Source: a bacterium (GTDB lineage Bacteria > SAR324 > XYD2-FULL-50-16). Taken from it: 64,000 nt of DNA. The DNA is taken from the NCBI GenBank assembly GCA_018829445.1, contig JAHJTV010000009.1:28967-92966 (forward strand), read 5' to 3'. The position numbers and the translations under genes were made by a program. Positions 1-64,000 of the stretch are shown here, piece after piece. Below the pieces are notes generated by a model that did no database searches, was not told the DNA's origin, and saw only the letters and a program-made list of their open reading frames with translations. How positions within the stretch are numbered: position 1 is the stretch's first letter; each line of letters opens with the position of its first letter.

Positions 1-432
1 TTTAGGGCTGCAGGAAAGAAAGCCGGAGAGACGTTCCTGGTGAAAAACAGGCACAATCAATCCGCTATTCATCTTTTTCAGCAATTGTTTTGTCTCCTCT
101 TGCTCGTCGGCTATAACAGCCTCTGTCATCAGTTTTCTGTCCCTGTTCAGATTCATGATGATTGTATCGGACAAAGCCACTTCCTGCCCGATTAAGCTTG
201 GGTCTCCTCCCCGAATGGCCTTTATTGTAAACACATTGGAGGGGTGCGTTTCAGCCAGGCAGAGTGCTGTTACTTCAATCCCTTTAAAACCCATGCAGGT
301 TCTCATGATGATATCATAAACCTGCTCGATGGTCTGTGCGGAATTTAAGGCATGGGAAAACTCAACAATCGTTTCCAGACTTAAAATCTTTTTTTCCAGT
401 GCTGTTTCTATCGAATCGATGTTTTCAGCCAT
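1..432 (-). CDS. GAF-domain-like sensory protein, N-terminal part (gene runs off the window edge)
   Basis: Open minus-strand frame from ATG at 432 (MAENIDSIETALEKKILSLETIVEFSHALNSAQTIEQVYDIIMRTCMGFKGIEVTALCLAE...) to the window edge; GAF-like pattern; not in the supplied ORF track because truncated. Confidence 0.65.
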   Translation of the reverse strand, partial: MAENIDSIETALEKKILSLETIVEFSHALNSAQTIEQVYDIIMRTCMGFKGIEVTALCLAETHPSNVFTIKAIRGGDPSLIGQEVALSDTIIMNLNRDRKLMTEAVIADEQEETKQLLKKMNSGLIVPVFHQERLSGFLSCSPK

Positions 433-462
433 TATCCACAGCTCACAAAAGCCACCAAAAAA

Positions 463-804
463 TCAGGGATTATAACTATCAATACCCTGTTCTTTGGTGT
501 CAAAAAATTTAAAGAAATCGTCCATATCAAGCAGTTTAAAAACACGTTTTACCTTGGGAGCCATGCCGGAAAAGCGGATATCTCCGTTTTTCTCCCTGAT
601 CCGTTTTATCACGCCGATAAAACAACCGATTCCGGCGCTGCTGATATAGGTTAATTCAGGAATATGAAACAGTATCTGTGAATTATCAGAATTGGCCAGC
701 GGTTCCAGGAGGGCTTCCAACCTGGGGCTGGTATCTGCATTGAGTATTCCCGCTAATTCTATAATATCCACTGTTGTCGGCTTTTCATGATTAATTGTTA
801 ACAT
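463..804 (-). CDS. STAS-domain anti-sigma factor antagonist
   Basis: 113 aa with STAS pattern including ELTYISSAGIGCFIGVIKRIREKNGDIRFSGMAPKVKRVFKLLDMDDFF. Confidence 0.9.
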   Translation of the reverse strand: MLTINHEKPTTVDIIELAGILNADTSPRLEALLEPLANSDNSQILFHIPELTYISSAGIGCFIGVIKRIREKNGDIRFSGMAPKVKRVFKLLDMDDFFKFFDTKEQGIDSYNP

Positions 805-863
805 GGTTACTCTACCTTCACTTTAGGTTTATTGGGAAATAAGAATACGAGTAGTGTGTCTTT

Positions 864-1418
864 CTATTTTTTTGCCGGAGAGGCAAATTTCACCATCGTC
901 AGTGTGTTGCTAATGCCGGGGACGACGGTATATTCCACTTCATCCATAATTTTTTTGATCAAATAAACCCCCAACCCCCCTTTGGAAAGCCGCTGTAAAT
1001 ACTCCTCTTTGTCCACCGGTGATAAGTTATTGGGATTAAACGTCTGCCCCTCCTCACCTCGATCGGTAAGTCTGATGGTTATCTTATTGGGCTCCAGGTC
1101 GATATCAACCGCAATTTTTCCTTCACCCGGCTTTCGATATGAGTGGGCAATCACATTAGTACAGGCTTCATCAATGGCCAGACCGATGTCCTCCAGATTT
1201 TCCTCATTGAAGGATTCGGAGTAGGTGGCTATCTTCTTGGTAATACGCCGAATCAATTCCAATTGCGATGTGTGACTGGGAAAAGTCAGCCGAATGCTTG
1301 CCGCAGTGTCTATCACGACCTGTTCCATCTCATCTTCCGGGATACCGAGTTCTTTTCCTTTTTCTTCCAGGAAGATCGCCAAATCATCCAGCTGTGTCTT
1401 CATTAATAGTATTTTCAT
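864..1418 (-). CDS. Anti-sigma regulatory factor / serine kinase (RsbW-like HATPase)
   Basis: IGLAIDEACTNVIAHSY (N box) and GGLGVYLIKKIMDEVEY (G box) motifs; adjacent to STAS and SpoIIE genes. Confidence 0.9.
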   Translation of the reverse strand: MKILLMKTQLDDLAIFLEEKGKELGIPEDEMEQVVIDTAASIRLTFPSHTSQLELIRRITKKIATYSESFNEENLEDIGLAIDEACTNVIAHSYRKPGEGKIAVDIDLEPNKITIRLTDRGEEGQTFNPNNLSPVDKEEYLQRLSKGGLGVYLIKKIMDEVEYTVVPGISNTLTMVKFASPAKK

Positions 1419-1460
1419 GTCAGATCCTCCTTAACATTTGGTTAATGGACAGGAAAGGTG

Positions 1461-2990
1461 TCATATTCGCCTTAGTGCTATCATGGTTATATCGTCGTTT
1501 TGATCAGCATTGCCTTGAAACAAGGATATCTCTTTTCGGATCTTCTTCACAACATTTTCTGCTGATAATGCCAATGATTCCTGCAACAATGAATACAGTT
1601 TGGTTTCACCATACATCTCTCCCTGGTTATTGACAGTATCCGTTAATCCGTCCGAATACAGAATAATCAAATCACCCGGATTAATGCTGAAGCTTATGGT
1701 TTGAATTCTTGAATCGAAATATTCTAAATGGGAACGGCTAAAAGGATAACCTTGAGGTTTGACAAAAACAGTAGCCCCTGATTTGGATACAATATGGACA
1801 AAAGGTTCATGGCCCGCATTCACGCAAGTGATTCTGGCGGTTTTAGTGTTTAACAGGAGATATCCCATGGTTAAAAACCGGTTTTCTGCGAATTCTTTTG
1901 ATAGACTCTTGTTCAGAGCCTTAAATAACGCGATGGGATCCTTGTGCAGATCGGTTTTGTCTTTTAATAAAACCCTGGCCGTATTGGCATGCAACGTTGC
2001 CGCCATACCTTTGTCTGAAGCATCGGCCACGACCATCCCAATAAACTCATCATCGATCTCAATAAAATCAAAATAATCGCCGCTCATTTCCCGGGCAGGA
2101 AGAAAGAGGGAGGCCAACTCATATCCCAAAATTATGGGTGATTTTTTCGGCAGGTATTCATTCTGCACTGCGGCCGCCGCCCTCAACTCTCCTTCCATTC
2201 GAGCTTTGATTGCCATATCATCCGATGATTTTTGCAGGGTCAGGCGCATCTCATTAATTGCTGATACAACCAGATCCAGTTCGTCAGGGAGTTCATTACC
2301 TGCTCTTTTTCTGGAGAGCACAAGCGGCTCCTGTAACCGGTTCAAATCAAGTGATTTTGCATAGTCTCCCAAAGACCTCAAATGACGGGCAATCATGAAT
2401 TGGATCAGAAAAAGAATGAATGTAGAAACAACGAATGTTTTGCCGGTCTGTGTTGCCAGAATGATAAGTAGGCGATCCAGTAGTCGTGAGTAAACGCCGG
2501 ACATGGTCGCCGTCACTTCCAGTATGCCTATTATTCCCCTTTGATCCATGGTGATGGGAAAAGTATGGGATATGGTACGGCTGACAGCCGGATTACCTGC
2601 CTCCATGTAGACGATTCCATCTGAATGCACAATCCTGAGATATTTTATATCCCGCAATGTCAGGATACCGCGAAGGTTGGTAGCTGTGGCATTTTGATCA
2701 AGATCCCAAAGATTATAGGCGATACTTTCAAGGTAACTGTTTTCAATCTGTGCAAACTGTTCTTCAACAAACCCAACATCCTTTTGATAATCAAAAAACA
2801 ACTGCAGTCCGGTGGCGAAGAAAGAGACAAAAAAGCTAAAGATAAGAATTCGAGAAAGCAAACGGACGGAAACAGATCTGCTTCTAACCGACTGATTACT
2901 TATTTGAGCTGATGCCATTGTCCCGGATACCTTTGATATGACAGATTTTATTAATTGATAATCGATCTTGCAATGAATCCATGTTGTCAA
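1461..2990 (-). CDS. Membrane-anchored PP2C/SpoIIE-type serine phosphatase
   Basis: N-terminal TM and sensor region, then PP2C motifs AREMSGDYFDF, GMVVADASDKGMAATLHAN, CVNAGHEP, LILYSDGLTDTVN, NADQNDDITMIAL. True start may be an internal Met (e.g. MASAQISNQ). Confidence 0.9.
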   Translation of the reverse strand: MTTWIHCKIDYQLIKSVISKVSGTMASAQISNQSVRSRSVSVRLLSRILIFSFFVSFFATGLQLFFDYQKDVGFVEEQFAQIENSYLESIAYNLWDLDQNATATNLRGILTLRDIKYLRIVHSDGIVYMEAGNPAVSRTISHTFPITMDQRGIIGILEVTATMSGVYSRLLDRLLIILATQTGKTFVVSTFILFLIQFMIARHLRSLGDYAKSLDLNRLQEPLVLSRKRAGNELPDELDLVVSAINEMRLTLQKSSDDMAIKARMEGELRAAAAVQNEYLPKKSPIILGYELASLFLPAREMSGDYFDFIEIDDEFIGMVVADASDKGMAATLHANTARVLLKDKTDLHKDPIALFKALNKSLSKEFAENRFLTMGYLLLNTKTARITCVNAGHEPFVHIVSKSGATVFVKPQGYPFSRSHLEYFDSRIQTISFSINPGDLIILYSDGLTDTVNNQGEMYGETKLYSLLQESLALSAENVVKKIRKEISLFQGNADQNDDITMIALRRI

Positions 2991-3328
2991 TGGTGAGGTC
3001 CCGCCTTTCGTTTACATACCAGCAGATATGGGCCTAACCACGGGATTTGAAGTTAGCTGGTCTTCCTCTTAAATCAAGCAGAATCATTTTTTTTTCACTG
3101 CTACGTGACACTATAGTCCAATTACCGCAGAAGATCAATTTTTTTGCATTATCACGGATTTTTAATATGGGGAAATACTATTTAATGATTTCAACATGAG
3201 GGTGGATAAGTGATCGAGTGTGAGCCAAGTGATAAATTTCCTTTAAAAAACTCTCTGGAATTTTCCTTTGGTGCCGGTTAGTATAGAGTCACCGAATAAG
3301 TCATAAAGAAACATTAAAGAGGCGAATA

Positions 3329-4714
3329 ATGGATCTCCAAAATACTGAGCATGAGGGGAATGATAGAGTTTCAGCGATTAGGAAAAGAATCTCTGAGAAG
3401 ATTAGGGACTATGACAAGTATTCTTTTACAGTTCAGCAAGACAGTGCTTTAAAGACTTTTTTTGACCTGGCTCAGGAATTTGAAGAACAGCGGGACTTTT
3501 ATTTTATTTGCGTGCTGATTCCCAAGGTGTTTTTCCAAATTGACTGTAACCTTTACCTGATGAATGAAGAAAAACACTTTGAATTAGTATGTAGCTCAGA
3601 TCCTTCGAAGTATGATTCCAAAATAGAAGTAATTTATGAGTTTGAGATTAATGAGAGCCGGTCTTTCAAAAATAATTGTTTCACTATTCCCATCAAAGGA
3701 AATATGGACCTTTTATCCAATCTTGCGAATTATCATAAGGACGGGGTTTTAGGTGTTTTCGAGATTTACTCCTCTTCCACACTCTCCAATCACATGAAGC
3801 TTTTTTTTGAGAAGTTTGTAAACCGGATAGGTTTTCAACTCCACAACAGATTCATGACTGATAAAAACAGGGAGCACCTTCAGTTTATCAAAAATCTGGT
3901 AACTGACATTGGACATAATGTTATCGTGCCCAATATGTATTTTAAGTTCTATTTTAAGAGGCTGAAAGGAAAAATAGATAGGACAAATGCCATCAGCAGA
4001 GAAATGATCAAGCAGGCGAAAGATTTTGATGAGGAAAGGATTGGACAAAGCCCCAGTGACATGCATCTTCTCGCAAAGGAGCTGAGTTATGTAAACAGAT
4101 CAATGGAGACACAGTTTCAACAGATTCTTTCCCATTATGAGCAAACAAGCCTGTTCCTGGAAACTTTGCTTCGGCGGTCCCATTTCGAAGAAGGCCGATA
4201 TGTGATTGAACCGAAAACGGTCAATTTTAGAGAAAAAGTAATTCGACCGCAGCTGGATCGATATATACCCCATTTAGAAGAGCGGGGAATTTCCGTTGAT
4301 AACCAACTCTCCAGTATACCTGGTGAAGAAATTATTGTGGTTGCAGATGTGGGTCTGATTTCCCAGGCATATGCCAATCTTTTCAGTAATGCTGTAAAAT
4401 ATACGCGAGAGGTTCGGGATGCAGAGGGCAACTGCCACAAATTTGTAACCGTTGGGATGGAAGTGTTAAAAGATTATTTCAGAGAAGGAAAAGATGGTAT
4501 AAAATTCAATGTCTTCAGCACCGGGCCTCATATCCCTCCGGAAGATGTTCCAAGCCTATTTGAGGAGGGATTCAGGGGCAAAAATGTGGAAAGTGAATAT
4601 GGAACCGGTCATGGTCTGCGGTTTATCAAAGAAGTGATAGAGCTTCACGGCGGTGTTGAAGGTTATGAAGCTACTCCTTTTGGAAACAATTTCTTTTTTA
4701 TACTGCCCAAGTAA
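3329..4714 (+). CDS. Sensor histidine kinase-like protein with GAF-like N-terminus
   Basis: C-terminal HATPase motifs YANLFSNAVKYTREV and GTGHGLRFIKEVIELHGG; candidate H box DIGHNVIVPN. Confidence 0.8.
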   Translation: MDLQNTEHEGNDRVSAIRKRISEKIRDYDKYSFTVQQDSALKTFFDLAQEFEEQRDFYFICVLIPKVFFQIDCNLYLMNEEKHFELVCSSDPSKYDSKIEVIYEFEINESRSFKNNCFTIPIKGNMDLLSNLANYHKDGVLGVFEIYSSSTLSNHMKLFFEKFVNRIGFQLHNRFMTDKNREHLQFIKNLVTDIGHNVIVPNMYFKFYFKRLKGKIDRTNAISREMIKQAKDFDEERIGQSPSDMHLLAKELSYVNRSMETQFQQILSHYEQTSLFLETLLRRSHFEEGRYVIEPKTVNFREKVIRPQLDRYIPHLEERGISVDNQLSSIPGEEIIVVADVGLISQAYANLFSNAVKYTREVRDAEGNCHKFVTVGMEVLKDYFREGKDGIKFNVFSTGPHIPPEDVPSLFEEGFRGKNVESEYGTGHGLRFIKEVIELHGGVEGYEATPFGNNFFFILPK

Positions 4715-5182
4715 TTCTCATTGCTGACTTCATGCTTGGTTCATCAAATGCTAAGGCTTATGATGTGATGACTTTCTCAGGAACCTGTACCTTTTGGGGC
4801 TCTGTTTAAAATAGGAAAGTCCACTTTGAAAATCGAAACGCTCTTTCAGTCCTCAGAAATCAAAAATTTTACTAAAACCAATTGGATTCAGAGATATAAA
4901 TAATTAGTAGCAGGAGGCTGATTGGCAATTAGAAAGTCTGTATCCAAAATGTTTTCTTGCGATATTCTCCTAACGCTTTATCGGTACAGAAAAATGTGGA
5001 ATTCGTGGTGTCTTCAGAATTACCAAACCAGTCCTTCGGCTTTTATGAGCATTATCCCAAGTTGAAACGTTCTGATCTTTAACGCAGAAGAATACCTTGA
5101 CTCAACGAATCTAAGTTTTTACTATTACCTCATCTCACTCTCAGATATTAAAGCGACCTTAAATCCATGAGCAGGAGTACAA

Positions 5183-6226
5183 ATGAATGTCTCAAACATG
5201 GGTATGCGTCTATTCTTCAAGATACTTCTTGCGAACGGTTTATCACTACAGAAAATCGAACAATCAACCGGTATTATTAGGGCTGAGCTTGACAATCCAC
5301 GATGCAAAGTCCCGATGAATCATTTTATTAAGTTAGCCGAAATCGGTTTCAAAGTTACTGGGGATGACACCCTTGGACTTTATTTGATTAACTATGCTGA
5401 CAAGTCTCATTACGGTATTTTAACAACGCTTTCCATGAACTGTGATACTCTGTTGGAGGCATGTAAATGCTGGCCCCATTATAAAAAACTCAGCGCGGAG
5501 GCTAATGAGGTTGAAATCAGAGAGGAAAAAGAAAATTTGATTATTAGCTACGCCAACACATCCCGTTACCAGGTAAACTGGATTTCAGAATTTATAATGA
5601 ATTTTGCTGTCACTCTCTGTCGAAAATCATCCCTTTATGATATCAATCCACTAGAGGTCAGGTTCCAACATCCGGCTCCCAGTTATACCAATGAATATAA
5701 AAAAGTATTTAAAGCGCCGCTTCTATTCGAGCACAAGGAAAACGCGCTGGTTTTCAGCAAACATGACCTTAAACGCCCGATTCCCGGTGCCAATCCAGTT
5801 TTAAAGAACATAATGTTAGAACAAGCAAATGCATTGTTAAATGAGCAAACCCAAACAATAAAATATAAAGATCGTGTACGGGCCCTAATTCAAAAAAATA
5901 TTTCATCTCATAATCTGGACATTTACGTGGCAGCCTCAGAGCTGAGTATGCATCGCACAACTTTATATCGAAAACTAAATCAGGAAGGAACATCGTTTAA
6001 GAAAGTGCTGGAGGAGGTTCGCAAAGAATTTTCCTTGAAGTATATTGAACAAAATTTGTGTAATTATCAAATCGCTCACCTATTAGGTTATTCAGAACCA
6101 AGTGCTTTTCAAATTGCTTTTAAGAGATGGTTCAGAAAAAGTCCGGGTGAATATCGTCGCTTTTCAGCTAACCAACCAGGTAGCTTGTCTCAAAGTGAAA
6201 ACTATATGAATGACAAATTGTCATAA
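5183..6226 (+). CDS. AraC-family transcriptional regulator (OruR/ArgR-like architecture)
   Basis: C-terminal AraC HTH: LDIYVAASELSMHRTTLYRKLNQEGTSFKKVLEEVR...IAHLLGYSEPSAFQIAFKRWFRKSPGEYRR. Confidence 0.92.
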   Translation: MNVSNMGMRLFFKILLANGLSLQKIEQSTGIIRAELDNPRCKVPMNHFIKLAEIGFKVTGDDTLGLYLINYADKSHYGILTTLSMNCDTLLEACKCWPHYKKLSAEANEVEIREEKENLIISYANTSRYQVNWISEFIMNFAVTLCRKSSLYDINPLEVRFQHPAPSYTNEYKKVFKAPLLFEHKENALVFSKHDLKRPIPGANPVLKNIMLEQANALLNEQTQTIKYKDRVRALIQKNISSHNLDIYVAASELSMHRTTLYRKLNQEGTSFKKVLEEVRKEFSLKYIEQNLCNYQIAHLLGYSEPSAFQIAFKRWFRKSPGEYRRFSANQPGSLSQSENYMNDKLS

Positions 6227-6591
6227 ATACAAATAATTCCATTTGGTTATATTAGCCGGCCAAAAAAGACAAGAAGTACAACAAGTCGACATCAAATCCA
6301 AATTTTCTTATTAATTTAATGTATTGAAAGTTATGACAGTTTTATCTTGGTTGTTTTGGGTCAACCATGAGAATCAGAGCAACAACAACTGCCTTATTGC
6401 CCCGTTATTCCAGCAAAAAATCTACTTATTCTAATCCAAATTATTCCGATCAACAACTGCTTCAAATCGGGCTGACACAGCTTTTAATATCAGATCAACC
6501 AAGTCGCTCTCCTTCCGATTCTTCCAAATATTCCGATAGATCGTATCTACTTCACAGCAATAGTTGCTTTGGAACTTAAAAATACAGTTAT

Positions 6592-6850
6592 GAGTCCACT
6601 CCGAAAAGTATTATCTCGATCAATCTAAAGCTTTTTTACTCAATAATCAAAAAATCTTAGAAATTCTGAATCGATGTCATGCCGGACTTGCAGGCTGTGT
6701 CATAAAACAGAAAACGCACTTTAGCTGAGTTAGTTCGCACCGTGTCATGCCGGACTCCGATCCGGCATCCAATGTAAAATGCAATATATTTTAACTAGAT
6801 CCCGGATCAAGTCCGGGATGACAAGAAAATCGACTTTTTAGAGTGGACTC
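6592..6850. mobile_element. MITE-like non-autonomous element with TIRs and a putative 6-bp target duplication
   Basis: GAGTCCACTCCGAAAAGT (6592-6609) is the inverted complement of ACTTTTTAGAGTGGACTC (6833-6850), 16/18 matches. AGTTAT lies immediately outside both ends (6586-6591 and 6851-6856). No transposase ORF inside. Confidence 0.6.
6744..6822. repeat. Inverted pair of palindromic REP-like units (GTCATGCCGGACTCCGATCCGGCATCC / GATCCCGGATCAAGTCCGGGATGAC)
   Basis: Read directly; a further partial copy GTCATGCCGGACTTG at 6676. Confidence 0.75.
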
Positions 6851-7040
6851 AGTTATTGAAGTTTTATAACTGACTCCGATTACGATCGAACAAAATAACA
6901 AACCAACCCGGATGAAACGAAGTAATAGGAATCTGCATCGGATTATTATTCTTATATTCCGAGATCTTAAGTAAACCTGATAACATTAACAGCCATTTTA
7001 GTTCGAAATCTTCAATATACTTTTATGGAAGGGTTACCAA

Positions 7041-8237
7041 ATGGATCAAGCATTTTCAAAGATTAAAGTTCTCGATTTTACACAAGTATTAGCCGGGCCT
7101 TTTGCTACTCAACAGCTTGCTTTGCTGGGTGCTGATGTTATTAAGATCGAACCTCCTGGTTTCGGGGATCAATCCCGCCTTGTCGTTTCAGAGAAGAGCA
7201 AAGGAGAGCCCGTCTTGTTTCTTTGTGCTAATTCCGGGAAAAGGTCAATAACGCTCGACCTGAAAAAGTCGGAATCCAATGCGATTATTCGTCGTTTGCT
7301 GGAACACGCGGATGTGGTTATCGAAAATTTTCGACCGGGAGTTATGGATCGACTTGGTCTTGGTTATAAGACGATATCCGAACTTAACTCCCGTATCATC
7401 TATTGCTCCTTATCGGGATATGGTCAAGAAGGTCCCTATAAAACCAATGCAGCCTTTGATCCTGTGATCCAAGCCGAATGCGGATTAATGAGCATGACAG
7501 GTTTTCCGGAAACAGGTCCGGTCAGAACCGGCTTTCCAATTTCAGACACGGCTGCGGGTCTTATGGCGGCCTATGCTATTGCAGGCGCGTTGTTTCGACG
7601 GGAAAACTGCGGAAAGGGGCAGTATTTGGATGTCTCCATGTTAGACTCGATGATTACACTGCAAAACTCCACCCTTTTTGTTTATCTACATACCGGAGAG
7701 AAGCCGACGCTACAGGGAAACGGTTCGCACACGGGTTTACCAACAATGAATACCTACCCAACCAAGGACAGCTACATACAAATATCGTTCTATTCAGATG
7801 TCCATTACCAAAAAATGTGCGAGATAATCTCCCGGCTGGATCTAATAGAAGACTCCCGTTTTAACTCAATGGCAATGAGGGAGCAAAATGCAAGAATACT
7901 GGCCAGTGAAATTAAAACGGCGTTTGCGGAAAAAGACACTCAAACCTGGCTGGATCTTTTTTTAAATGCAAAACTACCAGCCGGCATGGTTAGAGATTGC
8001 GAGGAAGTCGTTAATCATCCCCAGCTTAAGCACAGGGATTTGATCATGGAACTGCCACCGCTATCCGGATCAGAAAAGCCATTCAAAACCGTAGGCACAG
8101 GATTTAAGGCCAACCAGGGAAGTCCCTCCGGAAGCCGCAGGCCACCTAAACTGGGCGAACATACGAAAGAAATACTTGCTGAGCTGGGATATCAAAAAGA
8201 GGACATCACAGAGTTTATTAATAGTGGTGTTGTCTAG
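7041..8237 (+). CDS. CaiB/BaiF (family III) CoA-transferase
   Basis: KIKVLDFTQVLAGPFATQQLALLGADVIKIEPPGFGDQ...SLDLKKSE-like...DVVIENFRPGVMDRLGLGY...YCSLSGYGQEGPY. Confidence 0.95.
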   Translation: MDQAFSKIKVLDFTQVLAGPFATQQLALLGADVIKIEPPGFGDQSRLVVSEKSKGEPVLFLCANSGKRSITLDLKKSESNAIIRRLLEHADVVIENFRPGVMDRLGLGYKTISELNSRIIYCSLSGYGQEGPYKTNAAFDPVIQAECGLMSMTGFPETGPVRTGFPISDTAAGLMAAYAIAGALFRRENCGKGQYLDVSMLDSMITLQNSTLFVYLHTGEKPTLQGNGSHTGLPTMNTYPTKDSYIQISFYSDVHYQKMCEIISRLDLIEDSRFNSMAMREQNARILASEIKTAFAEKDTQTWLDLFLNAKLPAGMVRDCEEVVNHPQLKHRDLIMELPPLSGSEKPFKTVGTGFKANQGSPSGSRRPPKLGEHTKEILAELGYQKEDITEFINSGVV

Positions 8238-8346
8238 AAATAAACTTTTCCAAATGATCCGATCTTTGACCTTGTGCAAGATCGCTCTTCAAAAACTGCC
8301 TGATCTAAAGATTTGCCGGATCAGTATTTATAATAGGAGTTTACAA

Positions 8347-9096
8347 ATGTCGAAGCCCGTTCTTATTTACAGCGTAAAAGATAGTATTGCACATATTATG
8401 CTCAATCGTCCTGAAAAACGAAATGCACTTAACTCAGAACTCTGCATTGAGTTGGGTAAAGCGTGGAAGCGCTTTCAAAATGACCCTGATGCACGTGTCG
8501 CAGTGGTCAGCGGCGCTGGTAAGGTGTTTTGTGCCGGCGCCGATCTGGGCTTCGATTTAACAATAGAAGCCTTGACGCAGATTTTTCCGGATAATGGTTA
8601 TGCTGTCTGTAAGCCGATTGTATGTGCTGTTCAAGGGGGAGCGTTGGGGGTTGGTTTTTCACTGGCAATTAAATGTTGTGATTTAACAGTTATGGGCGAT
8701 AGTGCCATCCTGGCATACCCGGAGTCTAAAATAGGAACACTTGGCGGAATTATTGATCACACTGCAGTTATGCCTTTTAAGGTGGCCCTGGAATTCACAA
8801 TGACAGGAGAACCGATATCTTCTTCACGCGCATATGAATTGGGGCTTATCAATAAAGTTGTGAAAGATGAAGAGGTACTTGAGGAAGCATTCCGGTTTGC
8901 ACGTATTTTGGCTGGAAATGCTCCAATGGTTCTTGAAGCGCTTAAGTATTGCTATTACAAAACACAAAATACATCGAAGGATGATTATCGGCGAGATACA
9001 GAACGACTGATTAAACCAATTATGGAGAGCGAAGATTTTAAAGAAGGTGTGCTGGCCTTTATAGAAAAGAGAAAGCCCAACTTTGTGGGCCGGTAA
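8347..9096 (+). CDS. Enoyl-CoA hydratase/isomerase family protein
   Basis: Probable start MSKPVLIYSVKD at 8347 with an upstream AGGAG; ORF track starts further upstream at 8176. Crotonase pattern HIMLNRPEKRNALNSELC...SGAGKVFCAGADL...VQGGALGVGFSLAI. Confidence 0.93.
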   Translation: MSKPVLIYSVKDSIAHIMLNRPEKRNALNSELCIELGKAWKRFQNDPDARVAVVSGAGKVFCAGADLGFDLTIEALTQIFPDNGYAVCKPIVCAVQGGALGVGFSLAIKCCDLTVMGDSAILAYPESKIGTLGGIIDHTAVMPFKVALEFTMTGEPISSSRAYELGLINKVVKDEEVLEEAFRFARILAGNAPMVLEALKYCYYKTQNTSKDDYRRDTERLIKPIMESEDFKEGVLAFIEKRKPNFVGR

Positions 9097-9322
9097 TCTG
9101 CTCCCATTAAAAGCAGAATCGATTCTACTAAAACGCTAGGGACGGAACCGGGGTACTTGGACAACACTTAAAACTTCAGAAAACTGTCAACCTTCAAAAC
9201 CAAGATTGATGAATTTAAAAACGAATTACGTCGACGGATAAAATTGTATTTTGGTGAAGACCATTTCAGGATGTTAGCGTTTGAGTTTTTTCTAACCGAA
9301 GAATAAAAAAGGAGAGTTAATT

Positions 9323-10750
9323 ATGGTAAAAAAAATTTTGATCGCATCAGCATGTATGGTGTCATTTGTTACTTGCGGTTTCGCAGAAAAGCTGACAAGA
9401 GCCCCCATTGATCTGGAAATCCATGGAGATCTGGAAGCTTATTACAAAATGCAGAATGATTATACAACTCCTCTTGACTCAGCTGATTACCAGGAAGCCA
9501 TAGGTAATGATTGGAACAGCGGGGTTGATTATCGTGACGGCGCCAATAATCGTTCCCAACAAACGACGCGGGGAATTGGTAATTTAACCATGGTGGCCAG
9601 AGGCGGTAAAAATGATTATAACGGGAAACCCTGGTACAATCTGATTGGTGTGATGAATCTGAAGATGGATGCCAATGATCCTGATTATGCCAGCGAAGAG
9701 AAAAAAGACGGGGCATATCTTGATAATGTAAGTTTGGGCGATTTATGGATTCGTTATTCACCTGCAGTAATGGTGGGAGTGAAAATTGGAACTCAAAGTA
9801 TTGCTGCAACAGCCAATATGTATGGAATTGGTCATCTTTTCGCCGGTGATATAGATAATGACTTCATATACTGGACTTCGGCTGCATTGATCGAAAAACC
9901 TGGAATATCCATTGATCTCCACCTGGCTGAAGGGATTGAACTGGGTGCGGGTTTATGCCAGGGGATGGGAGATTTATCAGCGATTGCATCTGGAGGAAGC
10001 AAACATGAATCCAGTAACACGGTTATTTGGTTAGACGGAAGTTTCGGACTTGTCGATATCATTTTAGGGAACCAGACTATTGCTGTGGGGGGAACAAATG
10101 GAACCGGTGACGAGGAGATCTGGAACCAGTGGCAACATGAGGAAACACACTCCCTGACCAATATGGTGATAAAAGTGAACATCGGAGATTTCTCACCCTT
10201 CTTTGCCTTTCAGCAAGCTTCCGGCAATAAAGTATCTGCAACGGATACATCTAGATTTGAAGCGTATAATGCAGGTGTTGGCGTTGCATCCACTTTTATC
10301 AACGGACTTGAGGAGATAACCGTACCCAGCACCAAGCAGGATATTATTCTGGAAATGATGACACTGGGATTGGTTGCGGCCATTGGGCCCGGAAAGCTTG
10401 CTTTTGAATATACCACAATTTCAACGCCTGATTTTGGGGAGGACGGAAGTGTGTCTGTTGGCATTGAAGCGAACAGTACGATTCATCTGAATTATGAGTA
10501 TCCATTAACTGATAGCGCTACCCTGGTGGTTTTTTATAATTCTTTTGAGGCAAAGGAAAGTGAAAACCTGAGAGACAGTATTTCGAAAGCAGAAAAAAAC
10601 TCTGAAATACTTGCACCCTATATAGGAATCAGCAGTGATATCGCTGACCTGGCTGCAGGTGGGACCGCACTTGCAAATAATCTGGGAGCCTTTAAGACTT
10701 CATCCACTTCTTCAGTTGGATTAGCCTTTAAAATAAAGTTCGGGAATTAA
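9323..10750 (+). CDS. Outer-membrane porin-like protein
   Basis: N-terminal signal peptide MVKKILIASACMVSFVTCGFA, beta-rich sequence, terminal SVGLAFKIKFGN. Confidence 0.65.
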   Translation: MVKKILIASACMVSFVTCGFAEKLTRAPIDLEIHGDLEAYYKMQNDYTTPLDSADYQEAIGNDWNSGVDYRDGANNRSQQTTRGIGNLTMVARGGKNDYNGKPWYNLIGVMNLKMDANDPDYASEEKKDGAYLDNVSLGDLWIRYSPAVMVGVKIGTQSIAATANMYGIGHLFAGDIDNDFIYWTSAALIEKPGISIDLHLAEGIELGAGLCQGMGDLSAIASGGSKHESSNTVIWLDGSFGLVDIILGNQTIAVGGTNGTGDEEIWNQWQHEETHSLTNMVIKVNIGDFSPFFAFQQASGNKVSATDTSRFEAYNAGVGVASTFINGLEEITVPSTKQDIILEMMTLGLVAAIGPGKLAFEYTTISTPDFGEDGSVSVGIEANSTIHLNYEYPLTDSATLVVFYNSFEAKESENLRDSISKAEKNSEILAPYIGISSDIADLAAGGTALANNLGAFKTSSTSSVGLAFKIKFGN

Positions 10751-10759
10751 AAACGAGAG

Positions 10760-10797
10760 TGTCGGCAATATGATTATTGATCGTTTTGTTGCCGACA
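10760..10797. terminator. Hairpin between convergent genes (TGTCGGCAA...TTGCCGACA), possible terminator
   Basis: Perfect 9-bp stem just after the porin-like CDS; long loop and no clear T tract. Confidence 0.4.
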
Positions 10798-10828
10798 TAC
10801 AAACAAGAACAGCGAAGTGCGCTTCAGC

Positions 10829-11971
10829 CTAACCGAAATAGTCTTTCAATCGGTTGATGGCTTCGTCGATATTCTCTTTGGAGTTGGCATAGCTGATTCG
10901 TAAAAAACCTTCGCCGGCAGCGCCGAAATCGATACCCGGTGTTAAGGCGACACCGCATTTCTCCAGGATATCCATGGAAAGATCCAGTGATTTTAGGGAT
11001 TGATCCGGGTATTTGAGTAGAACATAGAAAGCGCCTACCGGGTTATATCCGGGGTCCAGACCGATCTCCTTCAAGCGTTTCAGCAGGAAACGACGTCGGT
11101 TATCAAACTCTTCAGCCATTTTTCGGCACTCCGATTCAGCTTCATTGATGGCAACCGTCCCGGCATCCTGTACAAAATGAGCTGCGGAGATCATCATATT
11201 CTGGTGTACTCTGGCTGCCACCTTTACCCATTCCGGTTTCATAATCATATATCCCAGGCGCCATCCGGTCATGGCATAAAATTTGGACAGTCCGTTCAAA
11301 ACAATGCAGTTTTCGGTAAAATTTAAAGCGGAGTAGGGTTCTCCTTCATAGACCAGATCGCCGTAAATCTCGTCGGAAATGATGGGAATTCCCAATTCAG
11401 CCAGTTCCCGCATGCATTTTTCAGACAAAACTGTTCCCGTCGGATTCATGGGGGAGTTGATCAGAATTGCCCTGGTTCTGGGTGTGATCGCTTTTTTAAC
11501 CTCATCAATATCCAGCTGAAATCCGTTTTCAAGCCTCAGGCTGACCCGAACCGGTTTGGCTCCACCGATCATGGCCAGGTTGTCGTAACAGGCGTAACAG
11601 AGATCCGTCATGATAACTTCGTCGCCCGGCGGGATCAACAGTCTCATTGCCAGGTAAAGCAGGATTGAACTTCCACTGGAGGTCAATATCTGTGACGGGG
11701 CTATACCGACGTTATACTGGCGTTTATATTTTTTAACGACAGCATTTCTAAAATCTTCAATGCCCTGGGTATGGGTATACTTTGTTCTGGCGTCGCGGAT
11801 AGACTGGATACCAACGTTGGCAATAATCTCAGGTGTGGGAAAATCGGGTTCTCCAAATTCAAGGTGGATGATATCCCTCCCCTGCTTTTCAAGTTCTTCG
11901 GCCTTGGCAAATACTTCCATAGCCAGAAAGGAGCTGATATGCTCCAAATGGGACGTAATCAGTTTACTCAT
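10829..11971 (-). CDS. Class I/II pyridoxal-phosphate aminotransferase (aspartate aminotransferase-like)
   Basis: DIIHLEFGEPDFPTPE, INSPMNPTGTVLS, ISDEIYGDLVYEG, VLNGLSKFYAMTGWRLGYM. Confidence 0.95.
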   Translation of the reverse strand: MSKLITSHLEHISSFLAMEVFAKAEELEKQGRDIIHLEFGEPDFPTPEIIANVGIQSIRDARTKYTHTQGIEDFRNAVVKKYKRQYNVGIAPSQILTSSGSSILLYLAMRLLIPPGDEVIMTDLCYACYDNLAMIGGAKPVRVSLRLENGFQLDIDEVKKAITPRTRAILINSPMNPTGTVLSEKCMRELAELGIPIISDEIYGDLVYEGEPYSALNFTENCIVLNGLSKFYAMTGWRLGYMIMKPEWVKVAARVHQNMMISAAHFVQDAGTVAINEAESECRKMAEEFDNRRRFLLKRLKEIGLDPGYNPVGAFYVLLKYPDQSLKSLDLSMDILEKCGVALTPGIDFGAAGEGFLRISYANSKENIDEAINRLKDYFG

Positions 11972-11973
11972 TG

Positions 11974-14607
11974 CTAATTAATTGCATTAATGGTTTCCAG
12001 GTTCTCATCGATTTTGGAGATCTTAAGGGTGATCTCCTCCAGTTCATCTCGGTTCTTTTGCACCACCTCATCCGGTGCCTTGGCAAGAAATGCTTCATTG
12101 ACCAGTTTCTTGCTAATCTGATCCTGCTTGGCAAGAAGCTTGCTCTTTTCCTTTTCCAGACGTTTGTTTTCCTGCGCAATATCGATAGTTCCGGAGAGGT
12201 CTATAAAAACCTCAAAGTTTTTGCCAACACCTCCTGCCAGACCTTCTGATTTTTCAATCTGCTCTTTCACTGATATTTGCTTAACCCCTGCCAGAGCGAA
12301 GATGATCTCCTTAAACCCTTCAATGTTTTGAGCCAGTTGATGGTCTTGTGTTGCTGCCAGGATGTCTATTTTTATATTGGGTTTGATGTTGTTTTCGCCC
12401 CGAATATTGCGAACAACCGAGATCAGTTCAATCAACTGATCGGCTTCGGTAACATTCCTCAATTGCTTTTCTTCAACCGTGATAAAAGGAGCCTGCACAA
12501 TGGTTCCGTCTGTTGTTGGAAGGTTCTGCCATAGCTCTTCAGTAACAAACGGCATGATGGGATGCAATAGACGCAAACTCGCCTCCAGAACATGATACAG
12601 AACAGCCAGGGAGGATTGACAAGCATCTTCGCCCAATTTCCCGAACAGCATCGGTTTGACGATTTCCAGGTACCAGTCGCAGAACTCGTGCCAGACGAAA
12701 GAATAAATGGATTTGGCAGCTTCATTGAACCGATAGTCTTTCAGGTAACGGTTCATATCAAAGGCTGCCTGATCCAGACGGGTTAATATCCATTGATCGA
12801 ATACACCCGGGGTAACCTGATCCAGGGCTTTTGGTGTTCCCAATCTTTCCAGGTGAGAGAGGGTGAAGCGGGTGGCGTTCCAGATCTTATTGATAAAATT
12901 TCGATTGCCTTCGATGACCTGTTCCGGCAGTTTGATATCCCGGCCCATCACCGTTAAACTGGTCAGGGTGAAACGCATGGCATCCGCACCAAATTTCTCA
13001 ATTATGTCTATTGGATCGATGACATTTCCCTTGGTTTTTGACATCTTCTCACCATTGGCATCCCGAACCAGTCCATGCAGAAAAACTTCCGGGAAGGGAA
13101 CCTCTCCCGTCATCTTAATCCCCATCATGATCATGCGGGCCACCCAGAAAAACAGAATGTCATAACCGGTGATCAACGTTGAATTGGGATAAAACAGCTT
13201 CAGATCTTCCGTCTTATCCGGCCATCCCATGGTGGAAAAAGGAAACAGTCCCGAACTGTACCAGGTATCAAGGACATCGGTTTCCTGTCTTAAATTTGTT
13301 GAATCGCACTTCGTACAGGTTGATATTTCCAGTTTTTCTGAAACAATGATCTCACCACAATCCTCACAATACCAAGCCGGGATTCGATGCCCCCACCACA
13401 ATTGACGGGATAGGCACCAGTCCTGGATATTGGTCATCCATTCAAAAAATATTTTCTCCTGGTTATCGGGAATAATGCGCAGTTTTCCGTCTTTAACCGC
13501 CTGCAATGAGGCATCTGCCATCTCTTTCATTTTGCAGAACCACTGGGTGGAAACCCTGGGTTCAACAATAGTCTTGCATCTTTGACACTGGCCTATTGAA
13601 TGGGGATGATCTTCAACCTTCCTGAAAGCATTCTCCTGCTTGAGCAGGTCGATGATGTTCTTCCTTGCTTCAAATCGATTCTGACCTTCAAGGGGTTTGT
13701 AAACATCATTGATCTTGGCATCAACGGTGAAGATATCCACAAAAGGCAGGTTATGCCGTTTTCCCATTTGAAAATCGTTGGGATCATGGGACGGGGTCAC
13801 CTTAACTGCACCGGTACCAAACTCCGGATCAACAAATGAATCCGCAATGACTGGAATTATCCTTCCAACCAGCGGCAGACGAATCTTTTTACCGATATAC
13901 TTTTTATAGCGTTCATCGTCGGGATTTACGGCAACCGCTGTATCACCCAGCATGGTTTCCGGTCTGGTGGTTGCTACAACCAGTTCGCCGCTGCCGTCTT
14001 CCAGTGGGTATCCCAGATAAGTCAACGTCCCGTCCCGATCAACATGGTCAACTTCCAGGTCGGAGAGGGCTGTTTTGTCGTGGGGACACCAGTTAACAAT
14101 ATAGTCGCCCCGATAGATAAGCCCTTCATTATAGAGATCAACAAAACTTTTCCTTACTGCTCGCGACAGCCCTTCATCCAAGGTGAATCTCTCCCGTTCC
14201 CAGTCACATGAAGCACCAAGTCTGCGGAGTTGCCACAAAATCATATTACCGGATTTTTCCTTCCACTTCCAGATCTCCTCAACAAACTTTTCCTGTCCCA
14301 GCTCTTCTCTTTCAATCCCTTTGCTCCTCAGTTCCCGCTCAACAACCATTTGGGTGGCAATCCCGGCATGATCGGTTCCCGGAAGCCAAAGTGTTTTGTA
14401 ACCCAGCATTCGTTTCCAACGAATCAAGACATCTTGCAGTGTATTCACAAGCGCATGGCCGATATGCAGGAATCCGGTAACATTGGGAGGGGGAATAACA
14501 ATGGTGTAAGTCTCATCGGCATCCTGTGTGTCCGGTGAGAAAAACCGGTTGGTTTCCCAATAATCGTACCACTTTTTTTCAATCTCTTTCGGGTTATAAT
14601 TATCCAT
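11974..14607 (-). CDS. valS: Valyl-tRNA synthetase
   Basis: 877 aa; HIGH-like PPPNVTGFLHIGHALVNTLQD, KMSKTKGNVIDP, LPGTDHAGIATQ, C-terminal coiled-coil arm. Confidence 0.98.
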   Translation of the reverse strand: MDNYNPKEIEKKWYDYWETNRFFSPDTQDADETYTIVIPPPNVTGFLHIGHALVNTLQDVLIRWKRMLGYKTLWLPGTDHAGIATQMVVERELRSKGIEREELGQEKFVEEIWKWKEKSGNMILWQLRRLGASCDWERERFTLDEGLSRAVRKSFVDLYNEGLIYRGDYIVNWCPHDKTALSDLEVDHVDRDGTLTYLGYPLEDGSGELVVATTRPETMLGDTAVAVNPDDERYKKYIGKKIRLPLVGRIIPVIADSFVDPEFGTGAVKVTPSHDPNDFQMGKRHNLPFVDIFTVDAKINDVYKPLEGQNRFEARKNIIDLLKQENAFRKVEDHPHSIGQCQRCKTIVEPRVSTQWFCKMKEMADASLQAVKDGKLRIIPDNQEKIFFEWMTNIQDWCLSRQLWWGHRIPAWYCEDCGEIIVSEKLEISTCTKCDSTNLRQETDVLDTWYSSGLFPFSTMGWPDKTEDLKLFYPNSTLITGYDILFFWVARMIMMGIKMTGEVPFPEVFLHGLVRDANGEKMSKTKGNVIDPIDIIEKFGADAMRFTLTSLTVMGRDIKLPEQVIEGNRNFINKIWNATRFTLSHLERLGTPKALDQVTPGVFDQWILTRLDQAAFDMNRYLKDYRFNEAAKSIYSFVWHEFCDWYLEIVKPMLFGKLGEDACQSSLAVLYHVLEASLRLLHPIMPFVTEELWQNLPTTDGTIVQAPFITVEEKQLRNVTEADQLIELISVVRNIRGENNIKPNIKIDILAATQDHQLAQNIEGFKEIIFALAGVKQISVKEQIEKSEGLAGGVGKNFEVFIDLSGTIDIAQENKRLEKEKSKLLAKQDQISKKLVNEAFLAKAPDEVVQKNRDELEEITLKISKIDENLETINAIN

Positions 14608-15013
14608 GTCGCTTTTGTTTGTTTGATTATCTTTTGCTGAATCAGCCGGAAGCCTTAATACTGGCAGGTTATCCAGGTTTAAAAAACCGGTTACATTTAT
14701 CAGTCACAAGTTCTAATTAGATCAAGTATTGTATAATGCAGTCAACTGCCCGAACCAACAATTTTGAATATTTAGAGCTAATGGCAGATATCTAATCTTC
14801 AACTCCGGATCGGAATTGGAGAGTACCTGTTCAACAGATTTATGAATTGAGATCGAAATTCGGAATTGAGTATCTAATTTGACTCCCTTTTCAGATTATT
14901 GCTTGGTTACTAAAACAGGAAGAATACCTTGACTGCTTATATCCAAATTCATATCATCTCATCAAGTCAGTCTTACACTTAATATTTTTTATAAAATTCT
15001 TTCAGGGCGAGTT

Positions 15014-15208
15014 ATGACAAAACCAAGTGAGAAGTTAGCGGAATTGATTAAAAAAGCCATCGAAGATTGTGAATTAACAACTTCTGAGTATAATGCGATT
15101 TTGGCACAGGCAGATGAGGATAAGGTTCTTGATTCCGATGAAAGAGTATTATTACAGCAGCTTCAAGAGATGATTGCTAACGGTACCATTGAAAGAGTCC
15201 CGGGATAA
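15014..15208 (+). CDS. Small hypothetical protein (64 aa)
   Basis: MTKPSEKLAELIKKAIEDCELTTSEYNAILAQADEDKVLDSDERVLLQQLQEMIANGTIERVPG; compact acidic helical sequence with plausible start context. Confidence 0.6.
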   Translation: MTKPSEKLAELIKKAIEDCELTTSEYNAILAQADEDKVLDSDERVLLQQLQEMIANGTIERVPG

Positions 15209-15497
15209 CGATTCATCATAAAAAAGGATTACGGGTTTCATACACTTTCAGGAAGGTTGATCAGCCTTAAAAAGTTGCTCCACCTTCATATTATCGAAGT
15301 TCCATTTTACCAATGAAGCACCGAATAGGCATTGGATACGTTAAATTCGGCATAGTTCAAAACAAGATTGGAATTGTTTCCAACTGGAAAAATAGAAGGC
15401 TCAAATGGTATTACAGACAGAAAAACTGAATGGTTTTTCTGTGGGAGCTATTGTAAATAGGGAGCTTAATGGGATTATGCCTTCTATTGCATTTGGT

Positions 15498-16391
15498 CTA
15501 TCGCCGCAACCTGGACTTCATCGATTCCGGGAACTCGGGTTGGGCACCGGGTACGGTGGCAGTATAAGACCCAAAAGAGTTGGCGATCTCGACTCCCTCA
15601 AGGGATGAAAACCCCTTAAACCTTGCTACAGCATAACTCCCCACAAAGGCATCGCCAGCTCCGGTAGTGTCGACCGGGGTGATAGGAGTGGTTTTGACTT
15701 CAATTGACCTCTTTTCTTCGAGAACCTCTGCTCCCTTTTTCCCCCTTGTAAGAATGACAGTTGGTACGTTTAAGAAGGTCCCCAGCTGTTTAAAAGAAGG
15801 GATATTAAAATTTTTGAGAATTGAATCACATTCGGTTTCGTTGACAATCAAGGTGTCAATCCCATTGAAAGTTTCTTTTTCAAAGGGGAAATAGGGAGCC
15901 AGGTTGAAGATAATTCGCATGGTTTTTGATTTTAACCAATCAATAATCAGAGAGGTTTCAATGGGCTCTAACTCCGCCTGTAACACTGTAAAATCGCCTG
16001 GATTAAACAGGGGCTCAAATTTTTTTATGGAATCCAACGTCAAGTGTTTGTTGGCACCGGAGTGAACGACGATGCTGTTTTCACCGTCATCACTAACCTG
16101 GATATAAGCAGCCCCGGTGGGTTGGTCCGTTATTCCCAGTATCGTTCCCAGATCAAATCCGAGTTTCTTTAGCTTATCCACAATAAACGAAGCATCCTGG
16201 TCAGCTCCGATTGCCGAAATGAATCGTGTTTCGGGAAGCAGCTGTTTGCAAGTCACTGCCTGGTTAAACCCTTTTCCCCCGGTATACTTCTTTAAGGATT
16301 CGGCGATAACAGTCTCACCCGGCATCGCGATGGATCTGGTTTTTAGTACATAATCGACATTTGAACTCCCGATGATCCATAAACCGGCCAT
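15498..16391 (-). CDS. PfkB-family carbohydrate kinase (ribokinase-like)
   Basis: KYTGGKGFNQAVTCKQL and TPVDTTGAGDAFVGSYAVA motifs. Confidence 0.93.
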   Translation of the reverse strand: MAGLWIIGSSNVDYVLKTRSIAMPGETVIAESLKKYTGGKGFNQAVTCKQLLPETRFISAIGADQDASFIVDKLKKLGFDLGTILGITDQPTGAAYIQVSDDGENSIVVHSGANKHLTLDSIKKFEPLFNPGDFTVLQAELEPIETSLIIDWLKSKTMRIIFNLAPYFPFEKETFNGIDTLIVNETECDSILKNFNIPSFKQLGTFLNVPTVILTRGKKGAEVLEEKRSIEVKTTPITPVDTTGAGDAFVGSYAVARFKGFSSLEGVEIANSFGSYTATVPGAQPEFPESMKSRLRR

Positions 16392-16826
16392 TGATTTTCT
16401 CCTTTGATTAAAAAATACCTGCTTTTTCTGTTAAGCCAACCGACAAAACCATCCCTTATCAATGTAGATGAGTTTACGGGTGTGAATTGACAAATTATTG
16501 GGTGTGACTGATTTCTACTCAAGATATTTATTCTTGCTTTATTGCGGCAATCTTTTTTTCCAGTTTTTTTTTGTCTTTTCCTAAACAGTTCTCCCAATGG
16601 TTATTGCATTGAAAATAAAGGCTCTACCGGGAGAGTTGATATTCGCTTAGCTGTAATACTACTGTGCCTTCTTAAAACCGTATTTATATGCTGCTTTTTA
16701 TAGGCTTTTTGGTATTTGACACATTCTTAATTAAATCGGATCATTATCATTTCCAGGGTTTTGGTGGATATTGACCAGAGATGACGCTATATATTTCACC
16801 GATTGTTGAACAAAAGCGAGGGTATA

Positions 16827-17666
16827 ATGATTGTATATTATAACGACCGGTATCTTTCAAAAGATGAGGTTTCGATTTCTCCGGACGACCGGGGATTTGT
16901 TTTTGGTGATGGCGTGTATGAAGTGATTTATTATTATCCCAGGCAACTTTTTGAAATGGATTCCCATCTAACCCGGTTGACCAGAAGTCTTACGGAACTT
17001 CGAATCAATTATGGTGATGTGAGTAATTTGAAAAGCGTCGCAAAGAACCTGATCGAAAAAAACAATCTACAGGATAATCATGCGACTGTTTATCTACAGA
17101 TAACCCGTGGAGTGGCAAAACGGGCGCATGCGTTTCCCCCGAAAGCTACACCGGTAACCGTGTATGGCAGTGCCTCTCCCTTCCATCGAGACGAACAGAA
17201 ATTGCACAACGGGATCAAAATAATTCTGTTACCCGATATCAGATGGTCACGTTGTGATATCAAGTCGGTTTGTTTGTTGCCCAATGCATTGGGGAATCAG
17301 CAAGCGAAGGAAGCCCAAGTGGGGGAGGCGATTTTTGTCCGGGACGGTATGATAACGGAAGGAACCCACACCAATGCGTTTGCCGTATTCGGTAACACTG
17401 TTTATACCTATCCGAAAAGCAATTATATTCTGGCCGGCATCACCCGGAAGGTCGTTTTTGACATCTGCAGGCAAGACCGAATTGAGATCATTGAGGAACC
17501 TGTTAGTCAGGAACGATTTAGATTCGCCGATGAAGTCTTCATCAGCGGAACAACAGCCGAAATAACACCAGTGATTCAAGTGGATAACCACACCATTGGC
17601 AACGGAAACCCGGGTCCGGTAACCAGGTCACTGCAAAAAGCATTTGAGAAGATTATTGGACAATGA
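16827..17666 (+). CDS. Aminotransferase class IV (D-amino-acid transaminase-like)
   Basis: Probable start MIVYYNDRYLSKDEVSISPDDRGFVFGDGVYEVI; ITEGTHTNAFAV; FADEVFISGTTAEITPV. ORF track starts at 16803. Confidence 0.92.
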   Translation: MIVYYNDRYLSKDEVSISPDDRGFVFGDGVYEVIYYYPRQLFEMDSHLTRLTRSLTELRINYGDVSNLKSVAKNLIEKNNLQDNHATVYLQITRGVAKRAHAFPPKATPVTVYGSASPFHRDEQKLHNGIKIILLPDIRWSRCDIKSVCLLPNALGNQQAKEAQVGEAIFVRDGMITEGTHTNAFAVFGNTVYTYPKSNYILAGITRKVVFDICRQDRIEIIEEPVSQERFRFADEVFISGTTAEITPVIQVDNHTIGNGNPGPVTRSLQKAFEKIIGQ

Positions 17667-18090
17667 ATACCTTTGCTGCAAGCAACGGGGGTACGATGCC
17701 CAAACTTCACGAGAAAAGTTTCATAGTCAATTTTTTCAGATTAGGGCTCGGTATAGGGTAAGTTTGCGCGATAGCAGTGAATGCGTAAAAAGCTCTGTAC
17801 CTGGCTAATCACAAAAGATGATTCCAAGAAAAGTCTATAAATGGGATTTGAAGAAAAAATATTCTCGTGTTTGACCTTGATTATAATGCTTATTTAAGAA
17901 ATAGTCGGTCACAGGAAGATTTTTCCTATTGATAAATTTCTTTGTTTTACATAAATATAATGAAGGAAAACTCCTACCTAAAATAGGGTCCTCCCAAACC
18001 ATTCCGAAGTTCATTTTCACTTTTTACGAATCTGAGAATATTTTTCAATTTGCAGGTTGTTATCGCTTTAATGGTCAACGCGCTGTTTCT

Positions 18091-18438
18091 ATGAGTGATT
18101 TTAATCTATGTCTGAATTGTGGGGCTTGCTGCGCCTATTTCAGAGCTACCTTCTATTGGACTGAAGCCGACTTAGCAGCTGGCGGAAGTGTACCTGAAGA
18201 ATTAACCGAAAAGTTAAACAATTTTAGAGTTTGCATGAAAGGCACTAACCAGAGCAAACCTCGCTGTATCGCCTTGAAAGGAGAGATTGGTAAAAGTGTC
18301 CATTGTTCAATATATGAGAACCGCGCATCGGTTTGCAGAGATTTTGATATGGCTGTTAATCATGATCCGAACCATGGCTGTAATCAGGCACGAAAATACT
18401 GGGGATTACCACCAATTCCAGGATATTGTCCCAATTGA
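18091..18438 (+). CDS. YkgJ-family cysteine-cluster protein (Zn/Fe-chelating)
   Basis: [23 protein letters not shown]...[27 protein letters not shown]; upstream extension to 17929 in the ORF track is probably not translated. Confidence 0.85.
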
Positions 18439-18506
18439 ATCAATCGTAATAAAAACCGGTCACTAAAAGGTTATTCTCCAATAATTCAAGCTTCGTTTCT
18501 GTATTC

Positions 18507-19355
18507 TCAGTCCGGATTATTGATACTGTTCTCAACAATGGGTAAATAATTTTGCGGCGAACGATCCTGAAAAAGATTGTGCTGGTGCTCCGGATAATCT
18601 CTGCTTTCAAAGGCTCTTTTATCATCGGCCAGTGCTGGCTCCACTTCACAGTAGATAATCTCCTCTTCAGAATTACCGGCCAAACACACTATCTCGCCAA
18701 GCGGATCTATAACCTTGCTGGACCCATCGAAAAGAGAACCGTTTTCACTTCCAACCCGATTGGCCCAGACATAATAGACCCTGTTTTCGTAAGCCCGAGC
18801 TCTGACAAGAATATCTGACATTTCGTGACGAGACCGACTCTCACAAGTTGGGACAATGACTATTTGTGCCCCCTGCACTGCCAGGGACCGGGCGCTTTCC
18901 GGGAAAAGCTGATCATAACAGATGTTTATACCAATCCGAGCAAAAGCCAGATCAAAGACCGGAAATCCGAGATTTCCGTGTGATAAAAACCGGTCAACTC
19001 CCATATCGGGAAGATGTACTTTGCGATAGCAGGGGATTGTGCTTCCCGATCCGAATACCCCAGCCGTATTATACAATCCCGATTCCGATTGTTCTATAAA
19101 TCCGATTACGGCTGTAAGCTTTTGTTTTTGACACAGCTGGGAAAGCGTATCCAGTTCCCTGCTGTCAAGTGTAAGGGCAATCGCCTCAAGTCCCACATCA
19201 TTTTCAAACGAATAACCGGTTAGTGATAATTCAGGGAAAACAACAAGACGCGCTCCTTCTTCAGAAGCCAAATAAATCTGTTCCCGCACTTTCTCCAGGT
19301 TGTGGGATACTTGGCCCAATTCAATGTCAATCTGGCAAATTGCAAGTAAAGTCAT
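18507..19355 (-). CDS. Carbon-nitrogen hydrolase (nitrilase/omega-amidase superfamily)
   Basis: LVVFPELSLTGYSF (E), CYRKVHLPD (K), IGINICYDQLFPESAR (C). Confidence 0.93.
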   Translation of the reverse strand: MTLLAICQIDIELGQVSHNLEKVREQIYLASEEGARLVVFPELSLTGYSFENDVGLEAIALTLDSRELDTLSQLCQKQKLTAVIGFIEQSESGLYNTAGVFGSGSTIPCYRKVHLPDMGVDRFLSHGNLGFPVFDLAFARIGINICYDQLFPESARSLAVQGAQIVIVPTCESRSRHEMSDILVRARAYENRVYYVWANRVGSENGSLFDGSSKVIDPLGEIVCLAGNSEEEIIYCEVEPALADDKRAFESRDYPEHQHNLFQDRSPQNYLPIVENSINNPD

Positions 19356-19760
19356 AGTCTTAATTCAACCTCCAAAATAGCGGGGCAGTATGTAAAATTG
19401 AATGATTTTTGGCGAATCCGCAAAAGTGCCAGGTAATAAATATCAAATAATTATATTTATGTTTAGAATTGTAATATTAAGTTGAAGCTAAGGTAAATGT
19501 TATTGTATAATTATTTTTATGTTTTGGAGTTTTAAGATGGTTGCTGATTTTTAAATGAATAAAACTGCACGAAAATGAGGATGGAGCATTTTTGGGAGAA
19601 AATATATTTATGATGTGGATTACACAAAAATAAAAGAATGATTCAAAACTTGACACCTGATATGCAACTTTCTATTATTCTGCAGGGGGTTAGTATGAAT
19701 TTTGCAATTTTACCATTCTTATTTCATAGAGTTTATCAACGCTAGCATGAGGGGCTAACC

Positions 19761-20069
19761 ATGAGTATCAAGAAGCAGTATTTGAAATCCAAGCCTGTCT
19801 GCAAAGTTACATTCAGAATCGATCGGGAACAGGCACCCGAAGCAAAAACTGTTTGTCTGCTTGGGGAATTTAATCACTGGAACCCCAAGAAAAATCCGAT
19901 GAAAAAACTGAAAGACGGTTCTTTCAAACTTGTTCTTGACCTGGAAACCGGTCATCAATATCAGTTCCGCTATCTGGTTAACAGCAGCATCTGGGAAAAC
20001 GACAATGCTGCCGATAAATACGTACTGAATCCGTTCGGCGATGCGGAAAACGGTGTTGTAATTGTTTGA
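19761..20069 (+). CDS. Glycogen-binding/isoamylase early-set (CBM48-like) domain protein
   Basis: AKTVCLLGEFNHWNPKKNPMKKLKDGSFKLVLDLETGHQYQFRYLVNSSIWENDNAADKYVLNPFGDAENGVV. Confidence 0.88.
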   Translation: MSIKKQYLKSKPVCKVTFRIDREQAPEAKTVCLLGEFNHWNPKKNPMKKLKDGSFKLVLDLETGHQYQFRYLVNSSIWENDNAADKYVLNPFGDAENGVVIV

Positions 20070-20144
20070 CTATCTTCGGTAAAGTATCTTTTAAGGAAAA
20101 GAAATGAAACCTTGAAAAATAATTGTTCCGAATCAGGAGGGATT

Positions 20145-21410
20145 ATGAGTACAAAAATCGGATTTGTTTCCACCCGTTTTTCAGGTACAGACGGGGTGAC
20201 CATGGAGGCAAATAAATGGGCTGATGTCCTGTTGGAAAACGGATATGAGGTATTCTGGTTTGCCGGAGAGTTGAACAAGGACGAAGAGATTTGTTTCACG
20301 GTTCCCGAAGCTCATTTTAAAGATCCAACGAATCAGGAGATCAATGATCAGGTGTTTGGAAAAAAATCCCGATCTTTGTATTTGACGGATAAAATTCAAG
20401 AGATCAAAGGGTTTCTGAAACTGAAACTGAGGGAGTTTATCGATCGGTTCCAGATTGACTTGCTGATAGTGGAAAACGCCCTTACGATCCCCCTGCAAAT
20501 ACCATTGGGGCTGGCCTTAACTGAAACCATTGTTGAAAGGCAGATCCCCTCTATAGCACATCATCATGATTTTTATTGGGAGCGTACTCGATTCCTGGTG
20601 AATGCCGTTGACGATTATATTCATATGGCTTTTCCTCCGAGACTTCCCAGCCTGGAACATGTGGTTATCAACACCGCTGCCCAGGAGGAACTGGCTCACC
20701 GGATAGGAATTGCATCCATCGTTATCCCCAACGTTTTGGATTTTGATCATCCTCCCAAGGCCAACTCGACCGGTTCTGAAGTTTTTAAAAAATCCATCGG
20801 GATGACAAGCGGTGATCTGATGATTCTACAACCAACCCGTATTGTGCAACGAAAGGGAATCGAACATGCCATTGAATTTGTCAAGCAACTCAACAATCCT
20901 GCTTATAAGCTGTGCATATCACATGAAGCTGGGGATGAGGGTTTTGAATACTCCGAGTGGATTGTTCAGGTGGCTGAAAATATGGGAGTTGATTTAAGAA
21001 TCATACAAACAGGTGTTGATGATCCCTGGAACCACAAGTCCGGTAGTCAGAACCGGCTTTCATTGTGGGACATTTATCCCCATGCTGATTTTATCACATT
21101 TCCCAGTCTGTATGAAGGGTTCGGCAATGCTTTTCTGGAGGCACTCTATTTTAAAAAACCGGTTCTTATCAACCGCTATGCTATTTTCGTCAGGGATATT
21201 GAACCGATCGGGTTCGAACTGGTGGTGATGGATCAGTTTTTAACCCCGAAGGTAATCGACAAGGCAAGACTGATTCTTGAAGATTCCGGTTTGCGGAAGG
21301 AACTGGGGGAACGGAACTATGAATTGGCACGAAAGCACTTTTCCTATCGTATGTTATGGAAGAATCTTAATTTTCTGTTGACCAGATTCTTTGGTTTGGA
21401 TCATCTGTGA
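20145..21410 (+). CDS. GT4-type glycosyltransferase
   Basis: Probable start MSTKIGFVSTRFSGTDGVTMEANKWADVL with GGAGG upstream; GT-B pattern ILQPTRIVQRKGIEHAIEFVK...FITFPSLYEGFGNAFLEALYFKKPVLINRY. Confidence 0.9.
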   Translation: MSTKIGFVSTRFSGTDGVTMEANKWADVLLENGYEVFWFAGELNKDEEICFTVPEAHFKDPTNQEINDQVFGKKSRSLYLTDKIQEIKGFLKLKLREFIDRFQIDLLIVENALTIPLQIPLGLALTETIVERQIPSIAHHHDFYWERTRFLVNAVDDYIHMAFPPRLPSLEHVVINTAAQEELAHRIGIASIVIPNVLDFDHPPKANSTGSEVFKKSIGMTSGDLMILQPTRIVQRKGIEHAIEFVKQLNNPAYKLCISHEAGDEGFEYSEWIVQVAENMGVDLRIIQTGVDDPWNHKSGSQNRLSLWDIYPHADFITFPSLYEGFGNAFLEALYFKKPVLINRYAIFVRDIEPIGFELVVMDQFLTPKVIDKARLILEDSGLRKELGERNYELARKHFSYRMLWKNLNFLLTRFFGLDHL

Positions 21411-21511
21411 CTTTTTAACCTGCAGATCAAGGGACTCAAGGAGAGATTTGTTAATTCCAAAATTGCTAGATCATAACAAGAAAAAAATCGGAATTCTCAG
21501 TTCCCCAACAA

Positions 21512-22822
21512 TTAAGGCTCTTCTTCTGGGGTGGGGAAAGGGGTTTTAAAATGAAGATCCCGTTGCGGGAAGGGGATCTCAATATTATTTTGTTTCAGCG
21601 TATCCCAGATGGCCAGCAATACGTCACCAATGACATTGGAGACTCCATTTTGCGGATCTTTAATCCAGAATCTGAGTTCAAAATCGATTGAACTATCTCC
21701 AAATCCGGTTAACAGACAGACAGGTACCGGATCTTTTAGTATTCTGGCGATATCTGTTACGGAGGAAACCACCAGTTTAATCACCTGATGGGGGTCGGAT
21801 CGGTAAGAAACCCCAAACGGAACCTTGAGCCTGATAATTCTATTGGAGTATGACCAGTTGATCACCTGCTGCGTTATCAGGTCTTCATTCGGGATGAGAT
21901 ATTCCTTTTCATCTCTCGTAACTACTGAGACGTATCGTCCACCCATGATTCTAACCCGTCCAACGGCTTCATCCAGCTGGATAACATCCCCGGGTTTAAT
22001 CGATCTATCCGAAAGCAGGATCAATCCACTGATAAAGTTGCTGACCACCTTCTGCAAACCAAAACCCACGCCAACTCCAATAGCTCCGCTAAAGAAAGCC
22101 AGAGATGTCAAATCGATACCGACACTGTTTAAGACAATGATCGTCACCATGATTACCATGGTGATGTACATTACTTTGCTCAACATCAGCCGGGTGGACG
22201 AGTTGAGCCCGGGAACCCCGTTTAACCGTACTTCAATGTATCGGCTTAACCACCCCACGCCCTTCAGCAGCACCAGCAGAATGATAACAGCCTGCAACAC
22301 GGACAACAGCGTTAGTCTTGTCTGCCCGATAGAAAAGCCTGTACTACGGAGCAGGGCGATGAAGGGATCAGACAGACCGATTATGTTTAAAGCGGCCAGG
22401 GACCAGACAAGAACTCCGATCAGACGGGACCAGTAGCGATCAGGGATGGTAGATGTGGCCAATTGAACGATTACCCAGGCCATGGACAGGTTCAGGGCAA
22501 GCTTCATGATAAAAATGCTGATTTCAAATCGTTGAAAGATCAGAAGCGTTGCCCAAAGGAATATAATGCTCAGCAATAATGGGATTAGACGAACCAGGTG
22601 CGTCAAAAGACTTTTTATTAAAACATACGGGAAGGAACGGTTGGTGATATAACCCCCAATAGACTTTCTGGCAGGTCGCCCGATTATTTCTCCCAATAGC
22701 CGACTGGCAATCAAAATAACAATCTGGGCTACGATTACCCAGGATAAAATATGGATGTAAACCCACTGCTGGAAAATTCCCAACCATTGTTGAACCATTT
22801 CTATATTTAACTGAAATTCCAT
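21512..22822 (-). CDS. Small-conductance mechanosensitive ion channel (MscS family)
   Basis: Multiple TM segments; SLAFFSGAIGVGVGFGLQKVVSNFISGLILLSDRSIKPGDVIQLDEAVGRV. Confidence 0.95.
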   Translation of the reverse strand: MEFQLNIEMVQQWLGIFQQWVYIHILSWVIVAQIVILIASRLLGEIIGRPARKSIGGYITNRSFPYVLIKSLLTHLVRLIPLLLSIIFLWATLLIFQRFEISIFIMKLALNLSMAWVIVQLATSTIPDRYWSRLIGVLVWSLAALNIIGLSDPFIALLRSTGFSIGQTRLTLLSVLQAVIILLVLLKGVGWLSRYIEVRLNGVPGLNSSTRLMLSKVMYITMVIMVTIIVLNSVGIDLTSLAFFSGAIGVGVGFGLQKVVSNFISGLILLSDRSIKPGDVIQLDEAVGRVRIMGGRYVSVVTRDEKEYLIPNEDLITQQVINWSYSNRIIRLKVPFGVSYRSDPHQVIKLVVSSVTDIARILKDPVPVCLLTGFGDSSIDFELRFWIKDPQNGVSNVIGDVLLAIWDTLKQNNIEIPFPQRDLHFKTPFPTPEEEP

Positions 22823-22882
22823 TTTCTTTACAATATTGTTTTGAAGTCCCTGCTGTTTTCGGATTGTCTGTTTTGTCCGTAG

Positions 22883-25498
22883 TTAAAACACGCCCTTATC
22901 GTTCAGGAATCGGCTATATTTCCTGTCTTCAGTGAGGATATGTTTGATAATCCAGTGGCGGAAAAAATCCGGGAACAGGTGATCGGGTTTCAGCGTGTTT
23001 TGTTTAATCCGAGTCTCAAATTCATTGATCTGCTGGATCAGCCCCTGGTGTAGTTTACAGTGAATGTCAGTTTCCGGGTATTCGTATAGCTTCATCAAGG
23101 CCTCTTCCTCTTTAAAATGCACATTCGCGTACTTGATCAAAAAAGATAAAACCTGTGCAATCATACCTTGTTTCAAGTCTGATTCAGAAGCTTTGCACAT
23201 TTTGTCGGCAATGGAAAAGAGTTTTTGATGTTGATTATCCATTATCTGAATGTTAACACTATATTCGCTTCGCCATTGAAACAGGGAAATACCCGCATGG
23301 CATGAATTGAGCAACTGAATCCGTTTTTCATAGGCTTCAAACAGTTTCCAGCGCACAACCGGAATGTCCTTGAGCATCTCACCCGGAATCTGGAAAAGCT
23401 CTGATTCGGTGGTTGTTCTCAGATGAAACAGGCAGGGAATCCCGAAGATGATGCTTTCCTGCCCAAAAAAGTCCCTGCTTTTGAGTTTTTCAAAGATTTT
23501 TTCTCCAAGGTAAAACTCAAGTTCTCCCTCCTTTACAATATATAGAGAATTGTTATCCTCCAGGGAGAGATCGACTCCTTTCTCATATTGTATTAAAGTA
23601 ACGGACTGTGCAATTCGGTTCTGTGTAGTATACGATATCGATTCGCCAAAGAGGGTCGTTTTTCGCAGAAAACGCCGGATCTTCTGTAGTTCCTTGATCC
23701 CCTCATGTAAGGAGTTGTATTCAACAAAAGAGAGATAAATAAAATGGGTCAGTTTAAGAACCTGGACAAAACTGACGGCCCGAAAGGTTGCGTTGGAACA
23801 TTCATCATTGAGGGCGGGAATCTCTCCGACCAATTCCCCGGATGATACGACATGATTCACACTGTGTTTGGACTGTATCAATTCTACGTTTCCGGTAAGC
23901 ACAAGATAAATGTTTTCAACCTTTTCGCCCTCTTTGAGCAAGATCGTTCCCGGGTTGAAATTTACAATGGGATTATTCAGTAATATCCGGATCTGGGCGG
24001 TTGGAACATCTGGAAAATAAGAGTGCAGGAATTGGTGGGCATAACGCCAGGCATAGTTCTGGGAAGCAGGGATTAGCACATCCACCGCTCCGAAAGTGGC
24101 TTCGGACCCAATCTCCTTTTCTGCATCCTTCAGCGGAGAAGAAGAGTGGGATAGAATAATTCTATCAGAGGTGTCATCAATAAAATCAATTGCCTTTCCA
24201 TGGATCATTCCACCACCTATATCCAGCTTTTTTATCTGGCAGGGTTGAGAATAATCCGCCTTTATCTTCTCCAGGAACGATTTTGAAATCCCTTCGCCGT
24301 GTTTGTCAGGAACAGCCATTTTGTCAAAAACGTCAAAGGCGACAATATCGGCAAAGTGTCCGTAGGTACGGTATCCGGCCTCCCATATAGTTCTAAAAAT
24401 AAAGATGTTGTTTTCAACCGGATGCGGAGAGTAGAGCGGTTTAACCTCCAGGCCGTCTATTTGGTTCCATACATCGAACTGCAGGTCGTTAAATTCAAAG
24501 TACTCAGCAATCTGATCCTCTTCAATCGACAAAAGGGCTGCCAGCTTTTTAGTTACTGCGGATCGTACCAATGGGGTTGAATAATACTTCAGTCGATGAT
24601 CCGAACGGATCAGGCTGGGAAGCCCGGCAAAATGGTCGTCATGGGAATGGGTGTGAAATATTCCTTCCACTTCGCTGATATTGATACCCAGGGAAACCAA
24701 TGTCCCAAGAATATTTGGTCCGGCATCAATCAGGTACGTCCTGCCTTGAAACATCAGAATACTGGCCATACAGGGACGGTTGACATCCCAGCCATCTCCC
24801 TCACCGGAATGGATCACCGAGAAGTATTCTCTTTCTATGAGATGAAAATTCAAAGGATAGGGGACCTCATAATTCTGGTCAGGTGCCATGTTCAGATCAA
24901 CCAGGACAGTTTCTCCGCGATAGGAAATCTCAAAAACATTCGGTTTTAAACGTTTGATAAACACCTGAGAAAGAATCTCCACAGGTTCTTGCTCAACGAT
25001 ACGATTATCCAGAAACTCGCGGGATGGTTTGATCTGACCAAAAGCGAATCTTGTTTTGATCTTCATCATTTCCCTGGTAGTTTCCGGGGAAATGCCGGTA
25101 CGACTTATCTCCTCTGATGAGATCAACCCGTAGTTGCCCCTGTAGATATAACGCATCTGGGATATGACCTGCTCCCGAGATCCTATCAGAATCGGTTTTT
25201 GACCCGTATTATTTGGATGATTGGGGATGATCAAGCCCTGACGATACAACATCTGCAATACAGGAAATTCGGAGAGATTGGAGAAGTGGCCGTTTTGAAC
25301 CAGAATGTCGGAGAGGAGGATGGCGTTTGGCCCGGTTTCAAAGGAGACCCCATTTCTCTCTTCGGTTTTTATCAATCCCTTTTTCATTAAGTGTTTAACG
25401 CTATCAGCAGGGCAACCACAGAGGAGGTAAAGATCAGCGGCTGGAATTTCTATCCAGTAAATTCCTGAGCTGACATTGATTTTTCTGATAAGTGCCAT
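22883..25498 (-). CDS. Multidomain protein: metallo-beta-lactamase fold + two cyclic-nucleotide-binding domains + hemerythrin
   Basis: MBL motif HTHSHDDHFAGLPSL; cNMP-like segments (NFNPGTILLKEGEKVENIYLVLTGNVELI and VTLIQYEKGVDLSLEDNNSLYIVKEGELEFYLGEK); hemerythrin ligand pattern DNQHQKLF...HFKEEE...HCKLH...HILTED. Confidence 0.88.
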   Translation of the reverse strand: MALIRKINVSSGIYWIEIPAADLYLLCGCPADSVKHLMKKGLIKTEERNGVSFETGPNAILLSDILVQNGHFSNLSEFPVLQMLYRQGLIIPNHPNNTGQKPILIGSREQVISQMRYIYRGNYGLISSEEISRTGISPETTREMMKIKTRFAFGQIKPSREFLDNRIVEQEPVEILSQVFIKRLKPNVFEISYRGETVLVDLNMAPDQNYEVPYPLNFHLIEREYFSVIHSGEGDGWDVNRPCMASILMFQGRTYLIDAGPNILGTLVSLGINISEVEGIFHTHSHDDHFAGLPSLIRSDHRLKYYSTPLVRSAVTKKLAALLSIEEDQIAEYFEFNDLQFDVWNQIDGLEVKPLYSPHPVENNIFIFRTIWEAGYRTYGHFADIVAFDVFDKMAVPDKHGEGISKSFLEKIKADYSQPCQIKKLDIGGGMIHGKAIDFIDDTSDRIILSHSSSPLKDAEKEIGSEATFGAVDVLIPASQNYAWRYAHQFLHSYFPDVPTAQIRILLNNPIVNFNPGTILLKEGEKVENIYLVLTGNVELIQSKHSVNHVVSSGELVGEIPALNDECSNATFRAVSFVQVLKLTHFIYLSFVEYNSLHEGIKELQKIRRFLRKTTLFGESISYTTQNRIAQSVTLIQYEKGVDLSLEDNNSLYIVKEGELEFYLGEKIFEKLKSRDFFGQESIIFGIPCLFHLRTTTESELFQIPGEMLKDIPVVRWKLFEAYEKRIQLLNSCHAGISLFQWRSEYSVNIQIMDNQHQKLFSIADKMCKASESDLKQGMIAQVLSFLIKYANVHFKEEEALMKLYEYPETDIHCKLHQGLIQQINEFETRIKQNTLKPDHLFPDFFRHWIIKHILTEDRKYSRFLNDKGVF

Positions 25499-25923
25499 AG
25501 GTATCCTTTTGATGTCCGGTTTTTTAAGCTGTTTGTTGTCAGCAAGTGGTATCTGACTTATAGGGGAACCGGTTAAATATTGAGAAATGAGCGTGTCATC
25601 ATGGACGAAGTGAAGGATCTCTTTTTTAATGGAAGAGATTTTTTGTTATTCCTCCCTCGGATTATATGCCGTTCTGATTATAGCCAAACTCAAGGGCAGG
25701 ATCAATCATTCTTTTTAGAGGCTATCTGAGGAATAAAACGGTGTAAGAGTAATGCGGGCTTCGGAAAAAAAGGGACAGAATTTCCATAAATGTTAATTCC
25801 ACTTTTTGACAGAATTATCCGAGCTCATTTCTCTGAATGATTTACTATAAAGTGGAATTCGGTTTGGTACCACTGGTCGGGAGAATGATGAAAGTAAAAG
25901 TGGTGCTGGGAATGTAGGGACGG

Positions 25924-25982
25924 ATAAGCAAGCCGCACTGGGAAAAGATCGCAACGGCCTGCTTATTCAATTGGCAATTGAA
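25924..25982. terminator. Tandem hairpins 3' of the 26000-28015 minus-strand gene
   Basis: ATAAGCAAGCCG/CGGCCTGCTTAT (11/12 stem) followed by perfect palindrome TTCAATTGGCAATTGAA. Confidence 0.4.
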
Positions 25983-25999
25983 TATGCCTATTTGAAACT

Positions 26000-28015
26000 C
26001 TAAGCTGAGATACTGCTCAGTTTAAGAATCGGTTCGTTTTGCTCCTGTTCTTTGCTACAATCGCAGCCATTCTTTTCAGTAGCAACCTGCTTTGTAGCTA
26101 CTCTTTGTATTCCGGCATTGATAATTGATATCAGCATCTCATCATAGCTCATTCCATCCAGAGCTGCCATTTTTGCAAGATGCCCGTCCCAACACCAACC
26201 CGGATTTGGATTAACTTCCAAAAGCTTTGGCTGGCCAGACTCATCCATTCTCCAGTCAAATCGACAATAATCCTGGCATTCCAGCCGTTCAAACAATCGC
26301 AGACACATTTCGGTTAACCACTTTTCCGTCTCTTCGGGCAGATTGGCAGGTAATGACTTAATTTTCCAATAAGGAGAAGTGGGGTCCCATTTGGCTTCAT
26401 ACCCGCATATTCGGGGCAGGCCTTCCGGGATACAGGAATAGTCCTCATGGATTATCGGCAGGACTTTGAAAGAAGAGGGAGGATTGCCGATAATCCCCAC
26501 GCTCAGGTCCATGCCCGGTAAAAACTCTTCAACCAGAATCGGTTTGTCATAACCATAGTCTCGTCTCATTTTGCTGATTGCATTTACGAGGCTTTCGAGA
26601 TCATTGACAACGCTGTTAATGGTAATTCCAAAGCTTGAGTCTCCAAAGTTCGGTTTGACCAGTATTGGAAACGATAACGGCAAATCGAATACCATATCTT
26701 CATGATTGATCAAAAACGCTTCCGGTACCGGAATATTCATCTCCTTGGCTACCCCTCTAACCAGGGATTTATCATAACAAAAGGCCAGGCATTGCGGTCC
26801 GCCCCCTGAATAAGGGATTTCACACATATCCATAAGAGCAGGGACGTGCAATTCCTTGCGGGGTTCATTTTTAAATCCTTCGTCACAAATGTTGAAGACG
26901 ATATCCACCTTGCCTTTAAGGGCTTCAATGTCTTTTAAAAAAGTGTGATGGTTATCCAGAAACGTAAACCTGTATTTTTTATGTTTCAGAAGAGCTTCTT
27001 TCATCCGGTTGATGGTGAAAAAATCATCATCATCAAATTTCTCCTGAGGCTTGATTATATCAGGTCTACGAGGATCTCCCATTAGAACGGCCACCGTTTT
27101 GATGTCACTTTCCTGAGTCACCTTTGGTGTCCAATTCTTACTGACCTGTGCGGAGAGAACAAAGCGTTGCACCATCATCCCCAGATCCTGATTTCGAGCG
27201 GAGTTTGGATTCAGGGCGCCATGATGAATAAAGGTGGCAAAACCGGCCTTTTTTAAGAGTTGACGAATTTCATCCTGACTATAAAGTCTTTCTGCGTAAA
27301 ACTGATCAGCGATCACACCTTTTTCAGCATGAGTCACAACTTCTCTTGATATTAATCGATGCTCATCCGAGGATAGAGAGCGTTCCCGACAGACAAAATA
27401 CTTCTTGTTGATCCATTCCCAGGAGCGGGGTTCAAAATTTTTCTTGAGAAACATACCGTCGGTGATATCCAGCACGACTCTGCCCCATGGTTTGAGAACT
27501 CTCAACACCTCTTTCAGTACTTTGAGATCGTCATCAACCGTATCAAAATATCCAAAACTGTTGCCAAGAATCATCACGGCATCAAAACGGTCAGCTTCGT
27601 AGGGTAGTCGCCTGGCATCCCCTTTACGAAAAGGGATGGAAAATCCCTCTGCTGTCGAGAACTCCTTTGCTTTTTGAACAAGGTAATGGGAAAGATCCAA
27701 ACCCTCGACATTTTTATAGCCTCGACGTCTTAATTCCAGTGTATGTCGACCTTGCCCACAACACAGATCAAGAATATGGGCATCGTAGGGCATTTTAAGG
27801 AAATCAAGGTAAAAATCCACTTCATCGGCTGTAATAAGCTGATCTCCAACCACATCACCATCGGTCTTTAGATAGGTTGAATTAAAGATCTTACGCCACC
27901 AATCGGTGTGGACATGGTCTTCAAGGTTATTAACAGGACCGATGACTTTACACTGGTTTTTAAGTTGTTTTCTTTTGACTGGTTGATTCCGTTTATTAAG
28001 CATGGAATTGCTCAT
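26000..28015 (-). CDS. Fusion: SAM-dependent class I methyltransferase (N) + D-Ala-D-Ala-ligase-like ATP-grasp (C)
   Basis: ILDLCCGQGRHTLELRRRGYKNVEGLDLS (SAM motif I); FPILVKPNFGDSSFGITINSVV, PILVEEFLPGMDLSVGIIG, CRFDWRMDESGQPKLLEVNPNPGW (ATP-grasp). Confidence 0.9.
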   Translation of the reverse strand: MSNSMLNKRNQPVKRKQLKNQCKVIGPVNNLEDHVHTDWWRKIFNSTYLKTDGDVVGDQLITADEVDFYLDFLKMPYDAHILDLCCGQGRHTLELRRRGYKNVEGLDLSHYLVQKAKEFSTAEGFSIPFRKGDARRLPYEADRFDAVMILGNSFGYFDTVDDDLKVLKEVLRVLKPWGRVVLDITDGMFLKKNFEPRSWEWINKKYFVCRERSLSSDEHRLISREVVTHAEKGVIADQFYAERLYSQDEIRQLLKKAGFATFIHHGALNPNSARNQDLGMMVQRFVLSAQVSKNWTPKVTQESDIKTVAVLMGDPRRPDIIKPQEKFDDDDFFTINRMKEALLKHKKYRFTFLDNHHTFLKDIEALKGKVDIVFNICDEGFKNEPRKELHVPALMDMCEIPYSGGGPQCLAFCYDKSLVRGVAKEMNIPVPEAFLINHEDMVFDLPLSFPILVKPNFGDSSFGITINSVVNDLESLVNAISKMRRDYGYDKPILVEEFLPGMDLSVGIIGNPPSSFKVLPIIHEDYSCIPEGLPRICGYEAKWDPTSPYWKIKSLPANLPEETEKWLTEMCLRLFERLECQDYCRFDWRMDESGQPKLLEVNPNPGWCWDGHLAKMAALDGMSYDEMLISIINAGIQRVATKQVATEKNGCDCSKEQEQNEPILKLSSISA

Positions 28016-28497
28016 TTTTTGTTCTCCTTGGCAACAAAGAAAGATGCGTATTTAAAGATGGTAACAAACATAAGTTTGTATTGTTAAATCACATTGAAAA
28101 GAACGACAACCCAAACAGAGATTGGCCTTTTCCAAACCGCTAAAATGACAAATCGGGACTTGGCAGAAACACGTGAGTTTTTACAGAGTCATGCCCAGAT
28201 CAGAAGGCAAATGATACTCAAACTCAGATACATGAGGATAATTCTTCAGGTATACTCTTAAATATAGAGCGTGTAAAAATCTTTTCATGCCGATTTGATT
28301 CAAAAACATTTCAGTTTTTTTGCCCGAACTTTCTATCTCCGATGATGTTCTTACATCTTCTGGAAAAATGATGTCTGATTTGGTGTTTACATTCGGTCTC
28401 CATCCTTATTTTAATAAACGTTGCCACCCCAAACTGCGGGTGGGTGAAAAATTTGTAATCGCCATCTATCTGAATTAGATCAGAGATTTATTCACTT

Positions 28498-28761
28498 CTA
28501 CCAATCGTAAACCTGGTAGGAATCAACAATAAGTCCCATTGGCAAAGAACTGACTTGAGATAACTGGCCTTTTATCTTTACACGCTTCCCAAGGAGTTTT
28601 TTTAGCTCTTTACCTTTTTTATTGCAGGAATCTATCAGATACTCATGCTCTCCCGCCGTATTGACAGCGATCGTAATTACACGATTCCTTGGCGACCATG
28701 AATTAGGGACCACAATACCATCAATTTCGATCTCTTTATTGGGTATCGATGATTTTTTCAT
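28498..28761 (-). CDS. Small hypothetical protein (OB-fold-like sequence)
   Basis: 87 aa, beta-rich: EIDGIVVPNSWSPRNRVITIAVNTAGEHEYLIDS...LLGKRVKIKGQL; tandem with 28768-29016 (6-nt gap). Confidence 0.6.
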   Translation of the reverse strand: MKKSSIPNKEIEIDGIVVPNSWSPRNRVITIAVNTAGEHEYLIDSCNKKGKELKKLLGKRVKIKGQLSQVSSLPMGLIVDSYQVYDW

Positions 28762-28767
28762 GCGGAC

Positions 28768-29016
28768 CTACTCAAAATCATTTAGTCTATGACCTTTTGG
28801 AAAAGGGGTATAGACAGGCGCTTCTATCTGGGAAAAATCAGCAGTTATGGACAAGTCATCCTGTTGATCAGTACTGTCATTTACTGAATATTTTAGATCA
28901 CTTGCGTTGATCTTTTTAATACGGCCCCCTCTGGAAAAAAACTCCTCCAATGCCGTATTTATCTGTTCTCTTCTAAGTTCCTTATTTCTTTTATTCACTT
29001 TTTTAGCCATACACAA
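28768..29016 (-). CDS. Small hypothetical protein
   Basis: 82 aa: basic N-terminus KKVNKRNKELRREQINTALEEFFSRGGRIKKI; adjacent to 28498-28761. Confidence 0.55.
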   Translation of the reverse strand: MCMAKKVNKRNKELRREQINTALEEFFSRGGRIKKINASDLKYSVNDSTDQQDDLSITADFSQIEAPVYTPFPKGHRLNDFE

Positions 29017-29600
29017 TCACCGTGATGTTTTCCTTTGAAAACAGAAAGCACACTTTTCCCCGGCATAAAACAATTCTGTTTAAGTTATTTGCCATGATGG
29101 AGACTTTCTGTGGTTAAGACATGAAAGCAACTGCAACCTTCTTACCACTATTGAACTCTTGATAGTAAAACTGAAGACTTTGATCCTTTCTAAAACAGAA
29201 ATCTTTTTTATCAATAAGATAGGCTCTTAAAAAAACGTGATTTCGCTATCTGATTTTCAACTTTCTATAGATGTATGTATAAAAAAACGTTTGTATGTTC
29301 GTATCATTCGAAGTCCAACTTACTGTATTTACGCTGGTTTTAAATTTGATGCCATAGGGAGAGGTCTTTTGATCGCCTGCTTCCGGTGATGGAGAGAAAA
29401 TCAGGAGAAAAACTAAAAATCAGAACAATCAGTTCATAATCACCAGAAAAACCGGAATATAATATGCCGATAATTTTTTTGATTTTCTTATCTGCAAATA
29501 TTCAAAAACTTTTTAAATGCCCTGCTTCCTGATTTTATCTGCTTGTGTTTTTGAAGCCGGAAAACAGCAACCAAATGGAGAAATCTCCCCTTTCAGCTTT

Positions 29601-29945
29601 GTTATTCCGGATACGATCCGGAGAATAAATCTATATTCCAACGTGGTTTATATGGATTCTATCGCAACAGGCTGTGCTACAACGGAATAATCTGCATTTT
29701 TCCACCTTATCATTCCGGACTTGATCCCATAAGCACTCAAAATAGGGATATTTTCGATACAAAATTCAGTTTTCCGAAACAGTAGGGCTACTTTACATGG
29801 CCGCCTTTGAGTAGGTTCCGGCAGGGATGTAACCCCGCCCTACCGTAATCTTTGCTCTTGGCAATGTTTGCTTAAGTAAGCACTTATGAGCCTTGAACCG
29901 GGATCTACAGTCCTATTGAGCTTTAGATCCCGATTCAAGGCCGGA
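29601..29945. repeat. Cluster of palindromic intergenic repeats (several REP-like families)
   Basis: GTTATTCCGGATACGATCCGGAGAAT at 29601; ATCATTCCGGACTTGATCCC at 29709; GTAGGGC..TTACAT..ATGTAA..GCCCTAC at 29782-29843; GCCTTGAACCGGGATCTA/TAGATCCCGATTCAAGGC at 29890-29941. Confidence 0.7.
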
Positions 29946-30472
29946 ATGACACTTGGTTCAGGCTTTAGAGGAACTCACTGATTTTTGAATTGTTAAATGA
30001 CCTGTTGGTTCTAGATCCTTTTTTACTTCATGGCGCACCCCGTAAAGCCTATTCCCCCTGAAATTTAATGTTGTTTTTTAATAGAACAGCCATGAGTCGG
30101 AATTCAAGGTTCCGATAGATTTTGAGAGATTTGTTTTTGAAGGCACCCAAAGCATGTTTTTAATACGCTGATACTATGTGCCAAACAATGTTAATACTAC
30201 TTGTAACAGAAATGGTCCTCAATTCTTTGTAGTCAGTGAATGCAAAAAAGTAAAAGTAATCGGAACAGACAATTCTGAATTTTGGTTGAGGTGGAGTGTA
30301 ATCTATAAAAAAGGCTATAATATCAATCATAAAAAATTTGGCATCCATTTAGCAATCAATACTATTACCCCTTTGATTAATAATAATATAAGAAATCCAA
30401 GGATTGAGCGGGAAAGTGACTTTTGTTCAGATATCAATATATCAGAGGATCGGAAAAGAATTTGGGGGTTCT

Positions 30473-30919
30473 ATGGTAGAGAAGAGTACGATTAGGGCAA
30501 GTTGGCTTCAGAGAATATTTCAGAAGGTTTCCAAACCAAGCGGGAAGAACTTGAATGGAAGACCGCAAGAATTTGATGTCAATCCAAAGCACTGGATCCC
30601 CAATGTAAACAAGATAGAAACCAAAAACGCTTACCTGGTTATTGTTGAATTACCGGGTGTTCGTAAAGATTCTATCACGGTGGTAAGAGAAGACAACCTT
30701 GTCCGGGTTCAGGGTGAACGGAAGCCCAGTGAAATTCCCAGAAAAACAAAACTGGGAGAAGACGAATCAGGGAGAGAACGATTCAACATAACCTCTTATT
30801 TGACAGATAATGCTGAAAGATCAGCGATTGAAGCGTCGTATAAAAATGGATTATTGACCCTCCGTATTCCTAAAATTGTAAAAAATATTCCGGAAGGGTA
30901 TTACATCAACGTTAAATAG
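30473..30919 (+). CDS. Hsp20/alpha-crystallin family small heat-shock protein
   Basis: Probable start MVEKSTIRASWLQ at 30473 (ORF track starts at 30404); VNKIETKNAYLVIVELPGVRKDSITVVREDNLVRVQGERK...IEASYKNGLLTLRIPK. Confidence 0.9.
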   Translation: MVEKSTIRASWLQRIFQKVSKPSGKNLNGRPQEFDVNPKHWIPNVNKIETKNAYLVIVELPGVRKDSITVVREDNLVRVQGERKPSEIPRKTKLGEDESGRERFNITSYLTDNAERSAIEASYKNGLLTLRIPKIVKNIPEGYYINVK

Positions 30920-30935
30920 GTTTCACATAAAAAAA

Positions 30936-31595
30936 ATGGATCAATCGATTATTGTTGCCGGCATCTTGATATTTTTTGCGCGGGTTCTTGATGTGAGCCT
31001 GGGGACCATGCGAACTATAGTTACGGTTCAGGGGCGTATGACAATGGCTTTTATTTTAGGGATTTTTGAAACGGTTATTTGGATTACCGTAGTAAGTGCT
31101 GTTATCAGTCAGATTACAGAAAGTCCAGTTCTAGTAGTTTTTTATGCGCTTGGATACGCTTGCGGCAATGTTGTCGGCATTCTGGCTGAAAGAAAAATCG
31201 CCTTAGGGCCCGTTATCCTAAGATTAATTGTTGAGGATGAAAAAAAGGAAACGATGGTCACTGTTTTCAGGGATCTTTTCCTGGATATAACAACCTTTAC
31301 CGGAACGGGAACCAAAGGGCCGGTGACCGAAATATATTCAGTATGCAGACGTCGTGATCTGTCTTCGATTGTCCCGAAACTGCGTGAGGTGGACCCTAAT
31401 GCCTTTTATGTCATAGAGCAGGCCAGGGATGTCAGTAAGCATCTAAAACCTGTTACTATCCCTAAAACTGTCAGGAGACCGGGTTTTACAAAAGAATTGG
31501 CCTATCATTTCTTTCAAAGACTTCTTAAGCCTTTTAATATTCCTGTGGCAGAATGGGGTTCAGTTTTTAACCGAAATAGAATGCGGCTACATTAA
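30936..31595 (+). CDS. DUF2179/UPF0316-type membrane protein
   Basis: ILIFFARVLDVSLGTMRTIVTVQGRMTMAFILGIFETVIWI...YALGYACGNVVGILAERKIALG...VTVFRDLFLDITTFTGTGTKGPVTEIYSVCRRRD. Confidence 0.85.
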   Translation: MDQSIIVAGILIFFARVLDVSLGTMRTIVTVQGRMTMAFILGIFETVIWITVVSAVISQITESPVLVVFYALGYACGNVVGILAERKIALGPVILRLIVEDEKKETMVTVFRDLFLDITTFTGTGTKGPVTEIYSVCRRRDLSSIVPKLREVDPNAFYVIEQARDVSKHLKPVTIPKTVRRPGFTKELAYHFFQRLLKPFNIPVAEWGSVFNRNRMRLH

Positions 31596-31644
31596 ACCTC
31601 AGAATTTGTGGAAATGGGGGTATTTGCATATGTGCCCTCTTATT

Positions 31645-33015
31645 TCAGCGTGGTTGGACGCGAATCAGCTGCTTGATCTCTTCAAATCTCTCTTCAGTTA
31701 AATCGTATTTTTTAAAGGGAATCAGGCTGAGGAGCATCATAAGGCCGGTAAAGACACAAAACACAATTCGAATACCGGTTGCCACGCTCTCAGGCTGATC
31801 TCCGGAGCTCACAAAACCTGACAGGGATAGCGTTATTCCGACAATGCCCGGGCCAATGGCGTAGGCGCTTTTCTGTCCACAGGCCCATGCGCCGGAAAAG
31901 ATTCCCTCCCGCCTCATACCGGATTTCATCTCATCAAACTCTATGGTGTCAGGTAGCATGGAAAACGGGAAAAGCTGAAAACTGGAAAAGCCGATGCCGA
32001 GAAAAAACATCTGAATAAAGAAAATAATCGGTTGTGAGGGTGTGGTAAAGATCAATGATAACAGCATAATTGTCAACAGACTCAGGCCAAGGGTGTAAGC
32101 CTTGATTTTCCCCAGCTTCATGCCGATCTTTACCCAGACAGGGATAAAAACGATGGCAGTAATGAACAGGATGGCTGAAATGAAGCCAACATAGGTCTCC
32201 GGCATTTTCATTACGTATTTCACAAAATAGATCTGACCTGCCATTAAGACACCAATTGCAGTGGACTGGATAAGGTACATTGCCATAAGCGCCTTGAAGG
32301 GCTTGTTGGCAAATGCGATTTTTGTCTGTTCCCAAAAAGCCGGTTTCTGATCGATCGCTTGCAGAAACCTGGCATTTCTGGTTCCCCACGCACTTGCGAG
32401 GCAGAATATCGTAATCAGCAAACCGAATATCATCCCCATGAAGCGAAAACCCGATTCACCGCCACCACCGTTCTCAACCAGCTGCATTGCCAGACCTCCC
32501 GCCAACAATACCCCGATTGAGGAACCGATCATCCTGAAGGAGGTCACCGACATCCTTTCGTTGTAGTCATCGGTCATTTCAGCCACCATACTGGAATAAG
32601 GTACATTGTAAATGGTAAAGACCGTGCAACCCAAGGCAAATAACAACCCCACATGAATGGCTCCTACCAGCTGAGACTCATAATGGGGCGCTACAAAGAG
32701 AATAAAAAACACCAGTCCGAAGGGAATAGAAGAATAGATCAGATAGGGTCGTCTTCTTCCGATTCGCGTATGGGTGATATCGGAAATAGCACCCATAATA
32801 GGATCAGAGATAACATCCCACATTTTGGGTATCAGGAGAACCAGACCGGCCAGGGCAGGTTCTATCCCCAGAACATTTGTCAAAAAAAAGAGAAGAAACA
32901 TCCCGGTTGAAACAATGAAAATATTGCAGCCGATATCCCCGATCCCGTATCCCAGTTTTAGCCCCAGCGATAATTTGACAGGCGTTGTTGCTGTTTTTTC
33001 CGAGTCTTTGTCCAT
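31645..33015 (-). CDS. MFS/GPH-family sugar:cation symporter
   Basis: 12-TM-like; LGYGIGDIGCNIFIVSTGMFLLFFLTNVLGI, PKMWDVISDPIMGAISDITHTRIGRRRPYLI. Confidence 0.92.
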   Translation of the reverse strand: MDKDSEKTATTPVKLSLGLKLGYGIGDIGCNIFIVSTGMFLLFFLTNVLGIEPALAGLVLLIPKMWDVISDPIMGAISDITHTRIGRRRPYLIYSSIPFGLVFFILFVAPHYESQLVGAIHVGLLFALGCTVFTIYNVPYSSMVAEMTDDYNERMSVTSFRMIGSSIGVLLAGGLAMQLVENGGGGESGFRFMGMIFGLLITIFCLASAWGTRNARFLQAIDQKPAFWEQTKIAFANKPFKALMAMYLIQSTAIGVLMAGQIYFVKYVMKMPETYVGFISAILFITAIVFIPVWVKIGMKLGKIKAYTLGLSLLTIMLLSLIFTTPSQPIIFFIQMFFLGIGFSSFQLFPFSMLPDTIEFDEMKSGMRREGIFSGAWACGQKSAYAIGPGIVGITLSLSGFVSSGDQPESVATGIRIVFCVFTGLMMLLSLIPFKKYDLTEERFEEIKQLIRVQPR

Positions 33016-33049
33016 GAATTCTCCCTGTATTTATTAAGGATGGGTGTTA

Positions 33050-34372
33050 TTACCTCCGTTTCCATTCAAGTCGAGCGTAGGCGGTTTCTCCGCTTGTTAG
33101 AGTAGCCACCCATGGCCAACCGCAGGTGGTGATATACCAACCGTTATTATAGATAATTTCAGGAGCATGAGCCTCCAATTCGGCAACCAAAGAGGGAGCG
33201 TTTCCCCGCCCCCGGTACGTGCCAAAATCATAAGGTGATTCGCTTTGGAAGACCAGGGTGTCGTTGTAGCTTTTTTTATCCGGCCAGATCTTCAAAGCCA
33301 GCAGAATTGAGTGAAAAAAGAATGATTCATTATTATAAGTAAGAGAAAGATAATATCGCCGCTCATATTCAGTTACAAAGGGAGATTCGGTAGAAGCTTG
33401 CGGGCCGGAACGCTCTGCTCCGAAACCCATTCCCAGGGCTGATCGAATGTACTGCCAGTGCAGAAGATCAAAAGACTGGTATAAATCGACACTGGAGTAA
33501 TAACCCTCTCGGGCTGTTACGTACATCAGCCATTGGCCGTCAGCTACTTTCAGAATCATGGGGTCTCGAAACTGAGGATGGTACGGCAGGAATGTGTGTG
33601 CTTTTTCTTCATTCCAGTTATACCCGTCATTGCTGGTCGCCAGATATGCCTTGTGAGGTGAAAACCACATGTAATGGGTGTCATCATGGCCTACAACATG
33701 AGGTGCCCAGGCCAGATGTCCGAAATCGGCCACCTTCTCCAACTCCTTCATTCCGGTTTCCTCCTGCGGTGGGAATGTATCGGAAGCACCGTGGGCCAGG
33801 TAGAATTCTTTGGAATAATCCCCATCTCCAAAAGAAGTTATACCGATGATATGCCACTTGCCGTCTTCTGATTGGAATACAGTATGATCATTCAAATAAC
33901 TGCCGGTAACAGCGGGTCGAAACAATGGACGCCAATCAGACACAATTTCGGGTACATAGACGGCATTGTTGTCCGATGACTTGGTATCGACCGTTGCAAT
34001 ATAATCAAAACCGCTTGGATTGGATTTTACGCGAAAAGTGTAGCTGGTCTGAGCCTCCAGGTTTTTCTGCAGAAAACTGCCGAACTCAACCTCTTCCAGA
34101 TGCAGCCAGGCATCACCCTGTTTCCTGTATACCAGGTAAGACTCATTATCAGGATCTGCAATCCATCCCAGATGGATCCAGTCAGATCCGGATACGAACT
34201 TTATCTGATGAAGCTCTTGGAATTGTTTTATCTCTTGTTTTCCGATGGAACCATAAAAATCAGTATCCGCCGGTAGATCAATAATGATCCTTACTCCAAC
34301 TTCCAAAACCAGCAAAAGAATCAAAACCGGAAGGACAAAAAACTTCGCCACCTTTTTCAGATTATCAGCCAC
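33050..34372 (-). CDS. Predicted exported/membrane-anchored beta-propeller glycoside hydrolase-like protein (GH32/43/68-type fold)
   Basis: N-terminal TM; repeats HTVFQSEDGKWHIIGITSF, HLAWAPHVVGHDDTHYMWFSPH, FRDPMILKVADGQWLMYVTAREGYYSSVDLYQS, TESPFVTEYERRYYLSLTY. Confidence 0.7.
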   Translation of the reverse strand: MADNLKKVAKFFVLPVLILLLVLEVGVRIIIDLPADTDFYGSIGKQEIKQFQELHQIKFVSGSDWIHLGWIADPDNESYLVYRKQGDAWLHLEEVEFGSFLQKNLEAQTSYTFRVKSNPSGFDYIATVDTKSSDNNAVYVPEIVSDWRPLFRPAVTGSYLNDHTVFQSEDGKWHIIGITSFGDGDYSKEFYLAHGASDTFPPQEETGMKELEKVADFGHLAWAPHVVGHDDTHYMWFSPHKAYLATSNDGYNWNEEKAHTFLPYHPQFRDPMILKVADGQWLMYVTAREGYYSSVDLYQSFDLLHWQYIRSALGMGFGAERSGPQASTESPFVTEYERRYYLSLTYNNESFFFHSILLALKIWPDKKSYNDTLVFQSESPYDFGTYRGRGNAPSLVAELEAHAPEIIYNNGWYITTCGWPWVATLTSGETAYARLEWKRR

Positions 34373-34865
34373 TGTGTTGTCTATTTAAAAGTTGTAATGA
34401 AATGTTATTTCTATTGGTTTAATGAGTTCATACTGGTTTTGTTCCCGGTTGTCCAGATGAACCTTGCCGGATGGAAAATACAGTGGTGTTGATCGAAGTG
34501 TTATTCAAAATTCAGGTGTTTTGAAAAGGAATACTACATAAGTGCTTATTATGGGTCACCCAAGCCAAGATTTATTAAAATCAAAATAGTAGAATCATAT
34601 TCTAAGATATAGGAAGTATTTTGAAACAAATATTCCTTCTGCGGTTCTTGGCACTTAACCCCATAAAATTGTCTGTTCACTGCGAACGACACTAAGTAGA
34701 TAATTCCAATGATTGACATGATGCTTCTTCCTCAACTACTTTACATAGGCTTGGACAAAATACACTTGATTCTCCAAATCGATTTGGAAAATTGTAGCCT
34801 TGTTTTCCTGCATTCACTTACAAAATATTCAGCAACTACCTACTTGTTTAAAGTTTAATGAATAG

Positions 34866-35037
34866 TCTTATCCGCAATACAACCTGTCGATTCCACATTA
34901 CGTTAGCAACGGATCAGGTGGAGATCAACAAAGCCTGGAATCGGTGATTGAAGCCTGGCAGATAGGACGGGTTGAGCTGAAAAAACAAACGAAAAACTGT
35001 TCGCAGCACTGGCGGATCTCGGTTTTGAGGTTTAATT
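34866..35037 (+). pseudogene. hsdM: Remnant of the C-terminus of a type I R-M methyltransferase subunit
   Basis: Open frame from 34866 reads SYPQYNLSIPHYVSNGSGGDQQSLESVIEAWQIGRVELKK, then a frameshift to TNEKLFAALADLGFEV* ending at 35037; YNLSIPHYV resembles the HsdM C-terminal YNLNISRYV motif. Confidence 0.6.
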
Positions 35038-36165
35038 ATGAAAGAAAAATCACCGTTAAACACAATCAGAAACAAACAGAACTTTGAGGAATTGGCCAGA
35101 TCAATCCAGCAAGTACATCATGAACTTGCGACTCAGGCCGGGCATGCTGTAAATACCTGTCTGACAATGCGGAACTGGCTGATTGGTTGTTATATTGCCG
35201 AGTACGAGTTGAATGGAGCAGATCGGGCTCGTTATGGTACAGAAATACTTAAAGATTTGGCGGATCGATTGAATGTTTTAAAAGTGAGAAACAGTAACCG
35301 TCGCCAGTTATATGACTACTTGAAGTTTTATCGCTCTTATCCTCAGATTGTGCAGACAGTGTCGGCACAATCTCAAGCACTACTTCCTGCTCGTGTATTA
35401 GCAAATATAGAGAATGCGCCGATAGCGTTGGAAAAGTTGTCGATTCATCCTGATAAGCTTATTAGCAGGTTGTCTTACAGTATGTTCAGATTGTTGGTTG
35501 AGATAGAAGATGAAACCAAACGCAGATTTTATGAAGTCGAATGTATACAAGGAAACTGGTCTGTCCGGGAACTAAAACGGCAGATTAACAGTCTGTATTA
35601 TGAACGCTCCGGCCTATCGATAAATAAGGAAAAATTATCTGAATTGGCTCAAACAGATACAGAAACAGCCACTTCAACGCTTGATATACGAGATCCTTAT
35701 GTATTTGAGTTCTTGGGTTTAAAACCCAGGGAAGTGATGAGTGAATCACATCTTGAAGATGAGTTACTGGACAAAATTCAGGATTTTCTTTTGGAGCTGG
35801 GACACGGATTCTGCTTCGAAGCGCGACAAAAAAGGATTATTATTGGAAAATCCTATAATTTTGTGGACCTGGTGTTTTACCACCGTATACTAAAGTGTCA
35901 CATCCTTGTGGAATTGAAACTTGCAGAGTTCAATCATGAAAACATCGGTCAACTTAATACCTATGTAAACTGGTATCGCAAAAACATGATGACTGAAAAT
36001 GATAATCCGCCGATTGGCATTCTATTATGCACAGACAAAGACCACGCTTTGGTCGAATACGCACTGGCCGGGATGGATGACAAATTGTTCGTTTCCAAAT
36101 ATCAACTTGAACTACCGAAGAAAGAAGAAATGCTGAGGTTTATTGAAGATAATTTAAGAATTTAA
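35038..36165 (+). CDS. PDDEXK nuclease domain protein (DUF1016/YhcG family)
   Basis: N-terminal YhcG-like helical domain; C-terminal nuclease LELGHGFCFEARQKRIIIGKSYNFVDLVFYHRILKCHILVELKLAEFNHENIGQLNTYVNWY. Confidence 0.93.
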   Translation: MKEKSPLNTIRNKQNFEELARSIQQVHHELATQAGHAVNTCLTMRNWLIGCYIAEYELNGADRARYGTEILKDLADRLNVLKVRNSNRRQLYDYLKFYRSYPQIVQTVSAQSQALLPARVLANIENAPIALEKLSIHPDKLISRLSYSMFRLLVEIEDETKRRFYEVECIQGNWSVRELKRQINSLYYERSGLSINKEKLSELAQTDTETATSTLDIRDPYVFEFLGLKPREVMSESHLEDELLDKIQDFLLELGHGFCFEARQKRIIIGKSYNFVDLVFYHRILKCHILVELKLAEFNHENIGQLNTYVNWYRKNMMTENDNPPIGILLCTDKDHALVEYALAGMDDKLFVSKYQLELPKKEEMLRFIEDNLRI

Positions 36166-36166
36166 A

Positions 36167-36223
36167 CCACGGAAGACACAGAAATTTTAAACTTGTTTTC
36201 AGTGCTTTCCGTGTCTTCCGTGG
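36167..36223. repeat. Long inverted repeat CCACGGAAGACACAGAAA / TTTCCGTGTCTTCCGTGG
   Basis: 17/18 complementary arms, 21-nt loop, immediately after the DUF1016 stop codon. Confidence 0.8.
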
Positions 36224-36388
36224 GCGGGAATTATGAGAAGATGGAAAATTTGTTAACAACCGGCCCATAAAAACCGTGGAAGATGGGGAAACTTAAAGAC
36301 TATCAAAACCCGTCAGATAATAAAATACAACTTAATTAAGAACTGATCACGAAATTGAGTTGTTACCATGGCAATCCAATTATCCGAA

Positions 36389-36643
36389 AAACAAAAAAAG
36401 AAGGCTGGCAGATTGTTAAATTTGGGGAGATCGCAAAGAATATTTCAGAACGCTTAGAACCCGTTGAAACAGATCTTAAAATTTATAGGGACAAGCGGTA
36501 ACATGGTAAAAATCAACAAACTAAATTTAAAATCGGTACCCATACCAGTTCCAGATAAAGACGAGCAGAAAAAAATTGTGTTAGTATACCAGGCTTTTTA
36601 CCAAAAAAGGTTAAAATTGAGAGATCAAATGATTAATTGTTAA
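36389..36643 (+). pseudogene. hsdS: Degenerate type I R-M specificity subunit, N- and C-terminal fragments fused by internal deletion
   Basis: KEGWQIVKFGEIAKNISERLEPVETDLKIYRDKR* (ends about 36501), then MVKINKLNLKSVPIPVPDKDEQKKIVLVYQAFYQKRLKLRDQMINC* (36503-36643); typical HsdS start and IPVPxxxEQKxIV tail with the recognition domains missing. Confidence 0.75.
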
Positions 36644-36791
36644 AAGATACGGAATTGTATCTTTAACAGTTTTCTGCAATAAACATTCAACCAAACATAT
36701 AATATCATCATAATTCATGAAGCCGGAATTGACCACTGAATCAGGTGATAGCACACTTTCAAATTCCTTTGATATGCTGTAACCGATGTAT

Positions 36792-36922
36792 ATGAAGGAT
36801 TGGGTGAAGCATTTGTGTGTGTTTCTGAGTTTGACGGGTCGCGATCTTTTAGAACATGCGGGAAAATCACTCATGAACAGGCATTAGAAGAAGCTCAAAT
36901 TGAATACGAGAAATATAATTAA
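36792..36922 (+). pseudogene. Frameshifted C-terminal remnant of a RhuM-like protein
   Basis: MKDWVKHLCVFLSLTGRDLLEHAGK followed, in another frame, by ITHEQALEEAQIEYEKYN*; resembles the RhuM C-terminal pattern DW..L..FL...R.IL..AGKISHE.A...A..EY.KY. Confidence 0.65.
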
Positions 36923-36928
36923 GCACGG

Positions 36929-37516
36929 TTGCAAATGCCCACGGAAGTAGAAAAACATTTAATTGAGGCGGAAAAGGAAATCAAAAAGCTTTTGGACAAA
37001 AGAGAGAAAAATGTCTTTCAACGAACAAAACACCATCGAAAAGCACTTATAGATTTCCTTAGCGGGAAGCCGGTTTCCATCAGGACTAAAGCGCTCAAGG
37101 AAGAATCAGAAGCCTATTCCAAAAGTTCGGAATTGAACTGGAATTATGTTCAGGGTGAAAAACTGGCTTTACACGACAAACAACCGCAGGATGTATTTGT
37201 CGATACCTGGTTGAAAGAATCCATCTGTCGTTTGAATAAAACGATTGCAAAACAACCGGATCTGGCTGACGAAGTGATTCATCGTATGCGTGGCGTCTTG
37301 CTGGAGGCTAATTACAGTGGATTAGTCCGGGCTAATGAGATTTTTTATGACTGGTTGTCGGGGCGTACCCCCATGCCATTGGGAAAAAACGGTGAGCATA
37401 TAACCATCCATCTGATCGATTTTGATAACCCGGGGAACAATCATTTTTTTATCAGCAGAAAAGTTCAGTTTTCCGGTTCCAGGGACGCATATTTTGACAT
37501 GGTTCTGTTTTCTTAA
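36929..37516 (+). pseudogene. hsdR: N-terminal fragment of a type I restriction endonuclease subunit R
   Basis: ELNWNYVQGEKLALHDKQPQDVFVDTWLKESICRLN...ITIHLIDFDNPGNNHFFISRKVQFSGSRDAYFDMVLFS*; HsdR_N-like (cf. IDFDNPENNHF...RPDIVLFVNG), only 195 aa. Confidence 0.75.
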
Positions 37517-37726
37517 TTCGAGCAGGCCAATCACGTTCTTTTGATCACTACCTCTTTAAATATACAAAGTGGAAACAATGACGTAAAAATCGAGCAGAAT
37601 CATTCTGTTATCGGTAGGTATCCTTATGCAACAAGATTGACAAGGTGAGATAGTACCTTTATGCATTGAGACAGATTTGACCTGATTCAATCCAATCAAT
37701 AAGCAAATAGACAAAGCCTGACGCCC

Positions 37727-38236
37727 ATGAAAAATCCGATTAAAAACTGTTATTGGGTGGTGCCGGATCGCTTTCTGGCCGGAGAATACCCGGGTGATTT
37801 GCACGACCTGACGCCCAACACAAAAATCGAATCCCTGCTTGATGCGGGGATCACCTGTTTTATTGACCTCACTGCTGAGGAAGATGGACTGGACCCCTAT
37901 TATCAGCTACTTGAGCAAAGATCCGACCTGTCTGTTCAATATAAACGATTTTCAATAGCCAATTATTCGATTCCCACCTCCCGGGAGCAAACCGTGACTA
38001 TTCTTGATGAAATCGACAGGATTCTTGAAAGTAGTGGAAAAGTCTATATCCATTGCTGGGGAGGAATTGGCAGAACCGGAACCATGGTCGGATGCTGGCT
38101 CTCCAGGCATGGTTATCCGGGAGCAAAAGCGCTGGAGCAATTGGGAAAGCTATGGAAGCAATGTCCCAAATCCAGAAGACTTAAATCTCCCGAAACATCG
38201 GAACAGGAGCAGTACATAACAAACTGGTCAGAATAG
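37727..38236 (+). CDS. Protein-tyrosine/dual-specificity phosphatase-like
   Basis: VYIHCWGGIGRTGTMVGCWL contains HCxxGxxR (HCWGGIGR). Confidence 0.92.
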   Translation: MKNPIKNCYWVVPDRFLAGEYPGDLHDLTPNTKIESLLDAGITCFIDLTAEEDGLDPYYQLLEQRSDLSVQYKRFSIANYSIPTSREQTVTILDEIDRILESSGKVYIHCWGGIGRTGTMVGCWLSRHGYPGAKALEQLGKLWKQCPKSRRLKSPETSEQEQYITNWSE

Positions 38237-38304
38237 AGTCCATAATTGACGATTTATCATATCTGAAAGACACAATTGGTTTTTATTAGAAAAGGAATCT
38301 GATT

Positions 38305-40467
38305 ATGAAAGACAACATAAAAATCTGGAGAGATCTAAATGGAACGCCCCATGTGGAAGCTGAAAGCGCTACTGATTTGTATTGGGGAATGGGATATGTG
38401 CATGCTTTTGATCGAGGAATGCAGATGCTTCTGATGCGGATTCTGGGACAGGGGCGTGTCTCTGAACTGCTTGATGCCAGTGAAAACTCGCTGAACATTG
38501 ACAAGTTTTTCCGCAAGGTGAACTGGTCAGGGAATGTTGATAACCAGCTGAAACAACTTTCCAGGCAGAACCTGGATACGATGGTTGCATATTGCGCCGG
38601 AGTAAACGAGGTTTTTGCCAAAAAGAGTCCCTGGGAGATGAAATTGCTGGGATATCGCCCGGAAGAATGGAAACCGGAAGATATGATTACCCTCTCCAGA
38701 ATGATCGGTTATTTAACCCTTGTTCAATCCCAGGATGAAATTGAACGTTTGTTTGTAGAGCTCGTTCAGGGAGGTGTTCCCGAGGAGTATCTCCAAGAGC
38801 TGTTTCCTGGAAACCTGGGTGGATTGGACATGGAACTGTTAAAAAAAGTTACTTTGCCAGAGAGAATTATGCCGGCGGGCTCGCTTTGGAATCTGCCAAT
38901 ACCCAGAATGATGGCCTCCAATAATTGGGTGATATCCGGAAAAAAGACCAAATCAGGACACCCCATCATGGCAAATGATCCGCATTTGGAAGTAAACAGG
39001 CTTCCCAATGTCTGGTGTGAGATGGTACTGCAGCAGAAAGACCGGTATATTGCAGGCGGCACCATGCCGGGATTGCCGGTTGTGCTTGTTGGCAGAAACA
39101 ATGATATTGCCTGGGGGGTTACCTATTCTTTTATCGATGCCATCGATTCCTGGGTGGAAAACTGTAAAGAGGGCAAGTGTTATCGGGAAGAGGGCGATCA
39201 ATGGGTACAATTTACTACAAGAAAAGAGATCATAAATAGGAAAAAGAAGGATCCGGTTGAAATCGTTTTTTATGAGAACGATCATGGTGTGTTGGATGGA
39301 GATCCGACCGTCGAAGGCTATTATCTTGCTACAAAGTGGGCAGCCGGTACATCAGGAGCAGTTACCTTCAACTCAATTCTGAAAATGTGGGATGCAAAAA
39401 CAGTTGAAGAGGGAATGGATCTGTTCGGAAAGGTTGAAACCGGTTGGGATATTGTTTTTTCCGATATCAAGGGAAATATCGGTTTCCAAATGACCGGGCT
39501 TGCTCCCAAACGACGGGAGGGAATCAGTGGTTTTATTCCGCTGCCCGGTTGGAAAAAGGAGAATGATTGGCAGGGATTTTATAATCACACGGAAATGCCC
39601 CGTATTTTCAACCCGGAAAAAGGGTACTTCTCAACAGCCAATAATGATTTAAACGAATACGGTAAGGCAAGCCCGATTAATATGCCCATGGGCTCCTATC
39701 GTGCTGACAGAATCGACCAGTTGATTGAATCCAGGGAGAGTATATCCGTTGAAGATGTTCAAAAGATGCATTTTGATGTCTATTCCCTCCAAGCTGAATA
39801 CTTCATGAAGATTCTGGAACCTCTTCTGCCTGATACCCCAAACGCTGAAATACTGAAACAGTGGGATCGTAAATATGATAGAGATTCCAAAGGTGCCAAC
39901 CTTTTTGAGGAATTCTATAAGGAACTCTACCTGGAAGTTTTCGGAATCAATGGTCTCGGGGAAGCAACAGTAACTTTCCTTGCCAATGAGACTGGGGCTT
40001 TTATCGATTTTTATGATAACTTTGACCGAATTCTCCTGTCCGAGAAATCGATCTGGTTTGGTAATCGCTCAAGGAATGAAATCTACGGGAAAGCAGTGGA
40101 AAAAGCCCTGGCCATCAAACCAAAACGGTGGGGAGACGGCAGAACATTTTTAATGACCCATATTCTGTTCGAGGGCAAACTTCCAAAATTCCTGGGATTT
40201 GATAAGGGGCCCATAACCGGCATCGGCAGCAGGGCTACAATTCACCAGGGGCAGATATACCGAAGTGCAGGGAGAGATACCACCTTTTTCCCCTCATTCA
40301 GGGTAATTACTGATATGGGATCAGATGAACTTTTCTCAAATATCGCAGGTGGACCTTCGGATCGAAGATTTTCCAAATGGTATTGTTCAGAGCTTGATAA
40401 CTGGGTAAACGGAAAATATAAAAAGACATCCATAAATCAAAATCAGAAAAAATTGCAGATGAAATAG
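38305..40467 (+). CDS. Penicillin acylase (Ntn-hydrolase) family protein
   Basis: MGYVHAFDRGMQMLLMRILGQGRVSELL; autoprocessing-like junction MMASNNWVISGKKTKSGHPIMANDPHLEVNRLP. Confidence 0.93.
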   Translation: MKDNIKIWRDLNGTPHVEAESATDLYWGMGYVHAFDRGMQMLLMRILGQGRVSELLDASENSLNIDKFFRKVNWSGNVDNQLKQLSRQNLDTMVAYCAGVNEVFAKKSPWEMKLLGYRPEEWKPEDMITLSRMIGYLTLVQSQDEIERLFVELVQGGVPEEYLQELFPGNLGGLDMELLKKVTLPERIMPAGSLWNLPIPRMMASNNWVISGKKTKSGHPIMANDPHLEVNRLPNVWCEMVLQQKDRYIAGGTMPGLPVVLVGRNNDIAWGVTYSFIDAIDSWVENCKEGKCYREEGDQWVQFTTRKEIINRKKKDPVEIVFYENDHGVLDGDPTVEGYYLATKWAAGTSGAVTFNSILKMWDAKTVEEGMDLFGKVETGWDIVFSDIKGNIGFQMTGLAPKRREGISGFIPLPGWKKENDWQGFYNHTEMPRIFNPEKGYFSTANNDLNEYGKASPINMPMGSYRADRIDQLIESRESISVEDVQKMHFDVYSLQAEYFMKILEPLLPDTPNAEILKQWDRKYDRDSKGANLFEEFYKELYLEVFGINGLGEATVTFLANETGAFIDFYDNFDRILLSEKSIWFGNRSRNEIYGKAVEKALAIKPKRWGDGRTFLMTHILFEGKLPKFLGFDKGPITGIGSRATIHQGQIYRSAGRDTTFFPSFRVITDMGSDELFSNIAGGPSDRRFSKWYCSELDNWVNGKYKKTSINQNQKKLQMK

Positions 40468-40842
40468 AAAAGTGGAAAAACAGTTGGCTTTTGATCAATA
40501 TTGATCTATCTTATCAGTTAATTAATCCGATAAAGATGGTTTTTTAAAAAAGTTGCAGTTTGGAACGCCAAATTTCAATTATGATCCTGCAAGAGCTTTA
40601 TAATAAAGGTTCTACACGGTCTTGTTTTTTTTTTGCATGGAAATTGATAAAAATTAAACGAACCTATAGCGTTTCCAATTGAAATTTGTTAGTATTTTAA
40701 CCGTTGAGTGACATTGTCAATAGCACTCATCTTTTTCGGGTCTTTTTGATTCGGTTTAAATCTGATTGAGAGTACCATTTGTCATATAAGTGGATGCTTG
40801 AAGTTAGTAAATATTAATAGAATTTAAACGGAGTAATCCACA

Positions 40843-41043
40843 ATGGCTGATGGAATCGTAAAGTGGTTTAATGATAGTAAAGGCTTTGGTTTTATTGAAC
40901 AAGAGAACGGTGATGACGTTTTTGTACATCATACAGCAATCAAAGGTTCCGGTTTCAAATCTTTGAAGGAAGGAGACAAGGTCACGTTTGATATTGAGGA
41001 AGGACGTAAAGGCCCCGCTGCTGCAAATGTTGTTGTAAAATAG
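40843..41043 (+). CDS. Cold-shock domain protein
   Basis: [66 protein letters not shown]. Confidence 0.97.
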
Positions 41044-41059
41044 AAGCTTGCTTCAAACA

Positions 41060-41096
41060 GCAAAAAAAAAGCCCCGAATCGGGGCTTTTTTTTTGC
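41060..41096. terminator. Bidirectional rho-independent terminator
   Basis: GCAAAAAAAAAGCCCCGAATCGGGGCTTTTTTTTTGC just after the cold-shock CDS. Confidence 0.92.
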
Positions 41097-41192
41097 TGAT
41101 TTCCTATCTAAAGCCATCCAGATGACTTGTTGTCAGATCCTCAGTTTTTATGGCTGGATTATTAATCGAAAGATTGTATCAACAATAACTTG

Positions 41193-41567
41193 CTATTCAT
41201 TCTTTACAAGAGTGAATTTCGCAGTATAGGTCACTTCATTTCCTGCCTTTTGCACAGCGCTTCCTTCGATGGTATTATTACCAACCAGCGTTCCAATGAA
41301 TTCAACCTGTGTTTCTTTGTCACTTCCCTTGATTATTATCTTGTTGCCGTCCAGGACTCCCTGGAATTCGCCCTCCTGCTCGTTGTTTTTAATGAGAATC
41401 CTGTTTTCGTCCACAGAAACAGTAACAAGCTTGGGTGGATTTACCTGCTGGTTAGGGAGAATAACGGACATGGCGTAAGTGCCACTGTCCAGTTGGTACC
41501 TGGTGCAGGACAGCAAAAACAGCAATAACACTGGAACAACAGGTATGAGCAGGCTTTTAATATTCAT
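41193..41567 (-). CDS. Putative lipoprotein, unknown function
   Basis: MNIKSLLIPVVPVLLLFLLSCTRYQ: signal plus lipobox-like LLSC. Confidence 0.7.
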   Translation of the reverse strand: MNIKSLLIPVVPVLLLFLLSCTRYQLDSGTYAMSVILPNQQVNPPKLVTVSVDENRILIKNNEQEGEFQGVLDGNKIIIKGSDKETQVEFIGTLVGNNTIEGSAVQKAGNEVTYTAKFTLVKNE

Positions 41568-41615
41568 TGGATTCCTCCTGATAAATTGTCATGTGGATAT
41601 TGTAACCAGTTATCT

Positions 41616-42764
41616 CTAAAACGCGAAGGAGAGGTACCACACGGTTCTATCACTCCCCCTCTGGCCTGAGTATTCGCCGATCTCTTCCGTATATTTTGTA
41701 TAACCGATATTCATATAATGATAAATAGTCATTTCAGCACCATAAGTCAGGTATCCCTGGTTATACCCTGCCCTGATGGATAAAAAGCTCGAAGTCTTGT
41801 CAATGGGGAATATTCCGATTTCGGTTCCGTAATGCAAACGTCTCATATAACTTCTTGAGGTTTCGTCTCCCTCTGGTTCCAGGGCAAACAAAACATCTTT
41901 GATATCCATGGCCAGAATCCAGCGAAACATCAATGATTCCTGTCGGAGTGAGATACCAAGGTCAACCTGTGACGGTATTTTAGTGGCGTCACCCAGCAGA
42001 ACTTCACTGCGCCAGACAGCACCGTATGTGATATGAGCTGCGGTGGATGTCCTGTAGACAAAACCGATATCATAACCTGTCCCTGAACCGGAATCTCCCC
42101 CCCCAGAAAACACGGTGGTGAAATCAGGGAACTCTGTTTCATTCAAAGCATCATTATAAGTATATAACCCCAATAACTCATTCCGGTCGATCTGTTTAAA
42201 AGTAATTCCAATGACAAATTGTCCAAGGCCAATGGGGTATGAGAAACCCGCCTGTTTGATCAGGTCTAGTCGTGAAAGGTAGTCTACCTCTGGCGCAGCG
42301 GCATTGCGGATGGAAAAATCAAGGATGTATTCATAGGTGTAGTTGGCTCCGATGGTAAATCCCTTTTTATCCATATTGAAGAAGGCATTAATGGCAGCAT
42401 CAACTCGCAGGTAATAGTTGTCACCCAGGAAATCCTCCATGAAGCTGAAAATTTCCGATTGAGTTTCAAGTTGAATTCCATTCTGATAGCGATCATAGGC
42501 ATCTGCCCAGTTGTCAGAATAGTAAAACTGCATACCGGGAAAATCGACCCACCAGGAGAAGATATTAGACATGGCAGCTGGATTATAAAACAAGGCTGAG
42601 CTGTTATTTGCCGTGGTTATCCCGGTATTTCCCATTGCCATGGCTCTATAGTCCTGACCGATTCTGTAAAACTCTTTTGCTTCACTATCAGCGGTGGACA
42701 AAAGAAAAACTGAAATCAGGCAAATGAAAAAGCCAGCTGTTTTTCGTTTCATACAAGCAGCCAT
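41616..42764 (-). CDS. Outer-membrane beta-barrel protein (FadL/PorV-like start)
   Basis: Signal peptide; AMGNTGITTANNSSALFYNPAAMSN; beta-rich with terminal VWYLSFAF. Confidence 0.7.
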   Translation of the reverse strand: MAACMKRKTAGFFICLISVFLLSTADSEAKEFYRIGQDYRAMAMGNTGITTANNSSALFYNPAAMSNIFSWWVDFPGMQFYYSDNWADAYDRYQNGIQLETQSEIFSFMEDFLGDNYYLRVDAAINAFFNMDKKGFTIGANYTYEYILDFSIRNAAAPEVDYLSRLDLIKQAGFSYPIGLGQFVIGITFKQIDRNELLGLYTYNDALNETEFPDFTTVFSGGGDSGSGTGYDIGFVYRTSTAAHITYGAVWRSEVLLGDATKIPSQVDLGISLRQESLMFRWILAMDIKDVLFALEPEGDETSRSYMRRLHYGTEIGIFPIDKTSSFLSIRAGYNQGYLTYGAEMTIYHYMNIGYTKYTEEIGEYSGQRGSDRTVWYLSFAF

Positions 42765-42822
42765 TAATAAGGTTTTTAAAAACGGGTTAAGTATTATATA
42801 ACTTTATTTTTGTTGTTTATTC

Positions 42823-43806
42823 TTAAAACAAGTCGGATGAAGGATCAAATACTGCGCCAAAGATTTCACAGTCATAAATTAGCTCATCACCGGTTGCTAT
42901 GCTGGTAATTACCGTATCTTTGCACAGGGGGATTTCGTCTCCTGATGCATTGAACCTGCTTCCGGAATCGAAAAGCGTGTAAAAATCCAGGGTTGATAAG
43001 ACGCTATTACCTTCGCTGTCTTTAAAGGAATCGGTTACCACAAAATTGTCATAGGCATCTTTGTTGTATTGGATCACGCTACCTGCCTGTATTTCACAAG
43101 AGTCTATGGTTACATCATAAGAAATATTTGGAGTGACGGTGGTCAGCGTGGTTCCATCATGGGAGGAATCGTGAGAATTAGCGCCACAGATATTGGTGTA
43201 AAAGCTGCTGCCCAAGCCACCAAATGTCATGGTGTTGGTGTCCGTAGACAGATCAAAAGTGAATCCACAGCGATCTGCATCGGTAGTTGCATCCAAAGAG
43301 CAGGTCGTAAATTCACCATCGATTTCCGATAATTTGAAGAGATCTTTTAACTCTCCAAAAACTAACATGCTGGAGACCAGTAAGGCCTCGAAATAGATAT
43401 TTTGAGTTTTTGTGGTGATATTTGATCCCATCAGATAGGAGAGTGCCCTTTGAAAGTTGGTTCTATCCGCAGTGGTAGTAGGAATATAATCAAATATGAC
43501 TCCTGCTGTTCCCGAGCCGCTGGATGAATCAAGCAGGCTTTGCGCCAGATCGATGATGGTTAATCCACTGGATGCCATATAAGCCAAAGCAGCCGAATGA
43601 TATCCTTCATCACCACCGGCAGATTCGCAAGTGCTGATCGCATCGGCCCATTCCCGTTCATCCATGTGAATTCTGCACTGTTCCAATTCGGATGTACTGT
43701 CTGACTGTTCAGAATCTTTACATCCCCAGATAAACAGAATCAGTATTAAAGCCAGGATCACAAAACTGAATTTGTAACCACCATTTTTTGGAATATGTTG
43801 GAGCAT
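42823..43806 (-). CDS. Putative lipoprotein, unknown function
   Basis: FVILALILILFIWGCKDSEQS lipobox; adjacent to an outer-membrane protein gene. Confidence 0.7.
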   Translation of the reverse strand: MLQHIPKNGGYKFSFVILALILILFIWGCKDSEQSDSTSELEQCRIHMDEREWADAISTCESAGGDEGYHSAALAYMASSGLTIIDLAQSLLDSSSGSGTAGVIFDYIPTTTADRTNFQRALSYLMGSNITTKTQNIYFEALLVSSMLVFGELKDLFKLSEIDGEFTTCSLDATTDADRCGFTFDLSTDTNTMTFGGLGSSFYTNICGANSHDSSHDGTTLTTVTPNISYDVTIDSCEIQAGSVIQYNKDAYDNFVVTDSFKDSEGNSVLSTLDFYTLFDSGSRFNASGDEIPLCKDTVITSIATGDELIYDCEIFGAVFDPSSDLF

Positions 43807-44183
43807 CTTTGTTTTTTATTGTTCATGAATATTTAGAGTACACGCCAATGGAGTTTTTATAATTCTTCAAGTAGTATACCCAAAATACTATTGCTGAGAA
43901 AGATTAAAGTCAAATTTGTTCTGATCATATTGAAAACTGCTTTAAAAAGGTTTCAATTCTTGGGTTTACAACACCGGACAACAAAAAAAAGGAAAAATTT
44001 AGAATACCGATCCAATCCGCATCCGACAAATTGGTCGAAATCGCCATAAAATTTTAGTAATGTCTGACCAGAAAAAACAAGGGAACCATTTTAAAATTGA
44101 CTGTATTGAGTATAACCATAACACTGGGACTTGTAGTTTGAAATTATCAGAAGACTCTTGGAAATAATAAAAAAGACAGCGAT

Positions 44184-44618
44184 ATGGAAGAAACAGAATA
44201 TATGGCATTGGCCAACATCGTGCCTGCTGATTGGTACACATCTCAGGAAAGTGTTGAGATTACCAAAGGCATTTTTTATGATATCCTGATTGGTGATGCC
44301 ATGCGATACGACCTGGTTATCAATTCGGATCAGGATCTGCAGGTATTGTTGGAGAAGATATCGACGGAAAAGAACGTGCCTGTTGAAGAAATATTATCGA
44401 GTATCCGGAATATCTCAACGACGGTGGGTGCGGTAAAGTTATTTAATGATAAATTTCCACAAATTGCCTCCAAATTTCCAGTCGATGAATACGGGAATCC
44501 TGATTATCCACCAAAATTCCTGGCGAAAATCCTGGAAATCACAGAAGAGATTGCGAATGAATTGTTGAATGGTGTTCTCAAGGATTATTCAGTGTACCTT
44601 CAATCGGATGAGAGTTAG
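44184..44618 (+). CDS. Hypothetical protein
   Basis: 144-aa ORF with ordinary protein-like composition; no family recognised. Confidence 0.55.
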   Translation: MEETEYMALANIVPADWYTSQESVEITKGIFYDILIGDAMRYDLVINSDQDLQVLLEKISTEKNVPVEEILSSIRNISTTVGAVKLFNDKFPQIASKFPVDEYGNPDYPPKFLAKILEITEEIANELLNGVLKDYSVYLQSDES

Positions 44619-44689
44619 TCAAATTGAAAGGAACTGAGATTAAATGTTTACCGGTTAAATTTTGAATTTATTATCAGGAGAAACCACCC

Positions 44690-45109
44690 ATGAAATATCT
44701 TCACACCATGATTCGCGTTTTTGACCTGGAAAAATCGTTGGATTTTTTTGTTGGTAAACTGGGCTTACAGGAAACCGGAAGAACCGAATCGGACAAAGGA
44801 AGATTTACCCTTGTTTTTCTAGCAACCGGACCGGGGGAACCTGAAGTCGAGTTGACCCATAACTGGGATGAAAAAGAACCCTATACAACAGGCCGCTATT
44901 TCGGTCATTTGGCGTATAGTGTGGAGAATATCTATGAGTATTGCATGATGCTACAGAAGAAAGGCGTTACCATACTTCGTCCACCCAGAGACGGTAAAAT
45001 GGCCTTTATCCGTTCTCCCGATCAGCAATCCGTCGAAATCCTGCAAGAGGGACCGGCTCTGGAAATAAAAGAACCATGGGCATCAATGCCCAACCAGGGT
45101 GAATGGTAA
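44690..45109 (+). CDS. Glyoxalase I-like (VOC superfamily) protein
   Basis: [34 protein letters not shown]...VELTHNW...[17 protein letters not shown]. Confidence 0.9.
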
Positions 45110-45117
45110 TGGAATGG

Positions 45118-45152
45118 TTTAATGGATCTCCTGGTTTCGGAGATCCATTAAA
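45118..45152. terminator. Perfect 14-bp hairpin after the glyoxalase-like gene
   Basis: TTTAATGGATCTCC-tggtttc-GGAGATCCATTAAA; no long T tract. Confidence 0.55.
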
Positions 45153-45322
45153 ATATTGAGTAATGGTTCAGGTATATTCCTCACTATTCTGACAAATCCT
45201 CATAATTGTATTTGTTTGGTCTTTTTAACGGTCAGAGACTAAATTTGGATTTAACAGGAAAAATCCGTCAAAATCGGAAAACCATCAATTTGGTCTTCTT
45301 CAAATCGGTTTGGAAGGGTTGG

Positions 45323-47311
45323 TTAGTTCTGAAAGGCTTTGTTTTCGGTAAACTTGACTTCAACGGGAAGCATAAAGTGTAAGGTAGCTCCTCCGTGTTG
45401 ATTGCGTTCTGCCCAGATTTTCCCCCGGTGATCCTTAATGATCTCTTTTGATATGGATAATCCCAATCCTGTTCCGCCGGCTCCGGTATTGGACAGGCTA
45501 CTTTGGACAAATTTCTCAAAAACGATGTCCAGTTCGTTTTCGGGAATACCGATCCCCTTGTCGGAAACGGACAAAACCAGTCCCTCCTTTGTATCCTCTA
45601 TTTCGATCGTTATATGACTTCCTTGTGGAGAGTACTGAATTGCGTTCACCAGGATGTTGCGGATCACCTGCACGATCTTTTCTTTATCGGCCACCACCAT
45701 GTCATCAAAATTGGGGCGATGGAAGTCGATAATCATTTGTTTTTCCTGGGAGAGGAACATGAGATCCCTGGTGGCGATTTCCACCATACAGGAAAGACTG
45801 GATCTGTAAAATCTATAATCTTTTTGGCCGGATTCCAGTTTAGCCAGATCGAGTAGATCATTCAGTAATCTCATCAGCCTTTGTGCGCTGGTATTTATCT
45901 GGGTGAAGTATTTCAGGGTTTTTTCCTTATCAATCTTATCGATCTTTTTGATACCAAATTTGGAATAACTGAGGATGCCATGCATTGGCGTTCTAAGTTC
46001 ATGGGACATGTTAGCCAGAAATTCACTTTTGGATCGATTTGCCCTTTCTGCAGCGATCTTAGCTGACATCAGTTCGAGTTCCCGCTCCTTTCGCCTGGTA
46101 ATATCATGGGAGAGGAAAGCGATTTTGGTTACAGCCCCTTCATTGTTTTGAATCGGGTAAGCAATGCTGTCATTCCAATTACCGCCAAATCTACCCTCAA
46201 AACGAACCGGCATTCTCGAAGAGATCACCTGTTGGATCTTCTTTTTGCGTTGGTGGGCAATTTTAGGAGGTACGAGATCGAAATATATCTTTCCCAACAG
46301 GTCCTCTCGAGTACTTTTCAGGAAATTGGCTGTGACCGAGTTTAAATCCAGAATTACACCGTCTTTGTCCAGCAGAACCACCGAATCAGTCGGAGCCATT
46401 AATAATGCCCGAGCCGTGCTTTCGCTCTCTTCTAGTGCCAGTTGTTTTTGAATCTGATCGGTAATATCGGTAATAACGGAAACAAATCCAATTAACCTGC
46501 CCCGTTCAGAGCGTTTGTAACTCAGATCCACTTTGATTTCACTGATTTGACCGAGGGCGTTGATCATTCTTGTCACAAAACCGGGATTAGAGGGCTGTTC
46601 ATCAATAAAGCGTTGGATGGTTTGCTTCACCCCGTCCCGGTGCCGGAAAGGGATAGCTTTTTCATATAGAGAGGCTCCAATCAGTTCATGGGAAGATCTT
46701 GCCAGCTTTTTTGCGGTTGCTTTATTGCAGTAAACTATTTGTCCCTGCAGGTCAAATTCAATGATTCCATGGGGGATGGTGTCTTCAATGGTTCTGTATA
46801 GTGCTTCCTTTTCCTTCAGTTTCTTGTACTGATTTAGCTCCTCGATTTGCCTTTCCGCATCACAGCGTAAAATTCTTTCCATTTTGAGCTTTCTCTGAAA
46901 GATAAGAAAAAATGCCGAAAATATTATCAAGCCTATAAACAGGTCAATCGGTCTCTTTCCGATACTATCATTGATATTGGAAAAATCGTAGAGCGCCAGC
47001 AATTTTATCTTTTTTGCAGAGGTCTTTAGGGGGTGAATTTTTTCCCTGCTGTCTGAATTTTTTGAAATCGAGAGGTTTTGTTCGGAATAGAAGGAAAAAC
47101 TCCCTTGAGTATCCCGGTTTGAATGGCCAGCCGGATGAAAATACGCCATTGCGTTATTCGCATTGATGAATAGAATAACAACGATGATCATTAACAAAAA
47201 TTGAAAAAAACGGATCATTTCGAAAAACTGTAACTCAAGTGGTAAAAATCGGTAAACAACTGGTTTTAAAAAATACAGCGCGGCGAAGGTTGCCGAGGTC
47301 GCAGACAACAC
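45323..47311 (-). CDS. Membrane PAS-domain sensor histidine kinase
   Basis: PAS repeats (PHGIIEFDLQGQIVYCNKATAKKL; DSVVLLDKDGVILDLN); FLANMSHELRTPMHGIL H box; VIRNILVNAIQYSP; GIGIPENELDIVFEKF; GTGLGLSISKEI. Confidence 0.95.
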   Translation of the reverse strand: MLSATSATFAALYFLKPVVYRFLPLELQFFEMIRFFQFLLMIIVVILFINANNAMAYFHPAGHSNRDTQGSFSFYSEQNLSISKNSDSREKIHPLKTSAKKIKLLALYDFSNINDSIGKRPIDLFIGLIIFSAFFLIFQRKLKMERILRCDAERQIEELNQYKKLKEKEALYRTIEDTIPHGIIEFDLQGQIVYCNKATAKKLARSSHELIGASLYEKAIPFRHRDGVKQTIQRFIDEQPSNPGFVTRMINALGQISEIKVDLSYKRSERGRLIGFVSVITDITDQIQKQLALEESESTARALLMAPTDSVVLLDKDGVILDLNSVTANFLKSTREDLLGKIYFDLVPPKIAHQRKKKIQQVISSRMPVRFEGRFGGNWNDSIAYPIQNNEGAVTKIAFLSHDITRRKERELELMSAKIAAERANRSKSEFLANMSHELRTPMHGILSYSKFGIKKIDKIDKEKTLKYFTQINTSAQRLMRLLNDLLDLAKLESGQKDYRFYRSSLSCMVEIATRDLMFLSQEKQMIIDFHRPNFDDMVVADKEKIVQVIRNILVNAIQYSPQGSHITIEIEDTKEGLVLSVSDKGIGIPENELDIVFEKFVQSSLSNTGAGGTGLGLSISKEIIKDHRGKIWAERNQHGGATLHFMLPVEVKFTENKAFQN

Positions 47312-47727
47312 ACAAATTTGTCCGTAACTTTAACTCTAAAACAAAATTGTGGCAAGCAGAATTAAAATATTTAATTCATAAGGAAGTTATTATTGTACTG
47401 TTCGAGCTTTGGGGGAAACAAGTTTTTTCGGACACCTTAAACTCTTTCTGTGATGACTATGTGAGCCAATAGCCTCTTCCACCGGACACCAAAAATCAGT
47501 TTTCATCTAAGATCATTGGCGTTTTTCTGTGGCGAACCGGGTAACAGATTCTCTTGGAGAATCATCTGAAACGATCTAAATCTCACGTTGACATTCCCGA
47601 TTGTGACAATTAAGTTTTTTAGTAAAGATTTTCAGGAATCAAGAGGCTATGGGTTTAATTCTTTTATGCTTTTTCAAAGTAGGTTCAGATTTATGTCAAG
47701 GTTAAACAGGAATTTTGAGAGTGGACG

Positions 47728-48489
47728 GTGAAGCAGCATTTTCAATTCAAGAAAAAGGCTATTCTACGGTTTTATGAGGAATTAAACGATTTTCTTCCGC
47801 CTGAAAAAAGGAAACGTTCCTTTTCCTATCTTTTTTTCGGATCACCATCCATAAAAGATGTTATCGAAGCCATGGGCATTCCCCATGGGGAGGTCGACAT
47901 GATTCTTGTGAACGGCATATCGGTGAATTTTACCTATCATCTCAAATCAGGCGACAATGTTTCCATTTATCCTGTTTTTGAAAGCCTGGACATCGGCAAG
48001 CAGGCGAAGCTTCGACCCCAGCCCCTTCGGGAAACAAAATTCATACTGGATGTTCATCTGGGGAAAACAGCCAAACAGCTGCGCATGCTGGGATTTGATA
48101 CGTTGTATGAGAATGATCTCGATGATGCCGAGATCATTGAGATTGCCAACAGAGAACATAGGATTATCCTGACGAGAGACAGGGAGCTTTTGAAGAACGG
48201 GAAGGTTACCCATGGCTACTGGGTTCGCTCAAAGGATACCATGCGACAGGTTGAGGAGATTATCCAACGGTTTGATCTCCGTTCGCAGGTGAAGCCTTTT
48301 TTTCGCTGCATGACCTGTAACGGCATGATTGAGAAGGTTGACAAGGAAACCATCCTGGACCGACTGGAGCCTAAAACCAGGAAATATTATGATGAGTTTT
48401 TTGTCTGCTCCGGTTGTCGGAAGATCTATTGGAAGGGCTCCCATTTTGAGCGGATGGAACAGAAAATTAAACAACTGGTACAGAAATAA
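47728..48489 (+). CDS. Mut7-C RNase-domain protein with ubiquitin-like N-terminal domain
   Basis: FILDVHLGKTAKQLRMLGFDTLYENDLDDAEIIEIANREHRIILTRDRELLK; zinc-binding CMTCNG...CSGCRKIYWKGSHFERM. Confidence 0.9.
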   Translation: MKQHFQFKKKAILRFYEELNDFLPPEKRKRSFSYLFFGSPSIKDVIEAMGIPHGEVDMILVNGISVNFTYHLKSGDNVSIYPVFESLDIGKQAKLRPQPLRETKFILDVHLGKTAKQLRMLGFDTLYENDLDDAEIIEIANREHRIILTRDRELLKNGKVTHGYWVRSKDTMRQVEEIIQRFDLRSQVKPFFRCMTCNGMIEKVDKETILDRLEPKTRKYYDEFFVCSGCRKIYWKGSHFERMEQKIKQLVQK

Positions 48490-48499
48490 TTCTTGTTGA

Positions 48500-51400
48500 T
48501 TATAAAGCCCGCAGAAAAACCCATTCTCCCCGTTTGCGCGGATACTTTAAATAGGGAATGATATCATTATTTTTAGATCCTCCCGTTCCGTCATATTCAA
48601 TGTTCACCACGGGAATTCCGGTCAGCTCCTCTATCTTTGATGACATGGCTTCGGTTATTAATGAAGGACAACATAAGCTGGGACTGGTCTGAACAAAAAG
48701 GCAGATATCCGGATAGTTATTGATAAAGGTGAAGATTTTCAGGATTGTCTCCAGGGATTCACCGGTATGTAGCATCTTTACATTAAATTGTGATAGTAAC
48801 TCTTCCGGATTCTTAATAAAGTTGTGATCTTTCTCTTTGATGTAGCGATTAAAAACTGAGTAATACCTTTTTTCAAGAATCGGGAATGTTTTTGCCAGAA
48901 CCTGGGCTGTAGCAGCACTTGAATAGAATCCTTCCCTGAACCACTTTTGAATGAACGGATCGGCAATCATGCGCATATATTCATTGTATGGAGTCGTAAT
49001 CGCTTCTCCGTCATTCTCTTCAATCGTGTTGATCAGATTCTGATTGACAACATCGTTATCTCGAACATACAGATCTCCAAATATGGCCACTTGCGGCCGG
49101 AAGGTTCTGGCGACCTTTATCGCTTCAAACATCCTGACAACTGTTTCTACAGCGTCTTCTTTGGAGGTATCATTCAGAAAAGCATCGTAAAAAATATCAA
49201 GCGATTTTGCAATTATCCTGTCCGTAGTTCCTTTTTCAAGTTCATAGGGACGGGTTTTGCAGCCCATTTTTTTGAGGAATCCTCCGAACATGAAAGCAAA
49301 GTAAGCATTATAGGTGATTCTAAATGATATATCGACAAAGGTGATCTCGCCAGCATAAACACTAACCTTTTCCATCCCGTTACCAAATGAATCCAGGATA
49401 TTTCTCATGAAGTGAGGGATGACACCCAGGTTGCAGGATATGTTGGATTCGATTGTCCATATGGCCGTTTTTTCAGGATCCAGATCGTGTTTTATAACGG
49501 TATCAATGGCTGCCTGGGTCATCATGGCAATGGGCAGGCACTCGCCTTTATTCAGACTGATACTCCTCTTGATGGAATCTTCTGTTTCCTCTGCCAATAT
49601 TGTGTTGATTCCTGCTTTTCTCAGCGAAGCTTCCAGCAGTTTACAGGGATAATAGTCGAAGTTTGGCAGTATGAGGGTTTTGTCTTTGATGCTGTTCTGT
49701 CCGGTAAGAAATACTGGGTTTTTGTACCGATAGGTATCCAGTGTGTTCAACCTGCCGGCAGATGCGTGATTTTTAAAGGATCGGATACCAGCTTCAATAC
49801 GGGTTTCATATCCGACATTTGAATCATGCTCATCCAGTTGCAGGATCAGATAGGGCTTTTTCCTTGAATCCAGGATCTTCTTAAAATTATCAATTACAAA
49901 AGCGTCCGGTGTGCATTTAAACGAGGTGACCAGCACGGGGTAGAGATTATCCGTCTTGGCTACATATTCTGCAGATTCAAATATTTTTGCCGCATAATTC
50001 CAATGTACCAGTTTCAGCAAGGGATCAATGGCACCAAGATCCTTTGGGGAAATGGTGAGCATATCCTGAAAAAAGGCGTTCACACCCAATCTGTCAAAGA
50101 TCTCCGGAATTCTGGAATTCATATCCGGAGACAGTATCGTATACGGTCTTCCTAATAACACCACGTTGATGGTGTTACTTGACCGAGTCTCCCGTATAAA
50201 AATATGACGCAATTTTTCCTGGTTGGCATTATGATGATCCAATGCCTTGTCAAATGCTGCAGATAGCTTGAGAAACCCAATATTTCTATTACAGATCCTG
50301 TTCAGCATTTTATGAAGCTGATACTTGGTATGAAGAACCCCCTTAATGGTGCGCAAAGTAGGGTTTAAAATGCGGACCTGGCTGGAAATGGAATTGATCC
50401 CGGTGATCAAGGCAGGAGCATATTGGGTGTAATAACAATAGTGCCGCCTCTCATTTGATCTTTGCGGTTTGATTTCTAGATAATCGGGAAGAAAAATATA
50501 GTCCACCCTTTCTGCCAGATATTGAACATGGCTGTGAAGGGCTGTCACAGGGGCGCAGAATTCAGCCCCCGTAAGCTTTTTCCCCTCCTTAACAGCGTGT
50601 CTATGTTTTTCACTGGTTACGGTTTTGATGGATAAGAGATTAAAAAACTTTTGCCAAAAGTCAATTTCATCGAACAAATGGAGCGCCAGGGGGAGCCCAA
50701 TAGTAAATTCTTCTTCGAACTCCTGCTTTGGCTGGCGAAATTGCAGCTTTTCCCGGGTTTTTATTAAATCAAAGCCAAGGGTTTTTTCCTTCACAAATTT
50801 TTGTGTTTCATAATCCCGATCGCAGAGAAAACCAAATGCAACCATTTTCCCATTGATCACAGCCGTTTTTATTTTGCAGTGATTGGTGCACAGTTCGCAA
50901 ACTTCTGTGTTAACGGGAATTTTTTGTTTGTGGAGGTCAATTCCCCTGAATCGGCTCACCGGTTTTTTTTCATCTGCAAGGTGTAATGCAACTCCTAAAG
51001 CTCCGGTCAAATGGCAGAATTTGGAAACCATAATCGGCTTTCTCAGCTTCTGCTCAAAAGCTGCAACCAGTGCTCTGTTTTTTGCCGTTGCGCCCTGGAA
51101 AAAGATCCTGTTGCCGATATTGCTTTCGATCGATACTTTTGTCAGGTAGTTGTCCCGGACTGAATGTAGAACCGAAGCCAGGCATTCATCAACCGAATAT
51201 CCTTCGGAAAGATAGTGGTTCAGATCCCGCTCCATGAATACGGTGCACTTGTCACTGGTAATGGGAGAGGCAATTCCCTCCGCCCTTTGTGAAAAATCGG
51301 AAAGAGGACAATCCAGCTTTTTCGCCTGTTCCTCAATGTAACTTCCGGTTCCGGCGGCACAAACGTTGTTCATGATAGAAAAAGTCACCATGCCGTTTTT

Positions 51401-52735
51401 CATGGTCGTGAATTTTGAATCTTGTCCGCCGATTTCGATGATGGTGTCTACCTCGCTGTCCAGTTCAAATGCTGCCCTGGCGTGGGCGGTTATCTCATTC
51501 AAGATAATATCGGCTCCCACGATTTCCCCGACGAATTTTCTTCCGGAACCGGTGGTGCCGGTTCCCAATATATTCAGTGAGAGCTGTTTTTGTGTTGAAT
51601 AATGGTGAATGGCTTCAAAAATAATCTGTACTGCCTCTACAGGCCTGCCTGATGTGCGGGTGTAAAACCCTGCGACCACTCTTCCTGATTCATTTAGCAG
51701 CACAGCTTTTGTGCTGGTAGAACCGATATCAACACCCAGATAGGCATTGAGAACCCCTGATGCCGGTTGTTCTTCGTAAATGTCCGTCTCAACAGGTGGC
51801 ATCCCCGGAGAGACACTACTGCTAAATTCATATCGGTCCAGACATGCAAAGTCCGGGTATTGAGAAAGGGTCAGCTCAAGCGGCTGATAGCTGTACGATC
51901 TCGATTTTACCCCATGAGAGATCAGCTCTTCAAGCTTATCAAATCGAATTGGAAGTCCACTGCCATCGTCACATTGCCTGCTGAGAGCCGCCCCAATTGC
52001 TCCATAAACATGGGAGTCGCTGTCTATTGTAGCTTCAATGCTGAGCATATCCGCAATATGTCTCATGACAGCCATGTTTTTGGAAACACCTCCCGCAATA
52101 ACCAAGGGGGAGGACGGTGTAATGGTGGTGACCAGTGTGTCAATAATATTCTTTGCCAACCCGAATGCTATCCCGTCACAGATAGCCTCCAGGCTGAATC
52201 CCTCCTGTTGAGCATGAATAAGGTCAGTTTTGGCAAAGACGGCACAGCGTGATGCTATTTTGGGTATGTCACCTTCGTTGCGACAGGCGATCCGACAAAA
52301 CTCTTCAATATCTTTCAAATGAAGTCTTTTGGCCTGCTGATCCAGGAAGCTTCCGGTTCCGGCTGCGCAGGAACTATTGGATCGGAAATTCAGATAATCA
52401 CCCTTGTCATCAAAATGAGCAATACCGAATTTTTCACCGCTAATGATTAGCAAGGATTTCAGTTTGGGGTGTTTTTGTTTGGCAGCTGTGATAAACGAAA
52501 CGCGATTGTCGTATCTTTGAGAAAATTGAATAATATCAGGGGTTGATTTCGTAACACCGATACTACCAATCTTATCCACTGGGAGATCTTTGGATAGAAG
52601 GAGAATGGTCTCTTTGACCTTTCCATTGTGAAAAGCGTATGCGGTTTTCAGAACATCTTTTTCCGGACTCAGAACTGCCAAAGAAACCGTTGTAGACCCA
52701 GCATCGATTCCCAACGTGCAGTTCCTAATAGTCAT
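48500..52735 (-). CDS. Large acyl-CoA dehydratase activase-type protein (tandem BadF/BadG ASKHA domains + DUF2229/HgdB-like region)
   Basis: 1411 aa; CTLGIDAGSTTVSLAVL and YLGVDIGSTSTKAVLLNESG; two CAAGTGS motifs (SSCAAGTGSFLDQQAKRL, NNVCAAGTGSYIEEQAKKL). Confidence 0.92.
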   Translation of the reverse strand: MTIRNCTLGIDAGSTTVSLAVLSPEKDVLKTAYAFHNGKVKETILLLSKDLPVDKIGSIGVTKSTPDIIQFSQRYDNRVSFITAAKQKHPKLKSLLIISGEKFGIAHFDDKGDYLNFRSNSSCAAGTGSFLDQQAKRLHLKDIEEFCRIACRNEGDIPKIASRCAVFAKTDLIHAQQEGFSLEAICDGIAFGLAKNIIDTLVTTITPSSPLVIAGGVSKNMAVMRHIADMLSIEATIDSDSHVYGAIGAALSRQCDDGSGLPIRFDKLEELISHGVKSRSYSYQPLELTLSQYPDFACLDRYEFSSSVSPGMPPVETDIYEEQPASGVLNAYLGVDIGSTSTKAVLLNESGRVVAGFYTRTSGRPVEAVQIIFEAIHHYSTQKQLSLNILGTGTTGSGRKFVGEIVGADIILNEITAHARAAFELDSEVDTIIEIGGQDSKFTTMKNGMVTFSIMNNVCAAGTGSYIEEQAKKLDCPLSDFSQRAEGIASPITSDKCTVFMERDLNHYLSEGYSVDECLASVLHSVRDNYLTKVSIESNIGNRIFFQGATAKNRALVAAFEQKLRKPIMVSKFCHLTGALGVALHLADEKKPVSRFRGIDLHKQKIPVNTEVCELCTNHCKIKTAVINGKMVAFGFLCDRDYETQKFVKEKTLGFDLIKTREKLQFRQPKQEFEEEFTIGLPLALHLFDEIDFWQKFFNLLSIKTVTSEKHRHAVKEGKKLTGAEFCAPVTALHSHVQYLAERVDYIFLPDYLEIKPQRSNERRHYCYYTQYAPALITGINSISSQVRILNPTLRTIKGVLHTKYQLHKMLNRICNRNIGFLKLSAAFDKALDHHNANQEKLRHIFIRETRSSNTINVVLLGRPYTILSPDMNSRIPEIFDRLGVNAFFQDMLTISPKDLGAIDPLLKLVHWNYAAKIFESAEYVAKTDNLYPVLVTSFKCTPDAFVIDNFKKILDSRKKPYLILQLDEHDSNVGYETRIEAGIRSFKNHASAGRLNTLDTYRYKNPVFLTGQNSIKDKTLILPNFDYYPCKLLEASLRKAGINTILAEETEDSIKRSISLNKGECLPIAMMTQAAIDTVIKHDLDPEKTAIWTIESNISCNLGVIPHFMRNILDSFGNGMEKVSVYAGEITFVDISFRITYNAYFAFMFGGFLKKMGCKTRPYELEKGTTDRIIAKSLDIFYDAFLNDTSKEDAVETVVRMFEAIKVARTFRPQVAIFGDLYVRDNDVVNQNLINTIEENDGEAITTPYNEYMRMIADPFIQKWFREGFYSSAATAQVLAKTFPILEKRYYSVFNRYIKEKDHNFIKNPEELLSQFNVKMLHTGESLETILKIFTFINNYPDICLFVQTSPSLCCPSLITEAMSSKIEELTGIPVVNIEYDGTGGSKNNDIIPYLKYPRKRGEWVFLRAL

Positions 52736-52860
52736 GGTTTTCTCCTGGAATAAAAAGCCTTGGAATCAAGTATATTTAATCTATCAAAGTGGAGACTAAG
52801 TGTATGGGATAAACGGTAAATACACAAGTTATTAATTTTTTGGGAAATCCCCTAAAATCG

Positions 52861-54141
52861 TTAAATGTCCAGTTTACGGATCAAGGCTTCCAGGTATCTT
52901 GATTTTACCTGTTTGTTGGCCAGGACTTGTTTGACCGGGGGTAATCTGAGGATGGTTCCCAGGAGGGCAGCCATCATGCGGTGACTCCATAAAACACGAT
53001 TATCAAAAATCAGGTTCTGCAGCATGCCCCGTTCAATTGCCATTACGATGGTTCTATGGGTTGTATCGAGTGGGGTTAAGATTCGCTCTTTTCTCTTTTC
53101 CAATATCAGCGCATTGTTTTTACAATTGCGAATGCATACGCCGCAGCCCAGACACAACTGCTGGTCAATCAGCACCTTATTCTGTTTTGGTTTTTCTTTG
53201 TTATTGGCAGAAACAAGGGTTAAGGCTTCAATTGGACAGGAGTCAACACATTTGCCACATCCTTTGCATTCGTTGGTTTTACTTTGGATGACAAAGTTGG
53301 AGGTGTGAACCGGTTGCATCACGCCGAATTTTCTGGCTGCAATCATCGCTTCACAGCAGCATGAACAGCAATTACAGATAAAATTAACACCCTGACGATT
53401 ATTCTCTCCAAATTGCACAAGGTTATGTTCCCATGCCGCTTTGAGGAGATCCAATCCTTCACTGACATCGGCTTGCCTGGCATGACCGTGTCTGATCAGC
53501 GCAGAGCCGGTTACATTGAAAGTCATACAGATATCCATTGGCGCATCACAGGCTTTTCCCACGTGCAACATCTTATGCCGGCAATAACACATACTGATTG
53601 CTATGTGGGAAGCCGTTTTGATAATCTCACTTGCACGCTCATAATCCAAAATATGCAAAGCATTTTCGTTGGAAAGCACGCCTTCCTGCACAAAAACCCG
53701 CCCCAGCTGCGTTTCACCTTGTCCCATTAAATTCTTGATAAAATCCTCTTCCACGTTGATATACTGATGAAACAGCTCTCCAAGGAGAGGCTGATCGATA
53801 TCCTCTCGTATTCTCATCATTGAGAATTCTATAAAGCCGGCCATAGGAGGTGGCAGGACGTATTGCTTTTCTCCGTTTTGTTCAATATCCACCAAAAGAG
53901 CTTTGCCTGCCATTTTTTCCAGAGCCATCCTGCTTTTAGTCAGGTCTTTTTTCCAGATCTGGGCTGCTTTTTCGACTGTAAACGGCTTGATCGGTAGAGT
54001 GGAAACAAGCTCCGCTTCATCGTTGCTAAAAAGGATTCTCAGTATTTTATAGAGGGTTTTGGATGACGGTGCTCCTTGTGGGTGCCTGTTAAGTCGATCA
54101 ACCAGTTTTGAATAATGCTGTTCGCCAGTTCTGTGTGCCAT
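52861..54141 (-). CDS. 4Fe-4S dicluster ferredoxin-domain protein
   Basis: CKGCGKCVDSCPIEAL and CLGCGVCIRNCKNNAL, additional CNCCSCCCEA cysteine cluster. Confidence 0.88.
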   Translation of the reverse strand: MAHRTGEQHYSKLVDRLNRHPQGAPSSKTLYKILRILFSNDEAELVSTLPIKPFTVEKAAQIWKKDLTKSRMALEKMAGKALLVDIEQNGEKQYVLPPPMAGFIEFSMMRIREDIDQPLLGELFHQYINVEEDFIKNLMGQGETQLGRVFVQEGVLSNENALHILDYERASEIIKTASHIAISMCYCRHKMLHVGKACDAPMDICMTFNVTGSALIRHGHARQADVSEGLDLLKAAWEHNLVQFGENNRQGVNFICNCCSCCCEAMIAARKFGVMQPVHTSNFVIQSKTNECKGCGKCVDSCPIEALTLVSANNKEKPKQNKVLIDQQLCLGCGVCIRNCKNNALILEKRKERILTPLDTTHRTIVMAIERGMLQNLIFDNRVLWSHRMMAALLGTILRLPPVKQVLANKQVKSRYLEALIRKLDI

Positions 54142-54714
54142 TTGTCTAATCCATCACAATAGGGAGTTAGTATTCATCGTACTGCTTAGCAGATCATGTT
54201 TTATTACCCCAGTGAGAATTTTACGTCAATTTATAGTTTCAAGTGATAACGCTATATTAGGCAATAATTATCAGATTTTCCCGGCAGGATAGATTGTGAT
54301 ACTATCAAGTTGATACATTTACAGTATAGGTTGAATTACCTATGTTATACCCTTCAAGCCGTTTGAAACAAGAATCCCTGCGGCTGAAAAACCACGTTAA
54401 TAATGTTTAATATCAACCTTTGTACAGATGTGGTAAGGGTAGAATCGTAGAATTATCGAATAGAAATGTGGTAAGGTTGGTAACATTGATTGTTGCTAAA
54501 AAAAAGCAATTACAATGTGTTATTTTGAGAAGTGCGTCAGGTGAAGATAATGAGACTGTGATACTTTGCGTACGAAAGCCTTATTTAATTGACCTTGAAC
54601 GATTTAACCGGTAGTGAATAACCTAATTTTCCAGAAAGAAAAATGACGGCTGCTAAAGAGATGTGTTTTGGATTTGAGTCAGGAATGTTTTCTGAAGGGA
54701 GATCAGGCCGGATA

Positions 54715-54791
<77 letters not shown>

Positions 54792-55095
54792 GTATGTTAT
54801 TGTACCGATGTAATCGGCAACTAAGTACTAAGCATATAATATTTTTCGGATTTGTCAAGTTCCATTTTTAAATAAAACTTGTTTTTCTCATATAGAGTTT
54901 GTTAACATTCTGATGAAATAGCCTATAATATGGAAGCAATAAAAGTGGATCGAAAATGAGGTGATTGAAAGGCTGATGAATAATCAGTAATTTTGTAAAG
55001 TAAATTCAGACGTGCAAGCCGCAAAACCCCATAAGCGCGGCTCTGATGAGTATGATTTTTTGAACAGAAACAGAAACGGAATAAAAGGTAAAAAT

Positions 55096-58000
55096 ATGGA
55101 AGAGACCAAATGTATCTTGACAATCGACCGTAAAAAAGAAGAGTTGTTAAGAGACAAAATCACAGTAATCAACGGGTTGATAGCCGATGATGATACGATT
55201 GCCGATAAACTGGTTGTGGAAAATTTTTCAGAGATCCTGTGCCGACGATTGACTGTGGATTTCTTGCAAAGTCTTACAACCGAAGAAACCTACGCTTATA
55301 TAAAAGATAGGTATGAATTTGTTGAAAAGTCAGCCGCGGAAAAACTGAGCGTATCTGTTTCACCCTACTCACTTGGCTCATCCGGGGAGAGTGGTTCATC
55401 ATTTGTATTAGATATGTTGATTGCGGATCATCCGTTTATCATTGACAGCCTCACCGAATACTTACATGAGAAGAGATTCAGCCTGGGATTGATGTATTAT
55501 GTCGTTCTCAAAATGCGTTTTTCAGGAGGCAACAATGTTGTTTCCATTCAGCATGGAATTGACGACGCTCCGGACAGTTACACCTATGTCTGCTGCATTC
55601 TCAATAATTTTGACGCGACTCAACAGGAACAGCTGCTTAGCGATGTCCAGTCCCTGATGAAGGTAGTAGCCTGCGTTACCGATGATTTTCAAAAAATCTC
55701 CGAGTGTATTGAAGAATACACGGTAAAACCCGACAAAAACGCATCCGAATCCCTCATCGACAGTGAACGTCGACATCTTTTTGCCTGGTTTAATGCCGGG
55801 AACGTGATTTTGCTTGGTGCAGGGGAAGTTGCGGTGGAAGATATTTCACCGGATCTGAGTTGGGATCATATTAAAAACACTTTGGGTTATGTCAATCACA
55901 AAAAAGCTTTGAATGATCCAAAGCTACCAAAGGAGATCGGACGATTTGGCAGGTTTTTTCTTGAGTCTGGATTGAGAATAAACCTGATTGAAACCTCCGA
56001 ACTATCCGTTGTTCATAAGAAGGAGCGTATTCAAATTCTGTTTGGAAGGAAAAAAGACGACAGTGGCAGTTCTAAGATCAGTTTTTTTCAAGTGCTTTTC
56101 ACCAACAAGTCACTCAAAGAGGATGCTCTTTCAATTCCGTTGGCCCGACTGAAAGTAAATTCAATTCTGGATGCTCATTTTGGTCAAGATGGAATCGGCG
56201 GGAGAACCGGCCATCTCAAGAAAATGGCAGTAGATTTCTTCAGCATTATTCCAAAAAGCGAGCTGTTTCGTCTCGACAGGCATGAACTGGAAGCCGTCTA
56301 TAAGCAGTTTCTTTATTTTGGTGATTATCAGCAAACCAAAATCAGCACCTATACGCAACCCGCCAGAAATTATGCCAGAATTACTTTCTGCCTGCCGCAT
56401 AATCGCTTCAGCCCCAGTATTTTCGAACGGATTAATAAGATATTGGCAAATCATCTTGGCGTCGAATCTGAAATGAAATACTGGTTCCCAATAGGGAGAA
56501 ACACTTATACTCATCATGTTTTCTGGTTTCCCAAGGGTCATCCGCAGATGTCCAAAGTTGATATCACGCTGATTGAACAGGAAGTAGCCAGATTGACCAT
56601 GGGATGGGAAGAGGAGTTCCAGGCTAAATTGAGCAACCTGGGGCAGGAGGGAACGAGGATTTCTCCGGCGAAGTATGCCGGAGTGTTTGGTGTTTTTTAC
56701 CAGGCGGTTTCTTCTCCCAGTGATGCGATTACAGATATTGCGTTCTTAGAGGAGTTATTGTGCACCGGGCGTGATCAGGTGGATTTGAGGTATTCAGCTG
56801 GAAAGGAGGAATCGATTATCTATATTTTCTCCAATAAGGTCTACCACCTCACCGAGATTATGCCTTACATGCAAAATCTTTCCCTGACAGTGTACGATGA
56901 GAATACCTACAACCTTAAGATTGAAGATCAGCAGGTTTATATCTACACCTACTATGTGATGAATCTGAGTCCTCTGGAAGAATCATTTCCAGGGTTCAAG
57001 GAAAATCTCTGTGATCTTCTCCTGGCTGTATTGGAGGATAGAACCGAGGATGATGTTTTAAATGGACTTTCTCTCTTTGCCGGGTTGAATCGCGAAGAGA
57101 TAAATCTGTTTATTCTCTACAGGAACTATTATTGGCAGATTGGGGCACCTTATCTGCCAATCAACAAGGGTTTTCTTGATAATCCGGCGGTAATGATTGC
57201 TTTACGGGATTATTTTTATACCAAGTTTAAACCGGATAATGGCGGTAAACCACTATCAGCCAGCCAGCTTGATGATTGGAAAAAACAGGTATTCAAAACC
57301 ATTCTTGAGGTAAAAACGGTTGCGGAGGATGTCATCTTCAAGACAATCTTCAATTTGATGGAGGCAACCATCAGAACCAACTTCTTTAATGTTGATGAAA
57401 GATCGACAATGGCCATCAAGGTCAGAAGTGCCGAAGTCAAACAAATGCCTGTTCCCAAGCCGTTGTATGAGATCTATGTTCACGGGACTCATGTCGAAGG
57501 GATTCACCTGCGGGGAGCCATGATTGCCAGGGGAGGTTTGAGACATTCGGACCGCCATGATGATTTCAGAACCGAGATTCTGGGACTGATGAACACTCAG
57601 ATGTTAAAAAACGTTGTCATTGTGCCGGAAGGATCAAAGGGGGGATTCATAACAAAAAGACATTTGAACGATCCCCAGGAGAGAAGGGAAGACGCTGTTA
57701 TGCAATATAAGCGCTATATCAATTCTCTTTTATCCCTGACTGACAATATCGTAGAAGGCAATGTTGTGCCGGCAGAAGGAATCGTTCGTTATGACGGTGA
57801 TGATCCGTACTTTGTAGTTGCAGCTGATAAGGGAACAGCTACCTACTCCGATACCGCAAATGAAATCAGTATCTCAAGAAACTTCTGGCTGGGTGATGCT
57901 TTTGCTTCGGGTGGCAAACACGGTTATGATCACAAGGGAATGGCCATTACAGCCCGTGGAGCCTGGGAGGGTGTGAAATTCCATTTTCTTGAAGAAGGAA

Positions 58001-59919
58001 TTGATATCCAAACAACGGATTTTACTGTGGTCGGAATTGGAGATATGAGCGGAGACGTGTTTGGAAACGGGATGTTACTGAGCAAGCATATTCGTCTGGT
58101 GGGAGCTTTTAATCATATCCATGTCTTTGTTGATCCGGAGCCGGATGCAGCTGTTACCTGGGAGGAACGTAAGCGACTTTTTGATCTGCCGAGATCAACC
58201 TGGATGGATTACAACCAGGATCTTATCAGCAAGGGGGGAGGCATCTTTGAGAGGAGTGCCAAGACGATTCCATTGACGCCTGAAATGAAAAGTTTGCTGG
58301 GAGTAACACTTGAAGCAGTCTCGGGAGAAGAGCTCATCAAACTGTTGCTTCTGTCAAAGGTTGATCTTTTATGGAATGGGGGAATTGGAACCTATGTTAA
58401 AGCCTCTACAGAAACTGCACACCAGGTTGGAGATGCCGCCAATGATGCGGTCCGTGTTAATGCTGTTCAATTGAAAGTAAAGGCAATCGGGGAAGGTGGA
58501 AACCTGGGGTTAACCCAATCGGCTCGATTAGAAGCAGCAGCAAAAGGGATAAAACTGAATACCGACGCTATCGATAACTCGGGCGGTGTTGACACCTCTG
58601 ATCATGAAGTAAATCTAAAAATTCTGATGAGTTCCCTGATAGAGCAAGGGCAGATTGCTTCTGTTGATGAGAGGAATATCCTGCTGGAAGAGTTGACGGA
58701 TGACATCGCGGAACTGGTGCTGGCAGATAACAGGGGACAAAGTCAGGTTATCAGCATGGATAAGATCCGCTCCAAAAAAGATATCAAGCAGTTCCAGGAC
58801 TTGATCCGAATCCTCTCCGAAAAAGGGACTCTAAATACGGGAACCGAAAAACTATCTTCTGCTGAGCAGCTTGAGAATTACTATAAAAACGGAATGGGGA
58901 TTCCACGTCCTGATTTGGCCATTTTGTTAAGCTATACAAAAATGCTCTTCTATAAGGAGATTGTGGATTCTGACTTATTGGATGATCCTTATCTTGAGGA
59001 TGTCTACTATAGTTATTTTCCAAAATCCTTCAAAGAAAAGTATGATATCACAAAGGTTGAACATCCTTTGAAGAAGGAGATCATTGGTACTGTGCTGGTT
59101 AACAGGGCAGTTAACCAGGCGGGGATCTCCATTCTGCCTCAAGTGTTTTCAATAATGGATACCAATGCTCCCAGCATCATCATTGCGTACACTATAATTG
59201 ACCAGGTTTTTCAACTGGGCACTTTGAGAAAGCAAATCATGGCAGAACTAAAAACCAGTGATCTCAATCAAGCTTATTTGCTGAAGATCAAACTGGAACA
59301 GTTTATAACCGAAATTTTAATCTGGATGTTGTTCACTTATGATGAGGCTCAAATAAAGTTTTCGCTGGGGAAGAACTTTATTAATTCCATTGATGAGTAT
59401 AAAAATGCTCTGGAAGATTCTCTCGATCCCGAAGAGCAGCAACAATTGGACTCAACGATCGAAAACTTTGTATCACAAGGTATCTCGCCTGAATTGGCAA
59501 AAGAGATAGCTATGCTGGATTTTATGAGAAACGGCTTTGAGACGATTGCGCTGGCTCAAAAAGCGGAAATACCACTTGAAGCGGCAGTTACCCTTTCCAA
59601 AGGAACTGATACCATGTTCCATTTTCAGGTGCTGCACAGTAGAATTATGTCAATGAGACTTGACTCAATCTGGTCTAAAAGGCACAGGGGGTTACTGATA
59701 AAGCAGTTGCAGTCGATGAAGCTGGAAGTCTCTGAAATAATTATTTCCCGCTATGCAGGAACGGTTGATTTTGACGATAAACTGGCACTGTTCATGAAGG
59801 AAAATAAAGCGAGCTTCAAGCAATTCCAGATTGAATACCACCAGATTGTCAACGGTGGAACAGTGGAACTCAGCGGAATTACCATTCTAATTGATCGAAT
59901 CAAATGGTTGATTTCATAA
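55096..59919 (+). CDS. Large NAD-dependent glutamate dehydrogenase (about 180-kDa GDH family)
   Basis: Probable start MEETKCILTIDRKK at 55096 (ORF track uses GTG at 55012); HLRGAMIARGGLRHSDRHDDFRTEILGLMNTQMLKNVVIVPEGSKGGFITKR; VGIGDMSGDVFGNGML. Confidence 0.96.
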   Translation: MEETKCILTIDRKKEELLRDKITVINGLIADDDTIADKLVVENFSEILCRRLTVDFLQSLTTEETYAYIKDRYEFVEKSAAEKLSVSVSPYSLGSSGESGSSFVLDMLIADHPFIIDSLTEYLHEKRFSLGLMYYVVLKMRFSGGNNVVSIQHGIDDAPDSYTYVCCILNNFDATQQEQLLSDVQSLMKVVACVTDDFQKISECIEEYTVKPDKNASESLIDSERRHLFAWFNAGNVILLGAGEVAVEDISPDLSWDHIKNTLGYVNHKKALNDPKLPKEIGRFGRFFLESGLRINLIETSELSVVHKKERIQILFGRKKDDSGSSKISFFQVLFTNKSLKEDALSIPLARLKVNSILDAHFGQDGIGGRTGHLKKMAVDFFSIIPKSELFRLDRHELEAVYKQFLYFGDYQQTKISTYTQPARNYARITFCLPHNRFSPSIFERINKILANHLGVESEMKYWFPIGRNTYTHHVFWFPKGHPQMSKVDITLIEQEVARLTMGWEEEFQAKLSNLGQEGTRISPAKYAGVFGVFYQAVSSPSDAITDIAFLEELLCTGRDQVDLRYSAGKEESIIYIFSNKVYHLTEIMPYMQNLSLTVYDENTYNLKIEDQQVYIYTYYVMNLSPLEESFPGFKENLCDLLLAVLEDRTEDDVLNGLSLFAGLNREEINLFILYRNYYWQIGAPYLPINKGFLDNPAVMIALRDYFYTKFKPDNGGKPLSASQLDDWKKQVFKTILEVKTVAEDVIFKTIFNLMEATIRTNFFNVDERSTMAIKVRSAEVKQMPVPKPLYEIYVHGTHVEGIHLRGAMIARGGLRHSDRHDDFRTEILGLMNTQMLKNVVIVPEGSKGGFITKRHLNDPQERREDAVMQYKRYINSLLSLTDNIVEGNVVPAEGIVRYDGDDPYFVVAADKGTATYSDTANEISISRNFWLGDAFASGGKHGYDHKGMAITARGAWEGVKFHFLEEGIDIQTTDFTVVGIGDMSGDVFGNGMLLSKHIRLVGAFNHIHVFVDPEPDAAVTWEERKRLFDLPRSTWMDYNQDLISKGGGIFERSAKTIPLTPEMKSLLGVTLEAVSGEELIKLLLLSKVDLLWNGGIGTYVKASTETAHQVGDAANDAVRVNAVQLKVKAIGEGGNLGLTQSARLEAAAKGIKLNTDAIDNSGGVDTSDHEVNLKILMSSLIEQGQIASVDERNILLEELTDDIAELVLADNRGQSQVISMDKIRSKKDIKQFQDLIRILSEKGTLNTGTEKLSSAEQLENYYKNGMGIPRPDLAILLSYTKMLFYKEIVDSDLLDDPYLEDVYYSYFPKSFKEKYDITKVEHPLKKEIIGTVLVNRAVNQAGISILPQVFSIMDTNAPSIIIAYTIIDQVFQLGTLRKQIMAELKTSDLNQAYLLKIKLEQFITEILIWMLFTYDEAQIKFSLGKNFINSIDEYKNALEDSLDPEEQQQLDSTIENFVSQGISPELAKEIAMLDFMRNGFETIALAQKAEIPLEAAVTLSKGTDTMFHFQVLHSRIMSMRLDSIWSKRHRGLLIKQLQSMKLEVSEIIISRYAGTVDFDDKLALFMKENKASFKQFQIEYHQIVNGGTVELSGITILIDRIKWLIS

Positions 59920-59948
59920 TTTCTTAACTCGTCTGTTTTGCTACAATT

Positions 59949-59988
59949 CCCCCCTTGGAGATCTTCAAGGGGGGAGCCTTTTTTATTT
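59949..59988 (+). terminator. Rho-independent terminator after glutamate dehydrogenase
   Basis: CCCCCCTTG-gagatctt-CAAGGGGGG followed by AGCCTTTTTTATTTT. Confidence 0.9.
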
Positions 59989-59996
59989 TAAACCTT

Positions 59997-60395
59997 ATGA
60001 GTTTATACAGGATTTTTTTCCCCCTTGAATCCAGGAGTTTGTGGGGAAAACGCTGGTTAAATGTTGTCTTCAGGAGCCTTCATCTTTGCAGCATAGGGAT
60101 CTATACGGGCGGCGTCTTCTTTGATATCTCTTCGGAACTGGTGATGCCGTCTTATATCATTGCTGCACTTTCCGGCTTGGCGATCATGGCTATGGATCTT
60201 TATAGCAATGGAAAATGGATTTTTCAAAATCGTGGCTTGTTTATTGTCATCAAGATTGTTTTACTTGGAGTTCTTCCTCACCTCGGCAGCTATACAAGAT
60301 GGGGAGTGCTGGGGATCATAATCTTCTCCAGCTATATCTCCCATGCAACAGCAGATGTCCGCTATTTCTCGGTTTTTCACAGGAAACGAATTTAG
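59997..60395 (+). CDS. Small multi-pass membrane protein, unknown function
   Basis: Probable start MSLYRIFFPLESRSLWGKRWLNVVFR after the terminator; 4 hydrophobic segments; ORF track start 59955 lies within the terminator. Confidence 0.65.
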   Translation: MSLYRIFFPLESRSLWGKRWLNVVFRSLHLCSIGIYTGGVFFDISSELVMPSYIIAALSGLAIMAMDLYSNGKWIFQNRGLFIVIKIVLLGVLPHLGSYTRWGVLGIIIFSSYISHATADVRYFSVFHRKRI

Positions 60396-61540
60396 GGCCC
60401 TGCACCTTTGCTACCGGATATAAAACATCGTAAAGCCTCTCCGGTGGTTGTTTGCAGATAGTCCCTGACGTTTTCGATTGCCTTGCCCAGGGAAACCGGA
60501 CCCGGGCAGATTGAAAATATAGCCGTGAAACCCGCCTTGTGGAGTTCATTGAGATTCAAACTTCGAGACCCTGCAAAAGCGATGCAGGGGATTCCCCTTT
60601 TTTGCGCCCTTTTGGCAACGGCTGCCGGAGCCTTCCCAAAAACAGTTTGTTCGTCGATCTGTCCTTCTGCGGTGATCACCAGATCACACCCTTCCAAAGC
60701 GGTGTCTATTTCCATCAGATCCAGAACAACATCGGCTCCCGGTCGGAGTTTTGCCCCCAGAAACGAATACAGTCCGGCTCCCAGACCGCCTGCTGCACCA
60801 CCACCTGTTAGCTTATGGGTATTTATTTTTAGTTCACTTTGAATCAAATCTGCAATGTTCTCCAATCCCTGTTCCAGAAGCTTTACTTCTGCAGCTGAAG
60901 CTCCTTTTTGGGGGGCATAAACAGACGCCGCACCTTTATTACCCAACAGGACATTGGAAACATCACAGATTGCCTCGATCGATGTTTGGTGAACTCTTTT
61001 ATCCAGACGTGAGATGTCAAGTGCCCGAATATCTTTGAGTGTTTCACCTGTCGGTTTAATAGTTAGATTGTTCTTATCTCTGAAATCCACACCAAGGGCA
61101 GACGCCATTCCACAACCGCCGTCATTGGTCGCACTTCCTCCCAGCCCCACCAGGATTTTTCTGACATTCAGATCCAGGGCAGCCCTGATCAAATCGCCGG
61201 TTCCAGCCGTTGAAGTCTTCATGGGATTTCTGTCATCCAGGTGTAATAACCTGAGTCCACTGGCTGATGCCATTTCAATAATTGCCGTCTCCTTTTTTGG
61301 GAGATAACAGAAATCGGCAGATATTTCTCGCAGCAGGGGATCTCTCACAACACAACTGATTTTTTCACCGTTCATGGAATGAAGAGCAATGTCCACTAAT
61401 CCGTCGCCACCATCGGCTATGGGGATTTTTATCGTTTCACAATCCTGCATAACATTGCGTATCCCCTGTTCTATTACAATTGCAGCTTCTACAGCAGAAA
61501 TGCTGTCTTTAAATGCATTGGGAGCAATCACTATTTTCAC
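60392..61540 (-). CDS. Glycerate kinase (GlxK/GarK family)
   Basis: MKIVIAPNAFKDSISAVEAA, PIADGGDGLVDI, GLGGSATNDGGCGMASALGV, LTGGGAAGGLGAGL, VITAEGQIDEQTVFGKAP. Confidence 0.96.
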   Translation of the reverse strand: MKIVIAPNAFKDSISAVEAAIVIEQGIRNVMQDCETIKIPIADGGDGLVDIALHSMNGEKISCVVRDPLLREISADFCYLPKKETAIIEMASASGLRLLHLDDRNPMKTSTAGTGDLIRAALDLNVRKILVGLGGSATNDGGCGMASALGVDFRDKNNLTIKPTGETLKDIRALDISRLDKRVHQTSIEAICDVSNVLLGNKGAASVYAPQKGASAAEVKLLEQGLENIADLIQSELKINTHKLTGGGAAGGLGAGLYSFLGAKLRPGADVVLDLMEIDTALEGCDLVITAEGQIDEQTVFGKAPAAVAKRAQKRGIPCIAFAGSRSLNLNELHKAGFTAIFSICPGPVSLGKAIENVRDYLQTTTGEALRCFISGSKGAGP

Positions 61541-61879
61541 TTCTATCTTCCTTGGTTTTTTGATTTCGCCTGAAATTGTAACTTTAGTTGTTTAAGGCTC
61601 CGTTTACTCTGTTTGCTCATGGTCTCTATATTTTTCCTATCAATGTAAGGGTATTGAGCACTTACGAACAAATACTTTGTCAATAGTTACCACTTGTCAA
61701 CGCGTTAAGGATATCGGATTCTTCTTGTTTTCCGGTTCTGTTTTAGGGAGTATATAAAAAACGGGTTTAAAATGCCAATGATTCCTGAAATATTAGACCT
61801 ACCCGATCACCGAGGTGTTTGTTTCTAAATCCTCAGAAGCAATAACAGCGTCGTTTGATTTTCAACTGATTCAACTTTC

Positions 61880-62890
61880 ATGAAGGAGCAGAAGATGATC
61901 TCAGAAACCAGATACGATAACATGAAATACAATCACTGTGGACAAAGCGGTTTAAAGCTTCCGGCAGTTTCTCTCGGTTTGTGGCATAACTGGGGAGATA
62001 ACGATTCCTTTGAAATGGCGACTCAAATGGTTTTAAAGGCATTTAACCTGGGGATAACCCATTTTGACCTGGCCAATAACTATGGCCCGCCACCGGGAGC
62101 AGCGGAGAGAAATTTCGGGAGAATCCTCAAAAAACAGCTAGGCAGTTACAGGGATGAACTGATCATTTCATCCAAGGCTGGCTATGATATGTGGTCGGGG
62201 CCTTATGGTAACTGGGGATCAAGGAAGTCATTGCTTGCCAGCCTGGATCAGAGTCTAAAACGGATAGGCATCGATTATGTTGATATTTTTTACCATCATC
62301 GACCTGATCCCGAAACTCCCCTAGAAGAAACCATGATGGCGCTGGATCAGGCAGTAAAAAGCGGGAAAGCCCTCTACGTTGGAGTGTCGCGATATTCTCC
62401 CCTGCAGACAAAAAAGGCGGCATCCATTTTAAAAAGCCAGGGAACACCGTTTATCATCCACCAACCACGCTATAATCTCTTTGAGCGAGAGCCGGAAAAT
62501 GGTTTATTTGAAACATTAACCGAAGAGAGGATCGGTTGCATTGTTTTTTCACCTTTAGCCCAGGGATTACTCACCGCCAAGTACCTAAGTGGAATTCCCG
62601 CTGATTCACGGGCATCAAAACCGGGTCAATTCTTAACAACTGATTCAATTACCAGTGAAAAACTCGATATAGTGAAACGATTGAACCAAATAGCTTTGGT
62701 CAGAGATCAATCACTGGCCCAGATGTCAATACAGTGGGTTCTGAGACAGGAGGCAGTAACCTCTGCTCTGATAGGTGCCAGTAAGCCGACACAGGTGGAG
62801 GAGATTGTCAGGATTCTAGACTATCCGGAGTTCACTCAGGAGGAATTAAAACAGATCGATGATATTGTTCCTTGTCTCGTGGAAACTTGA
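61880..62890 (+). CDS. Aldo/keto reductase (YghZ-like)
   Basis: Start may be at MISETRYDNMKYNHCGQSGLKLPAVSLGLWHNWGD; FDLANNYGPPPGAAERNFG; YVDIFYHHRPDPETPLEETMMALD. Confidence 0.95.
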   Translation: MKEQKMISETRYDNMKYNHCGQSGLKLPAVSLGLWHNWGDNDSFEMATQMVLKAFNLGITHFDLANNYGPPPGAAERNFGRILKKQLGSYRDELIISSKAGYDMWSGPYGNWGSRKSLLASLDQSLKRIGIDYVDIFYHHRPDPETPLEETMMALDQAVKSGKALYVGVSRYSPLQTKKAASILKSQGTPFIIHQPRYNLFEREPENGLFETLTEERIGCIVFSPLAQGLLTAKYLSGIPADSRASKPGQFLTTDSITSEKLDIVKRLNQIALVRDQSLAQMSIQWVLRQEAVTSALIGASKPTQVEEIVRILDYPEFTQEELKQIDDIVPCLVET

Positions 62891-63091
62891 GAGTTCCAAC
62901 AAATTAAATAAGCAGAAAACTCCCGGCTTAGCTTTGACTCCTTTTTATTAACTTCAGGAAAAGAGAGGAAAGCATAAAATCACTATTGTGGATCAAATTA
63001 AAGAAGTTTTTTTATTGGAAATCAAAATAAGGAACCAAAAACAGTCTTGGTCCCTTTATTCAGGTTATTCATACTCTCAACAGGCAGCAAA

Positions 63092-63415
63092 TCAATCAAC
63101 GCGCCACCTCAGAAATTTGATTTCCAACCCGAACGAGAATCCTGGCTCTGTTTTTTTACCAGTACATTCGCCGCCACACAACCGCCATCTTATTGTGGTA
63201 ATATCAAAAAAAAAGATGGATCGGGCTGAAACCTCAATTGTATCCCCCTCTTGTGGCTGGCAGTCACAGGGAATATCGAAGGAAAACGGATCAATCGATG
63301 CTCCTGCGCCACTCTGGTTAGTGATTGTGCAGGTTCTGTTCTCAATGGAACCTCTGCTGGAGTTGGGTAGTTCCAAAAATCGGGGTAACTCCTCCGCTGA
63401 TTGTATAACCATCAA
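63092..63415 (-). CDS. Hypothetical protein, faintly PilZ-like
   Basis: 107 aa; NQSGAGASIDPFSFDIPCDCQPQEGDTIEVSARSIFF...GFSFGLEIKFL; competing plus-strand ORFs overlap. Confidence 0.35.
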   Translation of the reverse strand: MMVIQSAEELPRFLELPNSSRGSIENRTCTITNQSGAGASIDPFSFDIPCDCQPQEGDTIEVSARSIFFFDITTIRWRLCGGECTGKKTEPGFSFGLEIKFLRWRVD

Positions 63416-64000
63416 AAGTTAATCCCATAATAACAGTATCCTCCTACTAAAAACGCCGACTTGTATCGGCTGATTAATTGTGGAAAATAACATTGAGAAC
63501 CCATACCGGTTGAACGCTACACGACCTTGTAAATATTGTCAAATTATTCTAAGAATCATGGAACTTCACATAATCGCTATTATTCGATGGAAACAGATAG
63601 CAAGATAATCGGATTCTATGAAATGCGGAAAAGAGGACGCTGTGTACAATTCTTACAAACTTTTGTCATCCGGGTGTTGGTTCTTTCACCAATTTCGGCA
63701 TTTTATATACTTTGATGCAATGTCTCCAAACTCAGAAAAACTCAACGTTGTATACTTAGTCAACAACGTTATATATAGAATCAGAGGTAAGACACACTCC
63801 ACCATCAGATACCATACATCACTACTGTCCGGTTAAAAAATGAAATATTTCTTATAAAGAACTATCATTGTTGACTTAGCAAGCTTTTTTCTTGTCCGTC
63901 GACTTGAATTTTTTTGAATTTCCCGTCGTTATGTAAATTTTATCGGGCATAACGATGTATGCAGGGAAGACGATATTTTCACAGATCTTGGATCATGCAC

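Follow-up and report, generated by a model that had tools for sequence, protein, structure and literature searches.

The 64,000-nucleotide stretch analysed here (the window) carries, between positions 34866 and 37516, the remains of a type I restriction-modification (R-M) operon arranged around one complete gene. In order, and all on the plus strand, these are the C-terminal tip of HsdM (34866–35035), an intact DUF1016/YhcG gene (35038–36165), the N- and C-terminal tips of HsdS (36394–36498 and 36488–36640), a tail of RhuM (36783–37009) and an N-terminal piece of HsdR (about 37130–37516). An earlier note, made from the letters alone, had described the region as a type I island in decay with a single intact gene, that of a DUF1016/YhcG nuclease, and this description is borne out by the profile matches, the clean frame of 375 codons and the broken neighbours. 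No known RNA families were found in the island region, and a promoter search there gave nothing above chance level. Just downstream of the debris, positions 37727–38236 encode a dual-specificity-type phosphatase (PTP-SAK, PF22784, E 2.8e-17) that also matches PF22785 (Pfam description: polymorphic toxin system phosphatase).

The DUF1016 gene starts with an ATG 2 bases past the HsdM stop and encodes, in one open frame, a DUF1016_N + YhcG_C protein of the PD-(D/E)XK nuclease type, with matches to PF06250 (185.9 bits, E 5.5e-55, cut-off 32.5) and PF17761 (91.8 bits, cut-off 32.8). The PADLOC profile PDC-S02 covered residues 11–373 (414 bits, E 1.2e-124). The active-site pattern E-D-E(I/L/V)K is present as E261, D277 and E292-L-K294, and E261, D277 and K294 are invariant across 80 homologues. 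With both Pfam domains and the catalytic residues in place, the product is the intact 375-aa protein that had been claimed. No solved-structure homologue was found by sequence, and the AlphaFold model is of low confidence (mean pLDDT 60, nuclease domain mostly below 50). Neither the nuclease nor the HsdR piece has a close relative on the viral contigs searched. Directly 3' of the gene lies an inverted repeat (36167–36223) predicted to form a hairpin, with 18-bp arms (CCACGGAAGACACAGAAA...TTTCCGTGTCTTCCGTGG, 94% complementary) and a 21-nt loop. Elsewhere in the 7.67-Mb genome the arm sequence is never matched in full, and one site matches it with 2 mismatches.

Upstream of the nuclease, the HsdM tip reads PQYNLSIPHYV...ELKKQTKN in one frame (core 34890–34997) and continues as KLFAALADLGFEV to a stop in another (34994–35035), that is, with one frameshift. 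Across the six frames of the window, it was the top match of an HsdM C-terminus profile (E 0.011, next match 3.3), built from HsdMs mostly of operons with related HsdRs, and the match runs through the motif YNLSIPHYV. Pfam, NCBIfam, tblastn against plasmids and a scan over 52 genomes from the class gave no match to the tip. It is accepted here on the strength of the profiles built from relatives of the same R-M type. A pattern search of viral DNA for the tip gave a single match, in an unrelated protein, and low-stringency tblastn returned noise and was discarded. The methyltransferase catalytic domain (NPPF/Y) is absent at the island, where the C-terminal tip alone is left.

HsdS is reduced in a similar way. 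Its N-terminal tip (EGWQIVKFGEIAKNISERLEPVETDLKIY) is the best match in the window, over six frames, of an HsdS N-terminus profile and is weak when taken alone (E 0.17). The C-terminal tip matches Methylase_S above the curated cut-off (E 8.6e-6, profile positions 118–158) and was also picked up by an independent whole-genome scan with PF01420. The two tips are fused, nearly all of HsdS having been deleted between them, and a stop codon ends the second. Both target-recognition domains are absent. The frameshifted hsdM remnant and the two tips of hsdS, as read earlier from the translations, were thus recovered with profiles, the N-tip of HsdS more weakly than the C-tip.

The RhuM tail consists of three consecutive pieces, 36783–36884, then a frameshift, 36857–36919, then an in-frame stop, and 36923–37009, and nothing else of the full-length domain is left. 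PF13310 matched the tail under its cut-off (E 6.8e-4, 19.4 bits, cut-off 33.7). The three pieces are 59%, 55% and 49% identical to an intact RhuM that adjoins hsdR in a related genome, and the two results together support the frameshifted RhuM-like tail of the earlier reading. In an operon of the related genome G013 with the order hsdM-hsdS-rhuM-hsdR (L134), RhuM ends EYEKFH..QLDAPTEVEKHFIEAEKELKQ, and the corresponding end in the window reads EYEKYN-stop-ARLQMPTEVEKHLIEAEKEIKK. This comparison indicates that the start of the open reading frame first taken for the N-terminal 195 aa of HsdR is in fact the end of RhuM. The frame (36923/36929–37516) is a chimera, with the RhuM C-terminus in its first 25–40 codons or so and homology to HsdR from about 37130, the RhuM tail and the HsdR piece sharing one frame. 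An N-terminal piece of HsdR is therefore present, but it spans only about 37130–37510 and not the whole frame. It matches HSDR_N (E 8.9e-12, profile positions 17–133 of 198, then a stop) and TIGR00348 (E 2.8e-9), with 31–38% identity to plasmid HsdRs. In the alignment, the homology ends right after FDMVLF, ahead of the ExK of the nuclease motif, so that the first 17 or so profile positions, the ExK and the entire motor domain are lacking.

Together, these data show, at the level of sequence, that type I modification (HsdM, HsdS) and restriction (HsdR) are destroyed in the island. Several kb of hsdM, hsdS, rhuM and hsdR are gone, and because HsdM, HsdS and HsdR have been destroyed by large deletions and a few frameshifts or stops, the operon has lost its capacity for type I methylation and restriction. 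The order of the remnants had been likened to that of R-M operons with accessory genes, in agreement with the intact operons found elsewhere. Among these are hsdM-DUF1016-hsdS-hsdR operons (as in L007/L067); among the loci found here, DUF1016 and RhuM never occur together in one locus.

The host assembly (7.67 Mb, 122 contigs, 5% estimated contamination) was searched for other hsdM and hsdS genes, a check that the earlier note had proposed, and five other type I systems were found (on C22, C59, C67, C75 and C95). The one on C22 has the order hsdR-hsdM-DUF1016-hsdS and carries its own DUF1016, and the one on C75 is hsdM-hsdS-rhuM-hsdR. In this last system (L100, G000:C75, 3555–3690, minus strand), the RhuM C-terminus lies in another frame while the type I operon is otherwise complete. 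The island was not found in two sister genomes; the empty site could not be demonstrated, as close counterparts of the flanking genes are missing from them. Over the 58 genomes examined, the top DUF1016 homologue outside the host genome has 49% identity, and the homologues of the genus and family are only distant. The nearest relatives of the nuclease are in Nitrospirota (71% identity, tree support 100/86), a distance at which saturation of synonymous sites is to be expected. This distribution, with the island missing from two sister genomes and its nuclease closest to that of Nitrospirota, points to a horizontal acquisition of the island.

The genomic context of DUF1016 was compared over the 80 nearest loci, which come from many phyla. 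Full or near-full type I genes lie near about 19 of the 80, with hsdM directly upstream in most of them. The commonest state, and that of most of the 80, is a DUF1016 with no detectable type I neighbour; because some contigs are short, this class is an upper bound on the solitary copies. DUF1016 without type I neighbours occurs on plasmids as well as on chromosomes. Type I fragments lie beside DUF1016 in 6 of the 80 loci. The clearest parallel to the window, and an independent one, is L055 (9470–11280), where an HsdM C-tip of 89 aa, an intact DUF1016 and an HsdR C-tip of 43 aa follow one another. L072, L036, L020 and L049 are weaker cases, those of L049 and L036 resting on short HsdM tips. Upstream of DUF1016 in L036 (9556–9984), an apparent four-helix-bundle (S23/IVS-like) protein is fused to a putative HsdM C-tip of roughly 37 aa. 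On the DUF1016 tree, the window copy groups with L003, an operon, and L013, a debris locus (support 100/86). The context labels change 20 times on this tree, and the cases of an intact gene beside debris stand on separate branches. The combination of a whole DUF1016 and broken type I neighbours thus recurs in a few unrelated bacteria, in a sample ascertained through DUF1016 and so biased towards intact copies. Survival beside debris is not universal, since DUF1016 itself lacks its first 50 or so residues in L013, the closest relative with debris, and is frameshifted in L005. DUF1016 was also observed between pglX and pglZ of BREX loci (L035 and L071, both among the 80, and L159, on the Methylomonas koyamae plasmid pLM6, NZ_CP023670.1), that is, directly behind the adenine methylase gene in BREX type 1 as in type I operons. 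A literature search found no paper naming DUF1016 between pglX and pglZ of BREX.

The earlier note had left two explanations for an intact nuclease among broken neighbours: either the decay is very recent, or the nuclease itself is under selection. None of the 88 near-invariant sites of the nuclease (columns conserved at 97% or more) is changed, and all four catalytic residues are intact. In simulations of unconstrained drift, a divergence of 1.5% left zero changes in 2.9% of cases and one of 2% in 1.5%; compared with these simulations, the absence of change at the 88 sites limits unconstrained drift of the nuclease to below about 1.3% (interpolated). Lesion counts point in the same direction. 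The recognisable debris, about 1,015 bp, holds 3–5 small lesions (the HsdM frameshift, the RhuM frameshift, the RhuM stop and possibly an HsdS frameshift and stop), compared with none in the 1,125 bp of DUF1016, and the island has also undergone about 5 large deletions. Conserved sites and lesion counts therefore favour selection on the nuclease over recent decay.

The competing explanation, in which no part of the island works any longer, its decay is young and DUF1016 is intact by chance, the few lesions having fallen elsewhere, is tentative and appears clearly the less probable, but it retains real weight. At the lesion rate of the debris, the probability of a lesion-free DUF1016 is 0.004–0.04, which is not negligible. 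The HsdR piece (381 bp) has no internal lesion either, and the changes at its conserved sites (3/13) lie within the range of intact homologues (0–6 of 13–17), so that recent decay keeps some probability; as a drift control this piece is weak. L013 and L005 show that DUF1016 itself can decay. On the other side, 3–5 small lesions and about 5 large deletions have accumulated while the nuclease, with its drift bound of about 1.3%, changed at none of its 88 near-invariant sites.

We consider it probable, on balance, that the locus is a dead, horizontally acquired type I island whose accessory nuclease gene survives on its own as a candidate for defence. An ancestral operon with the order hsdM-DUF1016-hsdS-rhuM-hsdR would have been gained horizontally; large deletions and a few frameshifts and stops would then have wrecked hsdM, hsdS and hsdR, leaving the DUF1016/YhcG gene whole with its catalytic residues. 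The nuclease would most likely still be under purifying selection and act as a stand-alone DNA endonuclease, the alpha-helical N-terminal domain presumably serving for binding or partnering and the C-terminal PD-(D/E)XK domain for DNA cutting. Its role could be single-gene defence, as PADLOC proposes for PDC-S02, or DNA processing. Alternatively, it might work with the methylase and specificity subunits of the five other resident type I systems. A broader proposal, which we regard as speculative and rather unlikely in its full extent, is that DUF1016 is a transferable nuclease cassette placed directly behind adenine-methyltransferase genes of different defence systems (type I hsdM, BREX pglX). 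Such a cassette would work in the absence of its operon and be retained by selection, time and again, once the operon has died, possibly borrowing resident methylase/specificity complexes.

A dead type I island with a surviving accessory gene is also a better account than one in which DUF1016 was never part of the operon and landed, as a later single mobile gene, in older R-M debris. The plasmid and chromosomal copies that lack type I neighbours, the 20 context changes on the tree and the hairpin without another full copy in the genome would agree with such an insertion. However, the ATG lies 2 bases past the HsdM stop, exactly its position in intact operons, and no long terminal repeats flank the nuclease gene itself, which makes this origin improbable. 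An assembly artefact, with frameshifts or even deletions arising as metagenome assembly errors, is very improbable: in so fragmented an assembly (122 contigs, contamination estimated at 5%), base errors could make small frameshifts, but they cannot remove several kb of hsdM, hsdS, rhuM and hsdR, the reading frame of DUF1016 has no breaks, and the same architecture is seen at L055, in another genome.

The function of the widespread DUF1016/YhcG nuclease family has yet to be established. Loci in which a whole DUF1016 gene lies among destroyed R-M partners are natural experiments that bear on a stand-alone versus an operon-dependent role, and the place of the gene behind adenine methylases in type I and BREX operons is a testable hint on its partners. 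Of greater interest, as side results of this analysis, are the recurrence beside debris and the position in BREX operons, within the limits set by ascertainment through DUF1016.

YhcG was predicted in 2005 to be a PD-(D/E)XK nuclease with a helical N-terminal domain and an E-D-E(I/L/V)K active-site pattern, and an association of the family with a type I cluster was noted at that time for Methanosarcina acetivorans (PMC1189080). In E. coli, YhcG was linked to HsdMRS and McrABC, and deletion of yhcG shows synthetic lethality with replication mutants (PMC2672614). The window protein has both domains of this family (PF06250 + PF17761, COG4804) and its active-site pattern, whereas the type I neighbours of the window copy are broken. 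It matches PDC-S02, a candidate class of single-gene phage defence for which a literature search of titles and abstracts found no reported experiment, and is intact while its R-M partners are not; in contrast to PDC-S02 as such, the R-M debris shows the probable origin of this copy. The remnants stand in the same order as the genes of type I operons with accessory genes (L007/L067; L134), but the window has no functional HsdM, HsdS or HsdR. BREX type 1 loci (pLM6, L035, L071) carry a DUF1016 from this same family immediately behind the adenine-methyltransferase gene, whereas the remnants beside the window copy are type I and not BREX genes. Compared with these systems, the locus appears to be an ordinary but well-preserved case of a decayed R-M operon from which an accessory nuclease has survived, one that may work alone.
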